Assembly (NCBI RefSeq): GCF_013927005.1
Contig: NZ_CP055930.1
Location: 2,728,001 to 2,792,000, forward strand
Source: Enterobacter sp. RHBSTW-00175
Lineage (GTDB): Bacteria > Pseudomonadota > Gammaproteobacteria > Enterobacterales > Enterobacteriaceae
Reading direction: 5' to 3'
Length of the DNA stretch: 64,000 nt
The position numbers and the translations under genes are program-made. Shown in pieces: positions 1 through 64,000 of the stretch (positions are counted from its first letter, which is position 1; each line of letters starts with the position of its first letter). A model generated the notes under the pieces. That model saw only the letters and a list, made by a program, of their open reading frames with translations, ran no database searches and was not told the origin of the DNA.

Positions 1-1488
1 TTCGTGAATGCCGATGTAACCCAGCGAAATTGACGCCCGGCCGTTTTTGAAGATTTCTGATACGTCATCGTCCGCTTTCAGACGCACGCCGCAGGCCCCT
101 TCCATATAGAGGATGGGCGCGACGCGGGCTTTCACCCCTTCCAGGCGCGCAATACGGGTCATCAGTGCTTTACGGGCCAGTTGCAGACGCTCATCCAGCA
201 GTGTCCAGAAAGCGGCTTCATTGCCTTTGGCTTCCAGCGCGATACGCGGCAGGTTAAGGCTGATCACGCCCAGGTTGTTACGCCCGTCGTGGATCTGCTC
301 GCCGTTTTCATCTTCATACACGCCGAGGAAGCTGCGGCAGCCCATTGGCGTTTTGAACGAACCCGTGACTTTCACTACCTGGTCATAGTTCAGGATGTCC
401 GGGTACATACGCTTGCTCGCGCATTCCAGCGCCAGCTGTTTGATGTCGTAGTTCGGATCGCCAAACTTATGATTCAGACCGTCGCGGATAGCGAACACCA
501 GTTTCGGGAACACGGCGGTTTTGCGGTTTTTGCCGAGGCCAGAAATACGGTTGCGCAGAATGGACTGCTGGATCAGGCGCGATTCCCAGCTGGTACCCAG
601 GCCAAAGCCAAAGGTCACAAACGGGGTCTGGCCGTTTGCGGTATGCAGCGTGTTTACTTCATATTCGAGCGACTGGAATGCGTCGTAGCACTCTTTTTCA
701 GTGCGTGAATGCGCATAGCCGTCCGCGTCCGGGATCTGCCACTCTTCGGCGGTTTTACGGTGTTTGTTGAAGCTCGCCGTGACAAACGGGGCCAGCACTT
801 CATCAATACGGTTAATGGTGGTGCCGCCGTAAATGTGGCTGGCAACCTGCGCGATAATCTGGGCGGTCACCGCCGTGGCAGTGGAGATCGATTTTGGCGG
901 TTCAATCTCGGCGTTACCCATTTTAAAGCCGTGAGTCAGCATGCCTTTCAGATCGATCAACATACAGTTGAACATCGGGAAGAACGGCGAATAGTCGAGA
1001 TCGTGGTAGTGGATCTCACCGCGTTCGTGCGCGGAAACCACATCGCGTGGCAGCAGGTGCTGGCGCGCATAGTGTTTGGCAACAATACCGGCCAGCAAAT
1101 CGCGCTGGGTAGGAATGACTTTACTGTCTTTGTTGGCGTTTTCGTTGAGCAGCGCAGAGTTGGTTTGCTCCACCAGGCCGCGAATATCCTGGTTCAGTCG
1201 GCCACGTTTTTCGCGCTGGACGTCACGGTCGTGACGGTATTCGATGTAAGCGCGGGCCAGCTGCTTATACGGGCCCGCCATCAGCTGGTTCTCAACAGCA
1301 GTCTGGATCTCGCTGATATCCACCTGGCTACGTTCGTTCATCTGGCTGCTAACGACTTCTGCGACGGTGGCGCAGTAATCTGCGTCATCGACTCCCGCTG
1401 CTTTAGCTGCACGCAGAATGGCTTCTTTGATGCGCTCTGATTTAAACGGCACTTTACAGCCATCACGTTTCATCACATGCGGTGTCAT
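1..1488 (-). CDS. nrdD: Anaerobic ribonucleoside-triphosphate reductase, large subunit (5' part)
   Basis: Reading from 1488 down to the window edge gives 496 residues starting MTPHVMKRDGCKVPFKSERI, an N-terminal ATP-cone-like segment, with no stop. The sequence closely follows E. coli NrdD (about 712 aa), so roughly the last third, including the glycyl radical region, lies outside the window. The enzyme reduces NTPs to dNTPs in the cytoplasm under anaerobiosis and is activated by the radical-SAM protein NrdG, normally encoded just downstream. The upstream region carries NrdR and FNR-like sites, which fits oxygen- and dNTP-responsive control. Family assignment is secure; the missing 3' end cannot be judged. 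Confidence 0.97.
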   Translation of the reverse strand, partial: MTPHVMKRDGCKVPFKSERIKEAILRAAKAAGVDDADYCATVAEVVSSQMNERSQVDISEIQTAVENQLMAGPYKQLARAYIEYRHDRDVQREKRGRLNQDIRGLVEQTNSALLNENANKDSKVIPTQRDLLAGIVAKHYARQHLLPRDVVSAHERGEIHYHDLDYSPFFPMFNCMLIDLKGMLTHGFKMGNAEIEPPKSISTATAVTAQIIAQVASHIYGGTTINRIDEVLAPFVTASFNKHRKTAEEWQIPDADGYAHSRTEKECYDAFQSLEYEVNTLHTANGQTPFVTFGFGLGTSWESRLIQQSILRNRISGLGKNRKTAVFPKLVFAIRDGLNHKFGDPNYDIKQLALECASKRMYPDILNYDQVVKVTGSFKTPMGCRSFLGVYEDENGEQIHDGRNNLGVISLNLPRIALEAKGNEAAFWTLLDERLQLARKALMTRIARLEGVKARVAPILYMEGACGVRLKADDDVSEIFKNGRASISLGYIGIHE

Positions 1489-1646
1489 GATCACTCCATT
1501 TTAAAAACAGGTTATCCACAGAGGTGGAGAAGACTGCACCGGGCTGATGTATTGATAGCCCAGTCACTTCCCTCGTTCCCGACAGTTGTTATCCACAATT
1601 CCGGAGAGCTGAGTCGCCGTCTTGTTGTTGGAATAGTAGACGATAA

Positions 1647-1703
1647 ATACAAGATGTTGGGTCGGCGTGCATTTTAAGTGCTACATATAGTGATTTGCAT
1701 CAA
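1647..1703 (-). promoter_or_regulatory. Two NrdR boxes and an overlapping FNR-like site upstream of nrdD
   Basis: Two 16-bp NrdR-type boxes are visible: core CAAGATGTTG at 1650-1659 and core CTACATATAG at 1681-1690, each matching the C-w-A-t-A-T-a-T-w-G pattern. The cores start 31 bp apart, three helical turns, as is usual for paired NrdR boxes. An FNR-like dyad GTGATTTGCATCAA (1690-1703) overlaps the distal box. NrdR represses ribonucleotide reductase operons and FNR activates nrdDG without oxygen. The sites lie 159-215 bp from the nrdD start codon, so the transcript has a long leader. Confidence 0.75.
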
Positions 1704-1831
1704 ACATGTTTGCGATTTATTTGATTCAGAACAAAGTAAAAAGACGAGAGTACAAATGACGGGCGCTACAGCGTTTGTAAATTGTGGCAGGAAAAATCTG
1801 ATTAATAATTCAACAAAAACAGTAAGGTAAA

Positions 1832-1853
1832 CCGGGCATATTGCTACGCCCGG
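1832..1853. repeat. Short GC-rich inverted repeat downstream of treC
   Basis: CCGGGC at 1832-1837 pairs with GCCCGG at 1848-1853, ten bases before the treC stop codon region on the minus strand. It resembles half of a REP element. It could act as an mRNA-stabilising hairpin or terminator for treC transcripts, but there is no clear T-tract on the treC side. Confidence 0.45.
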
Positions 1854-1862
1854 CGATGAGAA

Positions 1863-3521
1863 TTATGGCTGAAGCCACCAGACGGCTTCAAACGGACGCA
1901 GGGTCATGGCCTGCGTTGCGTTGGCTGCTTCTGCATAGTTGCTCATGACCACCTGCCATTCGCCGCTCTGTGCGTCTGGCTGCCATTGCTGGCATGCATT
2001 GCTGAGGTTTGCCGCCACGATCAGGGTTTGCCCCTGCCACTGACGACGGTAGCACCACAGGGCTGGGTGCTCAGGCAGCAGATCCTGATAATCCCCCCAC
2101 GTCAGTACCGGCAGTGTTTTACGCAGCGCAATCAATGACTGATAGGTATAGAACACCGAATCCGGGTCGCTCAGTGCCGCGCAGGCGTTAATGCTCTGGT
2201 AGTTATCGCAGACCGCAATCCACGGTTCACCCGCTGTAAAACCGGCGTTTGGTGAGGCATCCCATTGCATTGGCGTCCGGCCATTATCACGGGATTTACT
2301 GGCGAGGATCTCCAGCAGCTCATCCGCTTCACGCCCTGCGGCGCGCAGCTCGGTGAACATATTCAGGCTTTCCACATCGCGATAATCCGTGATCTGGCGG
2401 AAGTGCGGGTTGGTCATGCCCAGCTCTTCACCCTGGTAGATATACGGCGTGCCCTGCATTCCATGCAGCACCATCGCCAGCATTTTCGCGGCAGGGACGC
2501 GATGCTCGCCCTCATCGCCAAAACGCGACGCGATGCGCGGTTGATCGTGGTTACACCAGAAGAGGGCGTTCCAGGCCACGTTGTGCATTCCCTGCTGCCA
2601 GTGGCTGAACAGGGTTTTCAGCGCCACGTAATCGGGCTGCGCTTTCGTCCATTTTTCACCGTCAGGGTAGTCCACTTTCAGGTGATGGAAGTTAAAGGTC
2701 ATCGACAGTTCGCGCCCGTCCAGGGAGGCGTACTGCTGGCAGTTTTCTAACGAGGTGGAAGACATCTCGCCCACCGTCATCAGGTTGCGCGGGGCGAAGA
2801 CGTCGCGGCTCATCTCCTGCAAATATTCATGAACGCGCGGCCCGTCGGTGTAAAAGCGGCGGCCATCGCCGTGCTCGTCATTCGGGAATGCCTGATCTTT
2901 GGAGATAAGGTTAATGACGTCGAGACGTAAACCGTCCACGCCGCGATCGGCCCAGAATTCGCACACTTTTTTCAGCTCGGTACGCACTGCCGGGTTTTCC
3001 CAGTTCAGGTCCGCCTGTTCCGGGGCAAACAGGTGCAGATAGTACTGCTCGCTGCCCGCGTGCCAGCGCCAGGCATTACCGCCAAATTTAGAGCGCCAGT
3101 TATTCGGCAGCAGGCCATCCGGCGTGCCGTCGCGCCAGATATAGAACTGGCGATACGGGCTCTCTTTGTTCAATGATTCGCGAAACCACGCGTGCTGGGT
3201 CGAGGTGTGATTAAGCACCATATCAAGCACAATGCGGATGCCGCGGGAATGGGCCTGCGCGACCAGCTCGTCAAAGTCATCCAGCGTGCCGTATGCCGGG
3301 TCGATAGCGGTATAATTCGCCACGTCATAGCCGTTATCAATCTGCGGAGAGATATAGAACGGGGTCAGCCAGATGGCATCAATACCGAGATTTTTCAGGT
3401 AGTCGAGGCGCTGCGTTACGCCGCGTAAATCCCCGGTACCGCATCCGGTTGTGTCCTGAAAACTCTTTGGGTAAATCTGATAGATGACACCGTTTTGCCA
3501 CCACTGAGGAAGGGTATTCAT
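1863..3521 (-). CDS. treC: Trehalose-6-phosphate hydrolase
   Basis: A 552-residue GH13 enzyme that cleaves trehalose 6-phosphate into glucose and glucose 6-phosphate in the cytoplasm. The usual alpha-amylase motifs are present: NHTSTQHAWF, GLRLDVINLIS (nucleophile Asp), LMTVGEMSST (acid/base Glu) and NHDQPRI. The start at MNTLPQWWQNG matches the E. coli protein in length (551 aa) and has an AGGA ribosome site six bases upstream; an ATG five codons earlier lacks this support. It lies 51 bp downstream of treB and is almost certainly in the same operon, hydrolysing the product of TreB uptake. Confidence 0.97.
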   Translation of the reverse strand: MNTLPQWWQNGVIYQIYPKSFQDTTGCGTGDLRGVTQRLDYLKNLGIDAIWLTPFYISPQIDNGYDVANYTAIDPAYGTLDDFDELVAQAHSRGIRIVLDMVLNHTSTQHAWFRESLNKESPYRQFYIWRDGTPDGLLPNNWRSKFGGNAWRWHAGSEQYYLHLFAPEQADLNWENPAVRTELKKVCEFWADRGVDGLRLDVINLISKDQAFPNDEHGDGRRFYTDGPRVHEYLQEMSRDVFAPRNLMTVGEMSSTSLENCQQYASLDGRELSMTFNFHHLKVDYPDGEKWTKAQPDYVALKTLFSHWQQGMHNVAWNALFWCNHDQPRIASRFGDEGEHRVPAAKMLAMVLHGMQGTPYIYQGEELGMTNPHFRQITDYRDVESLNMFTELRAAGREADELLEILASKSRDNGRTPMQWDASPNAGFTAGEPWIAVCDNYQSINACAALSDPDSVFYTYQSLIALRKTLPVLTWGDYQDLLPEHPALWCYRRQWQGQTLIVAANLSNACQQWQPDAQSGEWQVVMSNYAEAANATQAMTLRPFEAVWWLQP

Positions 3522-3572
3522 AGTTCGTTCCTGCAAATGCGAAGGGGCGCAATTGCGCCCCGAAAGATGAAG

Positions 3573-4994
3573 TTAAACAATCTGCAACGTGCCCTGACGG
3601 TACTTACGCTGATAAACGAAGGTGGTCAGTGCCAGCGGGACAATAATCGCGATAGCCATGGCCAGCGCAAACACTTGCCAGAAGGCTGGCTGAATGGAGA
3701 GGATGCCCGGCAGGCCACCCACGCCAATCCCGTTTGCCATCACGCCGTTCAGGCCACACACCAGGCCCGCCAGGCCAGAGCCAATCATGGCGCACAGCAT
3801 CGGGAAGCGGTATTTCAGGTTGATCCCGTACATCGCCGGTTCGGTCACGCCGAGGTAGGCAGAGATAGCCGCCGGAACGGAAATCTCACGCTCGTTATGC
3901 TTACGGCTGACGATAATGATGCCGGTTACCGCAGACGCCTGAGCAATGTTAGACAGCGCAATGATTGGCCAGACTGGCGTGCCGCCCATGCTCTGAATCA
4001 TCTGCATATCAATGGCAAGCGTGGTCTGGTGCACACCGGTAATAACCAGCGGCGCATACAGGAAGCCAAACAGCGCAGCACCAATCGGTGCGAAGCTACC
4101 GGTCATCAGATGACGTACGGCAAAGGCCACGCCGTCGCCGATCATGCGGCCAAACGGGCCGATAAAGGCGTGGGCAAGGAACACGGCGATAATCAGTGAA
4201 CAGACCGGAACCACCACCAGATAAAGGTAATCCGGGACGATGCGTTTTAAGCGAGTCTCAATAAAGCCCAGCGCCAGACCTGCCAGTAACGCCGGGATAA
4301 CCTGCGCCTGATAGCCCACTTTCGCGATAGTGAACAGACCGAAGTTCCAGACTTCCGGCACCTGCTGACCCAGTAAGTAAGCGTTCATTAACTGCGGAGA
4401 CACCAGCGTGACGCCAAGGACAATCCCCAGGATTGGCGTGCCGCCCATCTTACGCACCGCCGACCAGCAAATCCCGACAGGCAGATAGAAGAAGATGGCT
4501 TCGCCAATCAGCCACAGGAAATCGTAAACGGTCTTCAGTGACGGGTAGATTTGCGCCAGGGTTTTGCCGTCGCTCATCGGCACATCGCCGATCACGTTAC
4601 GGAAACCTAAGATCAAGCCCCCGCTGATCAGCGCCGGCAGCAGCGGGAAGAAGATCTCCGCAAAGTGCGAGATCAGCTGCTCGTGCCATTTCATATTTTG
4701 ACGCGCGGCCTGCTTCGCCTGCTCTTTATCAGCAGATGAGTGGCCAGTGGTGGCCAGCAGAGCCTGATAGTAATCGCCCACTTCTGTGCCGATAACCACC
4801 TGGAACTGCCCGGCGTTGGTAAAGCAGCCTTTCACCATCGAAAGCTCTTCAATGGCTTTCGGATTGGCTTTGGCCGGATCGTTCAGCACAAAGCGCAGGC
4901 GGGTAATGCAATGGCTGACGGTTGCGATGTTATCGCGACCGCCAACCAGGACGATCAACTGGTCGATATCAGCTTGTTTGACTTTGCTCATCAT
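3573..4994 (-). CDS. treB: PTS trehalose-specific EIIBC component
   Basis: A 473-residue protein of the same length as E. coli TreB. The N-terminal EIIB domain carries the phosphorylated cysteine in VSHCITRLRF. The EIIC membrane domain contains many hydrophobic segments and the signature GVTEPAMYG. It imports trehalose and phosphorylates it at the inner membrane, taking phosphate from EIIA-Glc. It is the first gene of treBC; a palindromic TreR-type operator lies 75 bp upstream, and the repressor gene treR is just beyond it in the same direction. Confidence 0.97.
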   Translation of the reverse strand: MMSKVKQADIDQLIVLVGGRDNIATVSHCITRLRFVLNDPAKANPKAIEELSMVKGCFTNAGQFQVVIGTEVGDYYQALLATTGHSSADKEQAKQAARQNMKWHEQLISHFAEIFFPLLPALISGGLILGFRNVIGDVPMSDGKTLAQIYPSLKTVYDFLWLIGEAIFFYLPVGICWSAVRKMGGTPILGIVLGVTLVSPQLMNAYLLGQQVPEVWNFGLFTIAKVGYQAQVIPALLAGLALGFIETRLKRIVPDYLYLVVVPVCSLIIAVFLAHAFIGPFGRMIGDGVAFAVRHLMTGSFAPIGAALFGFLYAPLVITGVHQTTLAIDMQMIQSMGGTPVWPIIALSNIAQASAVTGIIIVSRKHNEREISVPAAISAYLGVTEPAMYGINLKYRFPMLCAMIGSGLAGLVCGLNGVMANGIGVGGLPGILSIQPAFWQVFALAMAIAIIVPLALTTFVYQRKYRQGTLQIV

Positions 4995-5068
4995 GAAACC
5001 TCATGACAGATGGATAAGGGTGTAATGACCTGAAAGCAAGCCTACTCGTTAAGCGTTCCGGGGAAAAT

Positions 5069-5080
5069 GGGAACGTTCCC
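5069..5080. promoter_or_regulatory. TreR operator upstream of treB
   Basis: A perfect 12-bp palindrome GGGAACGTTCCC lies between treR and treB. LacI-family repressors such as TreR bind symmetric sites of this kind with a central CG. A second partial half-site (GCGTTCCGGG) sits at about 5053-5062. A degenerate CRP-like TGTGA half-site on the minus strand near 5097 would fit catabolite control but is too weak to call. Confidence 0.7.
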
Positions 5081-5118
5081 GAAATCAGGCGAAGATCACA
5101 ATAATCCGTTAATGTGGC

Positions 5119-6066
5119 TTAAGAGATATGCGCGGGGATCACTATCTGACGCGGTTCAGCACGGCCGTTGATCTGCTCGATCAACTGGCTCGCCGCCTGG
5201 CGTCCTGCTTCGGCGTAGCCGGGGTCGACGGTGACTATTTCGGGGTGCAAAAACTTCATCAGCGGCGTGCTGCCAACACTTGCGAGTTGCAGATTATCGA
5301 TCCGTTGTTCTTGCAGATATTTGCTGGCACCCAGCGCCAGGGTATCGGTGGCGCACACCAGCGCAGTGGTTTGCGGCGTCAGGACGTCTGCCACTTTTTC
5401 GTAGCCTTGCTTCATGGCCAGACCCGGCAGGGCAGCCACGGCAGGAAGTGCGTATTTTTTGCAGAATGCCAGATAGGCTTCATGACGGCGTTTGCCGGTG
5501 GTGACGTCCGCATGGGGCACGCCGAGGAAGCTGATATGGCGATGGCCTTGATCGTATAAGCGCTGCATCAACGTGTAGATAGCGCCTTCATCGTCATAAC
5601 AGACAGAGGCAAAACCACTGGCATCGCGCGCCAGCAGCACCAGCGATGGCTGCCAGGGTTTAAGCATCTCTTCTTTAATGCCGGTAAAGCCAAACAGCAC
5701 CACGCCATCGATGTTGCGGCGTTGCAGCATTCCCAGGTGCTCTTCCACCAGCTGTGGCGAAAACTGGCTTTCCATCATAATCGGGTCGTAACCCTGTTCG
5801 TAGAAGGCAGGCAGCATGGTCTGAACGGCCAGGTTTTCAGACAGGGAATCGAGGCGCGACACAATAATGGCGACCACTTTGTCACTTTGCCCGCGCATGG
5901 CGCGCGCGGAGCGGGAAGGGGAAAAACCGTGCTGATTCATAACCGCCTCGACGCGCTCGCGCGTGCGCTCGCTGACACCACTTTCGTTGTTCAGCACCCG
6001 CGACACGGTGGATTTCCCCACGCCGCTTAAACGTGCGATGTCTTTAATGGTAAGGCGATTTTGCAT
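5119..6066 (-). CDS. treR: Trehalose operon repressor, LacI family
   Basis: A 315-residue LacI/GalR-type repressor. The helix-turn-helix is at residues 5-25 (IKDIARLSGVGKSTVSRVLN), followed by the hinge region and a periplasmic-binding-protein-like ligand domain. In E. coli TreR binds trehalose 6-phosphate as inducer and represses treBC. Its position directly upstream of treBC, with its own spacing of 124 bp to treB, is the conserved enterobacterial arrangement. Confidence 0.96.
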   Translation of the reverse strand: MQNRLTIKDIARLSGVGKSTVSRVLNNESGVSERTRERVEAVMNQHGFSPSRSARAMRGQSDKVVAIIVSRLDSLSENLAVQTMLPAFYEQGYDPIMMESQFSPQLVEEHLGMLQRRNIDGVVLFGFTGIKEEMLKPWQPSLVLLARDASGFASVCYDDEGAIYTLMQRLYDQGHRHISFLGVPHADVTTGKRRHEAYLAFCKKYALPAVAALPGLAMKQGYEKVADVLTPQTTALVCATDTLALGASKYLQEQRIDNLQLASVGSTPLMKFLHPEIVTVDPGYAEAGRQAASQLIEQINGRAEPRQIVIPAHIS

Positions 6067-6143
6067 CCTCTATTCCCTGTAACAGCGACGGCGGTCGTCA
6101 ATTGAGCGTAATGGTATAGCGTGATTTTGCTATGGGCAAAGTC

Positions 6144-6179
6144 TGGTTTACGTACGGTTTACTTGCGCGGGGTTATAAT
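6144..6179 (+). promoter_or_regulatory. PhoP box and -10 of the mgtA promoter
   Basis: Two direct repeats GGTTTA separated by five bases (GGTTTACGTACGGTTTA, 6145-6161) form a consensus PhoP box. A perfect TATAAT follows at 6174-6179, with 12 bp between box and -10, the usual spacing for PhoP-activated class II promoters. This places mgtA under PhoPQ control in response to low Mg2+. Confidence 0.88.
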
Positions 6180-6185
6180 ACCGCC

Positions 6186-6456
6186 CGAATCGTCACAAGC
6201 GGTACGGTTAATTCCCTGTATTGCGCGGCGAAATTCCGATTTTACTTACCGGAGGTTACATGGATCCCGATCCCACGCCTCTCCTGAACGGGAGTGCGTT
6301 TTCTTTTCGGTAAGCCAGCCTTTTGCTGTCTCACCGGTGATGTGAGGCAGCAACGTTCCCAACGTTTCTGCTAATAATTAAAGTGCCGCCAGGTACGGAT
6401 TTACCGTGTCTGCCAGCAAATCTGCGTTCGCCGCTGCGCGCGCAGGAGAGCTTATT
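6186..6456 (+). promoter_or_regulatory. Long Mg2+-responsive leader of mgtA
   Basis: About 270 nt separate the predicted transcription start (near 6186) from the mgtA start codon. In E. coli and Salmonella this leader couples Mg2+ or proline availability to transcription into mgtA through mgtL translation and alternative RNA folding. Here the length and the embedded mgtL-like frame (6260-6313) are conserved. The RNA fold itself was not computed, so the riboswitch function is inferred from homology. Confidence 0.7.
6260..6313 (+). CDS. mgtL: MgtL leader peptide
   Basis: A 17-codon frame reading MDPDPTPLLNGSAFSFR, preceded by a strong GGAGG ribosome site. The N-terminal M-x-PDPTP matches the leader peptide of E. 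coli and Salmonella mgtA (MEPDPTP...), whose proline codons sense proline shortage and whose acidic-proline start is prone to ribosome arrest at low Mg2+. The C-terminal half differs from E. coli (no PRRRLK), so only the sensing part is conserved. It sits within the mgtA leader, 143 bp before mgtA. Confidence 0.82.
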   Translation: MDPDPTPLLNGSAFSFR

Positions 6457-9165
6457 ATGCTGAAAAATATCACCCGGCAGCTGCTTGATCAGCTGAGCCG
6501 CCACCTGCCACGCCGTCTTATCCAGCGTGACCCAATGCCAAACGCCAAAAATCTGGCGGGTGCGGCTATTCCTTCTTCCCTGACCGAGCGCTGCCTGAAC
6601 GTGGCGGCGATGGACGAAAATGAAGTCTGGCGCGCCTTTGGTGGTCACCCGGAAGGGCTGAATGCAGCCGAAGTCGATAAAACCCGCGCCGAGCATGGCG
6701 ACAATCAAATCCCGGCGCAAAAACCATCGCCCTGGTGGGTGCACCTGTGGGTTTGCTACCGCAACCCGTTCAATCTGCTGCTGACGGTACTTGGCATTAT
6801 CTCGTATGCCACCGAAGACCTGTTTGCCGCAGGCGTTATTGCCCTGATGGTGGGGATTTCCACGCTGCTGAACTTCATTCAGGAAGCCCGCTCCACCAAA
6901 GCGGCCGATGCCCTGAAAGCGATGGTCAGCAACACCGCCACCGTTTCGCGCGTGATTAACGAACTGGGCGAAAACGCCTGGCTTGAACTGCCTATCGATC
7001 AGCTGGTTCCGGGCGATCTGGTGAAACTTGCCGCCGGCGATATGATCCCGGCAGATTTGCGCATCATTCAGGCGCGCGATCTGTTTGTCGCTCAGGCCTC
7101 GTTAACCGGCGAATCACTACCGGTGGAGAAAGTGGCACGTACCCGCGATCCGCAGCAGATGAACCCGCTGGAATGCGACACGCTGTGCTTTATGGGCACC
7201 ACGGTGGTCAGCGGAACCGCGCAGGCCATTGTGACCGCAACGGGCGGTAACACCTGGTTTGGCCAACTTGCCGGGCGTGTAACAGAGCAGGAAAGCGAAC
7301 CTAACGCCTTCCAGAAGGGGATTGGCCGCGTCAGTATGCTGCTGATCCGCTTTATGATGGTGATGACGCCGATTGTGTTGCTGATTAACGGCTACACCAA
7401 AGGCGACTGGTGGGAAGCGGCGCTGTTTGCGCTCTCTGTTGCCGTGGGCTTAACGCCAGAAATGCTGCCGATGATTGTCACCTCCACGCTGGCGCGCGGG
7501 GCGGTGAAACTCTCTAAGCAAAAAGTCATTGTTAAACACCTCGACGCTATCCAGAACTTTGGCGCGATGGACATCCTCTGCACCGATAAAACCGGGACGC
7601 TGACCCAGGATAAAATCGTGCTGGAGAACCATACCGATATCTCAGGCAAGACCAGCGAACGCGTGCTGCACAGCGCCTGGCTTAACAGCCACTACCAGAC
7701 CGGGCTGAAAAACCTGCTCGACGTTGCGGTGCTGGAAGGCGTGGGTGAAGAGTCTGCCCGCGCGCTGTCTGGCCGCTGGCAGAAAGTGGATGAGATCCCG
7801 TTTGATTTTGAGCGCCGCCGTATGTCGGTGGTGGTGAGTGAACAGCAGGATGTGCATCAGCTGATCTGCAAAGGGGCGTTGCAGGAGATCCTTAATGTGT
7901 GCACCCAGGTACGGCACAACGGTGATATCGTCCCATTGGACGACATCATGCTGCGCCGTATCAAACGCGTGACCGACAACCTGAACCGTCAGGGGCTGCG
8001 CGTGGTGGCGGTGGCCAGCAAATTCCTGCCAGCGCGCGTTGGGGATTATCAGCGCATTGATGAATCAGACCTGATCCTTGAAGGCTACATCGCGTTTCTC
8101 GATCCGCCAAAAGAGACGACGGCTCCGGCGCTGAAAGCCCTGAAGGCGAGCGGTATCACCGTGAAAATCCTCACCGGCGACAGCGAGCTGGTGGCGGCAA
8201 AAGTGTGTCACGAAGTGGGGCTGGATGCCGGCGACGTGGTGGTGGGAAGCGAGATAGAACATCTTTCTAACGATGAGCTGGCCCGGCTTGCCCAGCGCAC
8301 CACGCTGTTTGCCCGACTGACGCCGATGCATAAAGAGCGCATTGTTACGCTGCTGCGCCGCGAAGGGCATGTGGTGGGCTTTATGGGCGATGGCATCAAC
8401 GATGCTCCGGCGCTGCGTGCGGCAGATATTGGTATTTCTGTTGACGGTGCCGTGGATATTGCCCGTGAAGCGGCGGATATCATTTTGCTGGAAAAAAGCC
8501 TGATGGTACTGGAAGAGGGGGTTATCGAAGGCCGCCGTACCTTTGCCAACATGCTGAAGTACATCAAAATGACCGCCAGCTCGAACTTCGGTAACGTCTT
8601 CAGCGTGCTGGTGGCGAGTGCGTTTTTGCCCTTCCTGCCAATGCTGCCGCTGCACCTGCTGATCCAGAACCTGATGTACGATGTCTCTCAGGTGGCGATC
8701 CCGTTTGATAACGTGGACGATGAGCAGATCCAGAAGCCACAGCGCTGGAACCCGTCCGATCTTGGCCGCTTTATGCTGTTCTTTGGGCCGATCAGCTCCA
8801 TTTTTGACATTCTGACCTTCTGCCTGATGTGGTTTGTGTTCCATGCCAACACGCCTGAACATCAGACCCTGTTCCAGTCTGGCTGGTTCGTGGTGGGGCT
8901 GCTGTCGCAAACGCTGATTGTGCATATGATCCGTACCCGCCGTATTCCGTTTATTCAGAGCCGTGCCGCATGGCCGCTGATTGTGATGACGGGGATTGTG
9001 ATGGTGCTGGGTATCGCGCTGCCGTTCTCTCCGCTGGCGAGTTATCTGCAATTGCAGGCGCTACCGCTGAGCTACTTCCCATGGCTGGTGGCGATCCTCG
9101 CGGGCTATATGGTGCTGACCCAGATGGTGAAAGGGTTCTATGCGCGCCGGTATGGGTGGCAGTAA
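6457..9165 (+). CDS. mgtA: Magnesium-translocating P-type ATPase
   Basis: A 902-residue P3B-type ATPase of the inner membrane that imports Mg2+. Visible motifs in order are LTGES (actuator), DKTGTLTQD (phosphorylated Asp), and GDGINDAP (phosphorylation-domain hinge), with hydrophobic segments on both sides and a six-helix C-terminal region. The start at MLKNITRQLLDQ aligns with E. coli MgtA (898 aa); an in-frame upstream ATG at 6406 has no ribosome site, while GGAGAG lies 7 bases before 6457. It is preceded by a PhoP box and the MgtL leader. Confidence 0.97.
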   Translation: MLKNITRQLLDQLSRHLPRRLIQRDPMPNAKNLAGAAIPSSLTERCLNVAAMDENEVWRAFGGHPEGLNAAEVDKTRAEHGDNQIPAQKPSPWWVHLWVCYRNPFNLLLTVLGIISYATEDLFAAGVIALMVGISTLLNFIQEARSTKAADALKAMVSNTATVSRVINELGENAWLELPIDQLVPGDLVKLAAGDMIPADLRIIQARDLFVAQASLTGESLPVEKVARTRDPQQMNPLECDTLCFMGTTVVSGTAQAIVTATGGNTWFGQLAGRVTEQESEPNAFQKGIGRVSMLLIRFMMVMTPIVLLINGYTKGDWWEAALFALSVAVGLTPEMLPMIVTSTLARGAVKLSKQKVIVKHLDAIQNFGAMDILCTDKTGTLTQDKIVLENHTDISGKTSERVLHSAWLNSHYQTGLKNLLDVAVLEGVGEESARALSGRWQKVDEIPFDFERRRMSVVVSEQQDVHQLICKGALQEILNVCTQVRHNGDIVPLDDIMLRRIKRVTDNLNRQGLRVVAVASKFLPARVGDYQRIDESDLILEGYIAFLDPPKETTAPALKALKASGITVKILTGDSELVAAKVCHEVGLDAGDVVVGSEIEHLSNDELARLAQRTTLFARLTPMHKERIVTLLRREGHVVGFMGDGINDAPALRAADIGISVDGAVDIAREAADIILLEKSLMVLEEGVIEGRRTFANMLKYIKMTASSNFGNVFSVLVASAFLPFLPMLPLHLLIQNLMYDVSQVAIPFDNVDDEQIQKPQRWNPSDLGRFMLFFGPISSIFDILTFCLMWFVFHANTPEHQTLFQSGWFVVGLLSQTLIVHMIRTRRIPFIQSRAAWPLIVMTGIVMVLGIALPFSPLASYLQLQALPLSYFPWLVAILAGYMVLTQMVKGFYARRYGWQ

Positions 9166-9170
9166 AAAAA

Positions 9171-9242
9171 TGCCCGGTGGCGCTGCGCTTACCGGGCCTA
9201 CGATCCGAATGTAGGCCGGGTAAGGCGAAGCCGCCACCCGGC
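9171..9242. repeat. REP pair (BIME) downstream of mgtA
   Basis: TGCCCGGTGGCGCTGCGCTT at 9171 and its inverted counterpart ending near 9242 (GCCGCCACCCGGCA) form a classic pair of inverted REP units with the internal GCCGGGT/ACCGGGC palindromes. Similar pairs occur at 60339-60417 and a single unit at 62181-62213. Such elements stabilise mRNA 3' ends and bind gyrase or IHF. Confidence 0.85.
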
Positions 9243-9363
9243 AACTGGCTTTCCTCCCAAATTCGACAACCTGTGATCTCTGTTGCGTCATTCTCTTGAC
9301 GACAAATTGAGCGCATGTTAACAGAATGTTTTGCTTTTTTGGCCCGTCAAATAAGGAACATTC

Positions 9364-11748
9364 ATGTTACGGTACAGTCTCTTAACCGCCGGGCTTATGC
9401 TCGGCGCTTCTGCGTTTGCCGCTCCGGCAGGTGACCTTCCTCTGATGCCCTGGCCTGCAAAGGTTGAACGCCCGACAACTCAGGGCGCGCTGGTGCTTAG
9501 CGATAATATCTCTGTAAGCGTCAGCGGTGATGACCTGGGTGACGCGGTCAACCGCCTGCGCCAGCGCATTGCGCTGCAAACCGGCTGGACGCTGCGACCG
9601 CAGGCCGAAAAGCCAGACAAACCCACCATCCACATCGACATCGCTAAAAAAGTGAAGCCGCAACCGCTGCCCGACAGTGATGAGAGCTACACGCTTAAGG
9701 TTGACGCAAACGGCGTGAATATCTCGGCCAACACCCGCTTTGGCGCACTGCGCGGGATGGAAACGCTGCTCCAGCTTATCCAGAACGGACCAGAAAATAC
9801 CGCGATACCCTGGGTCACCATTGAGGATGCGCCGCGTTTCCCGTGGCGTGGGTTGCTGCTTGATTCCGCCCGCCACTTTATCCCGCTGAACGACATCAAA
9901 CGCCAGATTGACGGGATGGCGGCGGCAAAACTGAACGTGCTGCACTGGCATCTGACCGACGATCAGGGCTGGCGCTTTACCTCGAAGCGCTATCCAAAGC
10001 TCACGCAGCTTGCCAGCGACGGGCAGTTTTACACCCCGGACCAGATGCGTGAGATCGTGCGTTACGCCACCGACCGTGGCATTCGCGTGGTCCCGGAAAT
10101 CGACATGCCGGGCCATGCGTCGGCAATTGCTGTTGCCTACCCCGAGCTGATGAGTGCGCCAGGGCCTTATGAGATGGAACGCCACTGGGGGGGGCTGAAG
10201 CCGGTGCTGGATCCGACCAAAGAGGCAACTTACAGCTTTGCAGAGGCAATGGTCAGCGAACTGGCGGCGATCTTCCCCGATCCGTATCTGCATATCGGTG
10301 GCGATGAGGTGGACGACACGCAGTGGAAAGAAAACGCCGCCATTCAGAAATTCATGCGTGATAACAAGCTGGCAGACAGCCACGCATTACAGGCGTATTT
10401 CAACCGCAAGCTGGAAACGCTTCTTGAAAAACATCACCGGCAGATGGTGGGCTGGGACGAGATCTTCCATCCCGACCTGCCAAAAAGCATTCTGATCCAG
10501 TCCTGGCAAGGGCAGGATGCACTGGGGCAGGTGGCCGATAAGGGCTACAAAGGCATTCTCTCGACCGGTTTTTATCTCGACCAGCCACAGTCGACGGCCT
10601 ATCACTACCGTAATGAGATCGTGCCGCAGGGCTTAAACAATGTGGATGTGATCGGCGATAACGACAGCCCACAGAGCTGGGCATTCACCCTGCCGCGCCT
10701 GAAAGGCAAGCCAGTAGAAGGGAGCTTTACCCTGGTGAAAGGCGATTCCGGCTGGCGAGGATTTATCGATTTTGCCGGCAAGTCGCGCCGCGCGGTTCAG
10801 AACATCGAATGGCGTAGCGATGACCAGGTGACGTTTACCGTTGATACCTGGATGGGCGAAACGCGCCCGGTGGTGACGGTGGGTACGGATACGCTGAGTG
10901 GCTATTTCCTGCTGGGCAACGCCCGTTACCCGGTCAGCGGCAAGCTGCTGGATGAGGTGCCAAAAGGTATCGCTCCGGTCGTGCCAGATGCTGCCCAACA
11001 GGCCAATCTGCTGGGTGGCGAAGCCGCGCTTTGGGCCGAAAACGTGGTTGCACCTGTGCTGGATATTAAACTCTGGCCGCGCACCTTTGCCGTGGCGGAA
11101 CGCTTGTGGTCGGCGCAGGATGTGAACGATACCGACAACATGTACACCCGTTTGCAGGCGATGGATAGCTGGTCGACGGTGTCGGTGGGGCTTCAGCAGC
11201 ACAGCCAGCAGCAGGCGTACTTCACCCGCCTGGCGAACAATGGCGACAGCCTGCCGCTGCTGATCCTCGCGCAGGCAGTGGAACCGGCCCAGTATTACAC
11301 CCGCCAGCATCTGAAGTTCCAGGCCGGGAATTATCATCAGTTTGAGCCGCTCAACCGTTTTGCTGATGCGCTTAGCGCTGAAAGCGCCACCGTGCGTCAG
11401 ATGAATAAATGGGTCGACAGGCTGGTCAGCGATGCAGAAGACACGGAAAGTGCGGATGCGCTGCGCCACGTGTTTAACCGCTGGCAAAGCAATACCAGCG
11501 ATGCGCTGGCGCTGAGCGGAAACAACTATCAGCTCAGGGCGATTAAACCGGTGATTCAGGAAGTGGACAAGCTGGCCTCGATTGGCCTGCGCTTAACCGA
11601 TCTGGTGGCGCGTCAGGGGACGCTGGATGACAAAGAAATTGCGTCGATTCAGGCTGAGCTGGATAACGCGGCGAAAATTCAGGATGAGGTGGTGATTGCG
11701 GCGGTTTACCCGCTGGAGACGCTGCTCAGAGCCACGCGGAATCAGTAG
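9364..11748 (+). CDS. Secreted beta-N-acetylhexosaminidase (chitobiase), GH20
   Basis: A 794-residue protein beginning with a signal peptide (MLRYSLLTAGLMLGASAFA, cleavage before APAG). A GH20b-like domain spans about residues 25-150 and the GH20 barrel about 155-520. The catalytic Asp-Glu pair is seen in YLHIGGDEVDDTQW and the substrate-pocket motif LHWHLTDDQGWR is present. GH20 enzymes use the substrate acetamido group to cleave terminal GlcNAc from chito-oligosaccharides. Before the IS481 insertion it faced the GbpA-like oxidase gene convergently, which suggests a chitin-use locus; the signal peptide implies periplasmic or outer-surface action. Confidence 0.92.
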   Translation: MLRYSLLTAGLMLGASAFAAPAGDLPLMPWPAKVERPTTQGALVLSDNISVSVSGDDLGDAVNRLRQRIALQTGWTLRPQAEKPDKPTIHIDIAKKVKPQPLPDSDESYTLKVDANGVNISANTRFGALRGMETLLQLIQNGPENTAIPWVTIEDAPRFPWRGLLLDSARHFIPLNDIKRQIDGMAAAKLNVLHWHLTDDQGWRFTSKRYPKLTQLASDGQFYTPDQMREIVRYATDRGIRVVPEIDMPGHASAIAVAYPELMSAPGPYEMERHWGGLKPVLDPTKEATYSFAEAMVSELAAIFPDPYLHIGGDEVDDTQWKENAAIQKFMRDNKLADSHALQAYFNRKLETLLEKHHRQMVGWDEIFHPDLPKSILIQSWQGQDALGQVADKGYKGILSTGFYLDQPQSTAYHYRNEIVPQGLNNVDVIGDNDSPQSWAFTLPRLKGKPVEGSFTLVKGDSGWRGFIDFAGKSRRAVQNIEWRSDDQVTFTVDTWMGETRPVVTVGTDTLSGYFLLGNARYPVSGKLLDEVPKGIAPVVPDAAQQANLLGGEAALWAENVVAPVLDIKLWPRTFAVAERLWSAQDVNDTDNMYTRLQAMDSWSTVSVGLQQHSQQQAYFTRLANNGDSLPLLILAQAVEPAQYYTRQHLKFQAGNYHQFEPLNRFADALSAESATVRQMNKWVDRLVSDAEDTESADALRHVFNRWQSNTSDALALSGNNYQLRAIKPVIQEVDKLASIGLRLTDLVARQGTLDDKEIASIQAELDNAAKIQDEVVIAAVYPLETLLRATRNQ

Positions 11749-11782
11749 TAAAGAACCCTCACCCTAACCCTCTCCCTGTGGG

Positions 11783-13067
11783 TGTACGGTCCGGGGACAT
11801 AGTGAACACTTGTTCGGGGACATGGTAGACACTTACAACTAAGGCATAAGAACCCGTTTATGGAGTCGCTTATGTCCTGGGATGCGAGAGATACCATGTC
11901 ATTACGTACCGAGTTTGTTTTGTTCGCCTCGCAGGACGGGGCGAACATCCGTTCCCTCTGCCGTCGCTTCGGCATTTCACCTGCCACCGGCTATAAGTGG
12001 CTTCGCCGCTGGGCGGAGGAAGGGGCCTCCGGCCTTCAGGACCGCCCGCGCATACCGCACCATTCCCCGAACCGCTCATCTGACGACATCACTGCCCTGC
12101 TGCGTATAGCGCATGACCGCCATGAACGCTGGGGCGCACGCAAGATAAAGCGCTGGCTGGAAGACCAGGGGCACACCATGCCCGCCTTCAGCACCGTCCA
12201 TAACCTCATGGCCCGTCACGGTCTGCTGCCGGGCACTTCACCGGGCATTCCCGCCACGGGACGGTTCGAACATGACGCGCCGAACCGCCTCTGGCAGATG
12301 GATTTTAAGGGCCACTTTCCCTTTGGAGGCGGCCGCTGCCATCCGCTCACCCTGCTGGACGACCACTCCCGATTTTCCCTGTGCCTGGCGCACTGTACCG
12401 ATGAACGGCGCGAGACCGTGCAGCAGCAGCTGGTCAGCGTGTTTGAGCGCTACGGCCTGCCGGACCGGATGACGATGGACAACGGTTCTCCGTGGGGAGA
12501 CACCACCGGCACCTGGACGGCGCTGGAGCTGTGGCTGATGCGTCTGGGTATCCGGGTGGGGCACTCCCGGCCGTATCATCCGCAGACGCAGGGTAAGCTG
12601 GAGCGTTTTCACCGGAGCCTGAAGGCAGAAGTGCTGCAGGGGAAGTGGTTCGCGAGCGGGGGCGAACTGCAGCGCGCCTTCGACCACTGGCGGACAGTCT
12701 ATAACCTTGAACGCCCGCATGAGGCGCTGGATATGGCGGTACCGGGGTCGCGGTATAAGCCGTCAGAGCGGCAGTACAGCGGCAACACCACGCCCCCGGA
12801 ATACGACGAGGGCGTGATGGTCAGGAAAGTGGATATCAGCGGAAAGCTGAGCGTGAAAGGGGTAAGTCTGAGCGCAGGCAAGGCGTTCAGGGGAGAACGG
12901 GTCGGGCTGAAGGAGATGCAGGAAGACGGCAGCTACGAGGTGTGGTGGTACAGCACGAAAGTGGGGGTGATCGACCTGAAGAAAAAGTCGATCACCATGG
13001 GTAAAGGATGTTAAAAAGTGTTCACCATGTCCCCGAACACCTGTCTACCATGTCCCCGGAACGTACA
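11783..13067 (+). mobile_element. IS481-family insertion sequence
   Basis: A 1285-bp element with long imperfect terminal inverted repeats of about 50 bp: the left end starts TGTACGGTCCGGGGACAT and the right end, read inward, TGTACGTTCCGGGGACAT. Each end also contains a second inner copy of the CGGGGACATGGT motif. It is flanked by the direct repeat GTGGG (11778-11782 and 13068-13072), taken as a 5-bp target duplication. It holds one transposase gene and appears complete. Confidence 0.9.
11860..13014 (+). CDS. IS481-family transposase
   Basis: A 384-residue DDE transposase, or 379 residues if the ATG at 11875 is used. The N-terminus holds helix-turn-helix domains (RRFGISPATGYKWLRRW). The rve integrase core shows Asp in LWQMDFKGHF, Asp in MTMDNGSPW and Glu in GKLERFHRSLKAE. 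It fills the element and shows no frameshift, so it is probably functional. Its GC-rich composition differs little from the chromosome. Confidence 0.93.
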   Translation: MESLMSWDARDTMSLRTEFVLFASQDGANIRSLCRRFGISPATGYKWLRRWAEEGASGLQDRPRIPHHSPNRSSDDITALLRIAHDRHERWGARKIKRWLEDQGHTMPAFSTVHNLMARHGLLPGTSPGIPATGRFEHDAPNRLWQMDFKGHFPFGGGRCHPLTLLDDHSRFSLCLAHCTDERRETVQQQLVSVFERYGLPDRMTMDNGSPWGDTTGTWTALELWLMRLGIRVGHSRPYHPQTQGKLERFHRSLKAEVLQGKWFASGGELQRAFDHWRTVYNLERPHEALDMAVPGSRYKPSERQYSGNTTPPEYDEGVMVRKVDISGKLSVKGVSLSAGKAFRGERVGLKEMQEDGSYEVWWYSTKVGVIDLKKKSITMGKGC

Positions 13068-13101
13068 GTGGGAGAGGGCCGGGGTGAGGGGATCAGACGA
13101 C

Positions 13102-14553
13102 TCAGTGCTTAAGAACCCACGCCTCTTTCCAGTGTGAACCTACGCCAGGCTCATACTGATTCGCATACTGACTCCACTGCACGCAGTAGCCGCTGTACGG
13201 GAATGGCTTACACTCATAGGTCTTACCGTCTTTTGGCTGCAACACTACCGTGCCCGCTTTATAGGCGGCGATGTTCGCCGGGAAACTAAAGTCGTAATGG
13301 CCCGTATTTCCGGTTGCTGCATCCTCTTCCAGCATCAGGTTCAGGACATCCTGCGCAAACAGGGTGCCGTCCTGATTAGTTGCGTAGTATTTCAGCATGT
13401 GGTGGCCCGGCTCAACGTTGGTCAGGGTCATGGTAACGTCCTGATTCACGTTGTTCATCTCCTGTTTCAGATAGCCTTTCTCCGCGCCGTTATGATTCAT
13501 CACATGGGCTTCAAAATCCACGTTACCGTGGGTGTTCAGATGGAAGGAGACCGTGGCATTACCCTGCTCGATTTTGCTGTACTGAAGGCCTGATACCGCA
13601 ATGGTTTCATTAACCTGCGCTTTCTGTTCTTCGTAGGAAATCGCTACCGATTTTAACGTGCTCCCCTCTTTGACGAAGATGCTGTTGGCTCCATGGATCG
13701 GGCTGATTTCACCGGAGGCATCTTTTACCCCTACGCGAATCGCGCTCTGCGCGGTGTTAAGCTTCTGCGCCAGATCGTAAGACCACTGGTTCGCGTCACC
13801 CTGTTCGGCAGAGGCGATGGTCATCTCTGTGCGCATGGCGGTCACTTCACCGTGAGCGTCAAAGAAGCGAGCAATCACTTTGTCGCCAGCATTCAGGTTA
13901 TTCCCCGTGATCTGGCCGCTCAGCGTGGTGCTCCATTCGGAAACTACAGCTGGTGTTTCGTCGGGTTTGACCGTACCGTCATTACCGAAATCAACGTCAA
14001 TAGCCTGATAGAAACTGTTTGTTGTATCAGCAATTTCCCATACGCCATAAATAACCTGGTAACCGGTACGTTCAGGTACATTACAATTCATACTCTGACG
14101 TGCAGCCGGTGCCTGGTTATTACCGTTGATAGTACAGAATGGGGTTGATTCAAATTGATCGCGAGTCAGCGGCTTATTTGGATCCCAATTCTGTTTGGTC
14201 ATATAATAACGCCAGTTGGTGGTTTTGTGCGGCGCGGTGTGATACCAGACAAACTCATGCGGGCCTGCGGTCATCGGCGTTTTAGTCCAGGCATTCAGGC
14301 TCTGTTTATCAAGCTGTGAGTAGTTGGCAATGCCGGCGCTGGCGAGCTGTCCGTCTGGCGGCAATGCGCCCGCAGGGAAGCCGGAGGTTTTTTCCACGCT
14401 CTGCGGTTCATATTGCACGGAGCCACAATCAATATTTTGACCGAGCTTACACATATAGGCGCGGCTGGCCGGGGATTCAATATAACCGTGAGCGAAAGCG
14501 GATGAGGCAATGGTCAGTGTCGCCACCGCCAACGCAATTTTTGAAGGTTTCAT
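13102..14553 (-). CDS. gbpA: GbpA-like chitin-binding lytic polysaccharide monooxygenase (AA10)
   Basis: A 483-residue secreted protein with signal peptide ending in SSAFA, directly followed by HGYIESPASR, so the mature N-terminus is the histidine of the copper brace. The second brace histidine lies in KTPMTAGPHEFVWYHTAPH. After the AA10 domain (about 24-205) come two GbpA-type beta domains and a C-terminal carbohydrate-binding module (KTYECKPFPYSGYCVQW). The length and order match Vibrio GbpA (485 aa), which binds chitin and GlcNAc surfaces and cleaves chitin oxidatively. It is convergent with the GH20 chitobiase gene. Confidence 0.92.
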   Translation of the reverse strand: MKPSKIALAVATLTIASSAFAHGYIESPASRAYMCKLGQNIDCGSVQYEPQSVEKTSGFPAGALPPDGQLASAGIANYSQLDKQSLNAWTKTPMTAGPHEFVWYHTAPHKTTNWRYYMTKQNWDPNKPLTRDQFESTPFCTINGNNQAPAARQSMNCNVPERTGYQVIYGVWEIADTTNSFYQAIDVDFGNDGTVKPDETPAVVSEWSTTLSGQITGNNLNAGDKVIARFFDAHGEVTAMRTEMTIASAEQGDANQWSYDLAQKLNTAQSAIRVGVKDASGEISPIHGANSIFVKEGSTLKSVAISYEEQKAQVNETIAVSGLQYSKIEQGNATVSFHLNTHGNVDFEAHVMNHNGAEKGYLKQEMNNVNQDVTMTLTNVEPGHHMLKYYATNQDGTLFAQDVLNLMLEEDAATGNTGHYDFSFPANIAAYKAGTVVLQPKDGKTYECKPFPYSGYCVQWSQYANQYEPGVGSHWKEAWVLKH

Positions 14554-14683
14554 TTTTAGTCCATTAATAATAGATAAGCATCTGATGTTATTAATGGGAG
14601 GAGGGGGATGTCATGCTGCGGCGAGAGGAAAAATATCCAAAAAAAATGGACAGCCGGAGCCGCCCATTATTAATTGAAATAAA

Positions 14684-15070
14684 TTAACGACGTACTGCAA
14701 TCGCTTCGATTTCAATTTTCACGTCTTTCGGCAGACGCGCCACTTCAACGCAAGAGCGCGCCGGGAATGTGGCATTGTGTTCGGTGAAGAATGCTTCGTA
14801 GGTCGCGTTTACGGTCGCGAAATCGTTCAGGTCTTTCACGAATACCGTGGTTTTCACGATATCGCCCACTTTCAGACCTGCGGATTCAACGATAGCCTGC
14901 ACGTTTTCCAGTGACTGACGTGCCTGCGCGGCAACGTCTTCCGGCACGGCGCCGGTTTTCGGGTTAACCGGGATCTGGCCTGAGGTAATAATCATGCTAC
15001 CCAGATCAACGCCCTGAACGTATGGGCCGATAGCCGCTGGTGCATTTTCCGTCGCGAGTACTTTGGTCAT
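14684..15070 (-). CDS. ridA: 2-iminobutanoate/2-iminopropanoate deaminase
   Basis: A 128-residue YjgF/RidA-family protein, same length as in E. coli. Family motifs include SGQIPVNPKTG and the active-site arginine in FPARSCVEVARLPKDVKIE. It hydrolyses reactive enamines and imines released by PLP enzymes such as threonine dehydratase, protecting other PLP enzymes in the cytosol. It follows pyrI by 73 bp but has a likely promoter of its own in that gap. Confidence 0.97.
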   Translation of the reverse strand: MTKVLATENAPAAIGPYVQGVDLGSMIITSGQIPVNPKTGAVPEDVAAQARQSLENVQAIVESAGLKVGDIVKTTVFVKDLNDFATVNATYEAFFTEHNATFPARSCVEVARLPKDVKIEIEAIAVRR

Positions 15071-15102
15071 GATTTCTCCAGAATAACAGCTGATTTAAGA
15101 GT

Positions 15103-15137
15103 CCCGGCCATTATAACAGCCGGGATTTCATTACCAA
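15103..15137 (-). promoter_or_regulatory. ridA promoter embedded in a hairpin after pyrI
   Basis: On the minus strand TTGGTA (15132-15137) and TATAAT (15110-15115) are separated by 16 bp. The -10 lies in the loop of a six-base-pair hairpin CCCGGC/GCCGGG (15103-15124). The same DNA may end part of the pyrBI transcript, although no T-tract follows. This explains how ridA can be expressed apart from pyrBI. Confidence 0.55.
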
Positions 15138-15143
15138 CCTCAA

Positions 15144-15605
15144 TTAGTTGGCCAGCACCACATAATGAGAAAACTCCTTTTCGCAGTATTTGCATTTGAG
15201 TGCGATGTCATCAGCGCGTTTTTTCACTGTAAAACTGGAAGAAACAGGCTCAGCATGGCTGATGCAGTTGCTGTTCGGGCAGACCAGCACGCTTTCGATA
15301 CGATCCGGCAGGCTTGGGCGTGATTTACCCACTACGTCATAATCGTCGATACGGTTTACGGTGGCGTCCGGTGCGTACAGCGACAGCTGGTTTACCTGCT
15401 CGTCGGTCAGGAACGTATTCTCAATTTTGATCAGATCTTTGCGGCCCATTTCGCCAGACGGCAGGTTCAGACCGATGGTGATGCGCTGGTCGGTTTCGGT
15501 CAGTTTGAACAGGGTCAGCAGCTTAAAGCCCACCTGCGCAGGGATGTGGTCAATCACGGTGCCACGTTTGATGGCTTCAACCTGAAGTTTGTTATCGTGT
15601 GTCAT
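15144..15605 (-). CDS. pyrI: Aspartate carbamoyltransferase regulatory chain
   Basis: A 153-residue protein beginning [15 protein letters not shown], as in E. coli; two codons upstream another ATG exists but the conserved start is preferred. The allosteric domain binds CTP/ATP/UTP. The C-terminal zinc domain shows the four cysteines in CPNSNC and CKYCEK that contact the catalytic chain. It forms the ATCase dodecamer with PyrB and is encoded 12 bp after pyrB in the same operon. Confidence 0.97.
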
Positions 15606-15617
15606 TGTCATTTCCCC

Positions 15618-16550
15618 TTACAGAGCTAATTCGCGATTCAGAACCAGTGCCAGTAACGCCTGGCGAGCGAAGATGCCGTTCCCGGCCTGCTGGAAGTACC
15701 AGGCGTGTGGCGTCTTATCAACGTCTGTTGTGATCTCATCGATACGCGGCAGCGGATGCAGCACCTTCATGTTGTCGCGCGCGCCCTCGAGGTCGCTGGC
15801 GCGCAGCACAAACTGCGCCTTCACGTTGGCGTATTCGGAGGGATCCAGGCGCTCTTTCTGCACGCGGGTCATATACAGAATATCCACGCTGTTCATCACC
15901 TCTTCGATGCTGGCGTGCAGGCTCCACTGGATGCCTTTTTCGTCCAGCATATCGAGGATGTACTGCGGCATCGCCAGCGCGTCCGGGGCGATAAAGTAGA
16001 AGCGGTTACCGTTAAATTTCGCCAGCGCCTGGGTCAGGGAGTGGACGGTACGGCCATATTTCAGGTCACCGACCATGGCGATGTTCAGGTTTTCCAGGCT
16101 GCCCTGGGTTTCCTGAATGGTGAACAGATCCAGCAGCGTTTGCGTCGGGTGCTGATTCGCGCCGTCCCCGGCATTCAGTACCGGAATGCCACCGGAAAAC
16201 TCGGTCGCCAGACGGGCGGCGCCTTCCTGCGGATGACGCATCACGATGGCGTCAACGTAGGTGCTGATAACTGAAATCGTGTCCGCCAGCGTTTCGCCTT
16301 TTTTACCCAGCGACGTGTTGCTGCTGTCTGAGAAGCCCACCACGCTTGCGCCCAGGCGGTGCATGGAGGTTTCAAAGGAGAGGCGCGTACGGGTAGAGGC
16401 TTCGAAGAAGCAGCTCGCAATGACTTTGTGTTTAAGCAGCTCCGGTTGCGGATTCGCCTTCAGTTTTGCCGCGGTTTCCAGAACCAGTTCCAGCTCTTCG
16501 CGGCTGAGGTCGTTTATGGAAATGATGTGTTTTTGATAAAGCGGATTCAT
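15618..16550 (-). CDS. pyrB: Aspartate carbamoyltransferase catalytic chain
   Basis: A 310-residue protein starting [20 protein letters not shown]. Carbamoyl-phosphate motif [16 protein letters not shown] and the conserved [11 protein letters not shown] are intact. It catalyses the first committed step of pyrimidine synthesis in the cytoplasm and shares the carbamoyl-phosphate pool with the two ornithine carbamoyltransferases in this window. Expression is set by the pyrL attenuator immediately upstream. Confidence 0.97.
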
Positions 16551-16571
16551 GTTTATCTCCTGACGCCGGGC

Positions 16572-16598
16572 AAAAAAAAGCCCCTCAAATGAGGGGCT
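16572..16598 (-). terminator. pyrBI attenuator
   Basis: Read on the minus strand, AGCCCCTCATTTGAGGGGCT forms a strong stem followed by eight Ts, a rho-independent terminator 22-48 bp upstream of pyrB. The pyrL stop codon lies inside the stem loop, so a ribosome closely following a paused polymerase at low UTP prevents hairpin formation and lets pyrBI be transcribed. This is the E. coli mechanism. Confidence 0.93.
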
Positions 16599-16689
16599 CT
16601 GGGAATAGGTTTAGCAACGGGAAGAAAAACGGCAGGCCAGCGTCTGATTTCAGACGCGGTAAGACGTTATGTCGTACACGCTTGACCAT
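16585..16689 (-). CDS. pyrL: pyrBI operon leader peptide
   Basis: A 34-residue frame starting [18 protein letters not shown] and containing the conserved GLPFFFPL stretch encoded by a T-rich tract at which RNA polymerase pauses when UTP is low. A GGAGG ribosome site lies five bases before the ATG. It is shorter than the 44-residue E. coli PyrL because it stops inside the attenuator stem at PEPLI rather than reading past it. Confidence 0.9.
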
Positions 16690-16714
16690 GCTTCCTCCCG
16701 GCAAATTGTCGGGC

Positions 16715-16742
16715 ATTATACGCACCCCGATTTTCGGATCAA
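16715..16742 (-). promoter_or_regulatory. pyrBI promoter
   Basis: TTGATC (16737-16742) and TATAAT (16715-16720) on the minus strand are separated by 16 bp and followed by GCCCGACAATTTGCCGGG, nearly as in the E. coli pyrBI promoter and start region. It lies 26 bp upstream of the pyrL start codon. Confidence 0.8.
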
Positions 16743-16789
16743 GCGATTTAATGCACACTTTACTCAATGCAAACGGTTCTTTGTGAATA

Positions 16790-17269
16790 TTAATTCGTTC
16801 TAAGTAAATAATTAATTTGTTTGTGCACCAGGGCAGTGCGCTTTACCACGCGTGGCGCAACCCAGACAATACTGCTTCCGGCAACCACGCCTAAAATTTC
16901 CGGTAACTGGTGATAATCCAGAATACGCGCCACCGCGCGGCCATATCCGGCAACGGTGTGGATAAGGATAAATTCGCTATTATGCTCCACGCTGACCACC
17001 ATTTCGGAAACCGTACGAGCGGCATCGGGCGCCGGGCGTAACTGGTGATTCAACGAATAAATCTTTAGCCCTTTGGCATTTCGAATTTTTATGACACCGA
17101 GCAACTTGAGCAGACGTGAAACGGTGGACTGACTGATGCTGTCGAACCCCCGCTCCTGTAAGTCGCGGCGAATTTCTTCCTGGGAGAGATAACTCTTTTC
17201 GGTAATCAGACGCTGACACACTGTCAGCTGTAGCTGTTCCTTTGGAGAGTAATCACCATATTCCGTCAT
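16790..17269 (-). CDS. ArgR-family regulator linked to the arc operon
   Basis: A 159-residue ArgR/AhrC-like protein. The N-terminal winged helix is clear (SISQSTVSRLLKLLGVIKIR). The C-terminal oligomerisation domain is recognisable (EILGVVAGSSIVWVAPR), but the Asp-Asp pair that binds arginine in E. coli ArgR (GTIAGDD) is Ser-Ser here. It is the last gene after arcA-arcC-arcB-arcD, as in Salmonella, and is distinct from the housekeeping argR, which would lie elsewhere. It probably controls arginine deiminase genes, perhaps without direct arginine binding or as a mixed hexamer with ArgR; this is inference. Confidence 0.85.
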   Translation of the reverse strand: MTEYGDYSPKEQLQLTVCQRLITEKSYLSQEEIRRDLQERGFDSISQSTVSRLLKLLGVIKIRNAKGLKIYSLNHQLRPAPDAARTVSEMVVSVEHNSEFILIHTVAGYGRAVARILDYHQLPEILGVVAGSSIVWVAPRVVKRTALVHKQINYLLRTN

Positions 17270-17344
17270 AACTTAATCCCATGTAATTGGCTGAAACAAA
17301 ACGCCCGGTGGCGTTACGCTTACCGGGCCTACAACGTCAAAAGA

Positions 17345-18748
17345 TCACAACAACGCCCCGAGGCTCAACGCCACCATAATCACCACCGTCAGGATCGCCA
17401 GCAAAGGGGCAACCCACTTCAGGTAACGCACGTAGGGGACGCGGGCGATCGCCAGCCCGCCCATCACGACGGCAGAGGTCGGCGTGACCAGGTTAACGAT
17501 GCCGGAAGCCGACTGATAAGCCGTCACTACCAGGTCGCGGTTGACGTTAGCGAAATCGGCAAGCGGTGCCATGATCGGCATCGTCAGAACGGCAAGGCCG
17601 GATGAAGAAGGCACAAGAAACGACAACACCACCTCCAGCCAGTACATCACGTTGATAAATGCGACGGTCGGCAAACCGCTCACCAGCCCTTCAGCGCTGT
17701 GCAAAATGGTGTGGGTAATCATGCCCTTATCCATTATCACTACGATACCGCGCGCAATACCGATAATCAGCGCGACACCCAGCAAATCCCGCGCGCCGTT
17801 GATAAAGGTTGAGGTAAGTTCTTCTTCGCTCATGCGGGCGATAAGCCCGACGATGATCGCGCTGGCGAGGAACACCGCGGAGATCTCCGCCATCCACCAG
17901 CCAAGCACCGCCACGCCGTAAATCATCACCGCGAAGGCGAGGGCGAAAATCACGAGGATGATTTTGCGCACCGGGGTAAATTCCAGCGACTGTTCGCCTT
18001 TGTTGCCGAGGAAATGGGCGAGGTTTTCTTCCTGCTTGTCTGCAACGATAGAGAGAGACGGATCCTTGCGCACTTTACGGGCGTAACGCATTACCCACGC
18101 CACGCAGATGACCCAGCCAATCACCAGTAGCGCCACGCGCAGGGCGATACCGTTGGTAAAGGGGATCCCGGCGGCGTTGGCGGCGATCACCGTGGCAAAC
18201 GGGTTGATGGTGGAGCCGAGCGTGCCGATCCCGGCGCCAAGCAGCACGGTAGACGCCGCCACCACCGGATCAAAACGGGCAGCCAGCATCACCGGCACCA
18301 GCAGCGTGTAGAACGGCAGGGACTCCTCGGCCATACCGTAAATCGTGCCACCTGCGGCAAACAGCGCCATCAGGATCGGGATCATCCACTCTTCGCGACC
18401 CCTCAGGCGGGTGGTGACACGCTCGATCCCGGCATCAATGGCCCCGGTTTTGGTGACGATCCCCAGAAACCCCCCGATGATCAGAATGAACAATGCCACG
18501 TCGATCGCACCCGCCTGACCAGACTCGGGATCGTACAGCCCGGCGATAGGAGCCATCAGCACCGAAATAATGCCCTGCGGATGTGCGGCAACGTGGGCGT
18601 AAGTTCCGGCAATGGGCACTTCTTTGCCGAGGGCCGCGTTCATTGCCATCTGGTACTGACCGGCCGGAACAACCCAGCTCAGCGCGGCCACAACGGCAAT
18701 CAGAAAGAAGAGAATGGTGTAAGCAGAGGGAAACCTGAATTTGCCCAT
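17345..18748 (-). CDS. arcD: YfcC-family arginine/ornithine transporter of the arc operon
   Basis: A 467-residue inner membrane protein with about 12 hydrophobic segments and the YfcC family features (start SAYTILFFLIAVVAALSWV, internal GGTIYGMAEESLPF and a C-terminal VTPTSAVVMGGLAIARVPY). It belongs to the C4-dicarboxylate/YfcC superfamily, not to the classical APC-type ArcD. Its place between arcB and the ArgR paralogue suggests that it exchanges arginine for ornithine for the deiminase pathway. The gap to arcB is 47 bp. Substrate is inferred from context. Confidence 0.8.
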   Translation of the reverse strand: MGKFRFPSAYTILFFLIAVVAALSWVVPAGQYQMAMNAALGKEVPIAGTYAHVAAHPQGIISVLMAPIAGLYDPESGQAGAIDVALFILIIGGFLGIVTKTGAIDAGIERVTTRLRGREEWMIPILMALFAAGGTIYGMAEESLPFYTLLVPVMLAARFDPVVAASTVLLGAGIGTLGSTINPFATVIAANAAGIPFTNGIALRVALLVIGWVICVAWVMRYARKVRKDPSLSIVADKQEENLAHFLGNKGEQSLEFTPVRKIILVIFALAFAVMIYGVAVLGWWMAEISAVFLASAIIVGLIARMSEEELTSTFINGARDLLGVALIIGIARGIVVIMDKGMITHTILHSAEGLVSGLPTVAFINVMYWLEVVLSFLVPSSSGLAVLTMPIMAPLADFANVNRDLVVTAYQSASGIVNLVTPTSAVVMGGLAIARVPYVRYLKWVAPLLAILTVVIMVALSLGALL

Positions 18749-18795
18749 GATGTTCTCCTGAAACCCGGCGCGCCCCGTGGCACGCCGGGCGGTGA

Positions 18796-19800
18796 TTAGT
18801 CGCCGAGTGTCGCCACCATGACCGCTTTAATGGTGTGCATCCGGTTTTCGGCTTCGTCGAAGACGATAGAGTTCGGTGATTCAAAGACCTCTTCCGTCAC
18901 TTCCAGCCCTTTCAGGCCGTAGGCCATTTCGATTTCGCGACCCACTTTGGTGTGCTCGTTATGGAACGCAGGCAGGCAGTGCATGAACTTGACGTTCGGG
19001 TTGCCGGTGGCTTTCATCACCCTTGCGTTGATCTGGTACGGCGTCATCAGGCTGACGCGCTCGGCCCAGGCTTCCTTCGGCTCGCCCATCGATACCCACA
19101 CGTCGGTGTAGAGGAAATCGGTGCCGTGAACGCCTTCTTCTACGTCGTCTGTCAGGGTGATGCGTGCGCCCGTTTCTTTGGCGATGGCGCGGCACTGCTC
19201 AACCAGCCCGGCTTCTGGCCAGAAGGATTTCGGCGCCACAAGACGGATATCCATGCCCATTTTGGCGGCGCCCACCATCAGTGAATTGCCCATGTTGTTG
19301 CGTGCATCGCCCAGGTAGGCAAAGCTCAGCTCCGGCAGGGTTTTGCCCGGCGCGTGCTCGAGCATGGTCATCAGGTCGGCAAGAATTTGGGTCGGGTGGA
19401 ATTCATCGGTCAGGCCGTTCCAGACCGGCACGCCCGCATACTCGCCAAGCTCCTCAACAATCGCCTGGCCGTAGCCGCGATACTCGATGCCGTCGTACAT
19501 GCGGCCCAGCACGCGGGCGGTGTCTTTCATCGACTCTTTATGCCCAATTTGTGAGCCGCTTGGGCCGAGATAGGTCACCTGCGCGCCCTGGTCGAACGCG
19601 CCCACTTCAAAGGCGCAGCGCGTGCGGGTGGAGGTTTTTTCAAAAATCAGCGCGATGTTTTTGCCGACCAGGGTTTGCTTTTCGCGTCCGGCTTTTTTGG
19701 CGGCTTTCAGGTCAATGGCGAGGTCGATCAGGTACTGGATCTCTGCCGGGGTGTAGTCCAGCAGTTTGAGGAAATTGCGGTTTTTCAGGTTGATGGTCAT
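18796..19800 (-). CDS. arcB: Ornithine carbamoyltransferase, catabolic (arc operon)
   Basis: A 334-residue OTCase with [16 protein letters not shown] (carbamoyl-phosphate site), [12 protein letters not shown] and HCLPAFH (ornithine-site cysteine loop). In the arginine deiminase pathway it runs phosphorolysis of citrulline to ornithine and carbamoyl phosphate. A second OTCase gene (argI, 23377-24381) lies nearby; the two are clearly different sequences of equal length. Linkage with arcC and arcA supports the catabolic role. Confidence 0.92.
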
Positions 19801-19835
19801 GGGTAAATCCTTTTTAAATCGTTAGCTGTCTGATG

Positions 19836-19913
19836 CCCTCACCCCGGCCCTCTCCCACGGGGAGAGGGGGGCTTACATTCCCTCTCCCTCCGGGAGAGGG
19901 TTAGGGTGAGGGG
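19836..19913. repeat. Double palindromic extragenic repeat between arcC and arcB
   Basis: Two GC-rich palindromic units follow each other: CCCTCACCCCGGCCCTCTCC... and ...GGGAGAGGGTTAGGGTGAGG. They belong to the same repeat family as those at 11756/13068-13091 and 23322-23360. The unit lies in the arc transcript and could form strong hairpins that separate arcA-arcC from arcB-arcD-argR expression. Confidence 0.75.
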
Positions 19914-19923
19914 AAACGGGTGC

Positions 19924-20835
19924 TCAATTACGAATCAACGTGCCTTTTTCGCCCGCCAGGATCTCCGCGCCATCGGCCAGTGCGCCGATCCCGGCAATGC
20001 CGTTGCAGGTTTCAACAAATTCGCGGCAGGCGGCCACTTTCGGCCCCATCGAGCCGGCGTCGAACTGCATCTCTCTGAGCAGTTCCGGCGTGACCTGTGC
20101 CAGCGGTCGCTGGGTGGGTTTGCCCCAGTCGAGATACACCGCATCGGCATCGGTCAGGATCAGCAGGGCATCGGCCTCTATCTGGCGTGCCAGCAGCGCA
20201 GCGGACAGATCTTTGTCGATAACCGCTTCAATGCCGTGGTAGCCGTTGGCGTTTTCCACCACCGGAACCCCGCCGCCACCGTTACAAATCACCAGGTGAT
20301 CGCGCTGGATAAGCGCGGTAATGGCATCGCTCTCGACAATGCGTTTCGGCTGCGGGGAAGGCACCACGCGGCGGAAGTAGCGGCCATCGGCCTTAAACAC
20401 CCAGCCTTTTTCCGCTGCCAGCGCGCTGGCTTGTTCTTCGCTGTAGACCGGGCCGATGTACTTGGTCGGGTGAGTAAATGCCGGGTCGGCAGCATCCACT
20501 TCCACCTGGGTGAGCAGCACGCTTACTTCACGCTGGGGCAGATTGTTTTTCAGCGCTTGCTGGAGCATGTAGCCGATCATCCCCTGGCTTTCGGCTCCGA
20601 GGATGTCGAGCGGGTAGGGCGTGACCTTGTCATACGCGCTGTTTTGCAACGCCAGCAGCCCGACCTGAGGCCCGTTGCCGTGTACCAGCACCACGCGCCA
20701 CTGCTCGGTAAGCCCGGCGATGGTGCGGGCCGCCAGCTCGATGTTCTGGCGCTGGATCTCCGCTTCCAGTGGTTCACCGCGTTTGAGCAACGCGTTACCG
20801 CCAAGTGCGACGACCAGAGTGGGTTTTCTTTCCAT
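19924..20835 (-). CDS. arcC: Carbamate kinase
   Basis: A 303-residue amino acid kinase family protein. Motifs: VVALGGNALL at residues 8-17, VHGNGPQVG, ICNGGGGVPV and LLILTDADAVYL. It transfers phosphate from carbamoyl phosphate to ADP, the ATP-forming step of the arginine deiminase pathway. It starts 10 bp after the arcA stop codon, so the two are co-transcribed and probably coupled in translation. Confidence 0.95.
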   Translation of the reverse strand: MERKPTLVVALGGNALLKRGEPLEAEIQRQNIELAARTIAGLTEQWRVVLVHGNGPQVGLLALQNSAYDKVTPYPLDILGAESQGMIGYMLQQALKNNLPQREVSVLLTQVEVDAADPAFTHPTKYIGPVYSEEQASALAAEKGWVFKADGRYFRRVVPSPQPKRIVESDAITALIQRDHLVICNGGGGVPVVENANGYHGIEAVIDKDLSAALLARQIEADALLILTDADAVYLDWGKPTQRPLAQVTPELLREMQFDAGSMGPKVAACREFVETCNGIAGIGALADGAEILAGEKGTLIRN

Positions 20836-20845
20836 GATGGCTCCT

Positions 20846-22066
20846 TTAAATTCCGTCGCGTTCCAGCGGGCAGCTCATGCAGCGCGCGCCGCCACGGCCA
20901 CGCCCCAGTTCGTCGCCAGGGATTGGCAACACGGTGATCCCGGCCTTGTCGTACTTCTCGTTGGTCCAGATGTTGCGCTCGTAGCCAATCACCACGCCCG
21001 GGCGGATGGTCAGCACGTTGTTGGCGTCGTTCCACTGTTCGCGTTCGGCTTCAAAGGCATCGCCACCGGTGGTGATCAGGCGCACGTGGTTAATGCCGAG
21101 CGCTTTTTTGATGGCGTGGAGCAGGTCGGTTTCCTGGGTGCGCAGCAGGCCGCCGCGTCCATCCGGCGTGAGCGTCCAGCACTGGGCGTCTTTGCGCACC
21201 ACTTCCGGGTAGACGGAGAAGGTGTCGACATCGATGTGGGTCATCACCGTGTCGAGGTGCATACAGGAGCGGTGTTTTGGCAGCTCAACGGCGATCACGC
21301 GTTCGGCCTGGCGGTGTTTGAACAGACTGTTGGCAAGGAACTCCACGCCCTGCGGGGTGGTGCGTTCAGACATACCGATTAATACCGCGCCACGGCCAAT
21401 CACTAATACATCGCCGCCCTCTAATGTTGCGTGGTCGTAATTAATATTGTCGTCACCGAAGTACTTAATAAAATCACCGTCGGCAAAAGCAGGATGCCAG
21501 CGATATATAGCACGCAGGTTATTGGTTTCACGCTGGCGGGCGGGTTTGGCCATTGGGTTAATGGACACGCCGTTATATATCCAGCAGGAGGTATCGCGGG
21601 TAAATAAATGGTTTGGCAGCGGCTTCATAATAAAATCGTTTGCCGTGTGGGTATCGACGACCATATTTTTAATTGCCGCCGGAATTTCACCGTAGGTTAA
21701 TCCGCCGCTTAACCGGCGTGCCAGCTCGCGATGCGGCATATCGGCCAGCCAGCCGCGGACATCGCCTGCAAAGGTTGGCCCCAGGCGATAGTCAGAGATT
21801 TGGGTTTCCAGCAGCCAGGCTTTGGCGTCTGCAATATCAAGGGTTTGTGTCAGAAGGTCGGTTAACAGCAGGACTTCCACACCCTGCTCGCGCAGCGTGT
21901 TTGCGAATATGTCATGTTCTTCACCCGCACGTTCAACGGATAACACATCATCGAATAATAATTCCTGGCAATTCGAAGGGGTTAAGCGTTTTAAACTTAA
22001 ATTAGGGCGATGCAGCATAACACTGCGCAATTGACCAATTTCAGAACCGACGTAATGCTTTTCCAT
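20846..22066 (-). CDS. arcA: Arginine deiminase
   Basis: A 406-residue enzyme that hydrolyses arginine to citrulline and ammonia. The guanidino-group-modifying fold motifs are visible: [39 protein letters not shown], and the C-terminal catalytic cysteine in [16 protein letters not shown]. It is the first gene of the arc cluster, with a 669-bp upstream region carrying a CRP-like site. The pathway supports ATP formation and acid tolerance. Confidence 0.96.
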
Positions 22067-23188
<1,122 letters not shown>

Positions 23189-23194
23189 AACGGG

Positions 23195-23320
23195 TTTGCT
23201 CCCTCTCCCCGTGCAAGGTAAAAGCAAAAACGACAACGCTGTTGTCGTTTTTTAATGTTTGCTCCCTCTCCCCGTGCAAGGTAAAAACAAAAACGACAAC
23301 GTTGTTGTCGTTTTTTAATG
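23195..23320. repeat. Tandem 63-bp repeat, each unit with a terminator-like hairpin
   Basis: Two complete 63-bp units (23195-23257 and 23258-23320) are nearly identical, and a third begins at 23321 (TTTGCTCCCTCTCCCCGTG) before turning into the palindromic repeat. Each unit holds AAAAACGACAAC followed by GTTGTCGTTTTTT, a hairpin with T-tract on the plus strand. The repeats lie between the convergent tabA and argI genes and probably terminate both. Confidence 0.88.
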
Positions 23321-23321
23321 T

Positions 23322-23360
23322 TTGCTCCCTCTCCCCGTGGGAGAGGGCTGGGGTGAGGGC
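23322..23360. repeat. Palindromic extragenic repeat
   Basis: CTCCCTCTCCCCGTGGGAGA continuing to GGGCTGGGGTGAGGG forms a GC-rich palindrome of the same family as at 19836-19913 and the one split by the IS481 element. It lies 17 bp beyond the argI stop codon. Confidence 0.7.
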
Positions 23361-23376
23361 ACCAGCCCGCAGAGGA

Positions 23377-24381
23377 TCACACCCCAAGCGTCGCCACCAT
23401 CACCGCCTTAATGGTATGCATCCGGTTTTCTGCCTGGTCGAACACAATACTCGCCGCCGACTCAAACACCTCGTCCGTCACTTCCATCCCACCGTGCAGG
23501 TCGAACTCTTTCGCCATCTGCTTGCCGAGCGTGGTCTGGTCGTCATGGAATGCAGGCAGACAGTGCAGGAACTTCACGTCCGGGTTGCCGGTCAGCGCCA
23601 TCATCTGGCTGTTCACCTGATAGCTGCGCAGCAGCGCAATACGCTCCGCCCACTTCTCTTTTGCCTCGCCCATCGACACCCACACGTCGGTATAGATGAA
23701 GTCAGCGCCTTTCACGCCTGCCGCCACATCTTCCGTCAGGGTGATTTTCCCGCCGTTCTTCGCGGCCAGCGCGCTGCACTCTGCCACCAGGCTCTCTTCC
23801 GGCCAGCAGGCTTTTGGCGCCACCAGGCGCAGATCCAGCCCGGTCAACGCGGCGGCTTCAAGCATGGAATTGCCCATGTTGTTACGCGCATCGCCCGCAT
23901 ACACCAGCGTCATCTCGTTAAACGCTTTGTCTGGCAGATGCTCCTGCATGGTCAGCAGGTCGGCTAACAGCTGAGTTGGGTGGAACTCGTTGGTCAGCCC
24001 GTTCCACACTGGCACGCCAGCATACTGCGCCAGGGTTTCAACCACTTCCTGACCGTGGCCACGGTACTGAATGCCATCGTACATGCGGCCCAGCACGCGC
24101 GCGGTATCTTTAATTGATTCTTTATGCCCAATCTGGCTGCCGCTCGGCCCTAAATACGTGACGCGCGCGCCCTGGTCAAATGCGGCAACTTCGAAAGAGC
24201 ATCGTGTACGGGTTGAGTCTTTTTCGAAGATGAGCGCGATGTTTTTACCGGTAAGCTTCTGTACTTCCTTGCCATTTTTTTTATCAGCTTTGAGCTGTGC
24301 GGCAAGTGTCAGCAGAGAGGTGAATTGTGCAGGGGTAAAGTCGAGCAATTTCAGAAAGTGTTTCTTATACAGATCAGACAT
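23377..24381 (-). CDS. argI: Ornithine carbamoyltransferase, anabolic
   Basis: A 334-residue OTCase with [28 protein letters not shown] and [11 protein letters not shown]. It makes citrulline from ornithine and carbamoyl phosphate in arginine biosynthesis. Tandem ARG boxes lie immediately upstream, and its neighbours tabA and rraB are those of E. coli argI, which separate it from the catabolic arcB copy 3.6 kb away. Confidence 0.95.
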
Positions 24382-24408
24382 TTTATCCTCACATGGCGAA
24401 CGCCACTT

Positions 24409-24447
24409 ATTGAATTAAAATTCACTTTATATGTATGAATATTCATT
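24409..24447 (-). promoter_or_regulatory. Tandem ARG boxes upstream of argI
   Basis: ATTGAATTAAAATTCACT (24409-24426) is a near-consensus 18-bp ARG box. A second, weaker box TATGTATGAATATTCATT occupies 24430-24447, giving the usual 3-bp spacing of paired boxes. They lie 28-66 bp upstream of the argI start codon and would let arginine-loaded ArgR repress transcription. Confidence 0.85.
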
Positions 24448-24545
24448 TGCAACCCCGTTTCACAAATCTTTCTTACAAAGGTGGAGGCAAACACGTCCGT
24501 GTGTGAAAATAGAAGTATCTGCCGCACTTTAAAGAGGAATGAGCC

Positions 24546-24968
24546 ATGGCAAACCCGGAACTACTGGAAGAGCAACGCGAAGAGACGCGTCTGATTATTG
24601 AGGAACTGCTGGAAGACGGCAGCGATCCGGACGCGCTGTACACCATCGAGCACCATTTCTCTGCTGACGATTTCGAAGCGCTGGAAAAGCTGGCGGTTGA
24701 AGCCTTCAAACTGGGTTACGAAGTGACCGAGCCAGAAGAGCTGGAAGTGGAAGAGGGCGACACCGTGATCTGCTGCGATATCCTGAGCGAAGGCGCGCTG
24801 AAAGCAGAGCTTATTGATGCGCAGGTAGAACAGCTGATGAACCTGGCCGAGAAGTTTGAAGTGGAATACGACGGCTGGGGAACCTACTTCGAAGATCCGA
24901 ACGGTGAAGACGGCGACGAAGATGACGAAGATTTCATCGACGAAGACGACGATGGCGTGCGCCACTGA
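24546..24968 (+). CDS. rraB: Ribonuclease E inhibitor RraB
   Basis: A 140-residue acidic protein. The start [17 protein letters not shown] and the Asp/Glu-rich tail ([16 protein letters not shown]) match E. coli RraB (YjgD). It binds the C-terminal half of RNase E and alters degradosome composition and mRNA turnover. It is divergent from argI and followed by a strong hairpin and miaE. Confidence 0.95.
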
Positions 24969-24977
24969 TTGTATTTT

Positions 24978-24997
24978 GCGGCAGCTTCGGCTGCCGC
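24978..24997 (+). other. UUCG-capped hairpin between rraB and miaE
   Basis: GCGGCAGCTTCGGCTGCCGC forms a perfect eight-pair stem with a UUCG tetraloop. No T-tract follows, so it is better read as an mRNA-stabilising or partially terminating hairpin just before the miaE ribosome site (AGGAA, 25001-25005). Confidence 0.65.
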
Positions 24998-25010
24998 TTC
25001 AGGAACCCTA

Positions 25011-25769
25011 ATGGATTACCCGCAGATACTCGCCCCCGTACTCAACTTCCTCCAGTGCCCGACCCCGCAAGCATGGATTGATAAAGCCCGCGACCCGGCC
25101 AACCTGCCGCTGCTGCTGACCGACCACATGGTGTGTGAACTCAAAGCCGCACAGACTGCGCTCCTGCTGGTGCGTAAATATGTCGCCGATGAAAGCGGTG
25201 CCGACGCGCTGCTCGACTGGCTTAAACCCTACGAAGTCTTTACCTTCCGCGACGGCCCGGAGCCAGACTTCATCGCCCTGCACAAGCAGATTGGCAAAAG
25301 CGTGATGCCCAAAACTGACGATCCGTGGGGCCAGTTGCTTATCGACAGCATGGTGCTGCTGATAAAGGAAGAGCTGCACCACTTCTGGCAGGTGCGCGAG
25401 GCGATGCTGGCGCGTGATATTCCGTACGTCAAAATCACCGCCAGCCGCTACGCCAAAGGGATGCTGAAAGAAGTGCGCACTCACGAACCGCTGACGCTTA
25501 TCGACAAGCTGATTTGCGGGGCCTATATCGAAGCCCGCTCCTGCGAGCGCTTTGCCGCACTGGCGCCGTTCCTCGACGACGATTTGCAGAAGTTCTACCT
25601 GTCGCTGCTGCGCTCGGAAGCACGCCATTATCAGGACTATCTGACCCTTGCCCAGCAGGTGAGCGACAACGATATCTCACCCCGGGTACAGCTTTTTGGT
25701 GAAATTGAAGCCACACTTATCTCGACACCGGACAACGAGTTCCGCTTCCATAGTGGCGTGCCGGTGTAA
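25011..25769 (+). CDS. miaE: tRNA-(ms2io6A)-hydroxylase
   Basis: A 252-residue ferritin-like di-iron monooxygenase. The iron ligands are visible in VLLIKEELHHFWQV (ExxH), GAYIEARSCERF and LLRSEARHYQDY (ExxH). It hydroxylates the isopentenyl group of 2-methylthio-N6-isopentenyladenosine at tRNA position 37, an oxygen-dependent step. The gene is present in Salmonella and many enterics but absent from E. coli K-12. The start at MDYPQILAPV is preceded by AGGAA; an upstream in-frame start lies inside the hairpin region. Confidence 0.94.
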   Translation: MDYPQILAPVLNFLQCPTPQAWIDKARDPANLPLLLTDHMVCELKAAQTALLLVRKYVADESGADALLDWLKPYEVFTFRDGPEPDFIALHKQIGKSVMPKTDDPWGQLLIDSMVLLIKEELHHFWQVREAMLARDIPYVKITASRYAKGMLKEVRTHEPLTLIDKLICGAYIEARSCERFAALAPFLDDDLQKFYLSLLRSEARHYQDYLTLAQQVSDNDISPRVQLFGEIEATLISTPDNEFRFHSGVPV

Positions 25770-25799
25770 ACCGACACTGCAAAAGGATGCGAGATCGAG

Positions 25800-26531
25800 A
25801 TGAAAAAAACGTGGATGCGTATTGTCGTGGTGGCCGTAGTGGCGGCCGCTGTGGCGTTCTGGGTCTATTATGATAAGCAGCGCTTGCAGCAAGATCCTGA
25901 ACAACAGCTTGATACCACCCTGAACGCCATGCCCGCCTGGCAGGTGCTGAAAGAACAAGAGCCGGCGCTGCAAAAGCGCATCCGCGAGCAGATCCTCACC
26001 ATGCAGAAGGCGGGCGAATCTGAACAGCACATCATCGATGTGATCCAACCGCAAATCCTCAACCTGCAAATGTCGCGCCTGCAATACGCCCCGGATGCCA
26101 ACGTGGTGGAGTATATGAAGGCCAATATGGAGCAGACCGCCTCCATCCAGAAGGTGAGTGACGATGCCTGCTTCCGGTTCTTGTATCCCGGCGTGAAGGG
26201 CGGCGTGAACCCGATGCGGGTGCTCGATAAGCCGATGATGCAGCGTCGAATGCAGGCCGATGCCGACATGATGCGCGCCGCCTACGGGAAAAACCGCCAC
26301 ACCGTAACACCCGAGGAGCGCGCCGCCGCCGTAGCCGATGTGCGACCCATAATGAAGGAACTTGCCGACAAATACGGCGAGGCCATCCAGCTGCTGCAAA
26401 CTCCTGAGAAAGCGGTGGGCAAGGAGAAGCTCTCGTGCGATATGGTGCAGGATATGTGGGCGAAGGTGCTGAAGCTGCCAGAGCCGAAGGCAGCAGGCGT
26501 GATTCGACTGGCGGTTTCCGAGCTGGATTGA
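25800..26531 (+). CDS. Membrane-anchored protein of unknown function
   Basis: A 243-residue protein with one N-terminal hydrophobic segment (residues 6-23, MRIVVVAVVAAAVAFWVYY) and a long charged, Gln- and Met-rich, largely helical remainder (many EQ/QM repeats such as LTMQKAGESEQH). Two cysteines (DDACFRF and KLSCDMVQ) could pair in the periplasm. It follows miaE by 30 bp and a GGATGCGAGA ribosome region, so it may be co-expressed with it. I do not recognise a named family. Confidence 0.8.
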   Translation: MKKTWMRIVVVAVVAAAVAFWVYYDKQRLQQDPEQQLDTTLNAMPAWQVLKEQEPALQKRIREQILTMQKAGESEQHIIDVIQPQILNLQMSRLQYAPDANVVEYMKANMEQTASIQKVSDDACFRFLYPGVKGGVNPMRVLDKPMMQRRMQADADMMRAAYGKNRHTVTPEERAAAVADVRPIMKELADKYGEAIQLLQTPEKAVGKEKLSCDMVQDMWAKVLKLPEPKAAGVIRLAVSELD

Positions 26532-26581
26532 TGAGTGTGCTGATTTTTTGGGCACTTAGCGTGGGTTTAGCGCGTCGCTGC

Positions 26582-26609
26582 TTGCATGGCGGCGCGCGAC
26601 AGGTATAAT
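26582..26609 (+). promoter_or_regulatory. leuX promoter
   Basis: TTGCAT (26582-26587) and TATAAT (26604-26609) with a 16-bp spacer precede the tRNA gene by 27 bp. The spacing and perfect -10 suit a strong tRNA promoter. Confidence 0.75.
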
Positions 26610-26636
26610 CCACAACGTTTCCGCATCCCCTTCAGT

Positions 26637-26721
26637 GCCGAAGTGGCGAAATCGGTAGACGCAGTTGATTCAAAATCAACCGTAGAAATACGTGCCGGTT
26701 CGAGTCCGGCCTTCGGCACCA
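26637..26721 (+). tRNA. leuX: tRNA-Leu (CAA anticodon)
   Basis: An 85-nt class II tRNA with the encoded CCA-containing end GGCACCA. The acceptor GCCGAAG pairs with CTTCGGC, the anticodon stem-loop is TTGATTCAAAATCAA with anticodon CAA reading UUG, and a long variable arm (CGTAGAAATACG) is present. The sequence is essentially that of E. coli leuX, a well-known integration site for islands and prophages; here a recombinase gene begins 91 bp downstream. Confidence 0.97.
26697..26721 (+). repeat. attL: Left attachment site in the leuX 3' end
   Basis: GGTTCGAGTCCGGCCTTCG (26697-26715) followed by GCACCA is repeated at 38326-38349, there as the 19-bp identical block then CACCA with one base missing. 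The pair brackets about 11.6 kb with a tyrosine recombinase at the left end, as expected for site-specific integration into the tRNA T-arm and 3' end. Confidence 0.82.
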
Positions 26722-26811
26722 AGTCTCATGTAAGTCATTGTTTTAAGACAATTTAATCCATAATCTTGCTTGAAATCGCGTAACCCCTCTTACAAAAGGG
26801 TATACGAGGCG

Positions 26812-28707
26812 ATGTCTCAGCGATATAAACTCTATCGTCGAACCAGCGGCATTTATGTTGTCCGCATTAGCGTTCCCCAACGTTTTCGTCGATACGCAGG
26901 ACAGTGTGAGATTCACACTTCAACAGGCACTCACGATCTTCATGAAGCAAAGCAGAAGTCCGCGCTCCTGTTGGCGGTCTGGTATCAGACCTTACAAGAG
27001 TATGAACAATTGGATTATCGAACTTTAAGTGACTGCGCCCCGCTGCTTGCTGGTGAGGGTATGATCTCGCTTTCTAACTTTGCGGAGTCAATCGAGTTGC
27101 CTGTATCGCAGTTGATTCAGGCGGTGATGAATCGCAATCTCCCGGTATTCTGGCTGGCAACGGGGCAGGCTGGATTTTATGTTGAGTCTCTCTCTGAGGC
27201 CGAGTTAGATCCTCTTGATGGCAGCTACGTGCTGAACTATGGCGAAGAGCAGGGTATTGAGGGAGTTGCCAAAGGTTATCTGCAACTCACCGCGCAGCCA
27301 GCGCATTTGCGTAACATCATCAGCGACAGTTATTCAGAGGTTTCGGTATTTAAAACTGCCGGAAGCGAAGCTAAAGGCGGGTGGTTTTTCACTTCCTGTT
27401 GTCCAGTAATTAAGCCCGATAATCTGTTAATCAATAAAATCCACGCAGAAAGCCTACGGCTTGCCTGGCTGGCTAAGACAACACCACCAGCCACGATTGC
27501 TTCTGCTATCGTTTTACCTGCTACTGCCAATGAGCATGTTAACCGTAAGAATTATAGTAACAATCTCTCGTGGTTACGTGATAAATATCTAACATACAGA
27601 CGCGACCATAAAGCTGCTGAAACGGTGCTCAATGCTCACCGAGACTTCTTTGATTTAATGATTGAAGTTATGGGGGATATCCGGCTTGAATATTTCGATC
27701 GGGATTTCCTACGTGCTTATGAAAGCAAGCTCCGCACCATCCCTGCCAATCGTAATTTAATGAAGATTAAATACGGCGTTAAAACGCTGGATGAACTCAT
27801 AGTTAAGTCGGCAGAGCATGGTGATAAGCTGATGACAGGTGAGTCAGTCAGGAAGTATATAAACGGTCTCTACGGTTCGATGAAGTGGGCTGTAGCTGAG
27901 GGAATACTTCTAAAGTCTCCATGTGTTGACTTCTTCCCTCCTGAAGATAAAACCGAGAGAGAGCAAGATAAAGTTGATGTTTTTGAACCGCATGAACTAC
28001 AAGCCATATTCTCGTTACCGCAATATGTTTCAGGAACTGGTAAGAGAAATAAACATGGGCGTTTTCATCAATATCAGCCTTATTACTATTGGATGCCTTT
28101 GCTTGCATTATTTACGGGGGCTAGAGTTAACGAATTAGCTCAGCTAAGGCTTGATGACATTCAGGAAGATGACGGTATTTACTTTTTCAACCTTGATGTT
28201 GATGGAGAAACTGATAAAAAACTGAAGAATGCCAACGCGCGTCGTGAGATTCCTATTCACTCAATGCTGATTAAATTGGGGCTTATCGAATATGTAAAAG
28301 CATTGAGGGGTGCCGGCTATGAACATCTATTCCCTGAAATTACACCGAATACAGTTAAGGGGCATGGTAAAGCCGTCTCCGGATGGTTCAATGAATCGGT
28401 TCTTAAGAATAAATTGAAACTTGAAAGGGATAGAACCAAGTCTTTTCATTCTTTTCGCCATTCAGTATCAACATACCTCAAAGAGAAAGGGGTCAATTCG
28501 GAACTACGTGCCCAGTTAGCAGGACATGTGCGCGGAAAAACGGAAACAGAAGTTCGCTATAGTAAAGATCTCAAGCCGATTCACATGGTTGAGATCGTAG
28601 AGAAGATTGACTTTTCGTTGCCTGAGATCGCTAGGTTCAACATACCCGATGGTTTGGATGCTGTCAGAGATGCGCTGCGAAGAAAGCGTGGTAAACAAAC
28701 AGGCTGA
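26812..28707 (+). CDS. Tyrosine recombinase/integrase of the first leuX element
   Basis: A protein of about 631 residues (645 if a TTG start at 26770 is used). The N-terminal part begins MSQRYKLYRRTSGIYVVRIS, typical of a short arm-binding (DUF6538-like) domain. The catalytic domain at the C-terminus has Arg in TGARVNELAQLRLDD, HSFRHSVSTYL (HxxR), AGHVRGKTE and Tyr in EVRYSKDLK. It is long for a phage integrase but typical of this island-encoded class. It lies directly downstream of leuX and should catalyse recombination at the 19-bp core. Confidence 0.9.
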   Translation: MSQRYKLYRRTSGIYVVRISVPQRFRRYAGQCEIHTSTGTHDLHEAKQKSALLLAVWYQTLQEYEQLDYRTLSDCAPLLAGEGMISLSNFAESIELPVSQLIQAVMNRNLPVFWLATGQAGFYVESLSEAELDPLDGSYVLNYGEEQGIEGVAKGYLQLTAQPAHLRNIISDSYSEVSVFKTAGSEAKGGWFFTSCCPVIKPDNLLINKIHAESLRLAWLAKTTPPATIASAIVLPATANEHVNRKNYSNNLSWLRDKYLTYRRDHKAAETVLNAHRDFFDLMIEVMGDIRLEYFDRDFLRAYESKLRTIPANRNLMKIKYGVKTLDELIVKSAEHGDKLMTGESVRKYINGLYGSMKWAVAEGILLKSPCVDFFPPEDKTEREQDKVDVFEPHELQAIFSLPQYVSGTGKRNKHGRFHQYQPYYYWMPLLALFTGARVNELAQLRLDDIQEDDGIYFFNLDVDGETDKKLKNANARREIPIHSMLIKLGLIEYVKALRGAGYEHLFPEITPNTVKGHGKAVSGWFNESVLKNKLKLERDRTKSFHSFRHSVSTYLKEKGVNSELRAQLAGHVRGKTETEVRYSKDLKPIHMVEIVEKIDFSLPEIARFNIPDGLDAVRDALRRKRGKQTG

Positions 28708-28729
28708 GTCAGTTACTACTCAGTTGAGT

Positions 28730-28810
28730 GATGCTTGAATGCGCTGGGACGCTTCCTGGCGCGTTTTTTATTAAGGGTAGTGGATTTCATAGTGCCAAAT
28801 TTTGAGGCGC
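28730..28810 (+). repeat. Island intergenic repeat, copy A (with terminator)
   Basis: GCGC stem, TTCCTGGCGCGTTTTTTATT and then GGGTAGTGGATTT...AAATTTTGAGGCGCTT. The same pattern (hairpin, TTTTTT, a GG-rich GTAGTGGAtTT motif, and a GAAATTTGnGGCnCT end) recurs at 29753-29847 and 32098-32190. This copy terminates the integrase transcript. Confidence 0.6.
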
Positions 28811-28839
28811 TTAAAATGCGTCTGGTGAATCCATTTAAC

Positions 28840-29181
28840 CTACGATTGCACCCGCAGCCCTTCCACGTTTTTAGTTGGTAGATTCATCACTGTTTTAATG
28901 CTGGTCCCTATGCTGCCAACGATGTTTTCGCGTGGACCGCTGTGCCAGTCATCGCTTGCGTAAAAAGCACTGAGAGCCGCAGCCATTTTTTCAGCGCTGT
29001 CAAAGGCGCGAATGAGGTAGTAGCAATCCGGGTCATGAAGCGAGTTGCCAAACGAAACAACATCGATCCCATGGCGGCGGTATAAAGTGTCTGCTGAACT
29101 GACCGATAAACTAGTTACACGGATTGTTACGACCTGACATTGTAACCTTTCATGCATGGTGCTCGGGTCAATAAAACACAT
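28840..29181 (-). CDS. NIPSNAP-like small protein
   Basis: A protein of up to 113 residues. The middle VVSFGNSLHDPDCYYLIRAF and following FYASDDWHSGPRENIV resemble NIPSNAP/dimeric alpha-beta barrel proteins, which are small enzymes or binding proteins of varied function. The N-terminus (MCFIDPSTMHERL) looks unusual and no good ribosome site is visible, so the true start may be internal or the gene truncated. It is a lone gene on the minus strand. Function unknown. Confidence 0.6.
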   Translation of the reverse strand: MCFIDPSTMHERLQCQVVTIRVTSLSVSSADTLYRRHGIDVVSFGNSLHDPDCYYLIRAFDSAEKMAAALSAFYASDDWHSGPRENIVGSIGTSIKTVMNLPTKNVEGLRVQS

Positions 29182-29214
29182 CTTACTGGGTTCGCTTGAT
29201 CAGGATTTTTTGCC

Positions 29215-29745
29215 ATGAATAAAAAGGTTATTTTTTTGTTGCTGTCCATTATCTCCTCTCCAGGTTTCGCCGTTAGCATACCTGACCCGGTTCCTTCAGA
29301 TGCTTGCCATTTTCTTTCAGGAATGCCATTCATTAAAACTCCGTCAACCTATAAACCATATGCTGAAGGCAGCGAAGACTATACGTGCGGAACACCCTAT
29401 TTTGAGATAGAAACGCCGAATAGTGGCGACACTATGAACAATAACATCGCTTACTACGTATCAGGTAATCAGGACAAAACAAAGAAATTGATGCTCATGC
29501 TTAATATGAATAATCAAGATCCAAATGCCGTCAAAATTGCCCGAGGTTATTTTATAAACGGTTCATTTGAAATAATGAAAAAGATGTTTCCTCATTCTCC
29601 CGGAAAAGTTGCCGACATTGTTGGTTTACTCAGTGATGGGAAAGAAGGTGAATGGAGCGTCGATGGGTGGAAAGTCTCTTCAGTAAAAAAAGTCTGGCCT
29701 ACTGGTAGAGGTTATGAACTTCGTTTCATCGTGACATCTGGCTGA
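29215..29745 (+). CDS. Secreted protein of unknown function
   Basis: A 176-residue protein with a signal peptide (MNKKVIFLLLSIISSPGFA, cleavage before VSIPDP). The mature part has two cysteines (DACHFLSG and DYTCGTPYF) likely to be disulfide-bonded in the periplasm, and ends GRGYELRFIVTSG. An AGGA ribosome site lies nine bases upstream. It is AT-rich island cargo and I recognise no family. Confidence 0.72.
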   Translation: MNKKVIFLLLSIISSPGFAVSIPDPVPSDACHFLSGMPFIKTPSTYKPYAEGSEDYTCGTPYFEIETPNSGDTMNNNIAYYVSGNQDKTKKLMLMLNMNNQDPNAVKIARGYFINGSFEIMKKMFPHSPGKVADIVGLLSDGKEGEWSVDGWKVSSVKKVWPTGRGYELRFIVTSG

Positions 29746-29752
29746 TGGTATA

Positions 29753-29847
29753 GGTGATGACATGCGCATTTAACCCGCCAGGAAGCTCTCTGGCGAGTTT
29801 TTTAAAGAAGGTAGTGGAAATGATGGCGCGAAATTTGCGGCGCTCTC
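29753..29847 (+). repeat. Island intergenic repeat, copy B (with terminator)
   Basis: CGCCAGGAAGCTCTCTGGCG followed by AGTTTTTT is a clear rho-independent terminator for the secreted-protein gene. It continues with GGTAGTGGAAATGATG and GAAATTTGCGGCGCTCTC, shared with copies A and C. Confidence 0.65.
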
Positions 29848-30001
29848 ATAGAGTTGCTAGCGTAGCCAAGTGAAACAGGTTGCTTTCGAATGGAATAAAA
29901 ATGCCGTGTGATAACCTGTCATAACTATATTATGTGGCCACACATAATCCCGGCTATAAAAGCTCAAAAACTTCTCTGACAAGTTTTTGAGCTGATGGCT
30001 A

Positions 30002-30553
30002 TTACCAATCTTTTGCAGCAGAGCTACTTTCAGTCACGATCTCACGTTTGTATTGCTCCACAATATCATTCAACGCTTTTTTGGCTTTTGTTTGCCCACC
30101 AACAGTCATGTTTGGCGAATCTATGGCAGGGAACGCAATTCCGCTGGTTACATGAGCCGGACGATAAATGTGGATATCATCAAAGGTGATGCGAGCTTTA
30201 TCATCCTTTGTGTCGATTTTCATAGTGAATTTATATCGAACATCTTCATTAGCCAGACAATCATTAAAACCGTCGCATGGGTATTTAACATTCCCTTTAC
30301 CAACAATCGAACCTTCTTCTTTATCTGCATATTGAATTACGCTGTTAGAATCAGTGAAGGCCTTTGCAACCCAAATTTTGGAACTGCTGTAAAGTGCATC
30401 CTTTTTAACCCCGGGAACGTTAACAACACTGACTATACTACCCAGCGGTTGTTTAGCTGCTTCCATATCTGGTGAGGTAACACAACCTGTCAACACTGTA
30501 ATACTGGATACAACCAAACTTGCTAAAACAGTTTTCATCATTACTTTGTTCAT
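30002..30553 (-). CDS. Lipoprotein with DUF4468-like fold
   Basis: A 183-residue protein starting MNKVMMKTVLASLVVSS, with lipobox VLTGC at residues 18-22, so it should be lipidated and cleaved before Cys22. The mature part contains KIWVAKAFTDSNSVIQ and ITFDDIHIYRP, a pattern resembling DUF4468-type domains of envelope lipoproteins. The longer upstream reading frame lacks a ribosome site. It is island cargo of unknown role. Confidence 0.75.
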   Translation of the reverse strand: MNKVMMKTVLASLVVSSITVLTGCVTSPDMEAAKQPLGSIVSVVNVPGVKKDALYSSSKIWVAKAFTDSNSVIQYADKEEGSIVGKGNVKYPCDGFNDCLANEDVRYKFTMKIDTKDDKARITFDDIHIYRPAHVTSGIAFPAIDSPNMTVGGQTKAKKALNDIVEQYKREIVTESSSAAKDW

Positions 30554-30655
30554 TCGATTTGTCCTTAGCGCATTTTTATTAAGTGCAGTATGTAAATATG
30601 GCGCGGAATGAAGTTGGTTTCTCAAAGCCGCAGGAAAGGTCTCGCTTTTCTATTG

Positions 30656-31228
30656 TCAGCCATAGTGGATATAGGCCATAACTGCGACAGCAACGAGTGC
30701 GCCAAAACGTAATAACCCTTTACGATGCTTGGTTAACCATTTCCGCTCGTAACGCAACGGCGTGTAGAAAGGTGTTACCCATTTAAGAAACTCTGCATTG
30801 AGGTTGTCCAAAGACTCTTTGGGCTCTTTAAGGTTGCTGCCGACAATGTATTGGCGTCGTAGTAAATCGACCCGGCAGTTACCGATGCGTTCTCTTTCAG
30901 TTGTAAGCTCAGACTCATCAACGAAATCAAACGACTCTACAACAACCTGGTGTGCTGCCTGCAAATTTTTGTGGGTGACAAAAGCATCACAGGTGATCAG
31001 GTTGCCTTGCGAGGTGAATGTCTGGAGGTCGATACCGTGAGTTGCCTGTAAATTATCAATGAGTTGCTGTCTGGTGACTCTATCAAATGGTCGGATGTAA
31101 CCCCATTTGGGATCGATATCTCGACCACACTCCACATAGCTGAAAAACTCGCCTTCTATGGAATTGCCATGCCAATCAAAGCGCACATAACCATCCGGTT
31201 GGGCTTGGTAATAACTGGATACGGGCAT
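30656..31228 (-). CDS. Tail-anchored protein of unknown function
   Basis: A 190-residue protein, soluble for most of its length, with a C-terminal hydrophobic segment (GLLRFGALVAVAVMAYIHYG) preceded by basic residues (KWLTKHRKG), as in tail-anchored inner membrane proteins. The N-terminal YVRFDWHGNSIEGEFFSYVE looks like a beta-rich domain. It precedes the lipoprotein gene by about 100 bp in the same direction, so the two may form an envelope module. No family recognised. Confidence 0.68.
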   Translation of the reverse strand: MPVSSYYQAQPDGYVRFDWHGNSIEGEFFSYVECGRDIDPKWGYIRPFDRVTRQQLIDNLQATHGIDLQTFTSQGNLITCDAFVTHKNLQAAHQVVVESFDFVDESELTTERERIGNCRVDLLRRQYIVGSNLKEPKESLDNLNAEFLKWVTPFYTPLRYERKWLTKHRKGLLRFGALVAVAVMAYIHYG

Positions 31229-31589
31229 AAGCTTCCTTGAGAAAGACGATCAGAAAATTCCTAAGTAGTTAATTGAACTATGTGGGAGAGAATTTTTCAA
31301 CAATGTTTGTCTGCAAGTATAAGGATGATTTTGCCACCGCCGAAGTTTTTGAACGCAATGCCTGAGAGGTCGGCTGGCAAACCTAGGACATCCACTTTTT
31401 CGCGCCCAGCTTATCTGGCTGCATTTGCACCGCGAACACGTTGAAGGTTAGCTGCTTCTGGTTCGGGTTTGGTTGTTAGGCAGGTGAGGTAAAAACGGCA
31501 GGTTTACTTTTGACGGGAACGCTTTAAGACACCAAACAGCAGAGAAGTGTAATTGTTAAAAATGTTAAAACACAAATTGTTCTTTAAGA

Positions 31590-32146
31590 TGTAAACCCTT
31601 CCTCGGGGGGGGAAGCCGGACATATCAACCCTAAGGCCATCTGAGAAGATAGCCTGTAGGTTTGCTCGGTTCCCCTTGCCAGATGAAGATCAAGTCTTCC
31701 TCGTGGTGTGACGACCTTTCTTGAAAGATGCATTATGCGCAAAAGTGCTACTCAAGAATCCGCCGATAGCTACTTTCACCCTCTGCTTGGCTGCATCAAA
31801 CGCTTGCGCGCCCTACCTACCACAATCAACGTTACGCAGAGTTCCCATCCTGACGTCTTCCGCTAAACAGCGGTGATCTCCACCTACCCGGACCGGTTTA
31901 CCGCATGAGGTAGGTGTCAGGAGAGAAGCTAGCACACCATCATTTTAAAGAAAAGTCATATATTTCATATGGCTGCGTTCATATTCTGAACGCAGTTATC
32001 GATGTTAACCTAAAGGTATGAGAACACTGTCATTTTTCATATAGGGTGCTTCGGCTCACCTGAAGCGTTTAAGACGAAGCACATAGTGTTGCAGATGCGG
32101 TGATATGCGCATCCAACGCGCTGGAAAGCCCTGCGGCGCGTTTTTT
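31590..32146 (+). ncRNA. Candidate structured non-coding RNA
   Basis: A series of hairpins is visible by eye: GGCCATCTGAGAAGATAGCC (31636-31655, GAGA loop), CGCTAAACAGCG (31861-31872), CACCTACC/GGTAGGTG (31881-31916), CTGCGTTC/GAACGCAG (31973-31995) and GTGCTTCG/CGAAGCAC (32046-32082). The run ends in a GC hairpin with TTTTTT (32115-32146). Stop codons occur in all frames. Together this suggests a transcript of several hundred nucleotides. Promoter and exact start are unknown, and strand is chosen from the terminator. No known RNA family is recognised. Confidence 0.35.
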
Positions 32147-32190
32147 ATCAGGGGGGGTGGATTTATTGGTTTGAAATTTGTGGCACTATC
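32098..32190 (+). repeat. Island intergenic repeat, copy C (with terminator)
   Basis: CGCGCTGGAAAGCCCTGCGG then CGCGTTTTTTATC, followed by GGGGGGGTGGATTTATTGG and GAAATTTGTGGCACTATC. It shares hairpin, T-tract and downstream motif with copies A and B. Confidence 0.6.
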
Positions 32191-32286
32191 TCAGGGCGTT
32201 TGGATAAGTCTGTCGAGATGAGCAAACTTAGCCGCGTATTCTTCACCAGCGTAGAAACATAATGTCAGGCAGGCATTGGGGGGCGC

Positions 32287-32787
32287 ATGAAGCGTAGGCA
32301 CTGGATAAGCATCGAAACACACAAGAAGTTCTATAGGGCTCGCAGTGAGTTTGCGGACTGGACGGACAGGGAGTGGAAACACCCGGTTTCCTGCTTTCTT
32401 TTGCAGGTCTGGGGATTCTTGATGTTTGTTATTCTTGGACTGGCCTCTCTGCTTTTGGGTGTTGGTTCACATAAAAATGCCTTCCCGGAATTATATCAGA
32501 ACGATGAAAAGCGCAGACCAATTCGCTTTAAGTATTCCTTGACCTCATTCGTAGAGGGTAAGGGCTGGATTTTGTTTGTAGTGTTCGCACTTTTGTTCGT
32601 CTCAGTCGCCGATGTATTCAACCCATTCTATTTAACATCGTCATTTATTTATTACGTAATCAATGGGGTAGCACTATTTGCTGGGTGGTGGGGTGGGGTA
32701 TTTGTTTATTTAAGGTTAGTTAGTTGGATGAGAGAACGCACCATTTGGCTATCAGAATGGCAGCGTAGATGCCCTGATGACAAGTAG
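32287..32787 (+). CDS. Membrane protein of unknown function
   Basis: A 166-residue protein with four hydrophobic segments at about residues 36-60, 92-110, 113-128 and 128-146, a basic N-terminus (MKRRHWISIETHKKFYRARS) and basic C-terminus. A G-rich ribosome site precedes the ATG. It stands alone downstream of repeat copy C. No family recognised. Confidence 0.68.
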   Translation: MKRRHWISIETHKKFYRARSEFADWTDREWKHPVSCFLLQVWGFLMFVILGLASLLLGVGSHKNAFPELYQNDEKRRPIRFKYSLTSFVEGKGWILFVVFALLFVSVADVFNPFYLTSSFIYYVINGVALFAGWWGGVFVYLRLVSWMRERTIWLSEWQRRCPDDK

Positions 32788-32996
32788 CTCAACTGTTTGG
32801 GGTTATTAGTATTGCCATTATCTCGCACTCAGGGTAAATATTTTCGATCCTATAAAAAGTTGCTGCCAACAAACGACCGTTTTCCAGCACCCCTTCGCAG
32901 GTATCTTCCGGGATGTTGAAAAATTAGCCTTGGCAATTGTTGGCAGTCGTCCTATTGTTGACACCGTTTTCTGACAGGTATTGAGAGGTGTTGAGA

Positions 32997-33554
32997 ATGG
33001 CGATTTTTGGCTACGGGCGTGTCTCTACCGCTCAGCAAGATACGGAGAACCAGAGGTTGGAGCTTGAGCAAGCTGGTTGGACGTTTGACTTTTGGTTTGC
33101 CGATATTGTTAGCGGGAAAGCTCAGGCAATTCAGCGTAAGGCGTTTGCTGAAATGCTTGGCAAAATTCGAACCGGTGAAACGCTGGTAGTGGCAAAACTC
33201 GACCGTTTGGGGCGTGATGCTATCGACGTGCTCCAGACAGTCCGATTGTTATCTGATCGCGGCATCAAGGTGATCGTCCACCAGCTTGGAACAACTGACC
33301 TCACTTCTGCTGCCGGTAAGCTTCTATTGTCGATGTTGGCAGCGGTTGCGGAGATGGAGCGTGATCTACTGATTGAACGCACTCAGGCGGGTTTGTCGCG
33401 AGCAAAAGCCGAAGGCAAGAAATTGGGTAGACCTTCTAAAATCGCACCAGAAGCCCGTAGAGCGATTATAGAGAAAAAGAGTAGCGGAATCAGTGTCAGT
33501 GCGTTAGCGCGTGAATACGGCGTTTCCAGAGCAACTATAGCCGCGTTGCTTTAA
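32997..33554 (+). CDS. Serine recombinase (resolvase/invertase family)
   Basis: A 185-residue protein. The catalytic serine lies in FGYGRVSTAQQDTENQRLEL and the family motifs VAKLDRLGRDAIDVL and LLSMLAAVAEMERDLLIERT are intact. The C-terminal helix-turn-helix (ISVSALAREYGVSRATIAAL) is complete. The size is that of Tn3-type resolvases and DNA invertases. A GTG nine bases upstream is an alternative start. No obvious invertible segment or res site was identified beside it. Confidence 0.9.
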   Translation: MAIFGYGRVSTAQQDTENQRLELEQAGWTFDFWFADIVSGKAQAIQRKAFAEMLGKIRTGETLVVAKLDRLGRDAIDVLQTVRLLSDRGIKVIVHQLGTTDLTSAAGKLLLSMLAAVAEMERDLLIERTQAGLSRAKAEGKKLGRPSKIAPEARRAIIEKKSSGISVSALAREYGVSRATIAALL

Positions 33555-33620
33555 ACGTTTATTGCTTCTCGAAGCTCTTGGGCGACAACTCGTTGTATAG
33601 CGGTTCTAACTTTCAGACCG

Positions 33621-33800
33621 CAGGGCTTATCTCAGAGAAAGATTGCCAATGCACTTAATCATTTGGGCATAACTACGCCTCATGGTGGAACTTGGCGATT
33701 GTCTCAGGTTCATGGAATAATCAGTAGGTTAGAAGAAAATGTGAAAGAAGAGACTCAGTTTAAAATGCTTTCGGTTGCGTTAAATGAATTCTTCACTTAA
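33621..33800 (+). pseudogene. Remnant of a second recombinase (C-terminal end)
   Basis: Translation gives QGLSQRKIANALNHLGITTP followed by HGGTWRLSQVHGIISRLEE and a stop at 33798-33800. LGITTP-x-GG-x-W is the typical C-terminal DNA-binding signature of site-specific recombinases. No start codon or catalytic part precedes it, so it is a decayed fragment or the tail of an older copy next to the intact recombinase. Confidence 0.6.
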
Positions 33801-33998
33801 AACATAACGGTGTCGCATATGTCGATGTTTATGAGAGAGTTAAGTTAAATTGAAGAGCGTGTTCTTCTTTGTTCCAATGTCTTCGGTGGATGCGATACAG
33901 TCTAACCTTATGAATTGCTTATGAAATCTTCTATCAACGCTATTATATGAAAGATAGGAGGCAATTCTTATCTATAAAAATAACTGTTAGAGGCTATC
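33801..33998 (+). other. Upstream region of the RloC-like gene
   Basis: AT-rich, no gene. A possible -10 TATTATATGA lies near 33942-33951, about 50 bp before the start codon of the next gene. The region from 33555 to 33620 likewise holds no supportable gene. Confidence 0.35.
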
Positions 33999-36593
33999 AT
34001 GGATGTCTTACAGGAAATATTGAAATGGTCTAGTTCCGAGCTACCCCTCTGGGCAAGAGACTGCTTAAGGAGACAATTGGCTTCTCCCTCATTGGAGGAT
34101 AGTGATTATGAAGAATTATTGGAATTGATAAAGATTGAAAATAAAATATTGCCCTCCGATAAATTAGAATCTCTCCCCTTAAATAAGGATCATATTCCGG
34201 TTTCAGCGGTTAATGATCAAGTCATTAAGATTAAAGAACTAAGTAGTCTTGTTCACGTGAACAGGATTGCGCCTGACCAAAAAATTGCATTCTGTGATAA
34301 TGGGATTACCATCATTTATGGTATGAATGGTGCGGGAAAATCAGGATACGGGCGAGTTCTCAAGCATGCATGTAGAGCACGAGATAAAGGTGGTGCGATA
34401 CTCCCTAATGTAAACCTGCCTGGCTATTCATCCAATATACCTAACGGGAAATTTAAAATTTCTCTGAATGGGAAAGAACACGATTTACAATGGTCTTATA
34501 ATTCATCATCCCCAGAATTGTTGTCCTCAATTAGTGTTTTTGATACTCTTTGTGCATCATCATATCTGAAAGAAGGCGAGGCTGCTTATTTACCTCGCGG
34601 TCTCGATATTCTTGAAGAATTTGCAAATATAATAATTCCTAAATTAGCAGGGAAAGTTTTAGCCGAAGCTAAGGCTATAGATGTGAATAAAGAGATAACT
34701 CAAATTTTTACAGATGGCACTAGTGTATCTGATATATGTAAAGTATTGGACCATAAAACAGATGTCGTAAAATTAAGAGATTTAGCCACTTTAAGTGATT
34801 CCGAGCTAAGTAGAGATAAAGAGCTAGATAGAGTTCTGGCAGAAAAAAATCCTGAGGAAAAGTATAAAGAATTACTAAGAAGTGTATCGCACATAAAAGA
34901 GCTTTGCGTTAGGATCAATAATCAAAGTAAGTTTATAAATAACGCGGCCATGACAAAGCTTAAGTCGTTGATCGAAGGCGTTACTAATGCAGAAAAGGCA
35001 TTAAATGAGTCAGCGCAAAAACTTGCGGCCGGAGATGATTTATTGCCTAACACTGGTGAAGGTATCTGGAGAGATTTGTTTCTGTCTGCCAAAAAATACT
35101 CGCTCAGTTGTGCTTACCCAGGCCATGATTTTCCCTCCGTTGGTCGTGATGCAAAATGCGTTTTATGCCAGCAACCTATATCCGAAGCAACTGACAGAAT
35201 GTTACGCTTCAATGAGTTTATTAATGATGATATATCTAAATTATTAGATGAAAGGAAATCTTCTCTAAAAACAGCTAGAGAAAAAATATATACTGCTACC
35301 CTTGATTTTAGTTTTAATGCTGCAATACATATTGAAATTGGCAATGAGCATAGCGAATTAATTGAAAGAGTTAATAAGTATCAAGAAGATATTATCAATA
35401 CAAAGATTGCGATGCTTTCAATGATTGATAGTAAGAACTTCGCGAATATCGAATTTGATTATAATCCAATTTCAGAGCTAAGACTTCTGGCTGCTAGCAA
35501 GTTACGTGAAGCAAGGTTATATAAGCAAGCATCCAAAAAAAGAAAGATTGACGCTCTAATAAAGGAAAGTAAAGAACTCAAAGCACGAATTATGCTTGCG
35601 GAAAAATTAGAAGGCTTAATTTCTTTAGTTGGTAGGTTGAAATTATATAACACTCTTAACTCAATTAGCTTTTCAGCATTATCAAAAAAAGTATCAGATA
35701 AATCTAAGTTGTTTGCAAATTCAATAATAAGTAATGCTTTAAAAAAAGATTTGGATGAAGAATTTTCTAAATTGGGTGTTTCTCATATAAAAACAGTTCT
35801 CAAACCAAGAGTTTCTAAGGGGAAGGTTTTTTATAGTTTGCTTTTGGATATACCTGTCTCAAATAAGGTGGATTTAATTTTGAGTGAAGGGGAACAGAGG
35901 GCTGTATCGTTAGCATCTTTTTTAGCTGAATTAAAACTTGCCAACCATTCATGTGGGATCATTTTTGATGATCCAGTATCTTCTCTTGATCATCATAGAA
36001 GAAGACGGGTAGCAACAAGATTGGTTGAAGAAGCAAAAAATCGGCAGGTAATAATCCTCACGCATGATATCGCTTTTTTGAGCGAGTTAATATTTGCTAC
36101 CGAGAAAAATAATGTCGATAGCTTAATACATCACCTGCAATGGACTGGGGATTTTTCAGGCTGCGTTTATGATGGTTTACCTTGGGACAAGGTCAGCTAT
36201 AAAACCAGAGTTGAAAAGTTAAAACAAGAATCTCGGCAATTAGATCCTTGGCCTGTATATCCCAGTGCTGAGCAAGACAACTCGATGCGAAGATTATATA
36301 GCCGTATGAGATCAACGGTTGAGAAAATGGTTGAAGATGTGATATTCGCTGGGATTGTGGTTAGATTCAGTGAAATTATAGGCGTTGGCAATTTACATAA
36401 ATTAAGTGGGCTTGAGCGAGAATGTTGTATTGCGATTTCTGAACTCTGGTCAAAATGCCATCGTATTACTGATGCTCATGATCAACCTGCATACAAACAG
36501 ACAGCGTTACCAAGCCCTGATGAATTTCGGGCAGATTTAGAGCTTATTTTAGATTTAGCAAAAAAAGCAGCAGCGACTCAGATTAAAAAATAG
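33999..36593 (+). CDS. RloC/PrrC-like ABC-type ATPase, probable phage-defence protein
   Basis: An 864-residue protein of the AAA_13/Rad50-like class. Walker A is IIYGMNGAGKSGYGR (near residue 110). Long charged helical arms flank a CxxC motif (AKCVLCQQP, about residues 387-390) resembling a zinc hook. The ABC signature LSEGEQRAVSLASFLAE, Walker B GIIFDDPVSSLD and a switch His (ILTHDIAFL) follow. The C-terminal 100 residues hold RSTVE (R771, E775) and distal histidines (CHRITDAHD), recalling the R-x3-E...H set of PrrC/RloC anticodon nucleases, but spacing differs. It has low GC and stands alone. Nuclease activity is inference. Confidence 0.72.
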   Translation: MDVLQEILKWSSSELPLWARDCLRRQLASPSLEDSDYEELLELIKIENKILPSDKLESLPLNKDHIPVSAVNDQVIKIKELSSLVHVNRIAPDQKIAFCDNGITIIYGMNGAGKSGYGRVLKHACRARDKGGAILPNVNLPGYSSNIPNGKFKISLNGKEHDLQWSYNSSSPELLSSISVFDTLCASSYLKEGEAAYLPRGLDILEEFANIIIPKLAGKVLAEAKAIDVNKEITQIFTDGTSVSDICKVLDHKTDVVKLRDLATLSDSELSRDKELDRVLAEKNPEEKYKELLRSVSHIKELCVRINNQSKFINNAAMTKLKSLIEGVTNAEKALNESAQKLAAGDDLLPNTGEGIWRDLFLSAKKYSLSCAYPGHDFPSVGRDAKCVLCQQPISEATDRMLRFNEFINDDISKLLDERKSSLKTAREKIYTATLDFSFNAAIHIEIGNEHSELIERVNKYQEDIINTKIAMLSMIDSKNFANIEFDYNPISELRLLAASKLREARLYKQASKKRKIDALIKESKELKARIMLAEKLEGLISLVGRLKLYNTLNSISFSALSKKVSDKSKLFANSIISNALKKDLDEEFSKLGVSHIKTVLKPRVSKGKVFYSLLLDIPVSNKVDLILSEGEQRAVSLASFLAELKLANHSCGIIFDDPVSSLDHHRRRRVATRLVEEAKNRQVIILTHDIAFLSELIFATEKNNVDSLIHHLQWTGDFSGCVYDGLPWDKVSYKTRVEKLKQESRQLDPWPVYPSAEQDNSMRRLYSRMRSTVEKMVEDVIFAGIVVRFSEIIGVGNLHKLSGLERECCIAISELWSKCHRITDAHDQPAYKQTALPSPDEFRADLELILDLAKKAAATQIKK

Positions 36594-36633
36594 TTAATCT
36601 TTAAGCATTCAGGGAAGAATTCCCTGAATGCTT

Positions 36634-37131
36634 TCATTCAAATGAAGCCGCGATGACTTCCCCAGTGTTGGCGTTAAAAACACAAAAGTATTGCAATGGT
36701 ATCAGCATATTCATGCTGTTAATGGCCTTAGCCTGTTGTCCAAATGCTTGAATCGTTTTCTTTTGCTCGTTGTGCCAAAGGTAAGTGTCGAAAACTGGCC
36801 GCGCTTCACTTTCCTGCCACACATGGCGAAACGCTGCTTTCTTGTCCATTACCTGCTTGCACTCTTTGACGGGGTTGTGGTGCGCTTTTGCATAGCATTC
36901 CGGGGCGCTACCTAAGCACAAGGTCTTGTGTTTCGCTGCCGGGTGTTCTGCGCTTACAGCGGAAAATGCACATACGCCTAGCACCAATGAGAGGGTTCCA
37001 AGAATTCCCCATGAAACTGCGCGTAGCGTGCTGATCTGATGTTTTGAAACAATGCGAGCAACAAATCCATAGCTGACGCAACTAAGCGCGACACCCGCCA
37101 CCATTGGTAATAAAAAACCTGATCCCGCCAT
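36634..37131 (-). CDS. Membrane protein of unknown function
   Basis: A 165-residue protein with two N-terminal hydrophobic segments (GFLLPMVAGVALSCVSYGFV and AVSWGILGTLSLVLGVCAF), followed by a soluble domain with cysteines at LCLGSAPECYAKAH and VKECKQV that could form disulfides in the periplasm. The start MAGSGFLLP lies after a GGGAATC region. It is convergent with the RloC-like gene. No family recognised. Confidence 0.66.
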   Translation of the reverse strand: MAGSGFLLPMVAGVALSCVSYGFVARIVSKHQISTLRAVSWGILGTLSLVLGVCAFSAVSAEHPAAKHKTLCLGSAPECYAKAHHNPVKECKQVMDKKAAFRHVWQESEARPVFDTYLWHNEQKKTIQAFGQQAKAINSMNMLIPLQYFCVFNANTGEVIAASFE

Positions 37132-37371
37132 GATTCCCTCATTTTCAAAAACACATCACGCCTACTAGCGAATGTTGGGGACGACCAACCGATGACGATC
37201 ATAATACTTTGTGGATTTAAAATGTCACTATTGATGTTCTTTCTGAATCATTAAGGGTTGTCATGAGGCAGGCGGCTAATGCGAGTGACTCAGCCTGCTG
37301 AAGTTAGGATTGATTCAAAATGTCTCATGTAGAGCGTGGCCTTACAGTGGTCAAAACTGCACATTCAGTGC

Positions 37372-37836
37372 ATGAAAAAGACCTTGAGAATACAGTTTGG
37401 CGAGCGGGTAAAAGAACTCCGCATAGCCACCGGATTGAGCCAGGAAGCCTTCGCTGATCGGTGTGGGTTTGCACGTAGCTATATGAGCAGAATTGAACGT
37501 GGTGGCTCTAATGCGTCTCTGGACGCGATTGAGGTGCTGGCTAACGCTTTGAGCGTTGAGCCGTGGCAGTTATTAGCGTCTGGCTCATCTGAAGATAACG
37601 ACCCGGAACTGTTGGTTCCATACGCGGCCGATGGTTCCTGTTTTCACCCCGGTTTGGCGAGCACCCGTGATGGTTCGTTTGGTGTAGGTGATAAAGCGGC
37701 TCAGAAGCGTTTTGGCACCTTTTCCGAAGCGCTTGAGTATCTCCGTAGTATGGAGACGGCAAAATGGCGTAGGCCCAATGCCAGTGGCAACTGGGGCATT
37801 GTTTCGGCAGTGCGGTGGGACAAACTCAGAAAGTAG
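37372..37836 (+). CDS. XRE-family transcriptional regulator
   Basis: A 154-residue protein with an N-terminal Cro/C1-type helix-turn-helix (VKELRIATGLSQEAFADRCG, then FARSYMSRIERGGSNASLDA). The C-terminal part ends NASGNWGIVSAVRWDKLRK, a short domain seen behind XRE domains in island-borne regulators. The ATG at 37372 fits the domain start; an upstream in-frame start adds twelve unlikely residues. It is the last gene of the first element. Confidence 0.85.
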   Translation: MKKTLRIQFGERVKELRIATGLSQEAFADRCGFARSYMSRIERGGSNASLDAIEVLANALSVEPWQLLASGSSEDNDPELLVPYAADGSCFHPGLASTRDGSFGVGDKAAQKRFGTFSEALEYLRSMETAKWRRPNASGNWGIVSAVRWDKLRK

Positions 37837-38325
37837 TTCAAATGTAAGTTTATGAATTTTTATGCTGTATGGATGAACAGCATTCATTAAATGCTGATAG
37901 TCTTATGTTTCATCAGCCCTTTGTTTCTATAAGAGTGAATAAAACAGCAAAATGCGGGTGCGTTACGTAGGCGTTGCGGTGGCGTTTCAATTTGACGCTG
38001 AATGGATTAATTCATATCAATAACATTGAGTTAAATGGTTTTTATGAACAAGGCCCGCCGGGTTTAGCTTGTTTCAAAATCCGAACGCAGTGGCGTTTTC
38101 TTAACGCCCACTTAGCTGACAAACGTTCTTTCCTCCCGACCCGGCAGACCTCCATAAACATCAAAAGGCAGGTATGGCACGTTGATGTTTTGTGCCCTCA
38201 CGAACACTCGGTTTAATTCCGTCCACCGGATCAAACTTAAGATGTAGCCCCTAGAACAAAAAGGTCCTACGATTGTTCTTTTAAAGGCTAAAGGGAACGT
38301 GATTACAGCAGGTTATGGAGACTTA

Positions 38326-38349
38326 GGTTCGAGTCCGGCCTTCGCACCA
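38326..38349 (+). repeat. attR: Right attachment site of the first element / left end of the second
   Basis: GGTTCGAGTCCGGCCTTCG is identical to leuX 26697-26715; the next bases CACCA lack one G relative to the tRNA end. Because a second, P4-type integrase begins 197 bp further on, this site is both the right end of the first element and the old left end of another leuX-integrated element. Confidence 0.82.
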
Positions 38350-38362
38350 TCGGAACATCAAT

Positions 38363-38387
38363 AGACGTCAACGGACGTCTTTTTTTG
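38363..38387 (+). terminator. Rho-independent terminator after the displaced leuX end
   Basis: AGACGTCAACGGACGTCT followed by seven Ts: seven-pair stem with AACG loop. It was probably the terminator of the original leuX transcript before the first element separated it from the tRNA. Confidence 0.8.
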
Positions 38388-38546
38388 TGCCTGAAATCCA
38401 GTATCCACAAGGCTTTCCTCGCTTTTCCACTCAACCTAAGTCAACCTGATTCAATCTACATCAACTTACTGATGCGGGTACAACTGCGGGTATATCCCGG
38501 TTCGATAATGTTTGTACCCACACAGAACCCTTGAAAGGATACTCAT

Positions 38547-39806
38547 ATGGCTCTGAGTGATGTGAAGGTTCGTTCGGCTAAGCCTGAAGCAAAAGCCTAT
38601 AAGCTGACTGACGGCGACGGCATGGTTTTGCTGGTTCACCCTAACGGCTCAAAATACTGGCGGCTTCGTTATCGCTTTGGCGGTAAAGAGAAGATGCTGG
38701 CGCTGGGGAAATACCCAGAAGTGTCATTGGCGGATGCCCGGGCACGCCGGGATGAGGCCCGTAAGCTATTAGCGAATGGTGTCGATCCCAGTGAAAACAA
38801 GAAAGCCGTTAAGGTAGAGCAGGAACAAGAGGTGATAACGTTTGAAGTGGTAGCCAGAGACTGGCACGCCAGCAATCAGAAGTGGTCGGCATCGCATAGT
38901 GCTCGTGTATTGAAAAGCCTGGAAGATAATCTCTTTGCTGCTATCGGTAAGCGGAACATTGCAGAGCTTAAGACTCGGGATCTTCTTGTACCCATTAAAG
39001 CGGTGGAGTCATCCGGGCGTCTTGAAGTCGCCGCCCGTTTACAACAGCGAACTACCGCGATTATGCGCTTTGCTGTGCAGAGCGGTTTAATCGACTACAA
39101 TCCTGCGCAAGAAATTGCCGGTGCGGTTGCTACGGCGAAAAGAAAGCACCGTGCGGCTCTGGATCTTGAACGTATTCCCGAATTACTTCACCGCATAGAC
39201 CACTATTCTGGCAGACCCTTAACTCGATTGACTGTTGAACTCACTTTGTTGGTCTTCATCCGTTCAAGTGAGCTGCGTTTTGCCCGTTGGTCAGAAGTAG
39301 ACTTTGAAACGGCCATGTGGACGATCCCCGGTGAGCGTGAGCCACTGGAAGGAGTCAAGCATTCTCAGCGCGGTTCGAAGATGCGGACCCCACATCTTGT
39401 TCCCTTGTCGCGGCAAGCCTTAACTATCCTGGAAAAGATTAAAAGCATGAATGGGAATCGAGAGCTGATCTTTGTTGGTGATCATGATCCGCGTAAACCC
39501 ATGAGTGAGAACACGGTGAACAAGGCTTTGCGAGTGATGGGCTATGATACGAAAACGGAAGTCTGTGGGCATGGTTTCAGGACCATGGCTTGCAGTTCTC
39601 TGATTGAGTCAGGATTGTGGTCGAGGGATGCAGTGGAACGGCAGATGAGCCATCAGGAGCGTAGTTCTGTGCGTGCGGCATATATTCATAAAGCGGAACA
39701 TCTTGGGGAGCGAAGGTTGATGTTACAGTGGTGGGCGGATTATCTGGATAGAAATCGTGAAAGTAGGGTTAGCCCATTCGACTTTGGTAACCATTTATTC
39801 AGTTAA
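38547..39806 (+). CDS. P4-type integrase of the second element
   Basis: A 419-residue integrase. The N-terminal DUF4102 domain (MALSDVKVRSAKPEAKAYKL) is followed by the SAM-like core-binding domain and the catalytic domain with Arg in FIRSSELRFARWSE, HGFRTMACSSL (HxxR) and Tyr in RAAYIHKAEHLGERR. It has a GAAAGGA ribosome site. Orientation away from the leuX remnant is typical of P4-like islands. It appears intact. Confidence 0.93.
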   Translation: MALSDVKVRSAKPEAKAYKLTDGDGMVLLVHPNGSKYWRLRYRFGGKEKMLALGKYPEVSLADARARRDEARKLLANGVDPSENKKAVKVEQEQEVITFEVVARDWHASNQKWSASHSARVLKSLEDNLFAAIGKRNIAELKTRDLLVPIKAVESSGRLEVAARLQQRTTAIMRFAVQSGLIDYNPAQEIAGAVATAKRKHRAALDLERIPELLHRIDHYSGRPLTRLTVELTLLVFIRSSELRFARWSEVDFETAMWTIPGEREPLEGVKHSQRGSKMRTPHLVPLSRQALTILEKIKSMNGNRELIFVGDHDPRKPMSENTVNKALRVMGYDTKTEVCGHGFRTMACSSLIESGLWSRDAVERQMSHQERSSVRAAYIHKAEHLGERRLMLQWWADYLDRNRESRVSPFDFGNHLFS

Positions 39807-39931
39807 ATCAAGATAGTTGCAGATAATGGCTTTACATGTTTACGAACAATATACTTGAGTGCTAAAGCAGAACGAAAGCAGTTTTTTTATCAAAAATGGC
39901 TTTTAGTACTCGGATTTGAGGAGGTATCCTG

Positions 39932-40693
39932 ATGAACCATGAGCAGTTAGTTCAGTATGGATTCAAGTTTGGAAAAAATGGACCTCATGCAGCGCGTTGC
40001 ATGATGATCGAAGAATTGAAGATATTGCTCCAGGCACGGCCTGAGAACACCTTACAAGAAGAATATAGGGTAAGCATTGTGGATGACAATATTCTTCATA
40101 AACCCAGTTCTAGTGCCAGGAAACTAACTTATCGGCACATGGTTGGTCTTTATGGGATGTCTCCGCACATACCTTTGTTCAAATTTTTTCGTCAACTTTG
40201 GGAGCTATCTGAAGAAGCTCAGCCTCTACTCGCACTGCAATTGGCTATTGCAAGAGATCCACTACTTCGAGAATCTGTTGGGGTCATTACGGCACTTAAG
40301 CCTGGGCAAATCTTACCCAGAAGCGTTATGGAAGAACACCTAGCAAAAGACGATCCAGATCGATTTAGTCAGGCATCACTTCAGTCATTTGCTCGTAACA
40401 TTAGTGGCACATGGACTCAATCAGGTTATCTTTCGGGTAAGGTTAAAAAACAACGTACTGACCCAAAAGTAACGTATGTGAACGTGGTTTTTGCTCTACT
40501 TCTTGGGCACTTCCAGGGGCTTTCAGGTAAACGTTTGTTTGATAGCTTTTGGATGAAACTATTACCAGTTGATGAAACAACTTTGTACGAGCTTGCATAT
40601 AGAGCAACTTTGCGCGGCCTGATTAATTTCAAACAAGCCAGTGAGGTCGTTGAAGTGTCTTTTGCACCTCTGAATCTCCTAGTTAAGGAATAA
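39932..40693 (+). CDS. BrxA-like protein (DUF1819 family), BREX-type defence
   Basis: A 253-residue protein preceded by a strong GAGGAGGT ribosome site. The fold pattern follows BrxA/DUF1819 proteins: a helical middle (LWELSEEAQPLLALQLAIAR), the conserved ISGTWTQSGYLSG turn and the C-terminal LPVDETTLYELAYRATLRGL. BrxA is a small DNA-binding helper of BREX systems, which modify host DNA and block phage replication. A brxB-like gene follows after four bases, supporting the call. The assignment is by recalled sequence pattern, not search, and the class differs from the well-studied type I E. coli form. Confidence 0.65.
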   Translation: MNHEQLVQYGFKFGKNGPHAARCMMIEELKILLQARPENTLQEEYRVSIVDDNILHKPSSSARKLTYRHMVGLYGMSPHIPLFKFFRQLWELSEEAQPLLALQLAIARDPLLRESVGVITALKPGQILPRSVMEEHLAKDDPDRFSQASLQSFARNISGTWTQSGYLSGKVKKQRTDPKVTYVNVVFALLLGHFQGLSGKRLFDSFWMKLLPVDETTLYELAYRATLRGLINFKQASEVVEVSFAPLNLLVKE

Positions 40694-40697
40694 CGTG

Positions 40698-40869
40698 ATG
40701 TCTGACAGATTGTCAAAATTACTGAAAAGTTTTTCCAGTCACATCAGTGTGCCATGGGGTAACAATATCTCAGCTGAAGAGAAAGCTATCTTTGTCGTAT
40801 ATGACAAAGAGGATGAGCTTAAGCTTCGTGCTCGCATGACTGAATTTGAGCATGCATGCATCGAAAGCG
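40698..40869 (+). pseudogene. Truncated brxB-like gene (DUF1788), cut by IS3-family element
   Basis: The first 57 codons, MSDRLSKLLKSFSSHISVPW followed by IFVVYDKEDELKLRARMTEF, match the N-terminus of BrxB/DUF1788 proteins (about 190-200 aa). The frame then enters the inverted repeat of the IS element at 40870 and stops at 40950-40952. No brxB remainder, brxC, pglX, pglZ or brxL is found beyond the IS. The BREX locus is therefore a dead remnant here. Confidence 0.7.
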
Positions 40870-40887
40870 TGAATCGCCACGGAAAAT

Positions 40888-41796
40888 CTAGACACTTCCG
40901 AGCCGTTGATAATACTGGTTTTCATATTCTGTCGGTGACATCTGATCGCTAGAACCATGCCGACGCTTACTGTTATAAAACATTTCGATGTAATCAAAAA
41001 TATCGCTGCGGGCTTCTTCCCGCGTTCCGTAGATCTTTTTCTTTATCCGTTCGCGTTTCAACAACTGGAAAAAGCTTTCTGCAACCGCATTATCATGGCA
41101 GTTACCGCGACGGCTCATGCTGCCCTCCAGGCCGTGTGATTTCAGGAACGACTGCCACTCATGGCTTGTGTACTGACTGCCCTGATCCGAATGAACCAGC
41201 ACCTGTTTTTGGGGATTACGCCGCCATACAGCCATCAGCAGTGCGTTCAGGACAATGTCCTTTGTCATCCGGGATTGCATGGACCAGCCGATAATTTTGC
41301 GTGAGAACAGATCAACAACAACGGCAAGATACAGCCAGCCTTCGTGGGTCCTGATGTAGGTTATGTCCGTTACCCAACGCTCATCCGGAGCATCCGGATT
41401 GAACTGTCGCTGGAGCCTGTTGGGCGACACGATACTGGCCTCGCCTTTACGTGCCCGCGGGCTCCGGTATCCGACCTGAGCCTTTATCCCGACACGTTTC
41501 ATCAGTCGCCAGACCCGGTTCACTCCGCACTGTTGCCCGCTGTCCCGCAGATCCAGATGGATTTTGCGATAACCATAGACGCATCCCGATTCCAGCCAGA
41601 ACTGTTTAATCTGTCCTGTCAGTCTCAGGTCTGCCTGATGGCGTTGTGAATGCGGCTGCTGAAGCCAGGCGTAAAAACCACTAGGATGAACATCCAGCAC
41701 CCGACAGAGCAGGCGAACAGGCCAGCAACAGGAGTTGTCACGGATAAAGGCGTACCTCAGTCGGACAGCTTTGCGAAGTACGCCGCGGCTTTTTTT
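40888..41796 (-). CDS. IS3-family transposase OrfB (catalytic part of OrfAB)
   Basis: The rve integrase core shows Asp in WVTDITYIRTHEGWLYLAV, Asp in LVHSDQGSQYTS and Glu in NAVAESFFQLLKRERI. Upstream it reads through IKKSRGVLRKAVRLRYAFI without a good start codon to the A7 run at 41790-41796, where a -1 frameshift from orfA would give the OrfAB fusion; the lower end overlaps the terminal repeat. Residues from MLDVHPSGFYAWL onward are unambiguous. Confidence 0.9.
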   Translation of the reverse strand, partial: KKSRGVLRKAVRLRYAFIRDNSCCWPVRLLCRVLDVHPSGFYAWLQQPHSQRHQADLRLTGQIKQFWLESGCVYGYRKIHLDLRDSGQQCGVNRVWRLMKRVGIKAQVGYRSPRARKGEASIVSPNRLQRQFNPDAPDERWVTDITYIRTHEGWLYLAVVVDLFSRKIIGWSMQSRMTKDIVLNALLMAVWRRNPQKQVLVHSDQGSQYTSHEWQSFLKSHGLEGSMSRRGNCHDNAVAESFFQLLKRERIKKKIYGTREEARSDIFDYIEMFYNSKRRHGSSDQMSPTEYENQYYQRLGSV

Positions 41797-42041
41797 AATA
41801 TGTCCCGTTCGTCGGTAACCCGTTTCAGCTCTTTCTGGAGACGGCGGATCTCGGCCTGAGCATCTGACTGTTCTTTATTAGTGGAAGAATCCGGACCGTA
41901 CTTCTTTATCCAGGCGTAAAGGCTGTGGGTGGTGATATCGAGACGTGTTGCAACGCTGGCAACAGAATAACCGCGATCAACAACCTGTTTGACTGCTTCA
42001 GTTTTAAACTCTTCGGGATAACGCTTACCGCTCATGGGCAC
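41757..42041 (-). CDS. IS3-family transposase OrfA
   Basis: A 94-residue protein with an HTH_Tnp_1 domain (EEFKTEAVKQVVDRGYSVAS) and a C-terminal leucine-zipper-like coiled coil (AEIRRLQKELKRVTDERDIL). The end DILKKAAAYFAKLSD includes the A7 slippery run shared with orfB. It binds the terminal repeats and mediates oligomerisation. Confidence 0.9.
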   Translation of the reverse strand: MPMSGKRYPEEFKTEAVKQVVDRGYSVASVATRLDITTHSLYAWIKKYGPDSSTNKEQSDAQAEIRRLQKELKRVTDERDILKKAAAYFAKLSD

Positions 42042-42098
42042 CTCTCTTTAAGCCATCTTAAATGACTCTGAGGTGTCTGTTAAACCCATGGCGATTCA

Positions 42099-43010
42099 AC
42101 ATCCTGATTTTGTTTACGTTATTAATATTCGTAAGTGGTGTTTAGTTATCATGCGATAGAGTTCTATGTAACCAAACACTACGCAGATGCAAATGTTGAC
42201 AGCTCTACACACCGACTTTCCTGAATAAAGTTTGGTCTGGAAGCTTAGGGAACAGGTTTTTTGTTCTTATGGATGCCATTATGAGCGTTTTTTCTAGCTA
42301 TTAAAGTGTAATATCTTCGTTTTGTTAAGCCTGTTGATGACCCACGCAACAGCGTGATTGTTTGATTCGTCGATCTGCCCCTCCCTCCTAACATGCATAG
42401 CTGAGCTTTATGCATAAAGTGATGTGGTGGACGCCCCTCCCTAAGGTTGTCACTGGCTGCAAACCCTGCAAGCGCAGGCGGTATCACCAAAGCCCAAATG
42501 GGCCGTCATAAAAGTTACAGTAGGGAGTACAAAGTGGTGCTAGAAAATGCTGCTGGCGGTATACTTGCGGCCCAGGCGCTACCATACCTGACCGCACTTC
42601 TTTGATGCTTGTGCAAAATCATTTGAACGTCCTGATTATAGTTCCCAGTAGAGTCCCCCGCACAAGTTAACGGGAATGCGTTAATGTGTTAGCCCGTCCC
42701 CGTTTTTGCTATCGCTACGGGTTGACACATCGCCTGAACCTGTTTTTGTAACTGGTTAAATGGCGCAATATAAACGTCTTTACCCGGTCGATTAACGATA
42801 ATCGGCGTTATGTTCGTGATCAGTACCCGTCACAGTCAGCCATGCGTCACGTATGATCTCGCTTATTGCCTGCTGAGTATTCTCAATATGTTGAACGTTG
42901 CTTATAGCCCCCAGTGTATCAAGATTCATCAACAGCAGCATTTTGCGTTCTGGTGCACTGACAGACTCCCACAACCAGTGTAGTACTGTGGGAGGCGAAT
43001 GACGGCGTGC
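42099..43010. other. Degenerate region right of the IS3 element
   Basis: No secure gene. The interval 42300-42760 has several hairpins (for example ATGCATAGCTGAGCTTTATGCAT-like at about 42394-42416) and a repeated CGCCCCTCCCT / GCCCCTCCCT motif, as in control regions of P4-like satellites. A 60-residue minus-strand frame at 42792-42974 (SAPERKMLLLMNLDTLGA) could be a small satellite gene but lacks other support. Confidence 0.35.
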
Positions 43011-43235
43011 CTACTTACACGAGCGCGAATATTCGCCGGTGAGCTGCCAGAACTCAGTATGAAAACGCAGAATTAATGACTGGTATTCACTCATGACTTC
43101 ACGATACGGAAATTTCAGCGTAAAGCTGAATGCCGCCAGTCGCGGGTAATGGTCAACAGCCTGTTGCAGAAATGCACGCGTGCTGACGGCATCCGTGCTG
43201 ATAGCATCAGAATCCCGTGTGTAAGAATGATTCAC
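43011..43235 (-). CDS. Small P4/inovirus-like protein or fragment
   Basis: A 74-residue frame starting MNHSYTRDSDAISTDAVST, with HYPRLAAFSFTLKFPYREVM and FHTEFWQLTGEY. The segment resembles the N-terminal part of YagK/YfjJ (inovirus Gp2-type) proteins, but the usual C-terminal domain is missing here. It may be a small stand-alone satellite gene or a truncated copy. Confidence 0.4.
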   Translation of the reverse strand: MNHSYTRDSDAISTDAVSTRAFLQQAVDHYPRLAAFSFTLKFPYREVMSEYQSLILRFHTEFWQLTGEYSRSCK

Positions 43236-44325
43236 AATGCAAGCCTCTTCGGGTTAAATCAGGGGGGACACCGCCTCTACGGCAGTATCTTGTTCATAAG
43301 AATGAGGAACTATCTGGTACTGCAGCAGTAGTTTCTCTGCCAGTTAGCTTCTTCGATGCTGTAGATACCGGTCTGGCACCGGTAACATTGCTTCCCCCCT
43401 GATAATGGTCACCGCACCACACACAGTACGAGGACAGCGTCATTACCGTAGCATCCAGTCCGTTGAGCATATTGCGCAGCTTCCTCTGCCGGGCCCCAGC
43501 TTTCACTTCCGGGGCAAGATGGGCACAGTTCATCAGCACATCCCAAGCCACGGCCCGCGTATCGTGTTCAAACCACGCCGGGTCGCTGAAAGTGCCGGCA
43601 TGCAGCACCAGACGACATCAGCAGGAGGCACAACTCCATATCTGCCCCGGTACACTCATGGCCTCACCGGCGGTCACAAAGTGACCTTCACGGTCATTTG
43701 CTGGGTAACATTTCAGTAGGCGCATACCGTTACCTCAAGAATCTTACGTTGAGCATCAGAGCACACCCGACTGTACTCACCAGTCCGGTAGGTCAGGCAG
43801 TAGCGTTCTCCGTGGTAATCGCTGTCGCAGTCGTAACAGTGCCAAACAGCCACGGAAACCAACGGCTACCCTATACATAATGTTGCATTTGCCGGATATG
43901 ACTGGTCTCCGTCACACCGGGCTTTACATATGGGCAGTACTGCTCGCCGTAGCTCTTCGTGAGATCTTCTGCACCGTATTCAAACCACGGCCGTTTTGTG
44001 TCGTATTAAAGATTGAATTGCAGCGCACTGCCACACAGGTACCGCTGTAATGGCCATACGGATACTGCTGTGTCGTTCTTGCACCGGTCAGGCGACAATT
44101 ACCGTCGAGTACGATAGAAGATTTGGCAAACATATTTGGGCCCCTTACCGCCAGACGATGCGTAGACGTCAGCCATCCCAGTTCGGGTAGTCTGGCAGGT
44201 TTATCAAGTTAGGTCGTTTGAAGGGGAGCTACTGGTAATAGCTGGTGACTTCAGGTGAGCTGCGTCAGGGAAAACAGGTAAGCGAAGGGGCTTACTACAA
44301 TAAAATTCAGAGGGAGTTGAGCGTA
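43236..44325 (-). other. Decayed satellite-prophage region
   Basis: Several short minus-strand frames look protein-like but are broken by stops or frameshifts: MLHAGTFSDPAWFEHDTRAV near 43608, WHCYDCDSDYHGERYCLTYR near 43840, RPWFEYGAEDLTKSYGEQYC near 43980 and MFAKSSIVLDGNCRLTGART starting at 44133 behind AAGGGG. They are cysteine-rich and resemble the small genes of P4-like elements. No intact gene is claimed. Confidence 0.4.
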
Positions 44326-44493
44326 TCAACCGCTTCGTGAGTCCGCAATACGTTGCAGTAGCCAGTCTTCGACTTCACTCTGTCGCCAGCGGGAACTGCG
44401 ACCCAGCTTAATTGGCTTCGGGAATAGGCCATCTTTTATCAGTTTGTAGAACCACTTATCCGTCAGCCCCGTGAATCGCCACAAATATCTCAT
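44326..44493 (-). CDS. AlpA-family regulator
   Basis: A 55-residue protein, MRYLWRFTGLTDKWFYKLIK continuing DGLFPKPIKLGRSSRWRQSE and ending VEDWLLQRIADSRSG. The GLTDKWFYKLIKDG-x-FP-x-PIKLGRSSRW core is the MerR-like winged helix of AlpA, the excisionase/regulator gene of P4-like and CP4-57-type elements. The N-terminus is about ten residues shorter than usual, so the start may be degraded. Confidence 0.8.
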   Translation of the reverse strand: MRYLWRFTGLTDKWFYKLIKDGLFPKPIKLGRSSRWRQSEVEDWLLQRIADSRSG

Positions 44494-44736
44494 AGATAAT
44501 CAATATTCACTCAATGCGTTTTTCCTCGCAAGTGAGATGCCTGGGTTGTTCTGGCACCAATAATTATCATTGGGAGCGATAAAGGTCAGCAAGAATAATC
44601 AGATGCCAGTAGAACGGCGTTAGCCATCCCCAAAAGGGCAGGCTGACGCCATCCGGTTCAATAGTTTAAAGGGATTAAGAAGGGGATTGCTATATAGTTA
44701 TCACTCTATGAGATGTTTGAGTAAAAACTGTGATAC
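44494..44736. other. Short gene-free interval
   Basis: AT-rich, containing the upstream region of the alpA-like gene. No gene or clear site is seen. Confidence 0.3.
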
Positions 44737-45086
44737 TCAGAAATCAATTCTGCGTGGACGCCCGGATGCTGGGCGCCCGGGGACTTCATTGCAGCCGTAC
44801 AGCAGCAGGCCATGTTTCTGCTGAATTTTGGTCATATACGCCAGTACCTGTCGGATTTTGGTGATACTGTCCAGATCGCTGTAACGTACCGGAATGTTGA
44901 TGTTGGCCTCGTAATGCTCTTTAAACTCACACCGGTGATACCAGCCATCTCGGTCAGTGATATCACTCCAGTACAAACCGACCTGCTGCGCCCAGGGATA
45001 GGTATTCTGAGTTTTACTACCATCCAGCCAGAACACGACATGGGCATGATAGTGGTGATCTTCTGTCCATTCGATACCTGCAAAAC
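44737..45086 (-). pseudogene. C-terminal piece of a YagK/YfjJ (inovirus Gp2-like) replication protein
   Basis: The frame reads RFAGIEWTEDHHYHAHVVFW then LDGSKTQNTYPWAQQVGLYW and ends GRPASGRPRRIDF. The HHYHAHVVF motif is the HUH-type metal site of this replication endonuclease family. Nothing precedes it: the 5' side abuts the integrase fragment at about 45080, so about half the gene is gone. Confidence 0.75.
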
Positions 45087-45556
45087 GAGAAGAGATTAAA
45101 GGCGTGCGTTACTCGTACCGTGGCATGAAGATGAAAGAGGAGCATATCGTTCCGCTTAGTCGGCAGGCGATGATTTTGTTAGAGCAGCTTAAGCAGATTA
45201 GTGGTGATAAAGAGTTACTTTTTCCGGGGGATCATGACGCAACTAAGGTTATGAGTGAAAACACGGTGAATAGCGCTTTACGTGCAATGGGATATGACAC
45301 GAAAACCGAAGTCTGCGGGTATGGGTTCAGGACGATGGCGCGTGGTGCATTGGGTGAGTCAGGTTTGTGGAGTGATGACGCGATAGAACGTCAGTTAAGT
45401 CATTCTGAAAGAAATAATGTCAGAGCAGCATACATTCACACCTCTGAACACTTAGAGGAAAGGCGGCTAATGGTGCAATGGTGGGCAGATTATTTATATT
45501 ATAATAACACGAACCATATAACTCCGTTTGAATTTGCGAGAAAGCATCAAGTTTGA
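45080..45556 (+). pseudogene. C-terminal fragment of a P4-type integrase
   Basis: About 158 residues homologous to the end of the integrase at 38547-39806: VPLSRQAMILLEQLKQISGD, the HxxR-region equivalent GYGFRTMARGALGESGLW (His replaced by Tyr), and the tyrosine in RAAYIHTSEHLEERRLMVQW. The N-terminal two-thirds are missing; the fragment joins the replication-protein remnant head to head. It marks an older element. Confidence 0.88.
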
Positions 45557-45650
45557 ATTTTTAGAGCTTGTGTTTCTTTCATAACTATGGTTCATTATTT
45601 TTTATGGGCTCTTAAAATATGTTGCTTTCCAAATGCCGAAGGAAAATATA

Positions 45651-48362
45651 ATGGATAATAACAATGATGTTTATTTGAGTGCATTGCAATCGTTGAAGGA
45701 AGATGATTTATCACAGCGAGTAATTAAACCGCTTTTTGAATCAATGGGATGTTATCGTGTTGATTTTCATGGCGGTGCATATGAAGGTGGTAAAGACATT
45801 ATTGCCTACACAAAAGCTCCTTTAGGTGACCATATTAGTGTTGTTCAAACTAAAAAAATAGGTGATGGTAAAGCGACTGGTGATAAAAATATTATTGGGA
45901 ATCTTATATTTCAATTGCAACAGTGTTATTTAAAAGACATTCCATTGCACAATGGTAAAACTAAAAAGCCTGATAGCGTAATTTTAGCAACGCCATATAA
46001 AGTAGGTTCGCGGTTATTAGCAGAAATACACGGTCATCTGAATGGGATGAAAAATGAAGTCAAATTACTTGATGGACCCTATCTACTAGAGTAAATTAAA
46101 GAAAATAATCCTTCCCTTCTTAACTCGATTATGGGTTTAGAGCGCAAGATTTTGGTTCAAGATACTTTTCAGTTACAAAATATTGAGTTAATGAAAGCAC
46201 TCAATATGGATTACTCAATTGAGAAAATAAATTGTTATAATGACTTAGCTTTTTTTATGGGCAGTATTGATAGTCATCACCTACTTAAATCGCAAATAAA
46301 AATATCACCATCCAAAATGTCTCTTAATCGGGAAGGGTGGGACATACTTAAGAGAAAATATTTAGTAGATTTGGAACGATATCTTGGATTCACGCCATTA
46401 CTTGATGAAATACAGAGTGTTGAACTGAATTTTGAAATGCAATTGAAAAAGCACCTTGAAGAAAACAATAAAAAGCATTACGAGAAGATAAAAGCAGCAA
46501 GATTCGAAATTTCATTACTTGAAAACACCCTGGCCAGTATTAGGTCAGAGCTTAACACTTTTAGAAATCAAAGTGATAATTTCGAAGGTGATGAGGTCGT
46601 CAGAAATGTAATGGGTGTTTGGTGGCCTATCATTAGTGGTGCAAGTAAAACACAAGATTATATAAGCATATTCTATGAATACAATGATTTGTTGAAACAA
46701 TACTCAGAGGTGAAAAAAACACCTACTGCATATAAAATCAATTTTTCAGATTATTTGTCAACTCTTGCATCGCTCTCCACTCAAGTTGAATATCTAAAAG
46801 AATTGGAGTCTCAATACATTCAATATCCCCTTTATGAATATCAGTTTAATGCATCGGGTATTGAAAGTTGGTTGCGCTCTCATTGTGATTTTTATGCCGA
46901 AGGTGTTTGTAAAATCAATGATGGAAAATTTGAGGGGAATAAAGAATATCTTAAAGCTTTTTTATCAAGCACTCAAAAAGTTCTTATTGTATTAGAAATA
47001 CTTCAGGAACTATCTGTAGAAACGAATAGTGTTGTTAATTTCACTTCTTCAACGGTAGTGATGAAGGATGGGATTTCTATTTCGCCATTTACTCTTTTTG
47101 ATACAGGCCATGACATAGCTGTTTATGGTGGAGCTGGCGCGGGTAAAACAACAACGCTGCAAATGTATGTTGAAGATATAATAGATAAAGGTTTAAATAA
47201 CGTAATATATCTCCCTTTGAATAGGCTAATAAATAAAAAGAGCGTTTACTTTTCTGTAGAAGCAGAGTCTGCATTTAGTTATAAACAAATACTGTCGTTA
47301 ATTTTACTTTCAAAAAACATTGATGATACTGACGATAGTATGAATGATATGGAAATTGCGCTACGTGATACAGACTCATTGAGACTGGTTATAGATGGGT
47401 TGGACGAGGCATACAATAAAGTTCCGTTTATTTTGGATTCTATAAACGAATTTAAAGATAAGTACCCCTTCATTCAATTGATAGTTTCTAGTAGGGATTG
47501 TGTCAGTTTCATTTCAAAAATAAATTTCTTAGGTGTTACGTTACTACCATTCACTACCGAGCAATTGTATCATTTTATAAAATCATGGTTTGCTGAAGAT
47601 GTTGAAGAAGCACAAGGCCTTATCATGGATATTGATTGTGGTGATTTGAAAGAAATAGTTAAAACTCCATTGTTAGCAACTTTACTTTGTATATTGAAAA
47701 AAAGAGGAATAGATACCCCTTCAACGGAGATGGAAATATTCACTAGAAGGCTTAAGCTTCTTTGTGGTGAATATGATAATTATAAGACTATTAAACGTAG
47801 TCGTTCGGACAGCATGCAGCTTGAAAAGGCCGCTATGAAACTGGCATATCATTTGCATAGTAGAAATAAAAGATCTGATAGTATTGAATCAATGGTGACA
47901 TATTTGGCATATGATAATACTTTTGGGTATCCAGAGGATGTTTGCTTGTTGCTAGTCGAAGAGTTAATTAATCCATGCAACATACTACATTTAGATCCTT
48001 TAACTAAAAATTATTCGTTTGGTCATTTGCGCTTTCAGGAACATCTTGCTGCATTAGAACTAAAAGAAAATCGTGGAAGAGATATATTGCCTCTTCTTAA
48101 TAAGGATTGGTGGAGCGGTACTTTATGCTTATATGCACAAGCCTGTGATTTTAGCGGGCTAATTGAAGATTATTATAGATATTATGGAGAGGTTAACTCC
48201 GCATTAAAGATCTTTAAAGAAATGGTATCGCATAGGCCGCTTAGGGCTCGCTCTAACCTTCTGTTATTAATACAGCAATATGAACGAACAGAGCGACTTG
48301 AAGGGTATACAGTTGAGGAGGAAGATTATTTTGATGACTCCTGGCGCTATCCTCCTGTGTAA
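45651..48362 (+). pseudogene. Mrr-like nuclease-NACHT defence gene with an in-frame stop
   Basis: Two frames in the same phase are separated by one TAA at 46092-46094, and the protein sequence runs on sensibly across it (GPYLLE-stop-IKENNPSLLNSI), so this is one gene of about 903 codons. The N-terminus (MDNNNDVYLS, AAGGA ribosome site) holds a PD-(D/E)xK fold with GGKDIIAYTK and VVQTKKI. The second part has NACHT Walker A AVYGGAGAGKTTTLQ and Walker B LRLVIDGLDEAYNK, then a helical C-terminus. The design matches bacterial NLR-like (bNACHT) anti-phage proteins. As written, product is split; read-through or internal start at 46131 is possible. Confidence 0.8.
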
Positions 48363-48615
48363 TATAATCATATTAGTGTTCTGGCGCGCAATGCTCTCCC
48401 CGCCACGCCTGCCCGCTTAATGGGGCGCTTTTAATGCAGGTGCATGACCGGCCTCAGGGTGCGCCAGTGCTGGCGCTGGTGGGGGATTCAGTGTCGGTAA
48501 AACGCATGCAAAACCATGCACCTTATGAATGCATGGCTTTTATACGTAAGAATGGATGGATTTTCGGGGATTTTTAAGCGGACTACTGCACGGCCAGTTC
48601 TGCACGGCGGCGGGT
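48363..48615. other. Gene-free interval after the NACHT gene
   Basis: GC rises sharply here compared with the NACHT gene. The stretch contains ATGCAGGTGCATGACCGGCC and similar sequence seen between island genes, but no gene or clear terminator. Confidence 0.3.
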
Positions 48616-48965
48616 TTAATTCAGGTTCTGTGCAGGCGTGAATTTTTCACGACTATCATCGCTCGAAGCCGCGTCAGGCCTGAATCCGATGGTCGATAAA
48701 ATGTCATTATTCTGCGCCGAATAATAAGTTTTTTCACCGTTGGCCAGCCAGACTTGCAGCGCCTCACGCAGATAGTCGACCGAGTGCTGCATTGCGTAGC
48801 GCTGAACGGCGGAATGTTGCCCGGAATAATTCTTCAGCTCGTTGGAAAGGGCGGCGGCCAGCTCCGCGCCGTGCGCCTGCATAAAATCATTCAGACAGCT
48901 ACGTATGCTGATGCGATGCACCTCTTCATGCGAACGGATATAGCGACCAATACCCTGATTAACTT
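48616..48965 (-). pseudogene. Truncated island gene of unknown function
   Basis: The C-terminal frame reads NQGIGRYIRSHEEVHRISIR then CLNDFMQAHGAELAAALSNE and ends REKFTPAQNLN. It is GC-rich, unlike the AT-rich gene next to it, and begins where that gene ends (about 48965), so its 5' end seems lost at the junction. A GTG at 48921 could start a 101-residue product. The family is not recognised. Confidence 0.5.
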
Positions 48966-49687
48966 CCCTGATTTTTACCTTGCGGTCCTTGGTCTTCAGA
49001 TGAAGTTGTTACAGAAGTATCTTTGATAGCATCGTTATCCGGAGGATTGTTTGAAAGCCAAGCTTCGAATATATAACCGAATTTAGAACCAAGATAGATA
49101 TCTTCAGTTTGGGATATAATATATCCTACAACAGCAATAATGGCGGATGCGTAGATAATTAAAAATAATAAAAACAAGCCTATTTCCTTGCTTTCCCAGA
49201 AAGATGATATAGAGTCCCATCCTGCATAAACAAATATAGCAACTGAAAATAAGCCGAATAAAATGGATATCAAATAGGACCTGCGTACTACCTTATTGTT
49301 TACACTAAAACCTTTTTTCGGATAATTCCCAATGGTTGTGTTTTTAAGAAAGCCTCGTAGACGTACATCCAATGAGCTAATATTTTCATAAGCCATAAAT
49401 GAAACTAGCTGATGGCAATGCCATACAGGTAAATAGATTCCAAGTTGTTCATATAAAAGTTTCATCTGAACAAGGGTATGTGGTGTACATACTTTTTCCT
49501 TTAAGGTGTCTATCTGCGATAGGAATTCAACTTTTTTATCAGCAGGGATTTTATCAAATTGATACTTTCGCTTAGGTTGAGGAGGTCCAAGTATTTTGCC
49601 TGCCCAGTCCATGATTTTTTTAATCAAATACAGTGCTACCGGTATGATTAATCCCTTTATAATATCACCATCAGATGCCAAAGACAT
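48959..49687 (-). CDS. Membrane protein of unknown function
   Basis: A 242-residue AT-rich gene behind a good AGGAG ribosome site. The N-terminus has a hydrophobic stretch (GLIIPVALYLIKKIMDWAG); two strong membrane segments follow (YLISILFGLFSVAIFVYAG and IGLFLLFLIIYASAIIAVVG). The tail is polar (SNNPPDNDAIKDTSVTTSS). It overlaps the start of the neighbouring truncated gene. Standing between a NACHT gene and an HNH/methyltransferase pair, it could be an accessory defence protein, but this is only context. Confidence 0.65.
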   Translation of the reverse strand: MSLASDGDIIKGLIIPVALYLIKKIMDWAGKILGPPQPKRKYQFDKIPADKKVEFLSQIDTLKEKVCTPHTLVQMKLLYEQLGIYLPVWHCHQLVSFMAYENISSLDVRLRGFLKNTTIGNYPKKGFSVNNKVVRRSYLISILFGLFSVAIFVYAGWDSISSFWESKEIGLFLLFLIIYASAIIAVVGYIISQTEDIYLGSKFGYIFEAWLSNNPPDNDAIKDTSVTTSSEDQGPQGKNQGS

Positions 49688-49887
49688 TATTAAACTCCTT
49701 GAAAATTTAGATTACCAATTAAGTTTCTCGCTCAATATATAGGGTTATAAATCCAAATGAATTATCAGTGGATTAAAAGTACCTTGTACTCGTTCTTGAT
49801 CATTTAATGTTGGTCCTATAACTGTTAACCTTCCCATTGATAAAAATAGGCCGATGTAGTTTCATTATTGCCGCTTCCATGGCAACT
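49688..49887. other. Gene-free interval
   Basis: A 33-codon minus-strand frame starting MPLYEVAMEAAIMKLHRPIF ends in a stop and looks like a gene remnant; nothing else is seen. Confidence 0.3.
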
Positions 49888-50475
49888 TCATAAAGAGGCA
49901 TATTTAATTAATATCCCATTCAGCCATGTCTCATTCCTGTCCGGGCGGTTATCCTGAGTCGCCCACAGCGAAGCGATCTCCATCCCCGAAACAGCCTTCA
50001 GCAACCTCCGCAATCCCTCTTCATCCAGATCCGTAAACCGTCTTTCTCCCTGCACGCGCTCCCCACTCCCATACTTAAACGACACGTACCAAACGCCGCC
50101 AGGCTTAAGCGCATCCGCAAGTTTCTGCATCACTGCAGGTAGCTCAGAAGAGGGGACATGCAATAAAGAGGCGCAACACCAAATCCCATCGTATTGCGCT
50201 TTACCGTCGATCTCTGAAAAGCTCATCAGCTGCACGGGTAGCCCGGTATGTTGCCGTGCCAGCTCCACCATAGCGGAAGAGGCATCAAAAGCATCAACCT
50301 GATAACCCATCTCATGAAACGCTTTTGCATCACGGCCTGAACCGCAGCCTGCATCCAGAACTCGGGCACCAGGAGCCAGATGTCGGGTGAAAGCCTCGTA
50401 AAGCGGGGTCATATTGACATTTACAGTGCCATCGAAAAAATCCTGTGCGTGGTTTTGATAGTAGTGAAGTGTCAT
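49888..50475 (-). CDS. Class I SAM-dependent methyltransferase
   Basis: A 195-residue methyltransferase. Motif I is ARVLDAGCGSGRDAKAF (about residues 36-52), the acidic ribose-binding residue follows in VDAFDASSAMV, and the post-motif is YDGIWCCASLLHV. It resembles TehB-like small-molecule methyltransferases more than DNA methylases: no DPPY/NPPY motif is seen. Its ATG overlaps the stop of the HNH gene by one base (TAATG), so the two are translationally coupled. Confidence 0.88.
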   Translation of the reverse strand: MTLHYYQNHAQDFFDGTVNVNMTPLYEAFTRHLAPGARVLDAGCGSGRDAKAFHEMGYQVDAFDASSAMVELARQHTGLPVQLMSFSEIDGKAQYDGIWCCASLLHVPSSELPAVMQKLADALKPGGVWYVSFKYGSGERVQGERRFTDLDEEGLRRLLKAVSGMEIASLWATQDNRPDRNETWLNGILIKYASL

Positions 50476-51488
50476 TAAAATGTTGCCTCGCCTTCAGCTT
50501 TGGGTTCCCAGGTATGGAGAAGTTTATCCCTTGCGGTCTGCCAGTTACGTTGAAGGAAACTTATCCGTGCAGCTGGGTTTTCCCCCGTTTGTTGAACAAT
50601 CGTCTCATGTAATGGCAGTTTGCTCTGAATAAAATACTCGTTTCTGGTATGTAAGCGCTCCAGGAGCCTGACTTTCGGAATACGGGCAGACTTGCCCTCG
50701 ACACCGCGGTTACAACACTGACACGCCAGCACTAAATTCCAGACGCCATTAATGTTGCCAACCTCGTTGCGTGCAGCCCACGGAATAAAGTGGTCAACGT
50801 CCGCCAGTTCAGGATCGCCCGGCACCAGGCTGATTGGCCTGAAACAGTAAAAACAGCGTCCTTTCTGGTATCCGTTCAGGCTGTCGCGGCAACTGGTGAT
50901 ATCCACGCGGCGCGCGTTCACCTTTGTGAACAGCAGCTGATTCTCTTCGTCGAACTCGACGCCCACAAGATTACGGGAAACCCCCATCGCCCAGGCCTGT
51001 TCTACCAGGTTCCAGCGCGCATGGGTTTCAAATGCCAGGTTTTTATATTGCAGGCGTTCACCCAGCGAAAAGAAGTTATCCGTCAGGCGTATTCCATTAC
51101 TGGTTTTGCGCTCGTCGATGAAAAAGCGTTTCTCGATCTCGCCCTGATTCACATTATGGAAAGCATCAATCACATTGTTAAAGCCAAGCCGTACTGTCGC
51201 TTCAATCAGTTGGGCATGGGTGATTTCGCCATTGTTGAATTTAAGGCAGGTTTCCAGAAACTGACTGCTGCGGGAGGTGATCTGCTTTGGCGCATGTTTC
51301 AGATGCTCGCAAAGGTGTCGGCTAAAGGGGGCGGCAAGTTCGTCCAGGGTGATCAGATCGCTGCCCGTCTTATCCACTTCATACAACGCTGACGCCAGCG
51401 CAAATTTGTAAGATGCGACGTTCCTTCCAAAGAGGATCACACCACGCCAGTAGTTCTCAAGCGTAGGATCGGCCTGGTAAAATTCCAT
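50475..51488 (-). CDS. HNH endonuclease
   Basis: A 337-residue protein with an HNH nuclease domain near residues 215-265: GRCFYCFRPISL, VDHFIPWAARNEVGNINGVW and NLVLACQCCNRGVEGKS, giving two CxxC zinc knuckles and the catalytic His-Asn-His set. The N-terminal 200 residues are helical and unassigned. Coupling to a methyltransferase gene suggests a two-gene module, perhaps nucleic-acid modification or defence; the methyltransferase does not look like a DNA methylase, so restriction-modification is not claimed. Confidence 0.85.
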   Translation of the reverse strand: MEFYQADPTLENYWRGVILFGRNVASYKFALASALYEVDKTGSDLITLDELAAPFSRHLCEHLKHAPKQITSRSSQFLETCLKFNNGEITHAQLIEATVRLGFNNVIDAFHNVNQGEIEKRFFIDERKTSNGIRLTDNFFSLGERLQYKNLAFETHARWNLVEQAWAMGVSRNLVGVEFDEENQLLFTKVNARRVDITSCRDSLNGYQKGRCFYCFRPISLVPGDPELADVDHFIPWAARNEVGNINGVWNLVLACQCCNRGVEGKSARIPKVRLLERLHTRNEYFIQSKLPLHETIVQQTGENPAARISFLQRNWQTARDKLLHTWEPKAEGEATF

Positions 51489-51926
51489 CGATGAAGTCCT
51501 GTTACGGTTGGCTGGATGAGGCGTTTCTTAAGCCTGTAACGGGATCACATAACAAAATCAGGGGGATGTAAATCGTAAATCTATAGATTTGATGAATTTT
51601 TGTGGGATCTGAGAAGAAGGGCTGGATGCGACGGATTTGTCGTTAAAGGTAATTTAGCGAATGAACAGACGAAAATAAGACTGAGTTTCAAGCCAGCGAT
51701 TTGCCAGTATCCCCCAAATCCTATTTCCTGAATCCTCCTCGCATTTCCCAAATTTACCCATCCCAAAACCGCTGTATTTATATTCAGCTCTGTATAATAG
51801 GCAGCAGTAATTACGCCAGTCGGCAAAGGAAGTATCAAAGGGAAATAAACGAAGGATTTCGCGATATGAAGGTGCAGCAACACCCTCATACCGCTAACCA
51901 CAAACAACTATCTACAGGAGTTGAAA
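51489..51926 (+). other. 438-bp intergenic region upstream of symE
   Basis: No gene is supported. It contains the LexA-controlled symE promoter (51772-51798) and an approximately 128-nt symE leader in which a SymR-type antisense RNA would be expected; its promoter could not be located by eye. Confidence 0.5.
51772..51798 (+). promoter_or_regulatory. LexA box and -10 of the symE promoter
   Basis: CTGTATTTATATTCAG (51772-51787) fits the CTG-N10-CAG LexA box. A perfect TATAAT lies six bases further (51793-51798), so LexA would block RNA polymerase. This matches SOS control of symE in E. coli. Confidence 0.82.
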
Positions 51927-52382
51927 ATGGCTGCGACGAATTTTAAGCCAGAGTTTACTGTTTGCAAAACAGAATCAGACGCTTTTACCGGCGTGATTGA
52001 AAACCACGAGCTGGTACGCAAAAATAGCGCCCGCCGTCTTCACGGCAACCAGACCCGTACCTCGCCCGTCCATCCACGGGCGGAGACGCCGCAAGCGAGT
52101 TCGGCCTGCTGCGAACTCTATTCACGGGTGGACAATAATTATCTTCCTCTGGAGGGGGAGTGGTTATCCCGGGCGGGTTTTATTAACGGGATGCCGGTCA
52201 AAATCCGGGTGATGAAAGACTGCATTGTGATTACGCCACAACATACAAGAGAATTATGGGGATGCCTGGATGGTATGAGTGTGGTGAATATAAATAAACA
52301 GAAAGTCGCGCAGTGGTTAAAAACATTTCCGGGAGTTTTAAATGATACCGGCGATATTCCGATAATTAAGCGTAACGCCTGA
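51927..52382 (+). CDS. symE: SymE-family toxin (type I toxin-antitoxin)
   Basis: A 151-residue protein with the SymE domain at residues 70-120: YLPLEGEWLSRAGFINGMPV and KIRVMKDCIVITPQ, an AbrB-like swapped-hairpin fold. SymE of E. coli is an SOS-induced protein that inhibits translation or compacts the nucleoid, held back by the antisense RNA SymR. The start at 51927 has an AGGAG ribosome site. The C-terminus (GVLNDTGDIPIIKRNA) is longer than in E. coli SymE (113 aa). Confidence 0.85.
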   Translation: MAATNFKPEFTVCKTESDAFTGVIENHELVRKNSARRLHGNQTRTSPVHPRAETPQASSACCELYSRVDNNYLPLEGEWLSRAGFINGMPVKIRVMKDCIVITPQHTRELWGCLDGMSVVNINKQKVAQWLKTFPGVLNDTGDIPIIKRNA

Positions 52383-52387
52383 TAAAT

Positions 52388-52417
52388 ATCCCGGCCTGGT
52401 GCCGGGATTATTTTTTA
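52388..52417. terminator. Terminator between symE and trpS2
   Basis: ATCCCGGCCTGGTGCCGGGAT forms an eight-pair stem followed by TATTTTTT on the plus strand, ending symE transcription; it may also serve the convergent trpS2 gene. Confidence 0.85.
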
Positions 52418-52431
52418 GATGCCGGTTTCCT

Positions 52432-53430
52432 TCAAAATACCGGCACCCCCAGCCCAACCTTCACCTCCCTCAACGTCCCCTGCGTCACTCCCTGCGCCCG
52501 TTCCGTTCCGCGTTTCAGCATCGCCATCAATTCCCCCTTGTCCTGCATATACATCGCCCGCCGTTCGCGCATCGGGGCTATCAGCTCCTGCAGGCACGCT
52601 TCCAGTTCGTTCTTACACACCCGGTCACCCAGCCCGCCCGCCTGATAGTGCGCCTTCATCGCCGCCACCTTGTCTTTGTCCGGATGAAACGCGTCGAGGT
52701 AGGTAAACACCACATTCCCCTCAATCTGCCCCGGATCGTTCACTTTCAGGTGGTTTGGGTCGGTGTACATCGCGCTCACCGCACGGTGAATCGTCTCTTC
52801 GCTGGCGGAAAGGTGCAGCGTGTTGCCGAGCGATTTCGACATCTTGGCGCTGCCGTCGATGCCGGGCAGGCGGCTGGTGTCGCTCAGCATCGCCTTGCAG
52901 TGGCGCAGCACCGGGGCGGGCAGCAGGCTGTTCATCTTGTGCACAATCTCGTTAGTCTGTTCAATCATCGGCAGCTGGTCGTCGCCAACGGGCACGCATT
53001 CGGCCTTAAACGCGGTGATGTCCGCCGCCTGGCTGATGGGGTAGGCCATAAACCCGACCGGCAGCGAGCGGGCAAACCCTTTCTGCGCAATCTCATTTTT
53101 CACCGTCGGGTTACGCTCCACGCGGGCAACGGTGACGATGTTCATATACAGCATCGTCAGCTCGGCAAGGGCGGGCAGGGCGGATTGCAGGCAGATAGTG
53201 GTCAGGTTCGGGTCGATGCCCGCGGCCAGATAATCGGCCAGCACTTCGGGGATGTTATCGCGGATCTTCTGCGGGTTGCTGCCGTTGTCGGTCAGCCCCT
53301 GCAAATCGGCAATCAGCACAAACTGGTTGTGCGTCTGTTGCAGCGCCACGCGCTGGCGCAGTGAACCGACATAGTGACCAAGGTGCAGCGGGCCGGTCGG
53401 GCGATCGCCGGTAAGAATAGTGGTGCTCAT
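52432..53430 (-). CDS. trpS2: Second tryptophanyl-tRNA synthetase
   Basis: A 332-residue class I synthetase. The HIGH-type motif is GDRPTGPLHLGHYVGS, the KMSKS motif SAKMSKSLGN, and the tryptophan-pocket region includes DQLPMIEQTNEI. It charges tRNA-Trp; the housekeeping trpS is normally near dam and gph, so this is a paralogue like Salmonella TrpS2. Such second TrpRS enzymes can give resistance to indolmycin-type inhibitors. The gene is preceded by a Trp-codon leader peptide and terminator (53470-53584), suggesting induction when tryptophanyl-tRNA is scarce. Confidence 0.93.
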   Translation of the reverse strand: MSTTILTGDRPTGPLHLGHYVGSLRQRVALQQTHNQFVLIADLQGLTDNGSNPQKIRDNIPEVLADYLAAGIDPNLTTICLQSALPALAELTMLYMNIVTVARVERNPTVKNEIAQKGFARSLPVGFMAYPISQAADITAFKAECVPVGDDQLPMIEQTNEIVHKMNSLLPAPVLRHCKAMLSDTSRLPGIDGSAKMSKSLGNTLHLSASEETIHRAVSAMYTDPNHLKVNDPGQIEGNVVFTYLDAFHPDKDKVAAMKAHYQAGGLGDRVCKNELEACLQELIAPMRERRAMYMQDKGELMAMLKRGTERAQGVTQGTLREVKVGLGVPVF

Positions 53431-53469
53431 AAAAACTCCTTAACGTATCAATGCCGAAAGGGGTCTTTA

Positions 53470-53498
53470 AAACACAATAGCCGCCTTTCGGCGGCTAT
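53470..53498 (-). terminator. Attenuator terminator upstream of trpS2
   Basis: On the minus strand ATAGCCGCC-GAAA-GGCGGCTAT is a nine-pair stem (53477-53498) followed by TGTGTTTTAAA, 40 bp before trpS2. The upstream segment GGCGGC near 53523-53528 can pair with GCCGCC of the stem as an antiterminator, and GCCTT-CTTA-AAGGC (about 53526-53539) forms the 1:2 hairpin overlapping the leader peptide end. Confidence 0.75.
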
Positions 53499-53530
53499 CT
53501 GGAAATGGGTAAAACAACTCCGGGCCGCCT

Positions 53531-53584
53531 TTAAGAAGGCTGCCACCAACGGTTTACGGTGAGCACGGCGTGGTTTATGTTCAT
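53531..53584 (-). CDS. Trp-codon leader peptide of trpS2
   Basis: A 17-codon frame [17 protein letters not shown] with two adjacent Trp codons three to five codons before the stop. The stop codon overlaps hairpin segment 1 of the attenuator. Ribosomes stalling at TGG TGG under tryptophanyl-tRNA shortage would favour the antiterminator and allow trpS2 transcription, the classical trp-operon logic. The ribosome site is weak (GGTAACCGG), which lowers certainty. The gene is too short for normal gene calling. Confidence 0.75.
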
Positions 53585-53629
53585 CCGGTTACCGTACCAT
53601 GTCTCACACAAAAAACAACAGGGCACATC

Positions 53630-54052
53630 ATGCTGCAATCGCTCAACCACCTGACCCTTGCGGTCAGCGACCTGCAAAAAAGTCTGACCTTCTGGCACGA
53701 TGTACTGGGTTTAACGCTCCATGCCCGCTGGGATACCGGGGCGTATCTCACCTGCGGCGATCTGTGGCTCTGCCTCTCTTACGACGAGGCGCGCCGTGTC
53801 GTGCTGCCGCAGGAAAGTGACTATACCCATTACGCGTTTAGCGTCGCGGAACAGGATTTTGCACCGTTCTCGCACAAGCTTGAACAGGCGGGCGTCACCG
53901 TCTGGAAGCAGAATAAAAGCGAGGGAGCGTCGTTCTATTTTCTCGACCCGGACGGGCACAAGCTGGAGCTGCATGTGGGCAACCTCGCCGCGCGGCTGGC
54001 GGCGTGTCGGGAAAAACCCTACGCAGGAATGACGTTCTATCCGCAGGGTTAG
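53630..54052 (+). CDS. fosA: FosA fosfomycin glutathione transferase
   Basis: A 140-residue VOC-superfamily metalloenzyme, full length for FosA. Mn2+ ligands are His7 in LNHLTLAV, His in [10 protein letters not shown] and Glu in GHKLELHVG; the K+-loop region [15 protein letters not shown] is intact. It adds glutathione to fosfomycin, inactivating it. Chromosomal fosA is common in Enterobacter and Klebsiella. Start chosen at MLQSLNHLT; upstream in-frame starts are not conserved. It is divergent from the trpS2 leader, only 45 bp away. Confidence 0.93.
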
Positions 54053-54858
54053 CCCTGCGTCATCTCAAACTGGGTGATCGCCAGCGGCTGATACCCGGCC
54101 GAGGTAAACAGCGGGGCAAACCGCTCAGGTACGGCAACGGGTGTGCAGATACCAGGATACAGGGCACTGAGATTTTGCAGCATCCGGCGCGCGTGGCCCT
54201 GACCACGTGAACCTGGCTCCACAAACAAGAACCGCAGCAGCGGTTTCGTGCCAGGCGTGGTAATGGCGGCCCAGGCTCCGGTGCCATCGCTGATTATTTC
54301 ACAGGGGATCAGGGGCAATGAAAGCGGATCAAGCTGCCACGGCATGTGTTCACCGGGGGCGGACCACACCGCCCGCAGCAGGTCATGAAGTGTGGCCTCA
54401 CGAAGCTCCCCGTTCATCGGCACATTTGCTGTTCCGCCTTTAAAGCCCCACAGGCCCTGAGAAACGCGAAAACCCAGCGCTTCATACAACGCGATCGCGG
54501 CGGTATTTTCGTGGATAACTTCCAGATAAAACGGGCTGATGCCTTTGGCTTTCAGCGCTGCGAACAGCGGCGTTAGCATCCCTCGCGCCAGCCCTTTGCC
54601 ACGGTATTCCGGGAGGATAGCAAACGCACCCAGCCGGGCTGCACCCGCGCGGCGCGTGATAAGGGCGATGGCGACTGGCTCGTCGCCACGCAGCCAGACG
54701 CACGAGTCTTCATAACTTAACCCTTCAGAGCCAAAGCGCTGGGCAAAGGCTTCGGGCGTCAGCGAAAACGGAACGAAATAGTCCTGAAAGCAACGCTCCA
54801 GAATGTCGGTAAGAATGGCGGCACTAAAGTGAAGTGCGCTCACGGCGGTCAGTTCCAT
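54049..54858 (-). CDS. GNAT-family acetyltransferase
   Basis: A 269-residue protein with an N-terminal GNAT domain: acetyl-CoA loop [15 protein letters not shown] (RGKGLA) and the following [20 protein letters not shown]. The C-terminal half contains a second, weaker acetyltransferase-like fold ([20 protein letters not shown]). The tandem arrangement suggests a duplicated GNAT. Its 3' end overlaps fosA by four bases (convergent). Substrate unknown. Start at MELTAVSAL has AGGG eight bases upstream; an ATG two codons earlier is possible. Confidence 0.85.
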
Positions 54859-54916
54859 TACCATTGCCCTGTGTCGTGGGTAGACCATCAGTGTAGTGGA
54901 ACACCCGCTTTCTTTC

Positions 54917-55786
54917 TCACTGAACTTCCAGCGTTTTTAGCTCATTAGTGATGGCGGTATTGCGTGATTTAAGCGATTCGCACATTTCCGTATCCGTCGT
55001 TTTTCTACCACTACAGTAAATGTTCATCTGCGCGTTGTTCAGCAACATACGGTTGTTGAGGGTGTTGATTTTGTTTTCGGTCGGGTTCTGTGTGCCATTC
55101 GCCAGCGCCAGGCGTAACCCTTCCAAAAACGAGCAGCTGTTGTGATAGGCCATAAAGTCGTTAAGGGCACGGCTAAGCGGGTAATCTTTCATTGTGTCGG
55201 TCTTTATATGCTGGACGATGGCCACCGCTTTGGTGTCGCGGGTTTGCTGGATTTTGGTATCCACGGCGGTGACGATCATCTGTTTATAGACCACTTCATT
55301 GACCAGCGATCGTTCTGAGTTAGAGAACATCGCCAGCGCCGAGAAAATGGATTTACTGACGGTTGGCGTCACCACGGTGGCAACGCCAGCGAACAGGCTG
55401 GTGAGTGTGCCAGTGGAGATATTAAACATCGCGTCATTGCCATAAATGCTCCGGCGATGGAGCAGACAAACCTGCTCCGAGCCGGTCATCAGGATGTAAA
55501 TGGCATCGTTGCGCTGGGCCTGGCATGTCTTTTCATGGTCGACAGCGGTCCCTGCATTGGCACAGGTTTTTGAGACAATGGGATCCCGATAACTGACGTC
55601 AGCGGTCTTTGTCGTGCCTTCCGGTGCCGCAGGCGGGCTGAGCAGGATCTGCATCAGCATGTCTGGCGTTGTCGTGATGGCGCTATCCACGTCAGGGCTG
55701 GAAAACCCCCGATACAGGGGGTTGTCCTGAGCGCAGCCCGCCAGGAGCAGGCTGGAGAAGAAAACTAACCCGATGTGCTTCATCAT
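54917..55786 (-). CDS. Lipoprotein of unknown function
   Basis: A 289-residue protein with lipobox LLLAGC at residues 13-18, so Cys18 should be lipid-modified. Mature part has several Cys residues (SKTCANAGT, EKTCQAQRN, NSCSFLEG, NIYCSGRK) and two helical stretches with glycine-rich VATVVTPTVSKSIFSALAMF, which might contact a membrane. It lies downstream of a polytopic membrane protein gene in the same direction (57 bp gap) and may act with it. No family recognised. Confidence 0.72.
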   Translation of the reverse strand: MMKHIGLVFFSSLLLAGCAQDNPLYRGFSSPDVDSAITTTPDMLMQILLSPPAAPEGTTKTADVSYRDPIVSKTCANAGTAVDHEKTCQAQRNDAIYILMTGSEQVCLLHRRSIYGNDAMFNISTGTLTSLFAGVATVVTPTVSKSIFSALAMFSNSERSLVNEVVYKQMIVTAVDTKIQQTRDTKAVAIVQHIKTDTMKDYPLSRALNDFMAYHNSCSFLEGLRLALANGTQNPTENKINTLNNRMLLNNAQMNIYCSGRKTTDTEMCESLKSRNTAITNELKTLEVQ

Positions 55787-55843
55787 GATAGCCCCGGACT
55801 GACGTTAGAAAGCAGGAAGTTTCAGGCTACGGTTAAGGCTGCG

Positions 55844-56662
55844 TTAACCTCCGGCTACTGGCGGAGCAGGGGGGGCCGGTTGATTTGAACGAGGGGATTC
55901 ACCGTGCGGCGCAGCTTTATAGGCAAGGTATCCCGCATGGCTAATGCCCAGCAGCCAGGACATGCCGTCGGAGACATTGGGTAATGCGTTAAGCCAGGTA
56001 GTCTTATTATCTGGCATTACCTGGGAAAAAAATTGCCAAAGCGACATGCCATACACCGCTAACAAAATAAAAGTGATAACGAACTGCTGTATTTTCCCCA
56101 GGTCAGCCGAACCGGCATTGGTATTCTCCTCGCCACGAAAAAGATCCAGCCAACTGGCCAGCTCAGCGCTAGAGAAAGAAAAGATTTTACCGGCAGGAAT
56201 AATGTCTTCTACCGGTTTATTGATTGCCTGAGAAACCTGCTGTGCGGCCTGAGCGGTGACATTATTATCTGCTTTGGCATTTAGAATAGCGGGCGCAGCC
56301 GCAAGTGAGGCCAGCGATATCCCCATAATGGTGAGTAAAGGCGTATTCAGCGTTATTTCCAGAGGGTCAGTTATTTCATTCTCGATTCTCAGCAATGCCG
56401 CGGTATATAACGCGGACAAAATCAGCATGGACCAGCAAAGCGCCTGCAGTTTAGACAGGCTCAGGCGGTTGCGGTAATCAATAAAAATCCCGTTGAGGCG
56501 GCCATTGATGGCATATCCAACGCTCATAGAAAAAATAATCATCATGACGAGCGTCAGGAGCCAGGCATACCGCGGGTGGGAAGAGTTAATGACAGGTGCA
56601 ACAATAAATAAAATCAGGCTGCCGAGGATCCAAAATAACGTGCCAGAAGATGGTTTAGGCAT
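55844..56662 (-). CDS. Inner membrane protein of unknown function
   Basis: A 272-residue protein with at least five membrane segments (GTLFWILGSLILFIVAPVI, WLLTLVMMIIFSMSVGYAI, LCWSMLILSALYTAALLRI, LLTIMGISLASLAAAPAIL and FVITFILLAVYGMSLWQFF) and a proline-rich tail (NQPAPPAPPVAGG). The start MPKPSSGTLFW has AAGG nine bases upstream; longer starts are possible. Together with the following lipoprotein gene it may form an envelope complex. No family recognised. Confidence 0.72.
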   Translation of the reverse strand: MPKPSSGTLFWILGSLILFIVAPVINSSHPRYAWLLTLVMMIIFSMSVGYAINGRLNGIFIDYRNRLSLSKLQALCWSMLILSALYTAALLRIENEITDPLEITLNTPLLTIMGISLASLAAAPAILNAKADNNVTAQAAQQVSQAINKPVEDIIPAGKIFSFSSAELASWLDLFRGEENTNAGSADLGKIQQFVITFILLAVYGMSLWQFFSQVMPDNKTTWLNALPNVSDGMSWLLGISHAGYLAYKAAPHGESPRSNQPAPPAPPVAGG

Positions 56663-56795
56663 ACACCGTACCTTTTTCATAACAGGCGATGTTAATACCC
56701 TAATCGGAAGGCATTTTTCCGGCTGTAACAAGAAAGCATGAAAAAAATGGTTTTTTTCATGCTTAAGGTTGAAATGGTATTACGGACCTCTGCGT

Positions 56796-56971
56796 TTACG
56801 CACCCACCAGCTCAATTCGGTTGCCGTCCGGGTCTGCGATGACAACTTCGTAGAAGCCATCCCCCGTCATACGCGGCGAGCTCAGCAATGTCCCGCTAAT
56901 CGTGCCTACTCCGCCATGCTATCGACCTTCGCTTTGTTACCCACATTCAGCGCGAAATGTGCAATTTTCAT
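56796..56971 (-). pseudogene. Broken VOC/glyoxalase-family gene
   Basis: The start MKIAHFALNVGNKAKVD joins the family N-terminus directly to a segment normally in the middle, and a stop follows at MAE. In another frame the expected C-terminus appears (SSPRMTGDGFYEVVIADPDG, NRIELVGA). So there is both an internal deletion and a frameshift. An intact member would be a lactoylglutathione-lyase-like metalloenzyme of about 125 residues. Confidence 0.75.
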
Positions 56972-57147
56972 AGTAATCCTCGTTGTTTGTGTTGCGTGGC
57001 TGGCATGTCATCGACAAGGTGGGCGGGCAACTCTTCGTGCAGCACCTTTTCCCGGCACCGTTCGCGATGAACGACAGGCTCAAAACAGAAACCGTCGTAA
57101 GGCTTACTCGCCAGAACCTGATCCTGATGGCGATCGTTACTCTTCAT
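56968..57147 (-). CDS. Possible small protein coupled to the broken VOC gene
   Basis: A 59-residue frame MKSNDRHQDQVLASKPYDGF... ending QHKQRGLL, with GGAG eight bases before the ATG. Its TGA overlaps the ATG of the VOC remnant (ATGA), typical of co-translated genes. I do not recognise the family, and it may decay together with its neighbour. Confidence 0.4.
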   Translation of the reverse strand: MKSNDRHQDQVLASKPYDGFCFEPVVHRERCREKVLHEELPAHLVDDMPATQHKQRGLL

Positions 57148-57243
57148 CGTAAGGCTCCGCGCTGATCCGCCAGATTGACAGAGGGAGTGGCTATGCAACA
57201 TTATGCGCATTGGTGCTCGATTTAGATTTTAAAAGGATTCTTC

Positions 57244-58014
57244 ATGCTCGATTATGCTGCTTTTCCTGGGCAACGACAAGACCTGATCCGCCAGATCCTT
57301 CAGGAGAATGGCAGGGTGGTTTGCACAGAGCTGGCCACCCGAATGAACGTGTCAGAGCACACAATTCGCCGTGATTTACATGAGCTTAGCAAAGAAGGCT
57401 TTTGTAAAAAGGTCTATGGCGGCGCGGTGCTTCAGCTCCCGGATGCCGGGAATTTTTTCACGCGCGAGCAAAAAGACAGTGCAAAAAAGGACGCAATCGC
57501 GCAGAAAGCGGCAACCCTGATCAAAGCGGGCGGCTGTATTTTTATTGATACGGGAACAACCAATCTGGCGCTGGCGAAGGCGCTGCCTGCTGATCTCAGT
57601 ATTACTGTTGTCACCAACTCTCCGGCAATCGCGGCTGAGCTGCTGCGTCATCCGCTGTGCGAGGTGATCATGACTGGCGGGCAGATCCAGCGAGCGTCCG
57701 GCGGGGCGGTTGGGGCCACTGCGGCAAACCAGATCCAGGGGATTATCTTCGATCAGGCCTTTATCGGCGGCTGTGCGATGGATCCTGATATGGGGCTGAC
57801 CGGCTTTGACTTTGCCGACTGCGAGTTCAAAAAAGCGGTGATCGCCCAGAGTAATCAAAGCATTGTGGTGCTCACCATCGACAAGCTGCCTGGCGTGGCG
57901 CGTTTTGTGGTGGCGAAGAGCCGCGATATCGATGTGCTGGTGGTGGAAGAGGGCATGGACAAAGACGTGCTCGATGCATTCACGGCTCAGGATGTTCGCA
58001 TTGTGTGCGCCTGA
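57244..58014 (+). CDS. DeoR-family transcriptional regulator
   Basis: A 256-residue regulator. N-terminal HTH: ELATRMNVSEHTIRRDLHEL (about residues 28-47). The C-terminal sugar-phosphate sensor fold has IFIDTGTTNLALAKAL and GGAVGATAANQIQG. Members repress sugar or nucleoside catabolic operons and are released by a phosphorylated sugar. No sugar gene lies beside it in this window, so its target is unknown. It precedes the ClpP-like gene by 63 bp. Confidence 0.9.
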   Translation: MLDYAAFPGQRQDLIRQILQENGRVVCTELATRMNVSEHTIRRDLHELSKEGFCKKVYGGAVLQLPDAGNFFTREQKDSAKKDAIAQKAATLIKAGGCIFIDTGTTNLALAKALPADLSITVVTNSPAIAAELLRHPLCEVIMTGGQIQRASGGAVGATAANQIQGIIFDQAFIGGCAMDPDMGLTGFDFADCEFKKAVIAQSNQSIVVLTIDKLPGVARFVVAKSRDIDVLVVEEGMDKDVLDAFTAQDVRIVCA

Positions 58015-58077
58015 GGACTTTGACATATAAAACAGGCTACACTCTGCTTTTGAGCGCTAAATGCTGAGGAAATAACA

Positions 58078-58683
58078 ATGCACTACACCATGAAAGAAAG
58101 CGACAACAAAGATAAAGCGGAAGGGACACACGGCGCGGGCGCTTTACAGCAGAAGTTGCTGGATTCCCGTTCGATTGTTATCTCCGGCGAGATTGACCAG
58201 GCGCTGGCCGAGAAAGTGATCACTCAGCTGATCCTGCTGCAAAGCATCAGCAATGATCCTATTAAGCTGTACATCAACAGCCAGGGCGGCCACGTTGAAG
58301 CGGGCGATACCATCCACGACTTCATCAAGTTCATTCGCCCGGAAGTGCACGTGATCGGCACCGGCTGGGTCGCCAGCGCCGGGATCACCATCTTCCTGGC
58401 AGCGAAAAAAGAGCACCGTTATTCACTGCCAAATACCCGTTTCATGATCCATCAGCCGCTGGGCGGCGTGCGTGGTCAGGCGACGGATATTGAAATCGAA
58501 GCCCGCGAAATCATCCGGATGCTGGATCGCGTGAACAAGCTGATTGCTGACGCGACCGGCCAGCCGCTGGAAAAAGTGAAAAAAGATACCGACCGCAACT
58601 TCTGGATGTCTCCGGCAGAAGCGCTGGATTACGGCATTGTGGGTAAAATGATCACCCATTATGACGATCTGAAGCTCGATTAA
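58078..58683 (+). CDS. ClpP-like serine protease
   Basis: A 201-residue protein of the ClpP/crotonase superfamily. The catalytic Ser is in GTGWVASAGITIFLAA, His in RFMIHQPLGGVRGQA, and Asp in DTDRNFWMSPAEALDYG, the ClpP triad order. It differs from housekeeping ClpP (which is next to clpX) and is a stand-alone paralogue with a divergent N-terminus (MHYTMKESDNKDKAEGTHGA). Whether it docks with ClpA/ClpX is unknown. Confidence 0.88.
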   Translation: MHYTMKESDNKDKAEGTHGAGALQQKLLDSRSIVISGEIDQALAEKVITQLILLQSISNDPIKLYINSQGGHVEAGDTIHDFIKFIRPEVHVIGTGWVASAGITIFLAAKKEHRYSLPNTRFMIHQPLGGVRGQATDIEIEAREIIRMLDRVNKLIADATGQPLEKVKKDTDRNFWMSPAEALDYGIVGKMITHYDDLKLD

Positions 58684-58710
58684 GCCTCACTCTGCGCCCG
58701 GCAACGGGCG

Positions 58711-59007
58711 CTATCGCACTTCAAATACGACTGCCATCCAGTTCACCCTGTTGTTTTCCGGAAACGCCGGATAGGGATCGAGCCGCGTGCAGGCCCCCGC
58801 CCAGATAAACGTATTCTCTTCAATGCGATACCAGTGCGTATTGCCTTCAACGGCATCGCCCACCACCGCCCCCAGAACCGTGACGCGGCTTCCCGCGGGC
58901 AGTTCACAGGCGACAGGCGAGAACACGGATGGATTATCCCTGCGCGTATAGACCCCTGTAGTGGTCTTCACGTTGCCCGTTGCCGGGAATTCAATGAAAT
59001 CGCTCAT
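58711..59007 (-). CDS. Small protein with bacterial SH3-like domain
   Basis: A 98-residue protein. LPAGSRVTVLGAVVGDAVEG and HWYRIEENTFIWAGACTRLD fit the bacterial SH3 (SH3b) beta-barrel pattern. No signal peptide is visible. The start MSDFIEFPATG has AGG seven bases upstream. It lies convergent with the ClpP-like gene and divergent from roxA. Function unknown; SH3b domains often bind peptidoglycan or peptides. Confidence 0.72.
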   Translation of the reverse strand: MSDFIEFPATGNVKTTTGVYTRRDNPSVFSPVACELPAGSRVTVLGAVVGDAVEGNTHWYRIEENTFIWAGACTRLDPYPAFPENNRVNWMAVVFEVR

Positions 59008-59210
59008 CTCAGGCCTCATGACACGCTCTCTTAAGGTAACGATATAAGTCGCTGTAAATCTGGCGCTAACGATAAAGCGTGAAACTGCCAGGCTATGTCA
59101 TACGAAGGACTGAATGCGGCGACTTTTTACCCCCCTTTGACCCACGACAAGGCAACCCGGCTTCGGCTTGCGCATAATCGCACCTGTTTACCTTTTCACT
59201 GGTGCTAACC

Positions 59211-60332
59211 ATGGCGAATCAACTGAACCTGAACTGGCCGGAATTTCTTGAAAAATACTGGCAAAAACAACCCGTTGTGCTGAAAAATGCCTTCCCGAAT
59301 TTTGTCGACCCGATTACGCCTGACGAGCTTGCAGGCCTGGCGATGGAGCCGGAAGTCGATAGCCGTCTGGTCACCCATTTCAACGGTAAATGGCAGGCCA
59401 GCAATGGCCCGTTTGAGCATTTCGATAATCTGGGCGAAACCGGCTGGTCACTGCTGGCGCAGGCGGTGAACCACTGGCATATGCCGGCGGCTGAGCTGGT
59501 GCGTCCGTTCCGCGTATTGCCGGACTGGCGTCTTGATGACCTGATGATCTCCTTCTCTGTACCGGGCGGTGGCGTTGGTCCGCATATCGATCAGTACGAT
59601 GTGTTTATCATTCAGGGGATGGGTAGCCGCCGCTGGCGCGTGGGGGATAAGCTGCCAATGCGTCAGTTCTGCCCGCATCCGGCGCTGCTGCACGTTGATC
59701 CTTTTGAGCCGATCATCGACGAAGATCTGGCTCCGGGCGATATCCTCTACATTCCACCTGGATTCCCGCATGACGGATTCACTCATGAAACCGCGCTGAA
59801 CTACTCCGTGGGCTTCCGTGGGCCAAATGGCCGCGATCTGATCAGCAGCTTTGCCGATTACGCCCTGGAAAACGATCTGGGCGGCGAGCACTACAGCGAC
59901 CCGGATCTGACCTGCCGTGAACACCCAGGCCGCGTGGAACAGTACGAGCTTGATCGTATTCGCCAGATGATGATCGACATGATCAGCAAACCTGAAGATT
60001 TCACGAAATGGTTCGGCAGCTTTGTCTCTACGCCGCGCCACGAGCTGGATGTTGCCGCTGCGGAACCGCCATACACGCCAGAAGAGGTGCTTGATGCGCT
60101 TCAGGGCGACGAAACCCTCACCCGCCTGAGCGGGCTGCGTGTGCTGAATATTGGTGGCAGCTTCTTCATCAACAGCGAACAGCTGGAAACGGTGGATGCA
60201 AAAGCCGCTGATGCGCTGTGCCGCTTCACCGAGTTTGGGCAGGCTGAACTCGGCGAAGCATTGCAAAATCCGGCGTTTGTGGAAGAATTGACTGACCTGA
60301 TTAATCAGGGTTACTGGTACTTCGAGGAGTAA
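59211..60332 (+). CDS. roxA: Ribosomal protein L16 arginine hydroxylase
   Basis: A 373-residue JmjC-type cupin oxygenase, the exact length of E. coli RoxA (YcfD). The iron-binding facial triad begins with HIDQYD in GPHIDQYDVFIIQG, and the distal His lies in PPGFPHDGFTHET. It hydroxylates an arginine of ribosomal protein L16 using 2-oxoglutarate, O2 and Fe(II). The start MANQLNLNWPEFLEKYW aligns with the E. coli N-terminus; an upstream GTG is not needed. In E. coli the gene is in another chromosomal place (near phoPQ). Confidence 0.93.
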   Translation: MANQLNLNWPEFLEKYWQKQPVVLKNAFPNFVDPITPDELAGLAMEPEVDSRLVTHFNGKWQASNGPFEHFDNLGETGWSLLAQAVNHWHMPAAELVRPFRVLPDWRLDDLMISFSVPGGGVGPHIDQYDVFIIQGMGSRRWRVGDKLPMRQFCPHPALLHVDPFEPIIDEDLAPGDILYIPPGFPHDGFTHETALNYSVGFRGPNGRDLISSFADYALENDLGGEHYSDPDLTCREHPGRVEQYELDRIRQMMIDMISKPEDFTKWFGSFVSTPRHELDVAAAEPPYTPEEVLDALQGDETLTRLSGLRVLNIGGSFFINSEQLETVDAKAADALCRFTEFGQAELGEALQNPAFVEELTDLINQGYWYFEE

Positions 60333-60338
60333 GCCTGA

Positions 60339-60417
60339 CTGTGCCGGGTGGCGCTGCGCTTACCGGGCCTACGAGCGTGCATTGAGTAGGCCGGGTAAGG
60401 CGAAGCCGCCACCCGGC
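60339..60417. repeat. REP pair (BIME) after roxA
   Basis: TGCCGGGTGGCGCTGCGCTT at the left and its inverted partner AGCCGCCACCCGGCA at the right, with ACCGGGCC / GGCCGGGT in between. Same family as 9171-9242. Confidence 0.85.
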
Positions 60418-60422
60418 AATAA

Positions 60423-61838
60423 CTACTCCTCCATCGCAATATGGATAGCCTCGCCCATTTTTTTCAGCGCATCGCGGTTTTTATCGTTGGGTGGCAACGC
60501 CACGTTGATCCGCAGGCAGTTGCGATATTTCCCGGATGCGGAAAACAATGACCCGGCTGCGGCCTGGATTTTCAGGCGGCACAGCTGCTTACTCACGCAG
60601 ACCATGTCCACTTTCTCCGGTAGCTCCACCCACAGTAAAAAACTTCCCTGCGGGCGCGTCACGCAAATCTCCGTCGGGAAAAACTGCCGCACCCAGCAGG
60701 TGTAGGTTTCCATATTCTGCTGATAAATCTGGCGCATCCGCCGCACATGCCGATGGTAATGCCCGTCACGAATAAACGCCGCTACCGCCATCTGCGTGCC
60801 CGGCACGTTAAACCCGCCTGCGGCGTACTTCATGTGCATCACCCGGTCGTAATAGCGTCCCGGCACAATCCAGCCCACGCGCAGCCCCGGGGCCACTGTT
60901 TTGGTAAACGAGCTGCACAGCAACACGCGGCCATCTATATCTAACGAATGGATCGTTCGCGGACGCGGGTATTCTGCCGCCAGCTCGCCGTAAATATCAT
61001 CCTCAACAATCACGATATCGTGGCGCTGAGCCAGCGCCAGCACCTGACGTTTACGCGCTTCCGGCATAATGAATCCAAGCGGATTATTGCAGTTGGGCAC
61101 CAGGATCACCGCCTTGATTGGCCACTGCTCAAGCGCCATCTCAAGGGCTTCAATGCTGATCCCCGTTTCAGGATCGGTCGGGATTTCAATGGCCTTGATG
61201 TCATACCCGCGCAGCATCTGCATGGTGCCGTGAAACGACGGGGACTCCACCGCCACGATATCTCCCGGTTTGCACACCGAGAGCAGCGCAATCGACAGTG
61301 CGCCGTGGCAGCCGTTGGTGATCACAATCTCGTTGGGGGCAACGGTTGAACCGCCGTCCAGCATCAGGCGGGCAATCTGCTCGCGCAGTTCATATCGACC
61401 GTCCAGCACGTCGTAGCTCAGTACATCGGTAGGGTTGTGCTGCGCAATGCGGCTCATTTCCCGCCACAGCGGTTTCAGGCTCGGCTGGTTCAGGTCCGGC
61501 GAGCCGCCGCCAAAAGAGATAATCTCTTTGTCGGCACGCGCATCCAGCAACATCATCACTTCATCCCACTGGGTGACATCCACCGGGCGCTGCACCGGGC
61601 GCGTCATGGCCGGAACAGGCGGCTGAGCTTTGCGCTGAGAAACAAAATAGCCGGAGCGTGGCTGCGGGGTAATGAGATGAAGATTTTCGAGGATCTGATA
61701 AGCCTGCTGTATGGTGCTGATACTGACGCCGTGTTCCTGGCTCAGGGCGCGCACGGATGGCAAACGTTCGCCGCTGCGATACAGCCCTTGTTCAATGCGT
61801 TCGGCCAGAATATTGGCCAGATGTTGATAGCGCGTCAT
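60423..61838 (-). CDS. MocR-type GntR regulator with aminotransferase domain (YdcR-like)
   Basis: A 471-residue protein. The N-terminal GntR winged helix (LPSVRALSQEHGVSISTIQQ) is followed by a fold-type I aminotransferase domain with EDDIYGEL and the PLP lysine in CSSFTKTVAPGLRVGW. MocR proteins are PLP-dependent transcription factors that usually control a divergent gene. Here the divergent gene is a DUF1127 small protein, and the gap contains four copies of TACAGA/TCTGTA. Effector unknown. Confidence 0.9.
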   Translation of the reverse strand: MTRYQHLANILAERIEQGLYRSGERLPSVRALSQEHGVSISTIQQAYQILENLHLITPQPRSGYFVSQRKAQPPVPAMTRPVQRPVDVTQWDEVMMLLDARADKEIISFGGGSPDLNQPSLKPLWREMSRIAQHNPTDVLSYDVLDGRYELREQIARLMLDGGSTVAPNEIVITNGCHGALSIALLSVCKPGDIVAVESPSFHGTMQMLRGYDIKAIEIPTDPETGISIEALEMALEQWPIKAVILVPNCNNPLGFIMPEARKRQVLALAQRHDIVIVEDDIYGELAAEYPRPRTIHSLDIDGRVLLCSSFTKTVAPGLRVGWIVPGRYYDRVMHMKYAAGGFNVPGTQMAVAAFIRDGHYHRHVRRMRQIYQQNMETYTCWVRQFFPTEICVTRPQGSFLLWVELPEKVDMVCVSKQLCRLKIQAAAGSLFSASGKYRNCLRINVALPPNDKNRDALKKMGEAIHIAMEE

Positions 61839-61860
61839 GCTGTATCCTCTATTTACACCA

Positions 61861-61959
61861 TACAGATAATCAAACCAGTACAGATCGCCGCAAAAAACGA
61901 CATGCAGATTCTGTTTTAGCGGATCTGTATGTTAAATAAAAGTTGTTTTTGAGTCTGTA
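61861..61959. promoter_or_regulatory. Repeated TACAGA operator-like motifs
   Basis: TACAGAT at 61861-61867, TACAGATC at 61879-61886, and the inverted forms GATCTGTA at 61922-61929 and TCTGTA at 61954-61959 lie between the MocR gene and the DUF1127 gene. The multiple copies in a short divergent promoter suggest the binding sites of the adjacent regulator. The -10/-35 of either gene could not be set with confidence. Confidence 0.5.
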
Positions 61960-62014
61960 TTGCATACACCGATTTCCGGGATGATAACCCCACTGGCACA
62001 GTGAGGAGAGCATC

Positions 62015-62176
62015 ATGGAATTTCACGAGAATCGTTCAAAACGTCCGTATATTGCGTTTGTCTGGATCTGGAAAACGGTGAAGAACTGGTATCGCATCAA
62101 CCGTACTCGCCGCATTTTGAGCGCCATGAGTGATGAACAGCTCAAGGATGTTGGGTTGTCGCGGTTTGATGTGTAG
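62015..62176 (+). CDS. DUF1127 small basic protein (YjiS-like)
   Basis: A 53-residue protein MEFHENRSKRPYIAFVWIWK... ending ILSAMSDEQLKDVGLSRFDV, the hallmark C-terminal motif of DUF1127 (YjiS-like) proteins. A GAGGAGAG ribosome site precedes the ATG. DUF1127 proteins in other bacteria bind RNA or influence phosphate and carbon metabolism; here the role is unknown. The divergent MocR regulator is the likely controller. Confidence 0.9.
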   Translation: MEFHENRSKRPYIAFVWIWKTVKNWYRINRTRRILSAMSDEQLKDVGLSRFDV

Positions 62177-62180
62177 ATCG

Positions 62181-62213
62181 TAGGCCGGGTAAGGCGCAGC
62201 CGCCACCCGGCGA
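62181..62213. repeat. Single REP unit
   Basis: TAGGCCGGGTAAGGCGCAGC followed by CGCCACCCGGCG, one REP palindrome between the convergent DUF1127 and MocR genes. Confidence 0.8.
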
Positions 62214-62216
62214 TTT

Positions 62217-63605
62217 TCAGCCCAGCAGTTCAAGCGTCTGCTGTTTCGGCCCTTCAAGCAAATTCAGCGCTTCCTGATACGTCCGCACATTGTTATAGCC
62301 CATCACCAGCCCGTAGCGTTTGCCCGACCCGCGATACCACTCGGAAAGCGCATTCACCTGAAGCTGGTGCTGTTGCCAGCAGCGTGCCACTTCACGGTCG
62401 CCGCTGCCTCTGGATAAAAACGCCACGATGTGCATCCCTCCGTCGTTCTGCTCGGTGAAAAACAGATCGCCGTACACCTCCTGCAAGGCGGCGATCATCC
62501 AGTCGCGGCGGGTCTGATACAGCGCACGCATCTTTTTGAGATGGCGGAAAAAATGCCCCTCATTCAGGAATGCGGTCAGGATTTTTTGCGTGAGCACCGG
62601 CTGGCCGCTGGTCACGATGTCGGCGCAGTCGGTAAACGCCGCCACGGTGCTGGCGGGCATCACCACGTAGCCCATACGCAACGACGGCATAATGGTTTTA
62701 CTGAAGGTGCCCATAAAGATCACCCGGTCGTGCTGGTCGAGACTTTTCAGCGATGGCAACACCTTGCGGGTGTAGTGAAATTCACCGTCGTAATCATCTT
62801 CGATGATCCACGCCTCGTTCTGGCTTGCCCAGTCAAGAAGCTGCTGTTTACGCGGCAGGGAGAGAGTGACCGCCAGCGGGCTCTGGTGCGATGGCGTGAC
62901 AATGGCAAAACGGGCATCGTGATGGTGGTGCAGCAGGTATCCGGTATCCATACCTGAACGATCGACCGGCACGGTGTGCAGGCGCGGGACGATGCGCTTG
63001 AGCAGTTGCTGCCCCATAAAATAGCCAGGGTCTTCAAACACCACTTTGTCGCTGCGGCTGGCAAGCGTATCGAGGATCAGGCGCAGGCTGCCGCTATAAC
63101 CACTGGTGATCAGCACCTGCTCGGCGGTGCAGGACAGCCCGCGCGAGATATTCAGGTAACGGGCAATGGCCTGGCGCAGCGGATACCAGCCCAGGACCGG
63201 CGGGTTGAGCATCTCCTCCTGGCGCATGGAGCGGGTGGCCTGGCCTGCGAGCAGCAGCCATTTTTTGTACGGAAAGCTGTCGAGCGCCGGAATGCCCGGG
63301 CGTAAAAATCCACTGCGTTCACGCTGGTTAATCAGTGATTCCGGGAGTGTGCCGGTGGCCTGTTCCGCAGGCGCGTTTTGCCCGGGCAACAGCAGGTCGG
63401 GATTTACCCGCGTGCCACGCGCGCCCTGGCTGACCAGATACCCTTCTCCAATGAGAATGGCATATGCCGTTTCAACCGTTTTGCGCGCCACTTTTAGCTC
63501 TTCGGCCAGCACGCGGATCGCGGGCACTTTGTCGCCGGGTTTTAGCACGCCGCGCGTAATGTTGTCGCGATAGCGGGTATAGATATCGTGATAACCCGGC
63601 TTCAT
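62217..63605 (-). CDS. MocR-type GntR regulator with aminotransferase domain
   Basis: A 462-residue protein: GntR winged helix (VPAIRVLAEELKVARKTVET, residues 27-46) and fold-type I aminotransferase domain with IIEDDYDGEF and the PLP lysine in MGTFSKTIMPSLRMGYV. It resembles the PdxR/GabR subgroup. It is divergent from an AhpD-like gene 102 bp away, with direct repeats TACCTCAT (63610-63617 and 63664-63671) in the gap, and probably regulates it. The effector is unknown. Confidence 0.9.
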   Translation of the reverse strand: MKPGYHDIYTRYRDNITRGVLKPGDKVPAIRVLAEELKVARKTVETAYAILIGEGYLVSQGARGTRVNPDLLLPGQNAPAEQATGTLPESLINQRERSGFLRPGIPALDSFPYKKWLLLAGQATRSMRQEEMLNPPVLGWYPLRQAIARYLNISRGLSCTAEQVLITSGYSGSLRLILDTLASRSDKVVFEDPGYFMGQQLLKRIVPRLHTVPVDRSGMDTGYLLHHHHDARFAIVTPSHQSPLAVTLSLPRKQQLLDWASQNEAWIIEDDYDGEFHYTRKVLPSLKSLDQHDRVIFMGTFSKTIMPSLRMGYVVMPASTVAAFTDCADIVTSGQPVLTQKILTAFLNEGHFFRHLKKMRALYQTRRDWMIAALQEVYGDLFFTEQNDGGMHIVAFLSRGSGDREVARCWQQHQLQVNALSEWYRGSGKRYGLVMGYNNVRTYQEALNLLEGPKQQTLELLG

Positions 63606-63609
63606 GTCC

Positions 63610-63671
63610 TACCTCATTTTATGGTTTTTGTATCTTTTTACTATGTCATGATCGGCGTAAATTTACCTCAT
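63610..63671. promoter_or_regulatory. Direct repeats between MocR and AhpD-like genes
   Basis: TACCTCAT occurs at 63610-63617 and 63664-63671, each followed three bases later by AT. They are 54 bp apart, close to five helical turns. GabR-type MocR proteins bind direct repeats placed on one DNA face, so these are candidate operators. Confidence 0.5.
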
Positions 63672-63707
63672 CGCATTGCATATACCGCACACAAAAGAGG
63701 AAAGACT

Positions 63708-64000
63708 ATGAGCACTCGCGTTAACCACCATAAAGTCACACCTGCACTCGCAAAAGCGCTGTCCGACCTGAGTATGGAAGTGGCGAAAACCTCCATCGAC
63801 CCGGCGCTGAAACACCTGATTGATATTCGTGTTTCTCAGCTGAACGGCTGTACTTTCTGCCTGGACATGCACTCGAAAGAGGCCAAAATTGCCGGTGAGC
63901 GTGAGCTGCGCCTGTACCATCTGGCCGCGTGGCGCGAATCACCGCTGTTCAGCGCTCGTGAAAAAGCCGCCCTGGCGTTTACCGAAGCGCTGACCCAGAT
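63708..64000 (+). CDS. AhpD-like carboxymuconolactone decarboxylase family protein (5' part)
   Basis: The first 97 codons are in the window: MSTRVNHHKVTPALAKALSD and then QLNGCTFCLDMHSKEAKIAG, which carries the CxxC-x3-H redox motif of AhpD-like alkylhydroperoxidases, and ends at LTQ. An AGAGGAAAG ribosome site precedes the ATG. Such proteins reduce peroxides or recycle peroxidase thiols. It is divergent from a MocR regulator. The 3' end is outside the window. Confidence 0.9.
   Translation, partial: MSTRVNHHKVTPALAKALSDLSMEVAKTSIDPALKHLIDIRVSQLNGCTFCLDMHSKEAKIAGERELRLYHLAAWRESPLFSAREKAALAFTEALTQ

Follow-up and report, generated by a model that had tools for sequence, protein, structure and literature searches.

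The leader of trpS2, the gene for a second tryptophanyl-tRNA synthetase (TrpRS) in Enterobacter sp. RHBSTW-00175, is very likely a real and conserved attenuator of this auxiliary TrpRS gene. Comparison of homologous loci favours, with a probability of roughly three in four, a ribosome-stalling Trp attenuator that would be read out at both transcription and translation. The window, i.e. the whole stretch of DNA that was analysed, comprises 64,000 nucleotides, and the complete element extends on its minus strand from the promoter at about 53618 to the trpS2 start codon at 53428, so that the interval 53470-53584 originally delimited by the sequence-only reading proved too short. The parts of the element and the flanking genes are as follows.

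52432-53430, minus strand: trpS2, second tryptophanyl-tRNA synthetase, 332 aa (TIGR00233, 218 bits, cut-off 177)
53630-54052, plus strand: fosA, upstream of trpS2, with the leader between the two
53613-53618, minus strand: -35-like element TTGTTT of the putative trpS2 leader promoter, 16-nt spacer (TT enriched at -35/-34)
53591-53599, minus strand: extended -10-like element TGGTACGGT, 6 nt upstream of the leader ATG
53531-53584, minus strand: leader peptide ORF, 17 codons, probably leaderless (AUG at or near +1)
53584 and 53531-53533, minus strand: leader ATG and stop codon TAA, respectively
53543-53548, minus strand: tandem Trp codons TGG TGG, putative stall site
53523-53544, minus strand: 1:2 hairpin (GCCTT/AAGGC plus flanks), with the stop codon in and beside its loop (MFE fold)
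53524-53529, minus strand: region 2, GGCGGC, partner of region 1 or region 3
53490-53499, minus strand: region 3, GATAGCCGCC, 5' arm of the terminator-like hairpin
53476-53485, minus strand: region 4, GGCGGCTATT, 3' arm of the terminator-like hairpin
53476-53499, minus strand: 3:4 terminator-like hairpin
53468-53479, minus strand: interrupted U-tract following the G-C core of 3:4, with T at 5 of its first 8 nt
53484-53492, minus strand: 'decoy' GCCGAAAGG, complementary to region 5 and spanning the end of arm 3, the loop and the first bases of arm 4
53453-53469, minus strand: region 5, UAAAGACCCCUUUCGGC, anti-SD strand, partner of region 6 or of the decoy
53431-53441, minus strand: region 6, the SD (AAGGAG, 53436-53441) and following bases, buried by region 5 in the OFF fold

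The TrpS2 protein shares 27% identity with the other TrpRS of the genome, and the solved chains closest to it in sequence are 2a4m ('Tryptophanyl-tRNA synthetase II') and 1yi8, both from Deinococcus. The plus-strand fosA gene is divergent from trpS2 across positions 53431-53629 of the window, which presumably places the fosA promoter within the trpS2 leader or antisense to it. A SymE-like ORF on the plus strand (51921-52382) is convergent with trpS2 and weakly matched (38.5 bits against a cut-off of 132), and the same window carries a Magnesium-II riboswitch (RF01056, 6245-6359, plus strand, 97 bits).

The conservation of the leader was assessed in the best 80 of 582 relatives retrieved by a trpS2-homologue search of genome contigs. 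Under a fixed rule (an ATG-initiated ORF of 12-45 codons, with two adjacent Trp codons, WW, at codon 9 or later and a start 140-260 nt upstream), a WW leader was found in 72 of these 80 loci, or 73 when counting L025, which keeps a single Trp, lies outside alignments A1 and A2 and was added by hand to the leader set. The same rule detected 0 WW leaders in 217 control upstream regions, taken from other mechanically called ORFs, 150 codons or longer, of the same loci. The leader was absent from seven of the 80 loci (L065, L072, L075, L076, L078, L079 and L080). The WW leader at trpS2 is not a chance occurrence, and the 17-codon leader with tandem Trp codons recognized in the window by the first reading is borne out. 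In A1, a frame-blind DNA alignment of 50 leader units, the gaps before the WW codons measured 3, 6 or 9 nt in 31 of 31 cases, all multiples of three as expected for a translated frame, and TGGTGGC was invariant in these 50 rows as well as in the 21 rows of the distant set A2. The peptide ahead of WW was variable in sequence and measured 11-14 codons among the 73 leaders. A further alignment, A3, held 38 units (L061 and L067 left out for length; L030, L033 and L034 added), and the structural comparisons below rest on a non-redundant set of 37 loci, kept at an 80% cut from 74 leader units (the window, the 72 loci and L025).

This pattern bears on what the leader would sense. Ribosomes stall on a short leader both in attenuators that read tRNA charging through codons and in those in which the nascent peptide senses free tryptophan or a drug, either TnaC-like or drug-stalled, and a dual control by a terminator and an SD hairpin is described for the drug-stalled Bacillus subtilis yxjB leader (PMC6851288). 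However, the residues before WW vary in sequence and in length whereas UGG-UGG is invariant in the alignments, and a synthetase gene would have little reason to be induced by excess Trp. Nascent-peptide sensing is on these grounds highly improbable, and we favour a response to Trp-tRNA charging at the codons.

The weak ribosome site of the leader had been regarded as the main doubt. The site is indeed weak, a property which would be explained if the leader AUG were the 5' end of the transcript. Relative to the A of the leader start codon, the columns enriched in the 37 loci were TT at -35/-34 (81% and 62%), and TG at -15/-14, TA at -12/-11 and T at -7 (62-78%). The best -10-like hexamer ended 6 nt before the ATG in 18 of the 37 loci and 7 nt before it in 6, being located elsewhere in 13, and a -10-like box at 6-7 nt would place +1 about at the leader AUG. 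The promoter of the window itself is weak by consensus and its -35-like element was not listed by a simple scan. The mean anti-SD energy was -3.4 for the leaders, compared to -2.0 for the upstream control and -7.6 for trpS2, whose starts were picked by SD; energies of -4 or better were obtained for 17 of 37 leaders versus 7 of 37 upstream controls. In 14 of these 17 leaders, no pairing base lies downstream of -7; all of them fall within the -10 box or ahead of it and would be absent from a leaderless transcript. A ribosome site located within the -10 box, with a TAGGG-like sequence in some loci, was set aside, as a -10 box accounts for the enriched columns better than an SD does. The Proteus locus (L123) is an exception, with a leader GTG placed after an SD-like AAGGA. 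The leader AUG is probably leaderless, but an upstream promoter may serve the leader instead. A comparable arrangement is described in passages of PMC7298713 for Sinorhizobium meliloti trpL, a leaderless trp leader whose transcript starts at the leader-peptide AUG, but which controls trpE(G) in an alphaproteobacterium.

In the Salmonella locus (L020, 1668-1828, minus strand), the sRNA isrQ (RF01399, 123.9 bits) is located back-to-back with the trpS2 leader. It was rejected as an earlier description of the leader because it is carried by the other strand, runs away from the leader and overlaps only its first 4 nt and the promoter. The part of PMC2515195 concerning isrQ gives 0 reads in both libraries.

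The complementary pieces for the mutually exclusive 1:2, 2:3 and 3:4 pairings, as postulated from the sequence, are all present in the window, region 2 (GGCGGC, 53524-53529) being able to pair with the GCCGCC of region 3 at 53490-53495. A translated leader ORF with tandem Trp codons followed by exclusive 1:2, 2:3 and 3:4 pairings is part of what characterizes trp-type attenuators. When the leader strand was folded, a check that had been suggested beforehand, the stretch 53416-53584 reached -56.7 kcal/mol (z -3.73), with 1 of 200 shuffles as stable, and the shorter stretch 53416-53500 gave a z of -6.66 with 0 of 200 shuffles as stable. The stability of the sub-stretches 53494-53545 (z -1.34) and 53494-53532 (z 0.81) was unremarkable. 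The MFE fold of the window corresponds to an OFF state made of 1:2, 3:4 and 5:6, in which most of the SD is enclosed. Only the hairpins 1:2, 2:3 and 3:4 had been named at the outset; the helix sequestering the SD, which is widely conserved, had been missed.

The pairings 2:3, 3:4, decoy:5 and 5:SD were submitted to a swap test, in which the duplex energy of a locus's own strands was compared with that of swapped strands (37 non-redundant loci, 20000 permutations). Permutations as good as the native combination numbered 1 of 20000 for 2:3, and 0 of 20000 for 3:4, for the decoy (arm 3 plus loop) with region 5, and for region 5 with the SD. By contrast, the negative controls stayed flat in the 37 loci, with 12281 of 20000 for region 2 with the SD and 3870 of 20000 for arm 4 with the SD. 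A later set of 10 loci (L094-L096, L113 and L120-L125), whose similarity does not exceed 0.79 to the 37 and 0.77 among themselves, was parsed with slightly looser patterns, the near-copies L093 and L097 being left out. Here the counts out of 20000 were 11 for 2:3, 0 for 3:4, 1 for decoy:5 and 0 for 5:SD, and the negative controls were again flat (9826 for region 2:SD and 13594 for arm 4:SD). The permutations ignore phylogeny, and the guard against its effect lies in the negative controls, which share the same phylogeny and remain flat.

Column counts agreed with the swaps. In the 5:6 columns, counted over 39 of the 74 units (those with an AAGG-type SD and a TTCGG core, 26 different rows), 80% of cells were paired, versus 36-60% in slid registers, and 18 cells showed double changes; in the 3:4 columns, from which L057 and L061 were left out for their other loop lengths, 86% of cells were paired and 46 showed double changes. 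For both helices, 0 of 2000 column shuffles did as well on either count, while the number of extra pair types did not exceed that of the shuffles (317 of 2000 for 5:6 and 192 of 2000 for 3:4). RNAalifold on alignment A4 reported changes on both sides in 3 of 20 pairs, all within 3:4; hairpin 1:2 is seen in the folds and showed no both-side changes in this analysis. The low number of compensatory pairs in A4 is due to the conservation of the enteric set, for which reason the cross-clade swaps and the column counts were relied upon. The register of the SD helix also differs between clades, being CCUU/AAGG in the Enterobacter and Klebsiella types and CUCC/GGAG in the Hafnia, Edwardsiella and Vibrio types, which suggests selection for burial of the SD and not inheritance of one helix.

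The energy of the 5:SD pairing was -6 kcal/mol or lower in 35 of 37 loci, compared to 52% in a control with base-shuffled region 5, and -8 or lower in 28 of 37, compared to 21%; the two loci with a weak pairing, L013 and L035, reached -5.3. It should be noted that an SD was the basis for choosing the trpS2 start codons, so that the strong mean anti-SD energy of trpS2 given above is partly built in; the TTG picks of L052 and L067 were replaced by hand. Since the shuffled controls often reach -6, the claim is carried by the swap and column tests and not by the energies. A conserved helix burying the SD, together with an alternative partner for the anti-SD strand, both of which covary in the 37 and in the 10 additional loci, points to a second, SD-sequestering tier as a likely part of the element. 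The conserved and covarying WW codons, reading frame and 2:3 and 3:4 pairings support the initial proposal of a trp-operon-type attenuation applied to a TrpRS paralogue, and the alignment of trpS2 upstream regions, also proposed in advance, retrieved both the WW codons and the compensatory changes that it was to look for.

We infer the following course of events, including where transcription starts, that the ribosome stalls, that termination occurs in vivo, in which order the RNA folds and what the physiological signal is. A sigma-70-type promoter would start the transcript at or next to the leader AUG, and the leader would be translated leaderless. When Trp-tRNA is plentiful, the ribosome would pass UGG-UGG, reach the stop codon and cover region 2, so that 3:4 would form and many transcripts would terminate; in the transcripts that are read through, region 5 would pair with the SD and trpS2 would remain untranslated (OFF state, 3:4 and 5:6). 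When Trp-tRNA is short, through starvation or through inhibition of the housekeeping TrpRS, the ribosome would stall on UGG-UGG and mask region 1. Region 2 would then capture region 3, preventing 3:4, and transcription would go on, while the decoy exposed around the 3:4 loop would capture region 5 by the time the SD is made, so that the SD would stay free (ON state, 2:3 and decoy:5).

Forced folds of the 37 loci were compared with this scheme. The mean probability of the SD being unpaired was 0.15 when 3:4 was forced. Forcing 2:3 alone raised it to 0.19 (higher than with 3:4 in 27 of 37 loci, but by more than 0.2 in 1 of 37), so that folding does not support release of the SD by 2:3 alone. By contrast, forcing decoy:5 raised it to 0.39, with a value higher than with 3:4 in 34 of 37 loci and by more than 0.2 in 20 of 37. 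The 3:4 hairpin was more stable than 2:3 in 32 of 37 loci, and decoy:5 lay within 1 kcal/mol of 2:3, or below it, in 16 of 37. Given that 3:4 is the more stable structure and that 2:3 hardly frees the SD, the ON state must rest on the order of synthesis, as in other attenuators. The calculated folds thus permit a switch without proving one, and release of the SD by the decoy would be its mechanism.

With regard to termination, the GCCGCC/GGCGGC terminator predicted from the sequence exists as a hairpin and its 3:4 arms covary, but its U-tract is interrupted in the window: T occupies 5 of the first 8 nt after the 3:4 G-C core, compared to 7 in Rahnella and 6 in Klebsiella grimontii, and the first 4 nt of the tract are shared with arm 4. 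Three T or fewer in 8 were counted in 12 of the 37 loci. According to a second measure, in which the score is taken after the whole folded stem, five of these 12 (L056, L064, L071, L074 and L077) score above 2, with U-rich tails after a longer stem in L064, L074 and L077; the idea that the Vibrio loci form a group without terminator was dropped on account of such tails. The mean score after the stem was 1.57 in 27 Enterobacterales loci and 1.69 in 9 Vibrionaceae/Cocleimonas loci. Seven of the 37 loci (L040, L041, L043, L048, L061, L062 and L066), which correspond to Photobacterium and to a Pluralibacter-like enteric group, were U-poor by both measures (at most 3 T in 8, score below 1), yet their 5:SD energies ranged from -7.8 to -17.1 kcal/mol. 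A good terminator is thus no more widely kept than the SD helix.

These data could also be read as a plain transcription attenuation of the trp-operon type, with region 5 being incidental or a constitutive damper of translation. The classical layout with its terminator-like hairpin, the good U-tracts of loci such as those of Rahnella and Klebsiella grimontii, the similar U-tract means of the two groups and the SD that stays buried when 2:3 alone is forced would all suit such a device, but the covariation of 5:SD and decoy:5 in the face of flat controls, and the stable SD helices of the seven U-poor loci, make it unlikely. Within the two-tier reading that we prefer, release of the SD, whereby a decoy mimicking the trpS2 SD titrates the anti-SD strand, might be the output that is ancestral and conserved, with efficient terminators as additions of particular lineages. 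We hold this view only tentatively and would sooner bet against it; it had appeared close to even until the second U-tract measure, by which Enterobacterales and Vibrionaceae are alike, lowered its odds.

In other bacteria, trp genes are controlled by T-boxes, by TRAP-like proteins or by TrpR operators. Protein or tRNA binding of this kind would leave the translated WW leader unexplained, and no Rfam family reached its cut-off on the leader strand of the window and of eight relatives, so that we attach next to no weight to it. A T-box, a riboswitch or another known RNA family was discarded, the matches obtained in 53380-53700 (STnc50, isrK, leuA-Halobacteria and Trp_leader) being far below cut-off.

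To establish which TrpRS genes carry the leader, 18 of the 80 genomes were examined for further TrpRS genes (E at most 1e-8). At least one further TrpRS was found in 11 of 11 leader-bearing genomes. In six of the seven genomes without the leader, namely five Acinetobacter and one Candidatus Enterovibrio, the copy lacking the leader was the sole TrpRS found. The seventh, Pseudoalteromonas luteoviolacea, has three TrpRS genes, one of the trpS2 type without leader, one of the trpS2 type with a WW leader and one of another type. The leader marks auxiliary TrpRS copies. In a protein tree of 53 rows, the two marine copies lacking the leader form one clade (support 100/98) nested among the leader-bearing copies, which makes a loss of the leader in that clade probable, and Acinetobacter and the distant L112, which have no leader, lie near the drawn root. 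In Candidatus Enterovibrio escacola (L065/L114), the only TrpRS detected is on a plasmid record, and it is the tree sister of the cluster-like copy of P. luteoviolacea.

In P. luteoviolacea (L075 and L113), the copy without leader is located at a locus like an indolmycin cluster and the WW-leader copy is elsewhere. The former adjoins ORFs that on visual inspection were taken for an aminotransferase and a LuxR-type regulator, and the locus resembles the indolmycin cluster described for other strains in passages of PMC5069768. TrpS2 of the window is related by sequence to the TrpRS at this locus, with 66% identity. TrpS2 might itself be resistant to the inhibitor indolmycin.

The distribution of the element was further explored with a covariance model, R1, built from 16 enteric sequences. 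In the genome of the window, R1 found one strong place, the next best having an E of 1.45. Among 119 genomes sampled from the family, trpS2 was present in 14 and the leader lay upstream in 14 of 14, directly adjoining the gene in 13; in the remaining one, L089 (1501-1820), an insert of about 150 nt, placed where the loop of the 5:6 hairpin is expected, separates region 5 from the SD, and both strands are still complementary. R1 matched 16 places in these 119 genomes: the 14 just described, a decayed trpS2 and a chance match. The decayed gene, in a Salmonella-like genome (L092, about 1159-1649), matches only residues 5-19 and 234-332, and both Trp codons of its leader have turned into Arg codons. 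A role of the element at other genes was rejected, as the R1 matches in the genome and family samples are at trpS2 bar the one chance match. In 185 genomes of the class, R1, which is enteric-biased and was run with stricter filters on large samples so that distant versions would be missed, matched only the genome of the window. In a wider class sample, trpS2 was detected at E 1e-100 in 2 of 369 genomes (that of the window and L112), and a near-identity search found the whole stretch in 1 of 5426 E. coli genomes, on a plasmid. Among the matches listed, 17 of 40 plasmid records, all from Klebsiella (H25-H41), match trpS2 at residues 78-332 only; under the match, two of these records carry an IS1A annotation and a third that of a transposase.

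Ribosome-mediated attenuation of an auxiliary trpS of Streptomyces (trpRS1/trpS2) has reportedly been described in S. coelicolor by Vecchione and Sello in 2010. For Streptomyces avermitilis, a candidate Trp-codon attenuator before the auxiliary trpS is presented in passages of PMC1262725. The likeness, as far as these passages go, lies in an auxiliary TrpRS gene placed behind a Trp-codon leader; the Streptomyces case is actinobacterial and the passages mention no SD-sequestering relay, whereas the element studied here belongs to Gammaproteobacteria and combines a region 5/SD relay with a promoter fused to the leader AUG. The pheST attenuator serves a housekeeping synthetase and reads Phe codons. 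It is presented for gammaproteobacteria, in passages of PMC1262725, as a classical attenuation of a synthetase operon, a feature it shares with the trpS2 leader, but it involves no auxiliary paralogue.

The enterobacterial trp operon leader (RF00513, Trp_leader) resembles the trpS2 leader by its WW codons and competing hairpins. The genome's own true copy scores 74.1 bits against RF00513, compared to 15 bits for the trpS2 leader, below the gathering cut-off of 41; the latter differs by an interrupted U-tract, in contrast to the 8 consecutive T of the genome's trp operon leader, by the lack of a clear leader SD and by the extra region 5. In the B. subtilis yxjB and vmlR leaders, a stalled leader ribosome controls both an intrinsic terminator and translation (PMC6851288 and PMC9226507), through an SD-sequestering hairpin in the case of yxjB (PMC6851288). 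These leaders concern Firmicute resistance genes with antibiotic-stalled ribosomes, whereas uncharged cognate tRNA is the predicted signal for trpS2. No description of an attenuator on trpS2 of Enterobacterales or Vibrionales was found among the matches listed, in open-licence literature. The sequence-only reading, which was aware of no described case for enterobacterial trpS2, holds to that extent, but it overlooked the attenuator already known for Streptomyces trpS2. Trp-codon attenuation of an auxiliary trpS is known already; what sets the present element apart is its gammaproteobacterial setting and its likely second, translational tier.

In Salmonella, trpS tolerates insertions, and the authors suggest, in passages of PMC3487940, that trpS2 makes trpS dispensable; trpS2 (STM4508) is also listed at 2-fold together with trp genes in a biofilm table, the part of PMC2805695 that bears on it. 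Auxiliary synthetases provide a survival route against tRNA-synthetase inhibitors and amino acid shortage. A switch confining the spare TrpRS to periods of Trp-tRNA shortage would explain its low-cost upkeep in Salmonella, Klebsiella, Enterobacter, Vibrio and their relatives; under such a switch, the spare TrpRS is predicted to be induced by inhibitors directed at TrpRS. The SD relay further illustrates how one stalled ribosome might govern both termination and translation initiation, and it makes the order of the termination and SD steps testable in a natural, highly replicated sequence set.
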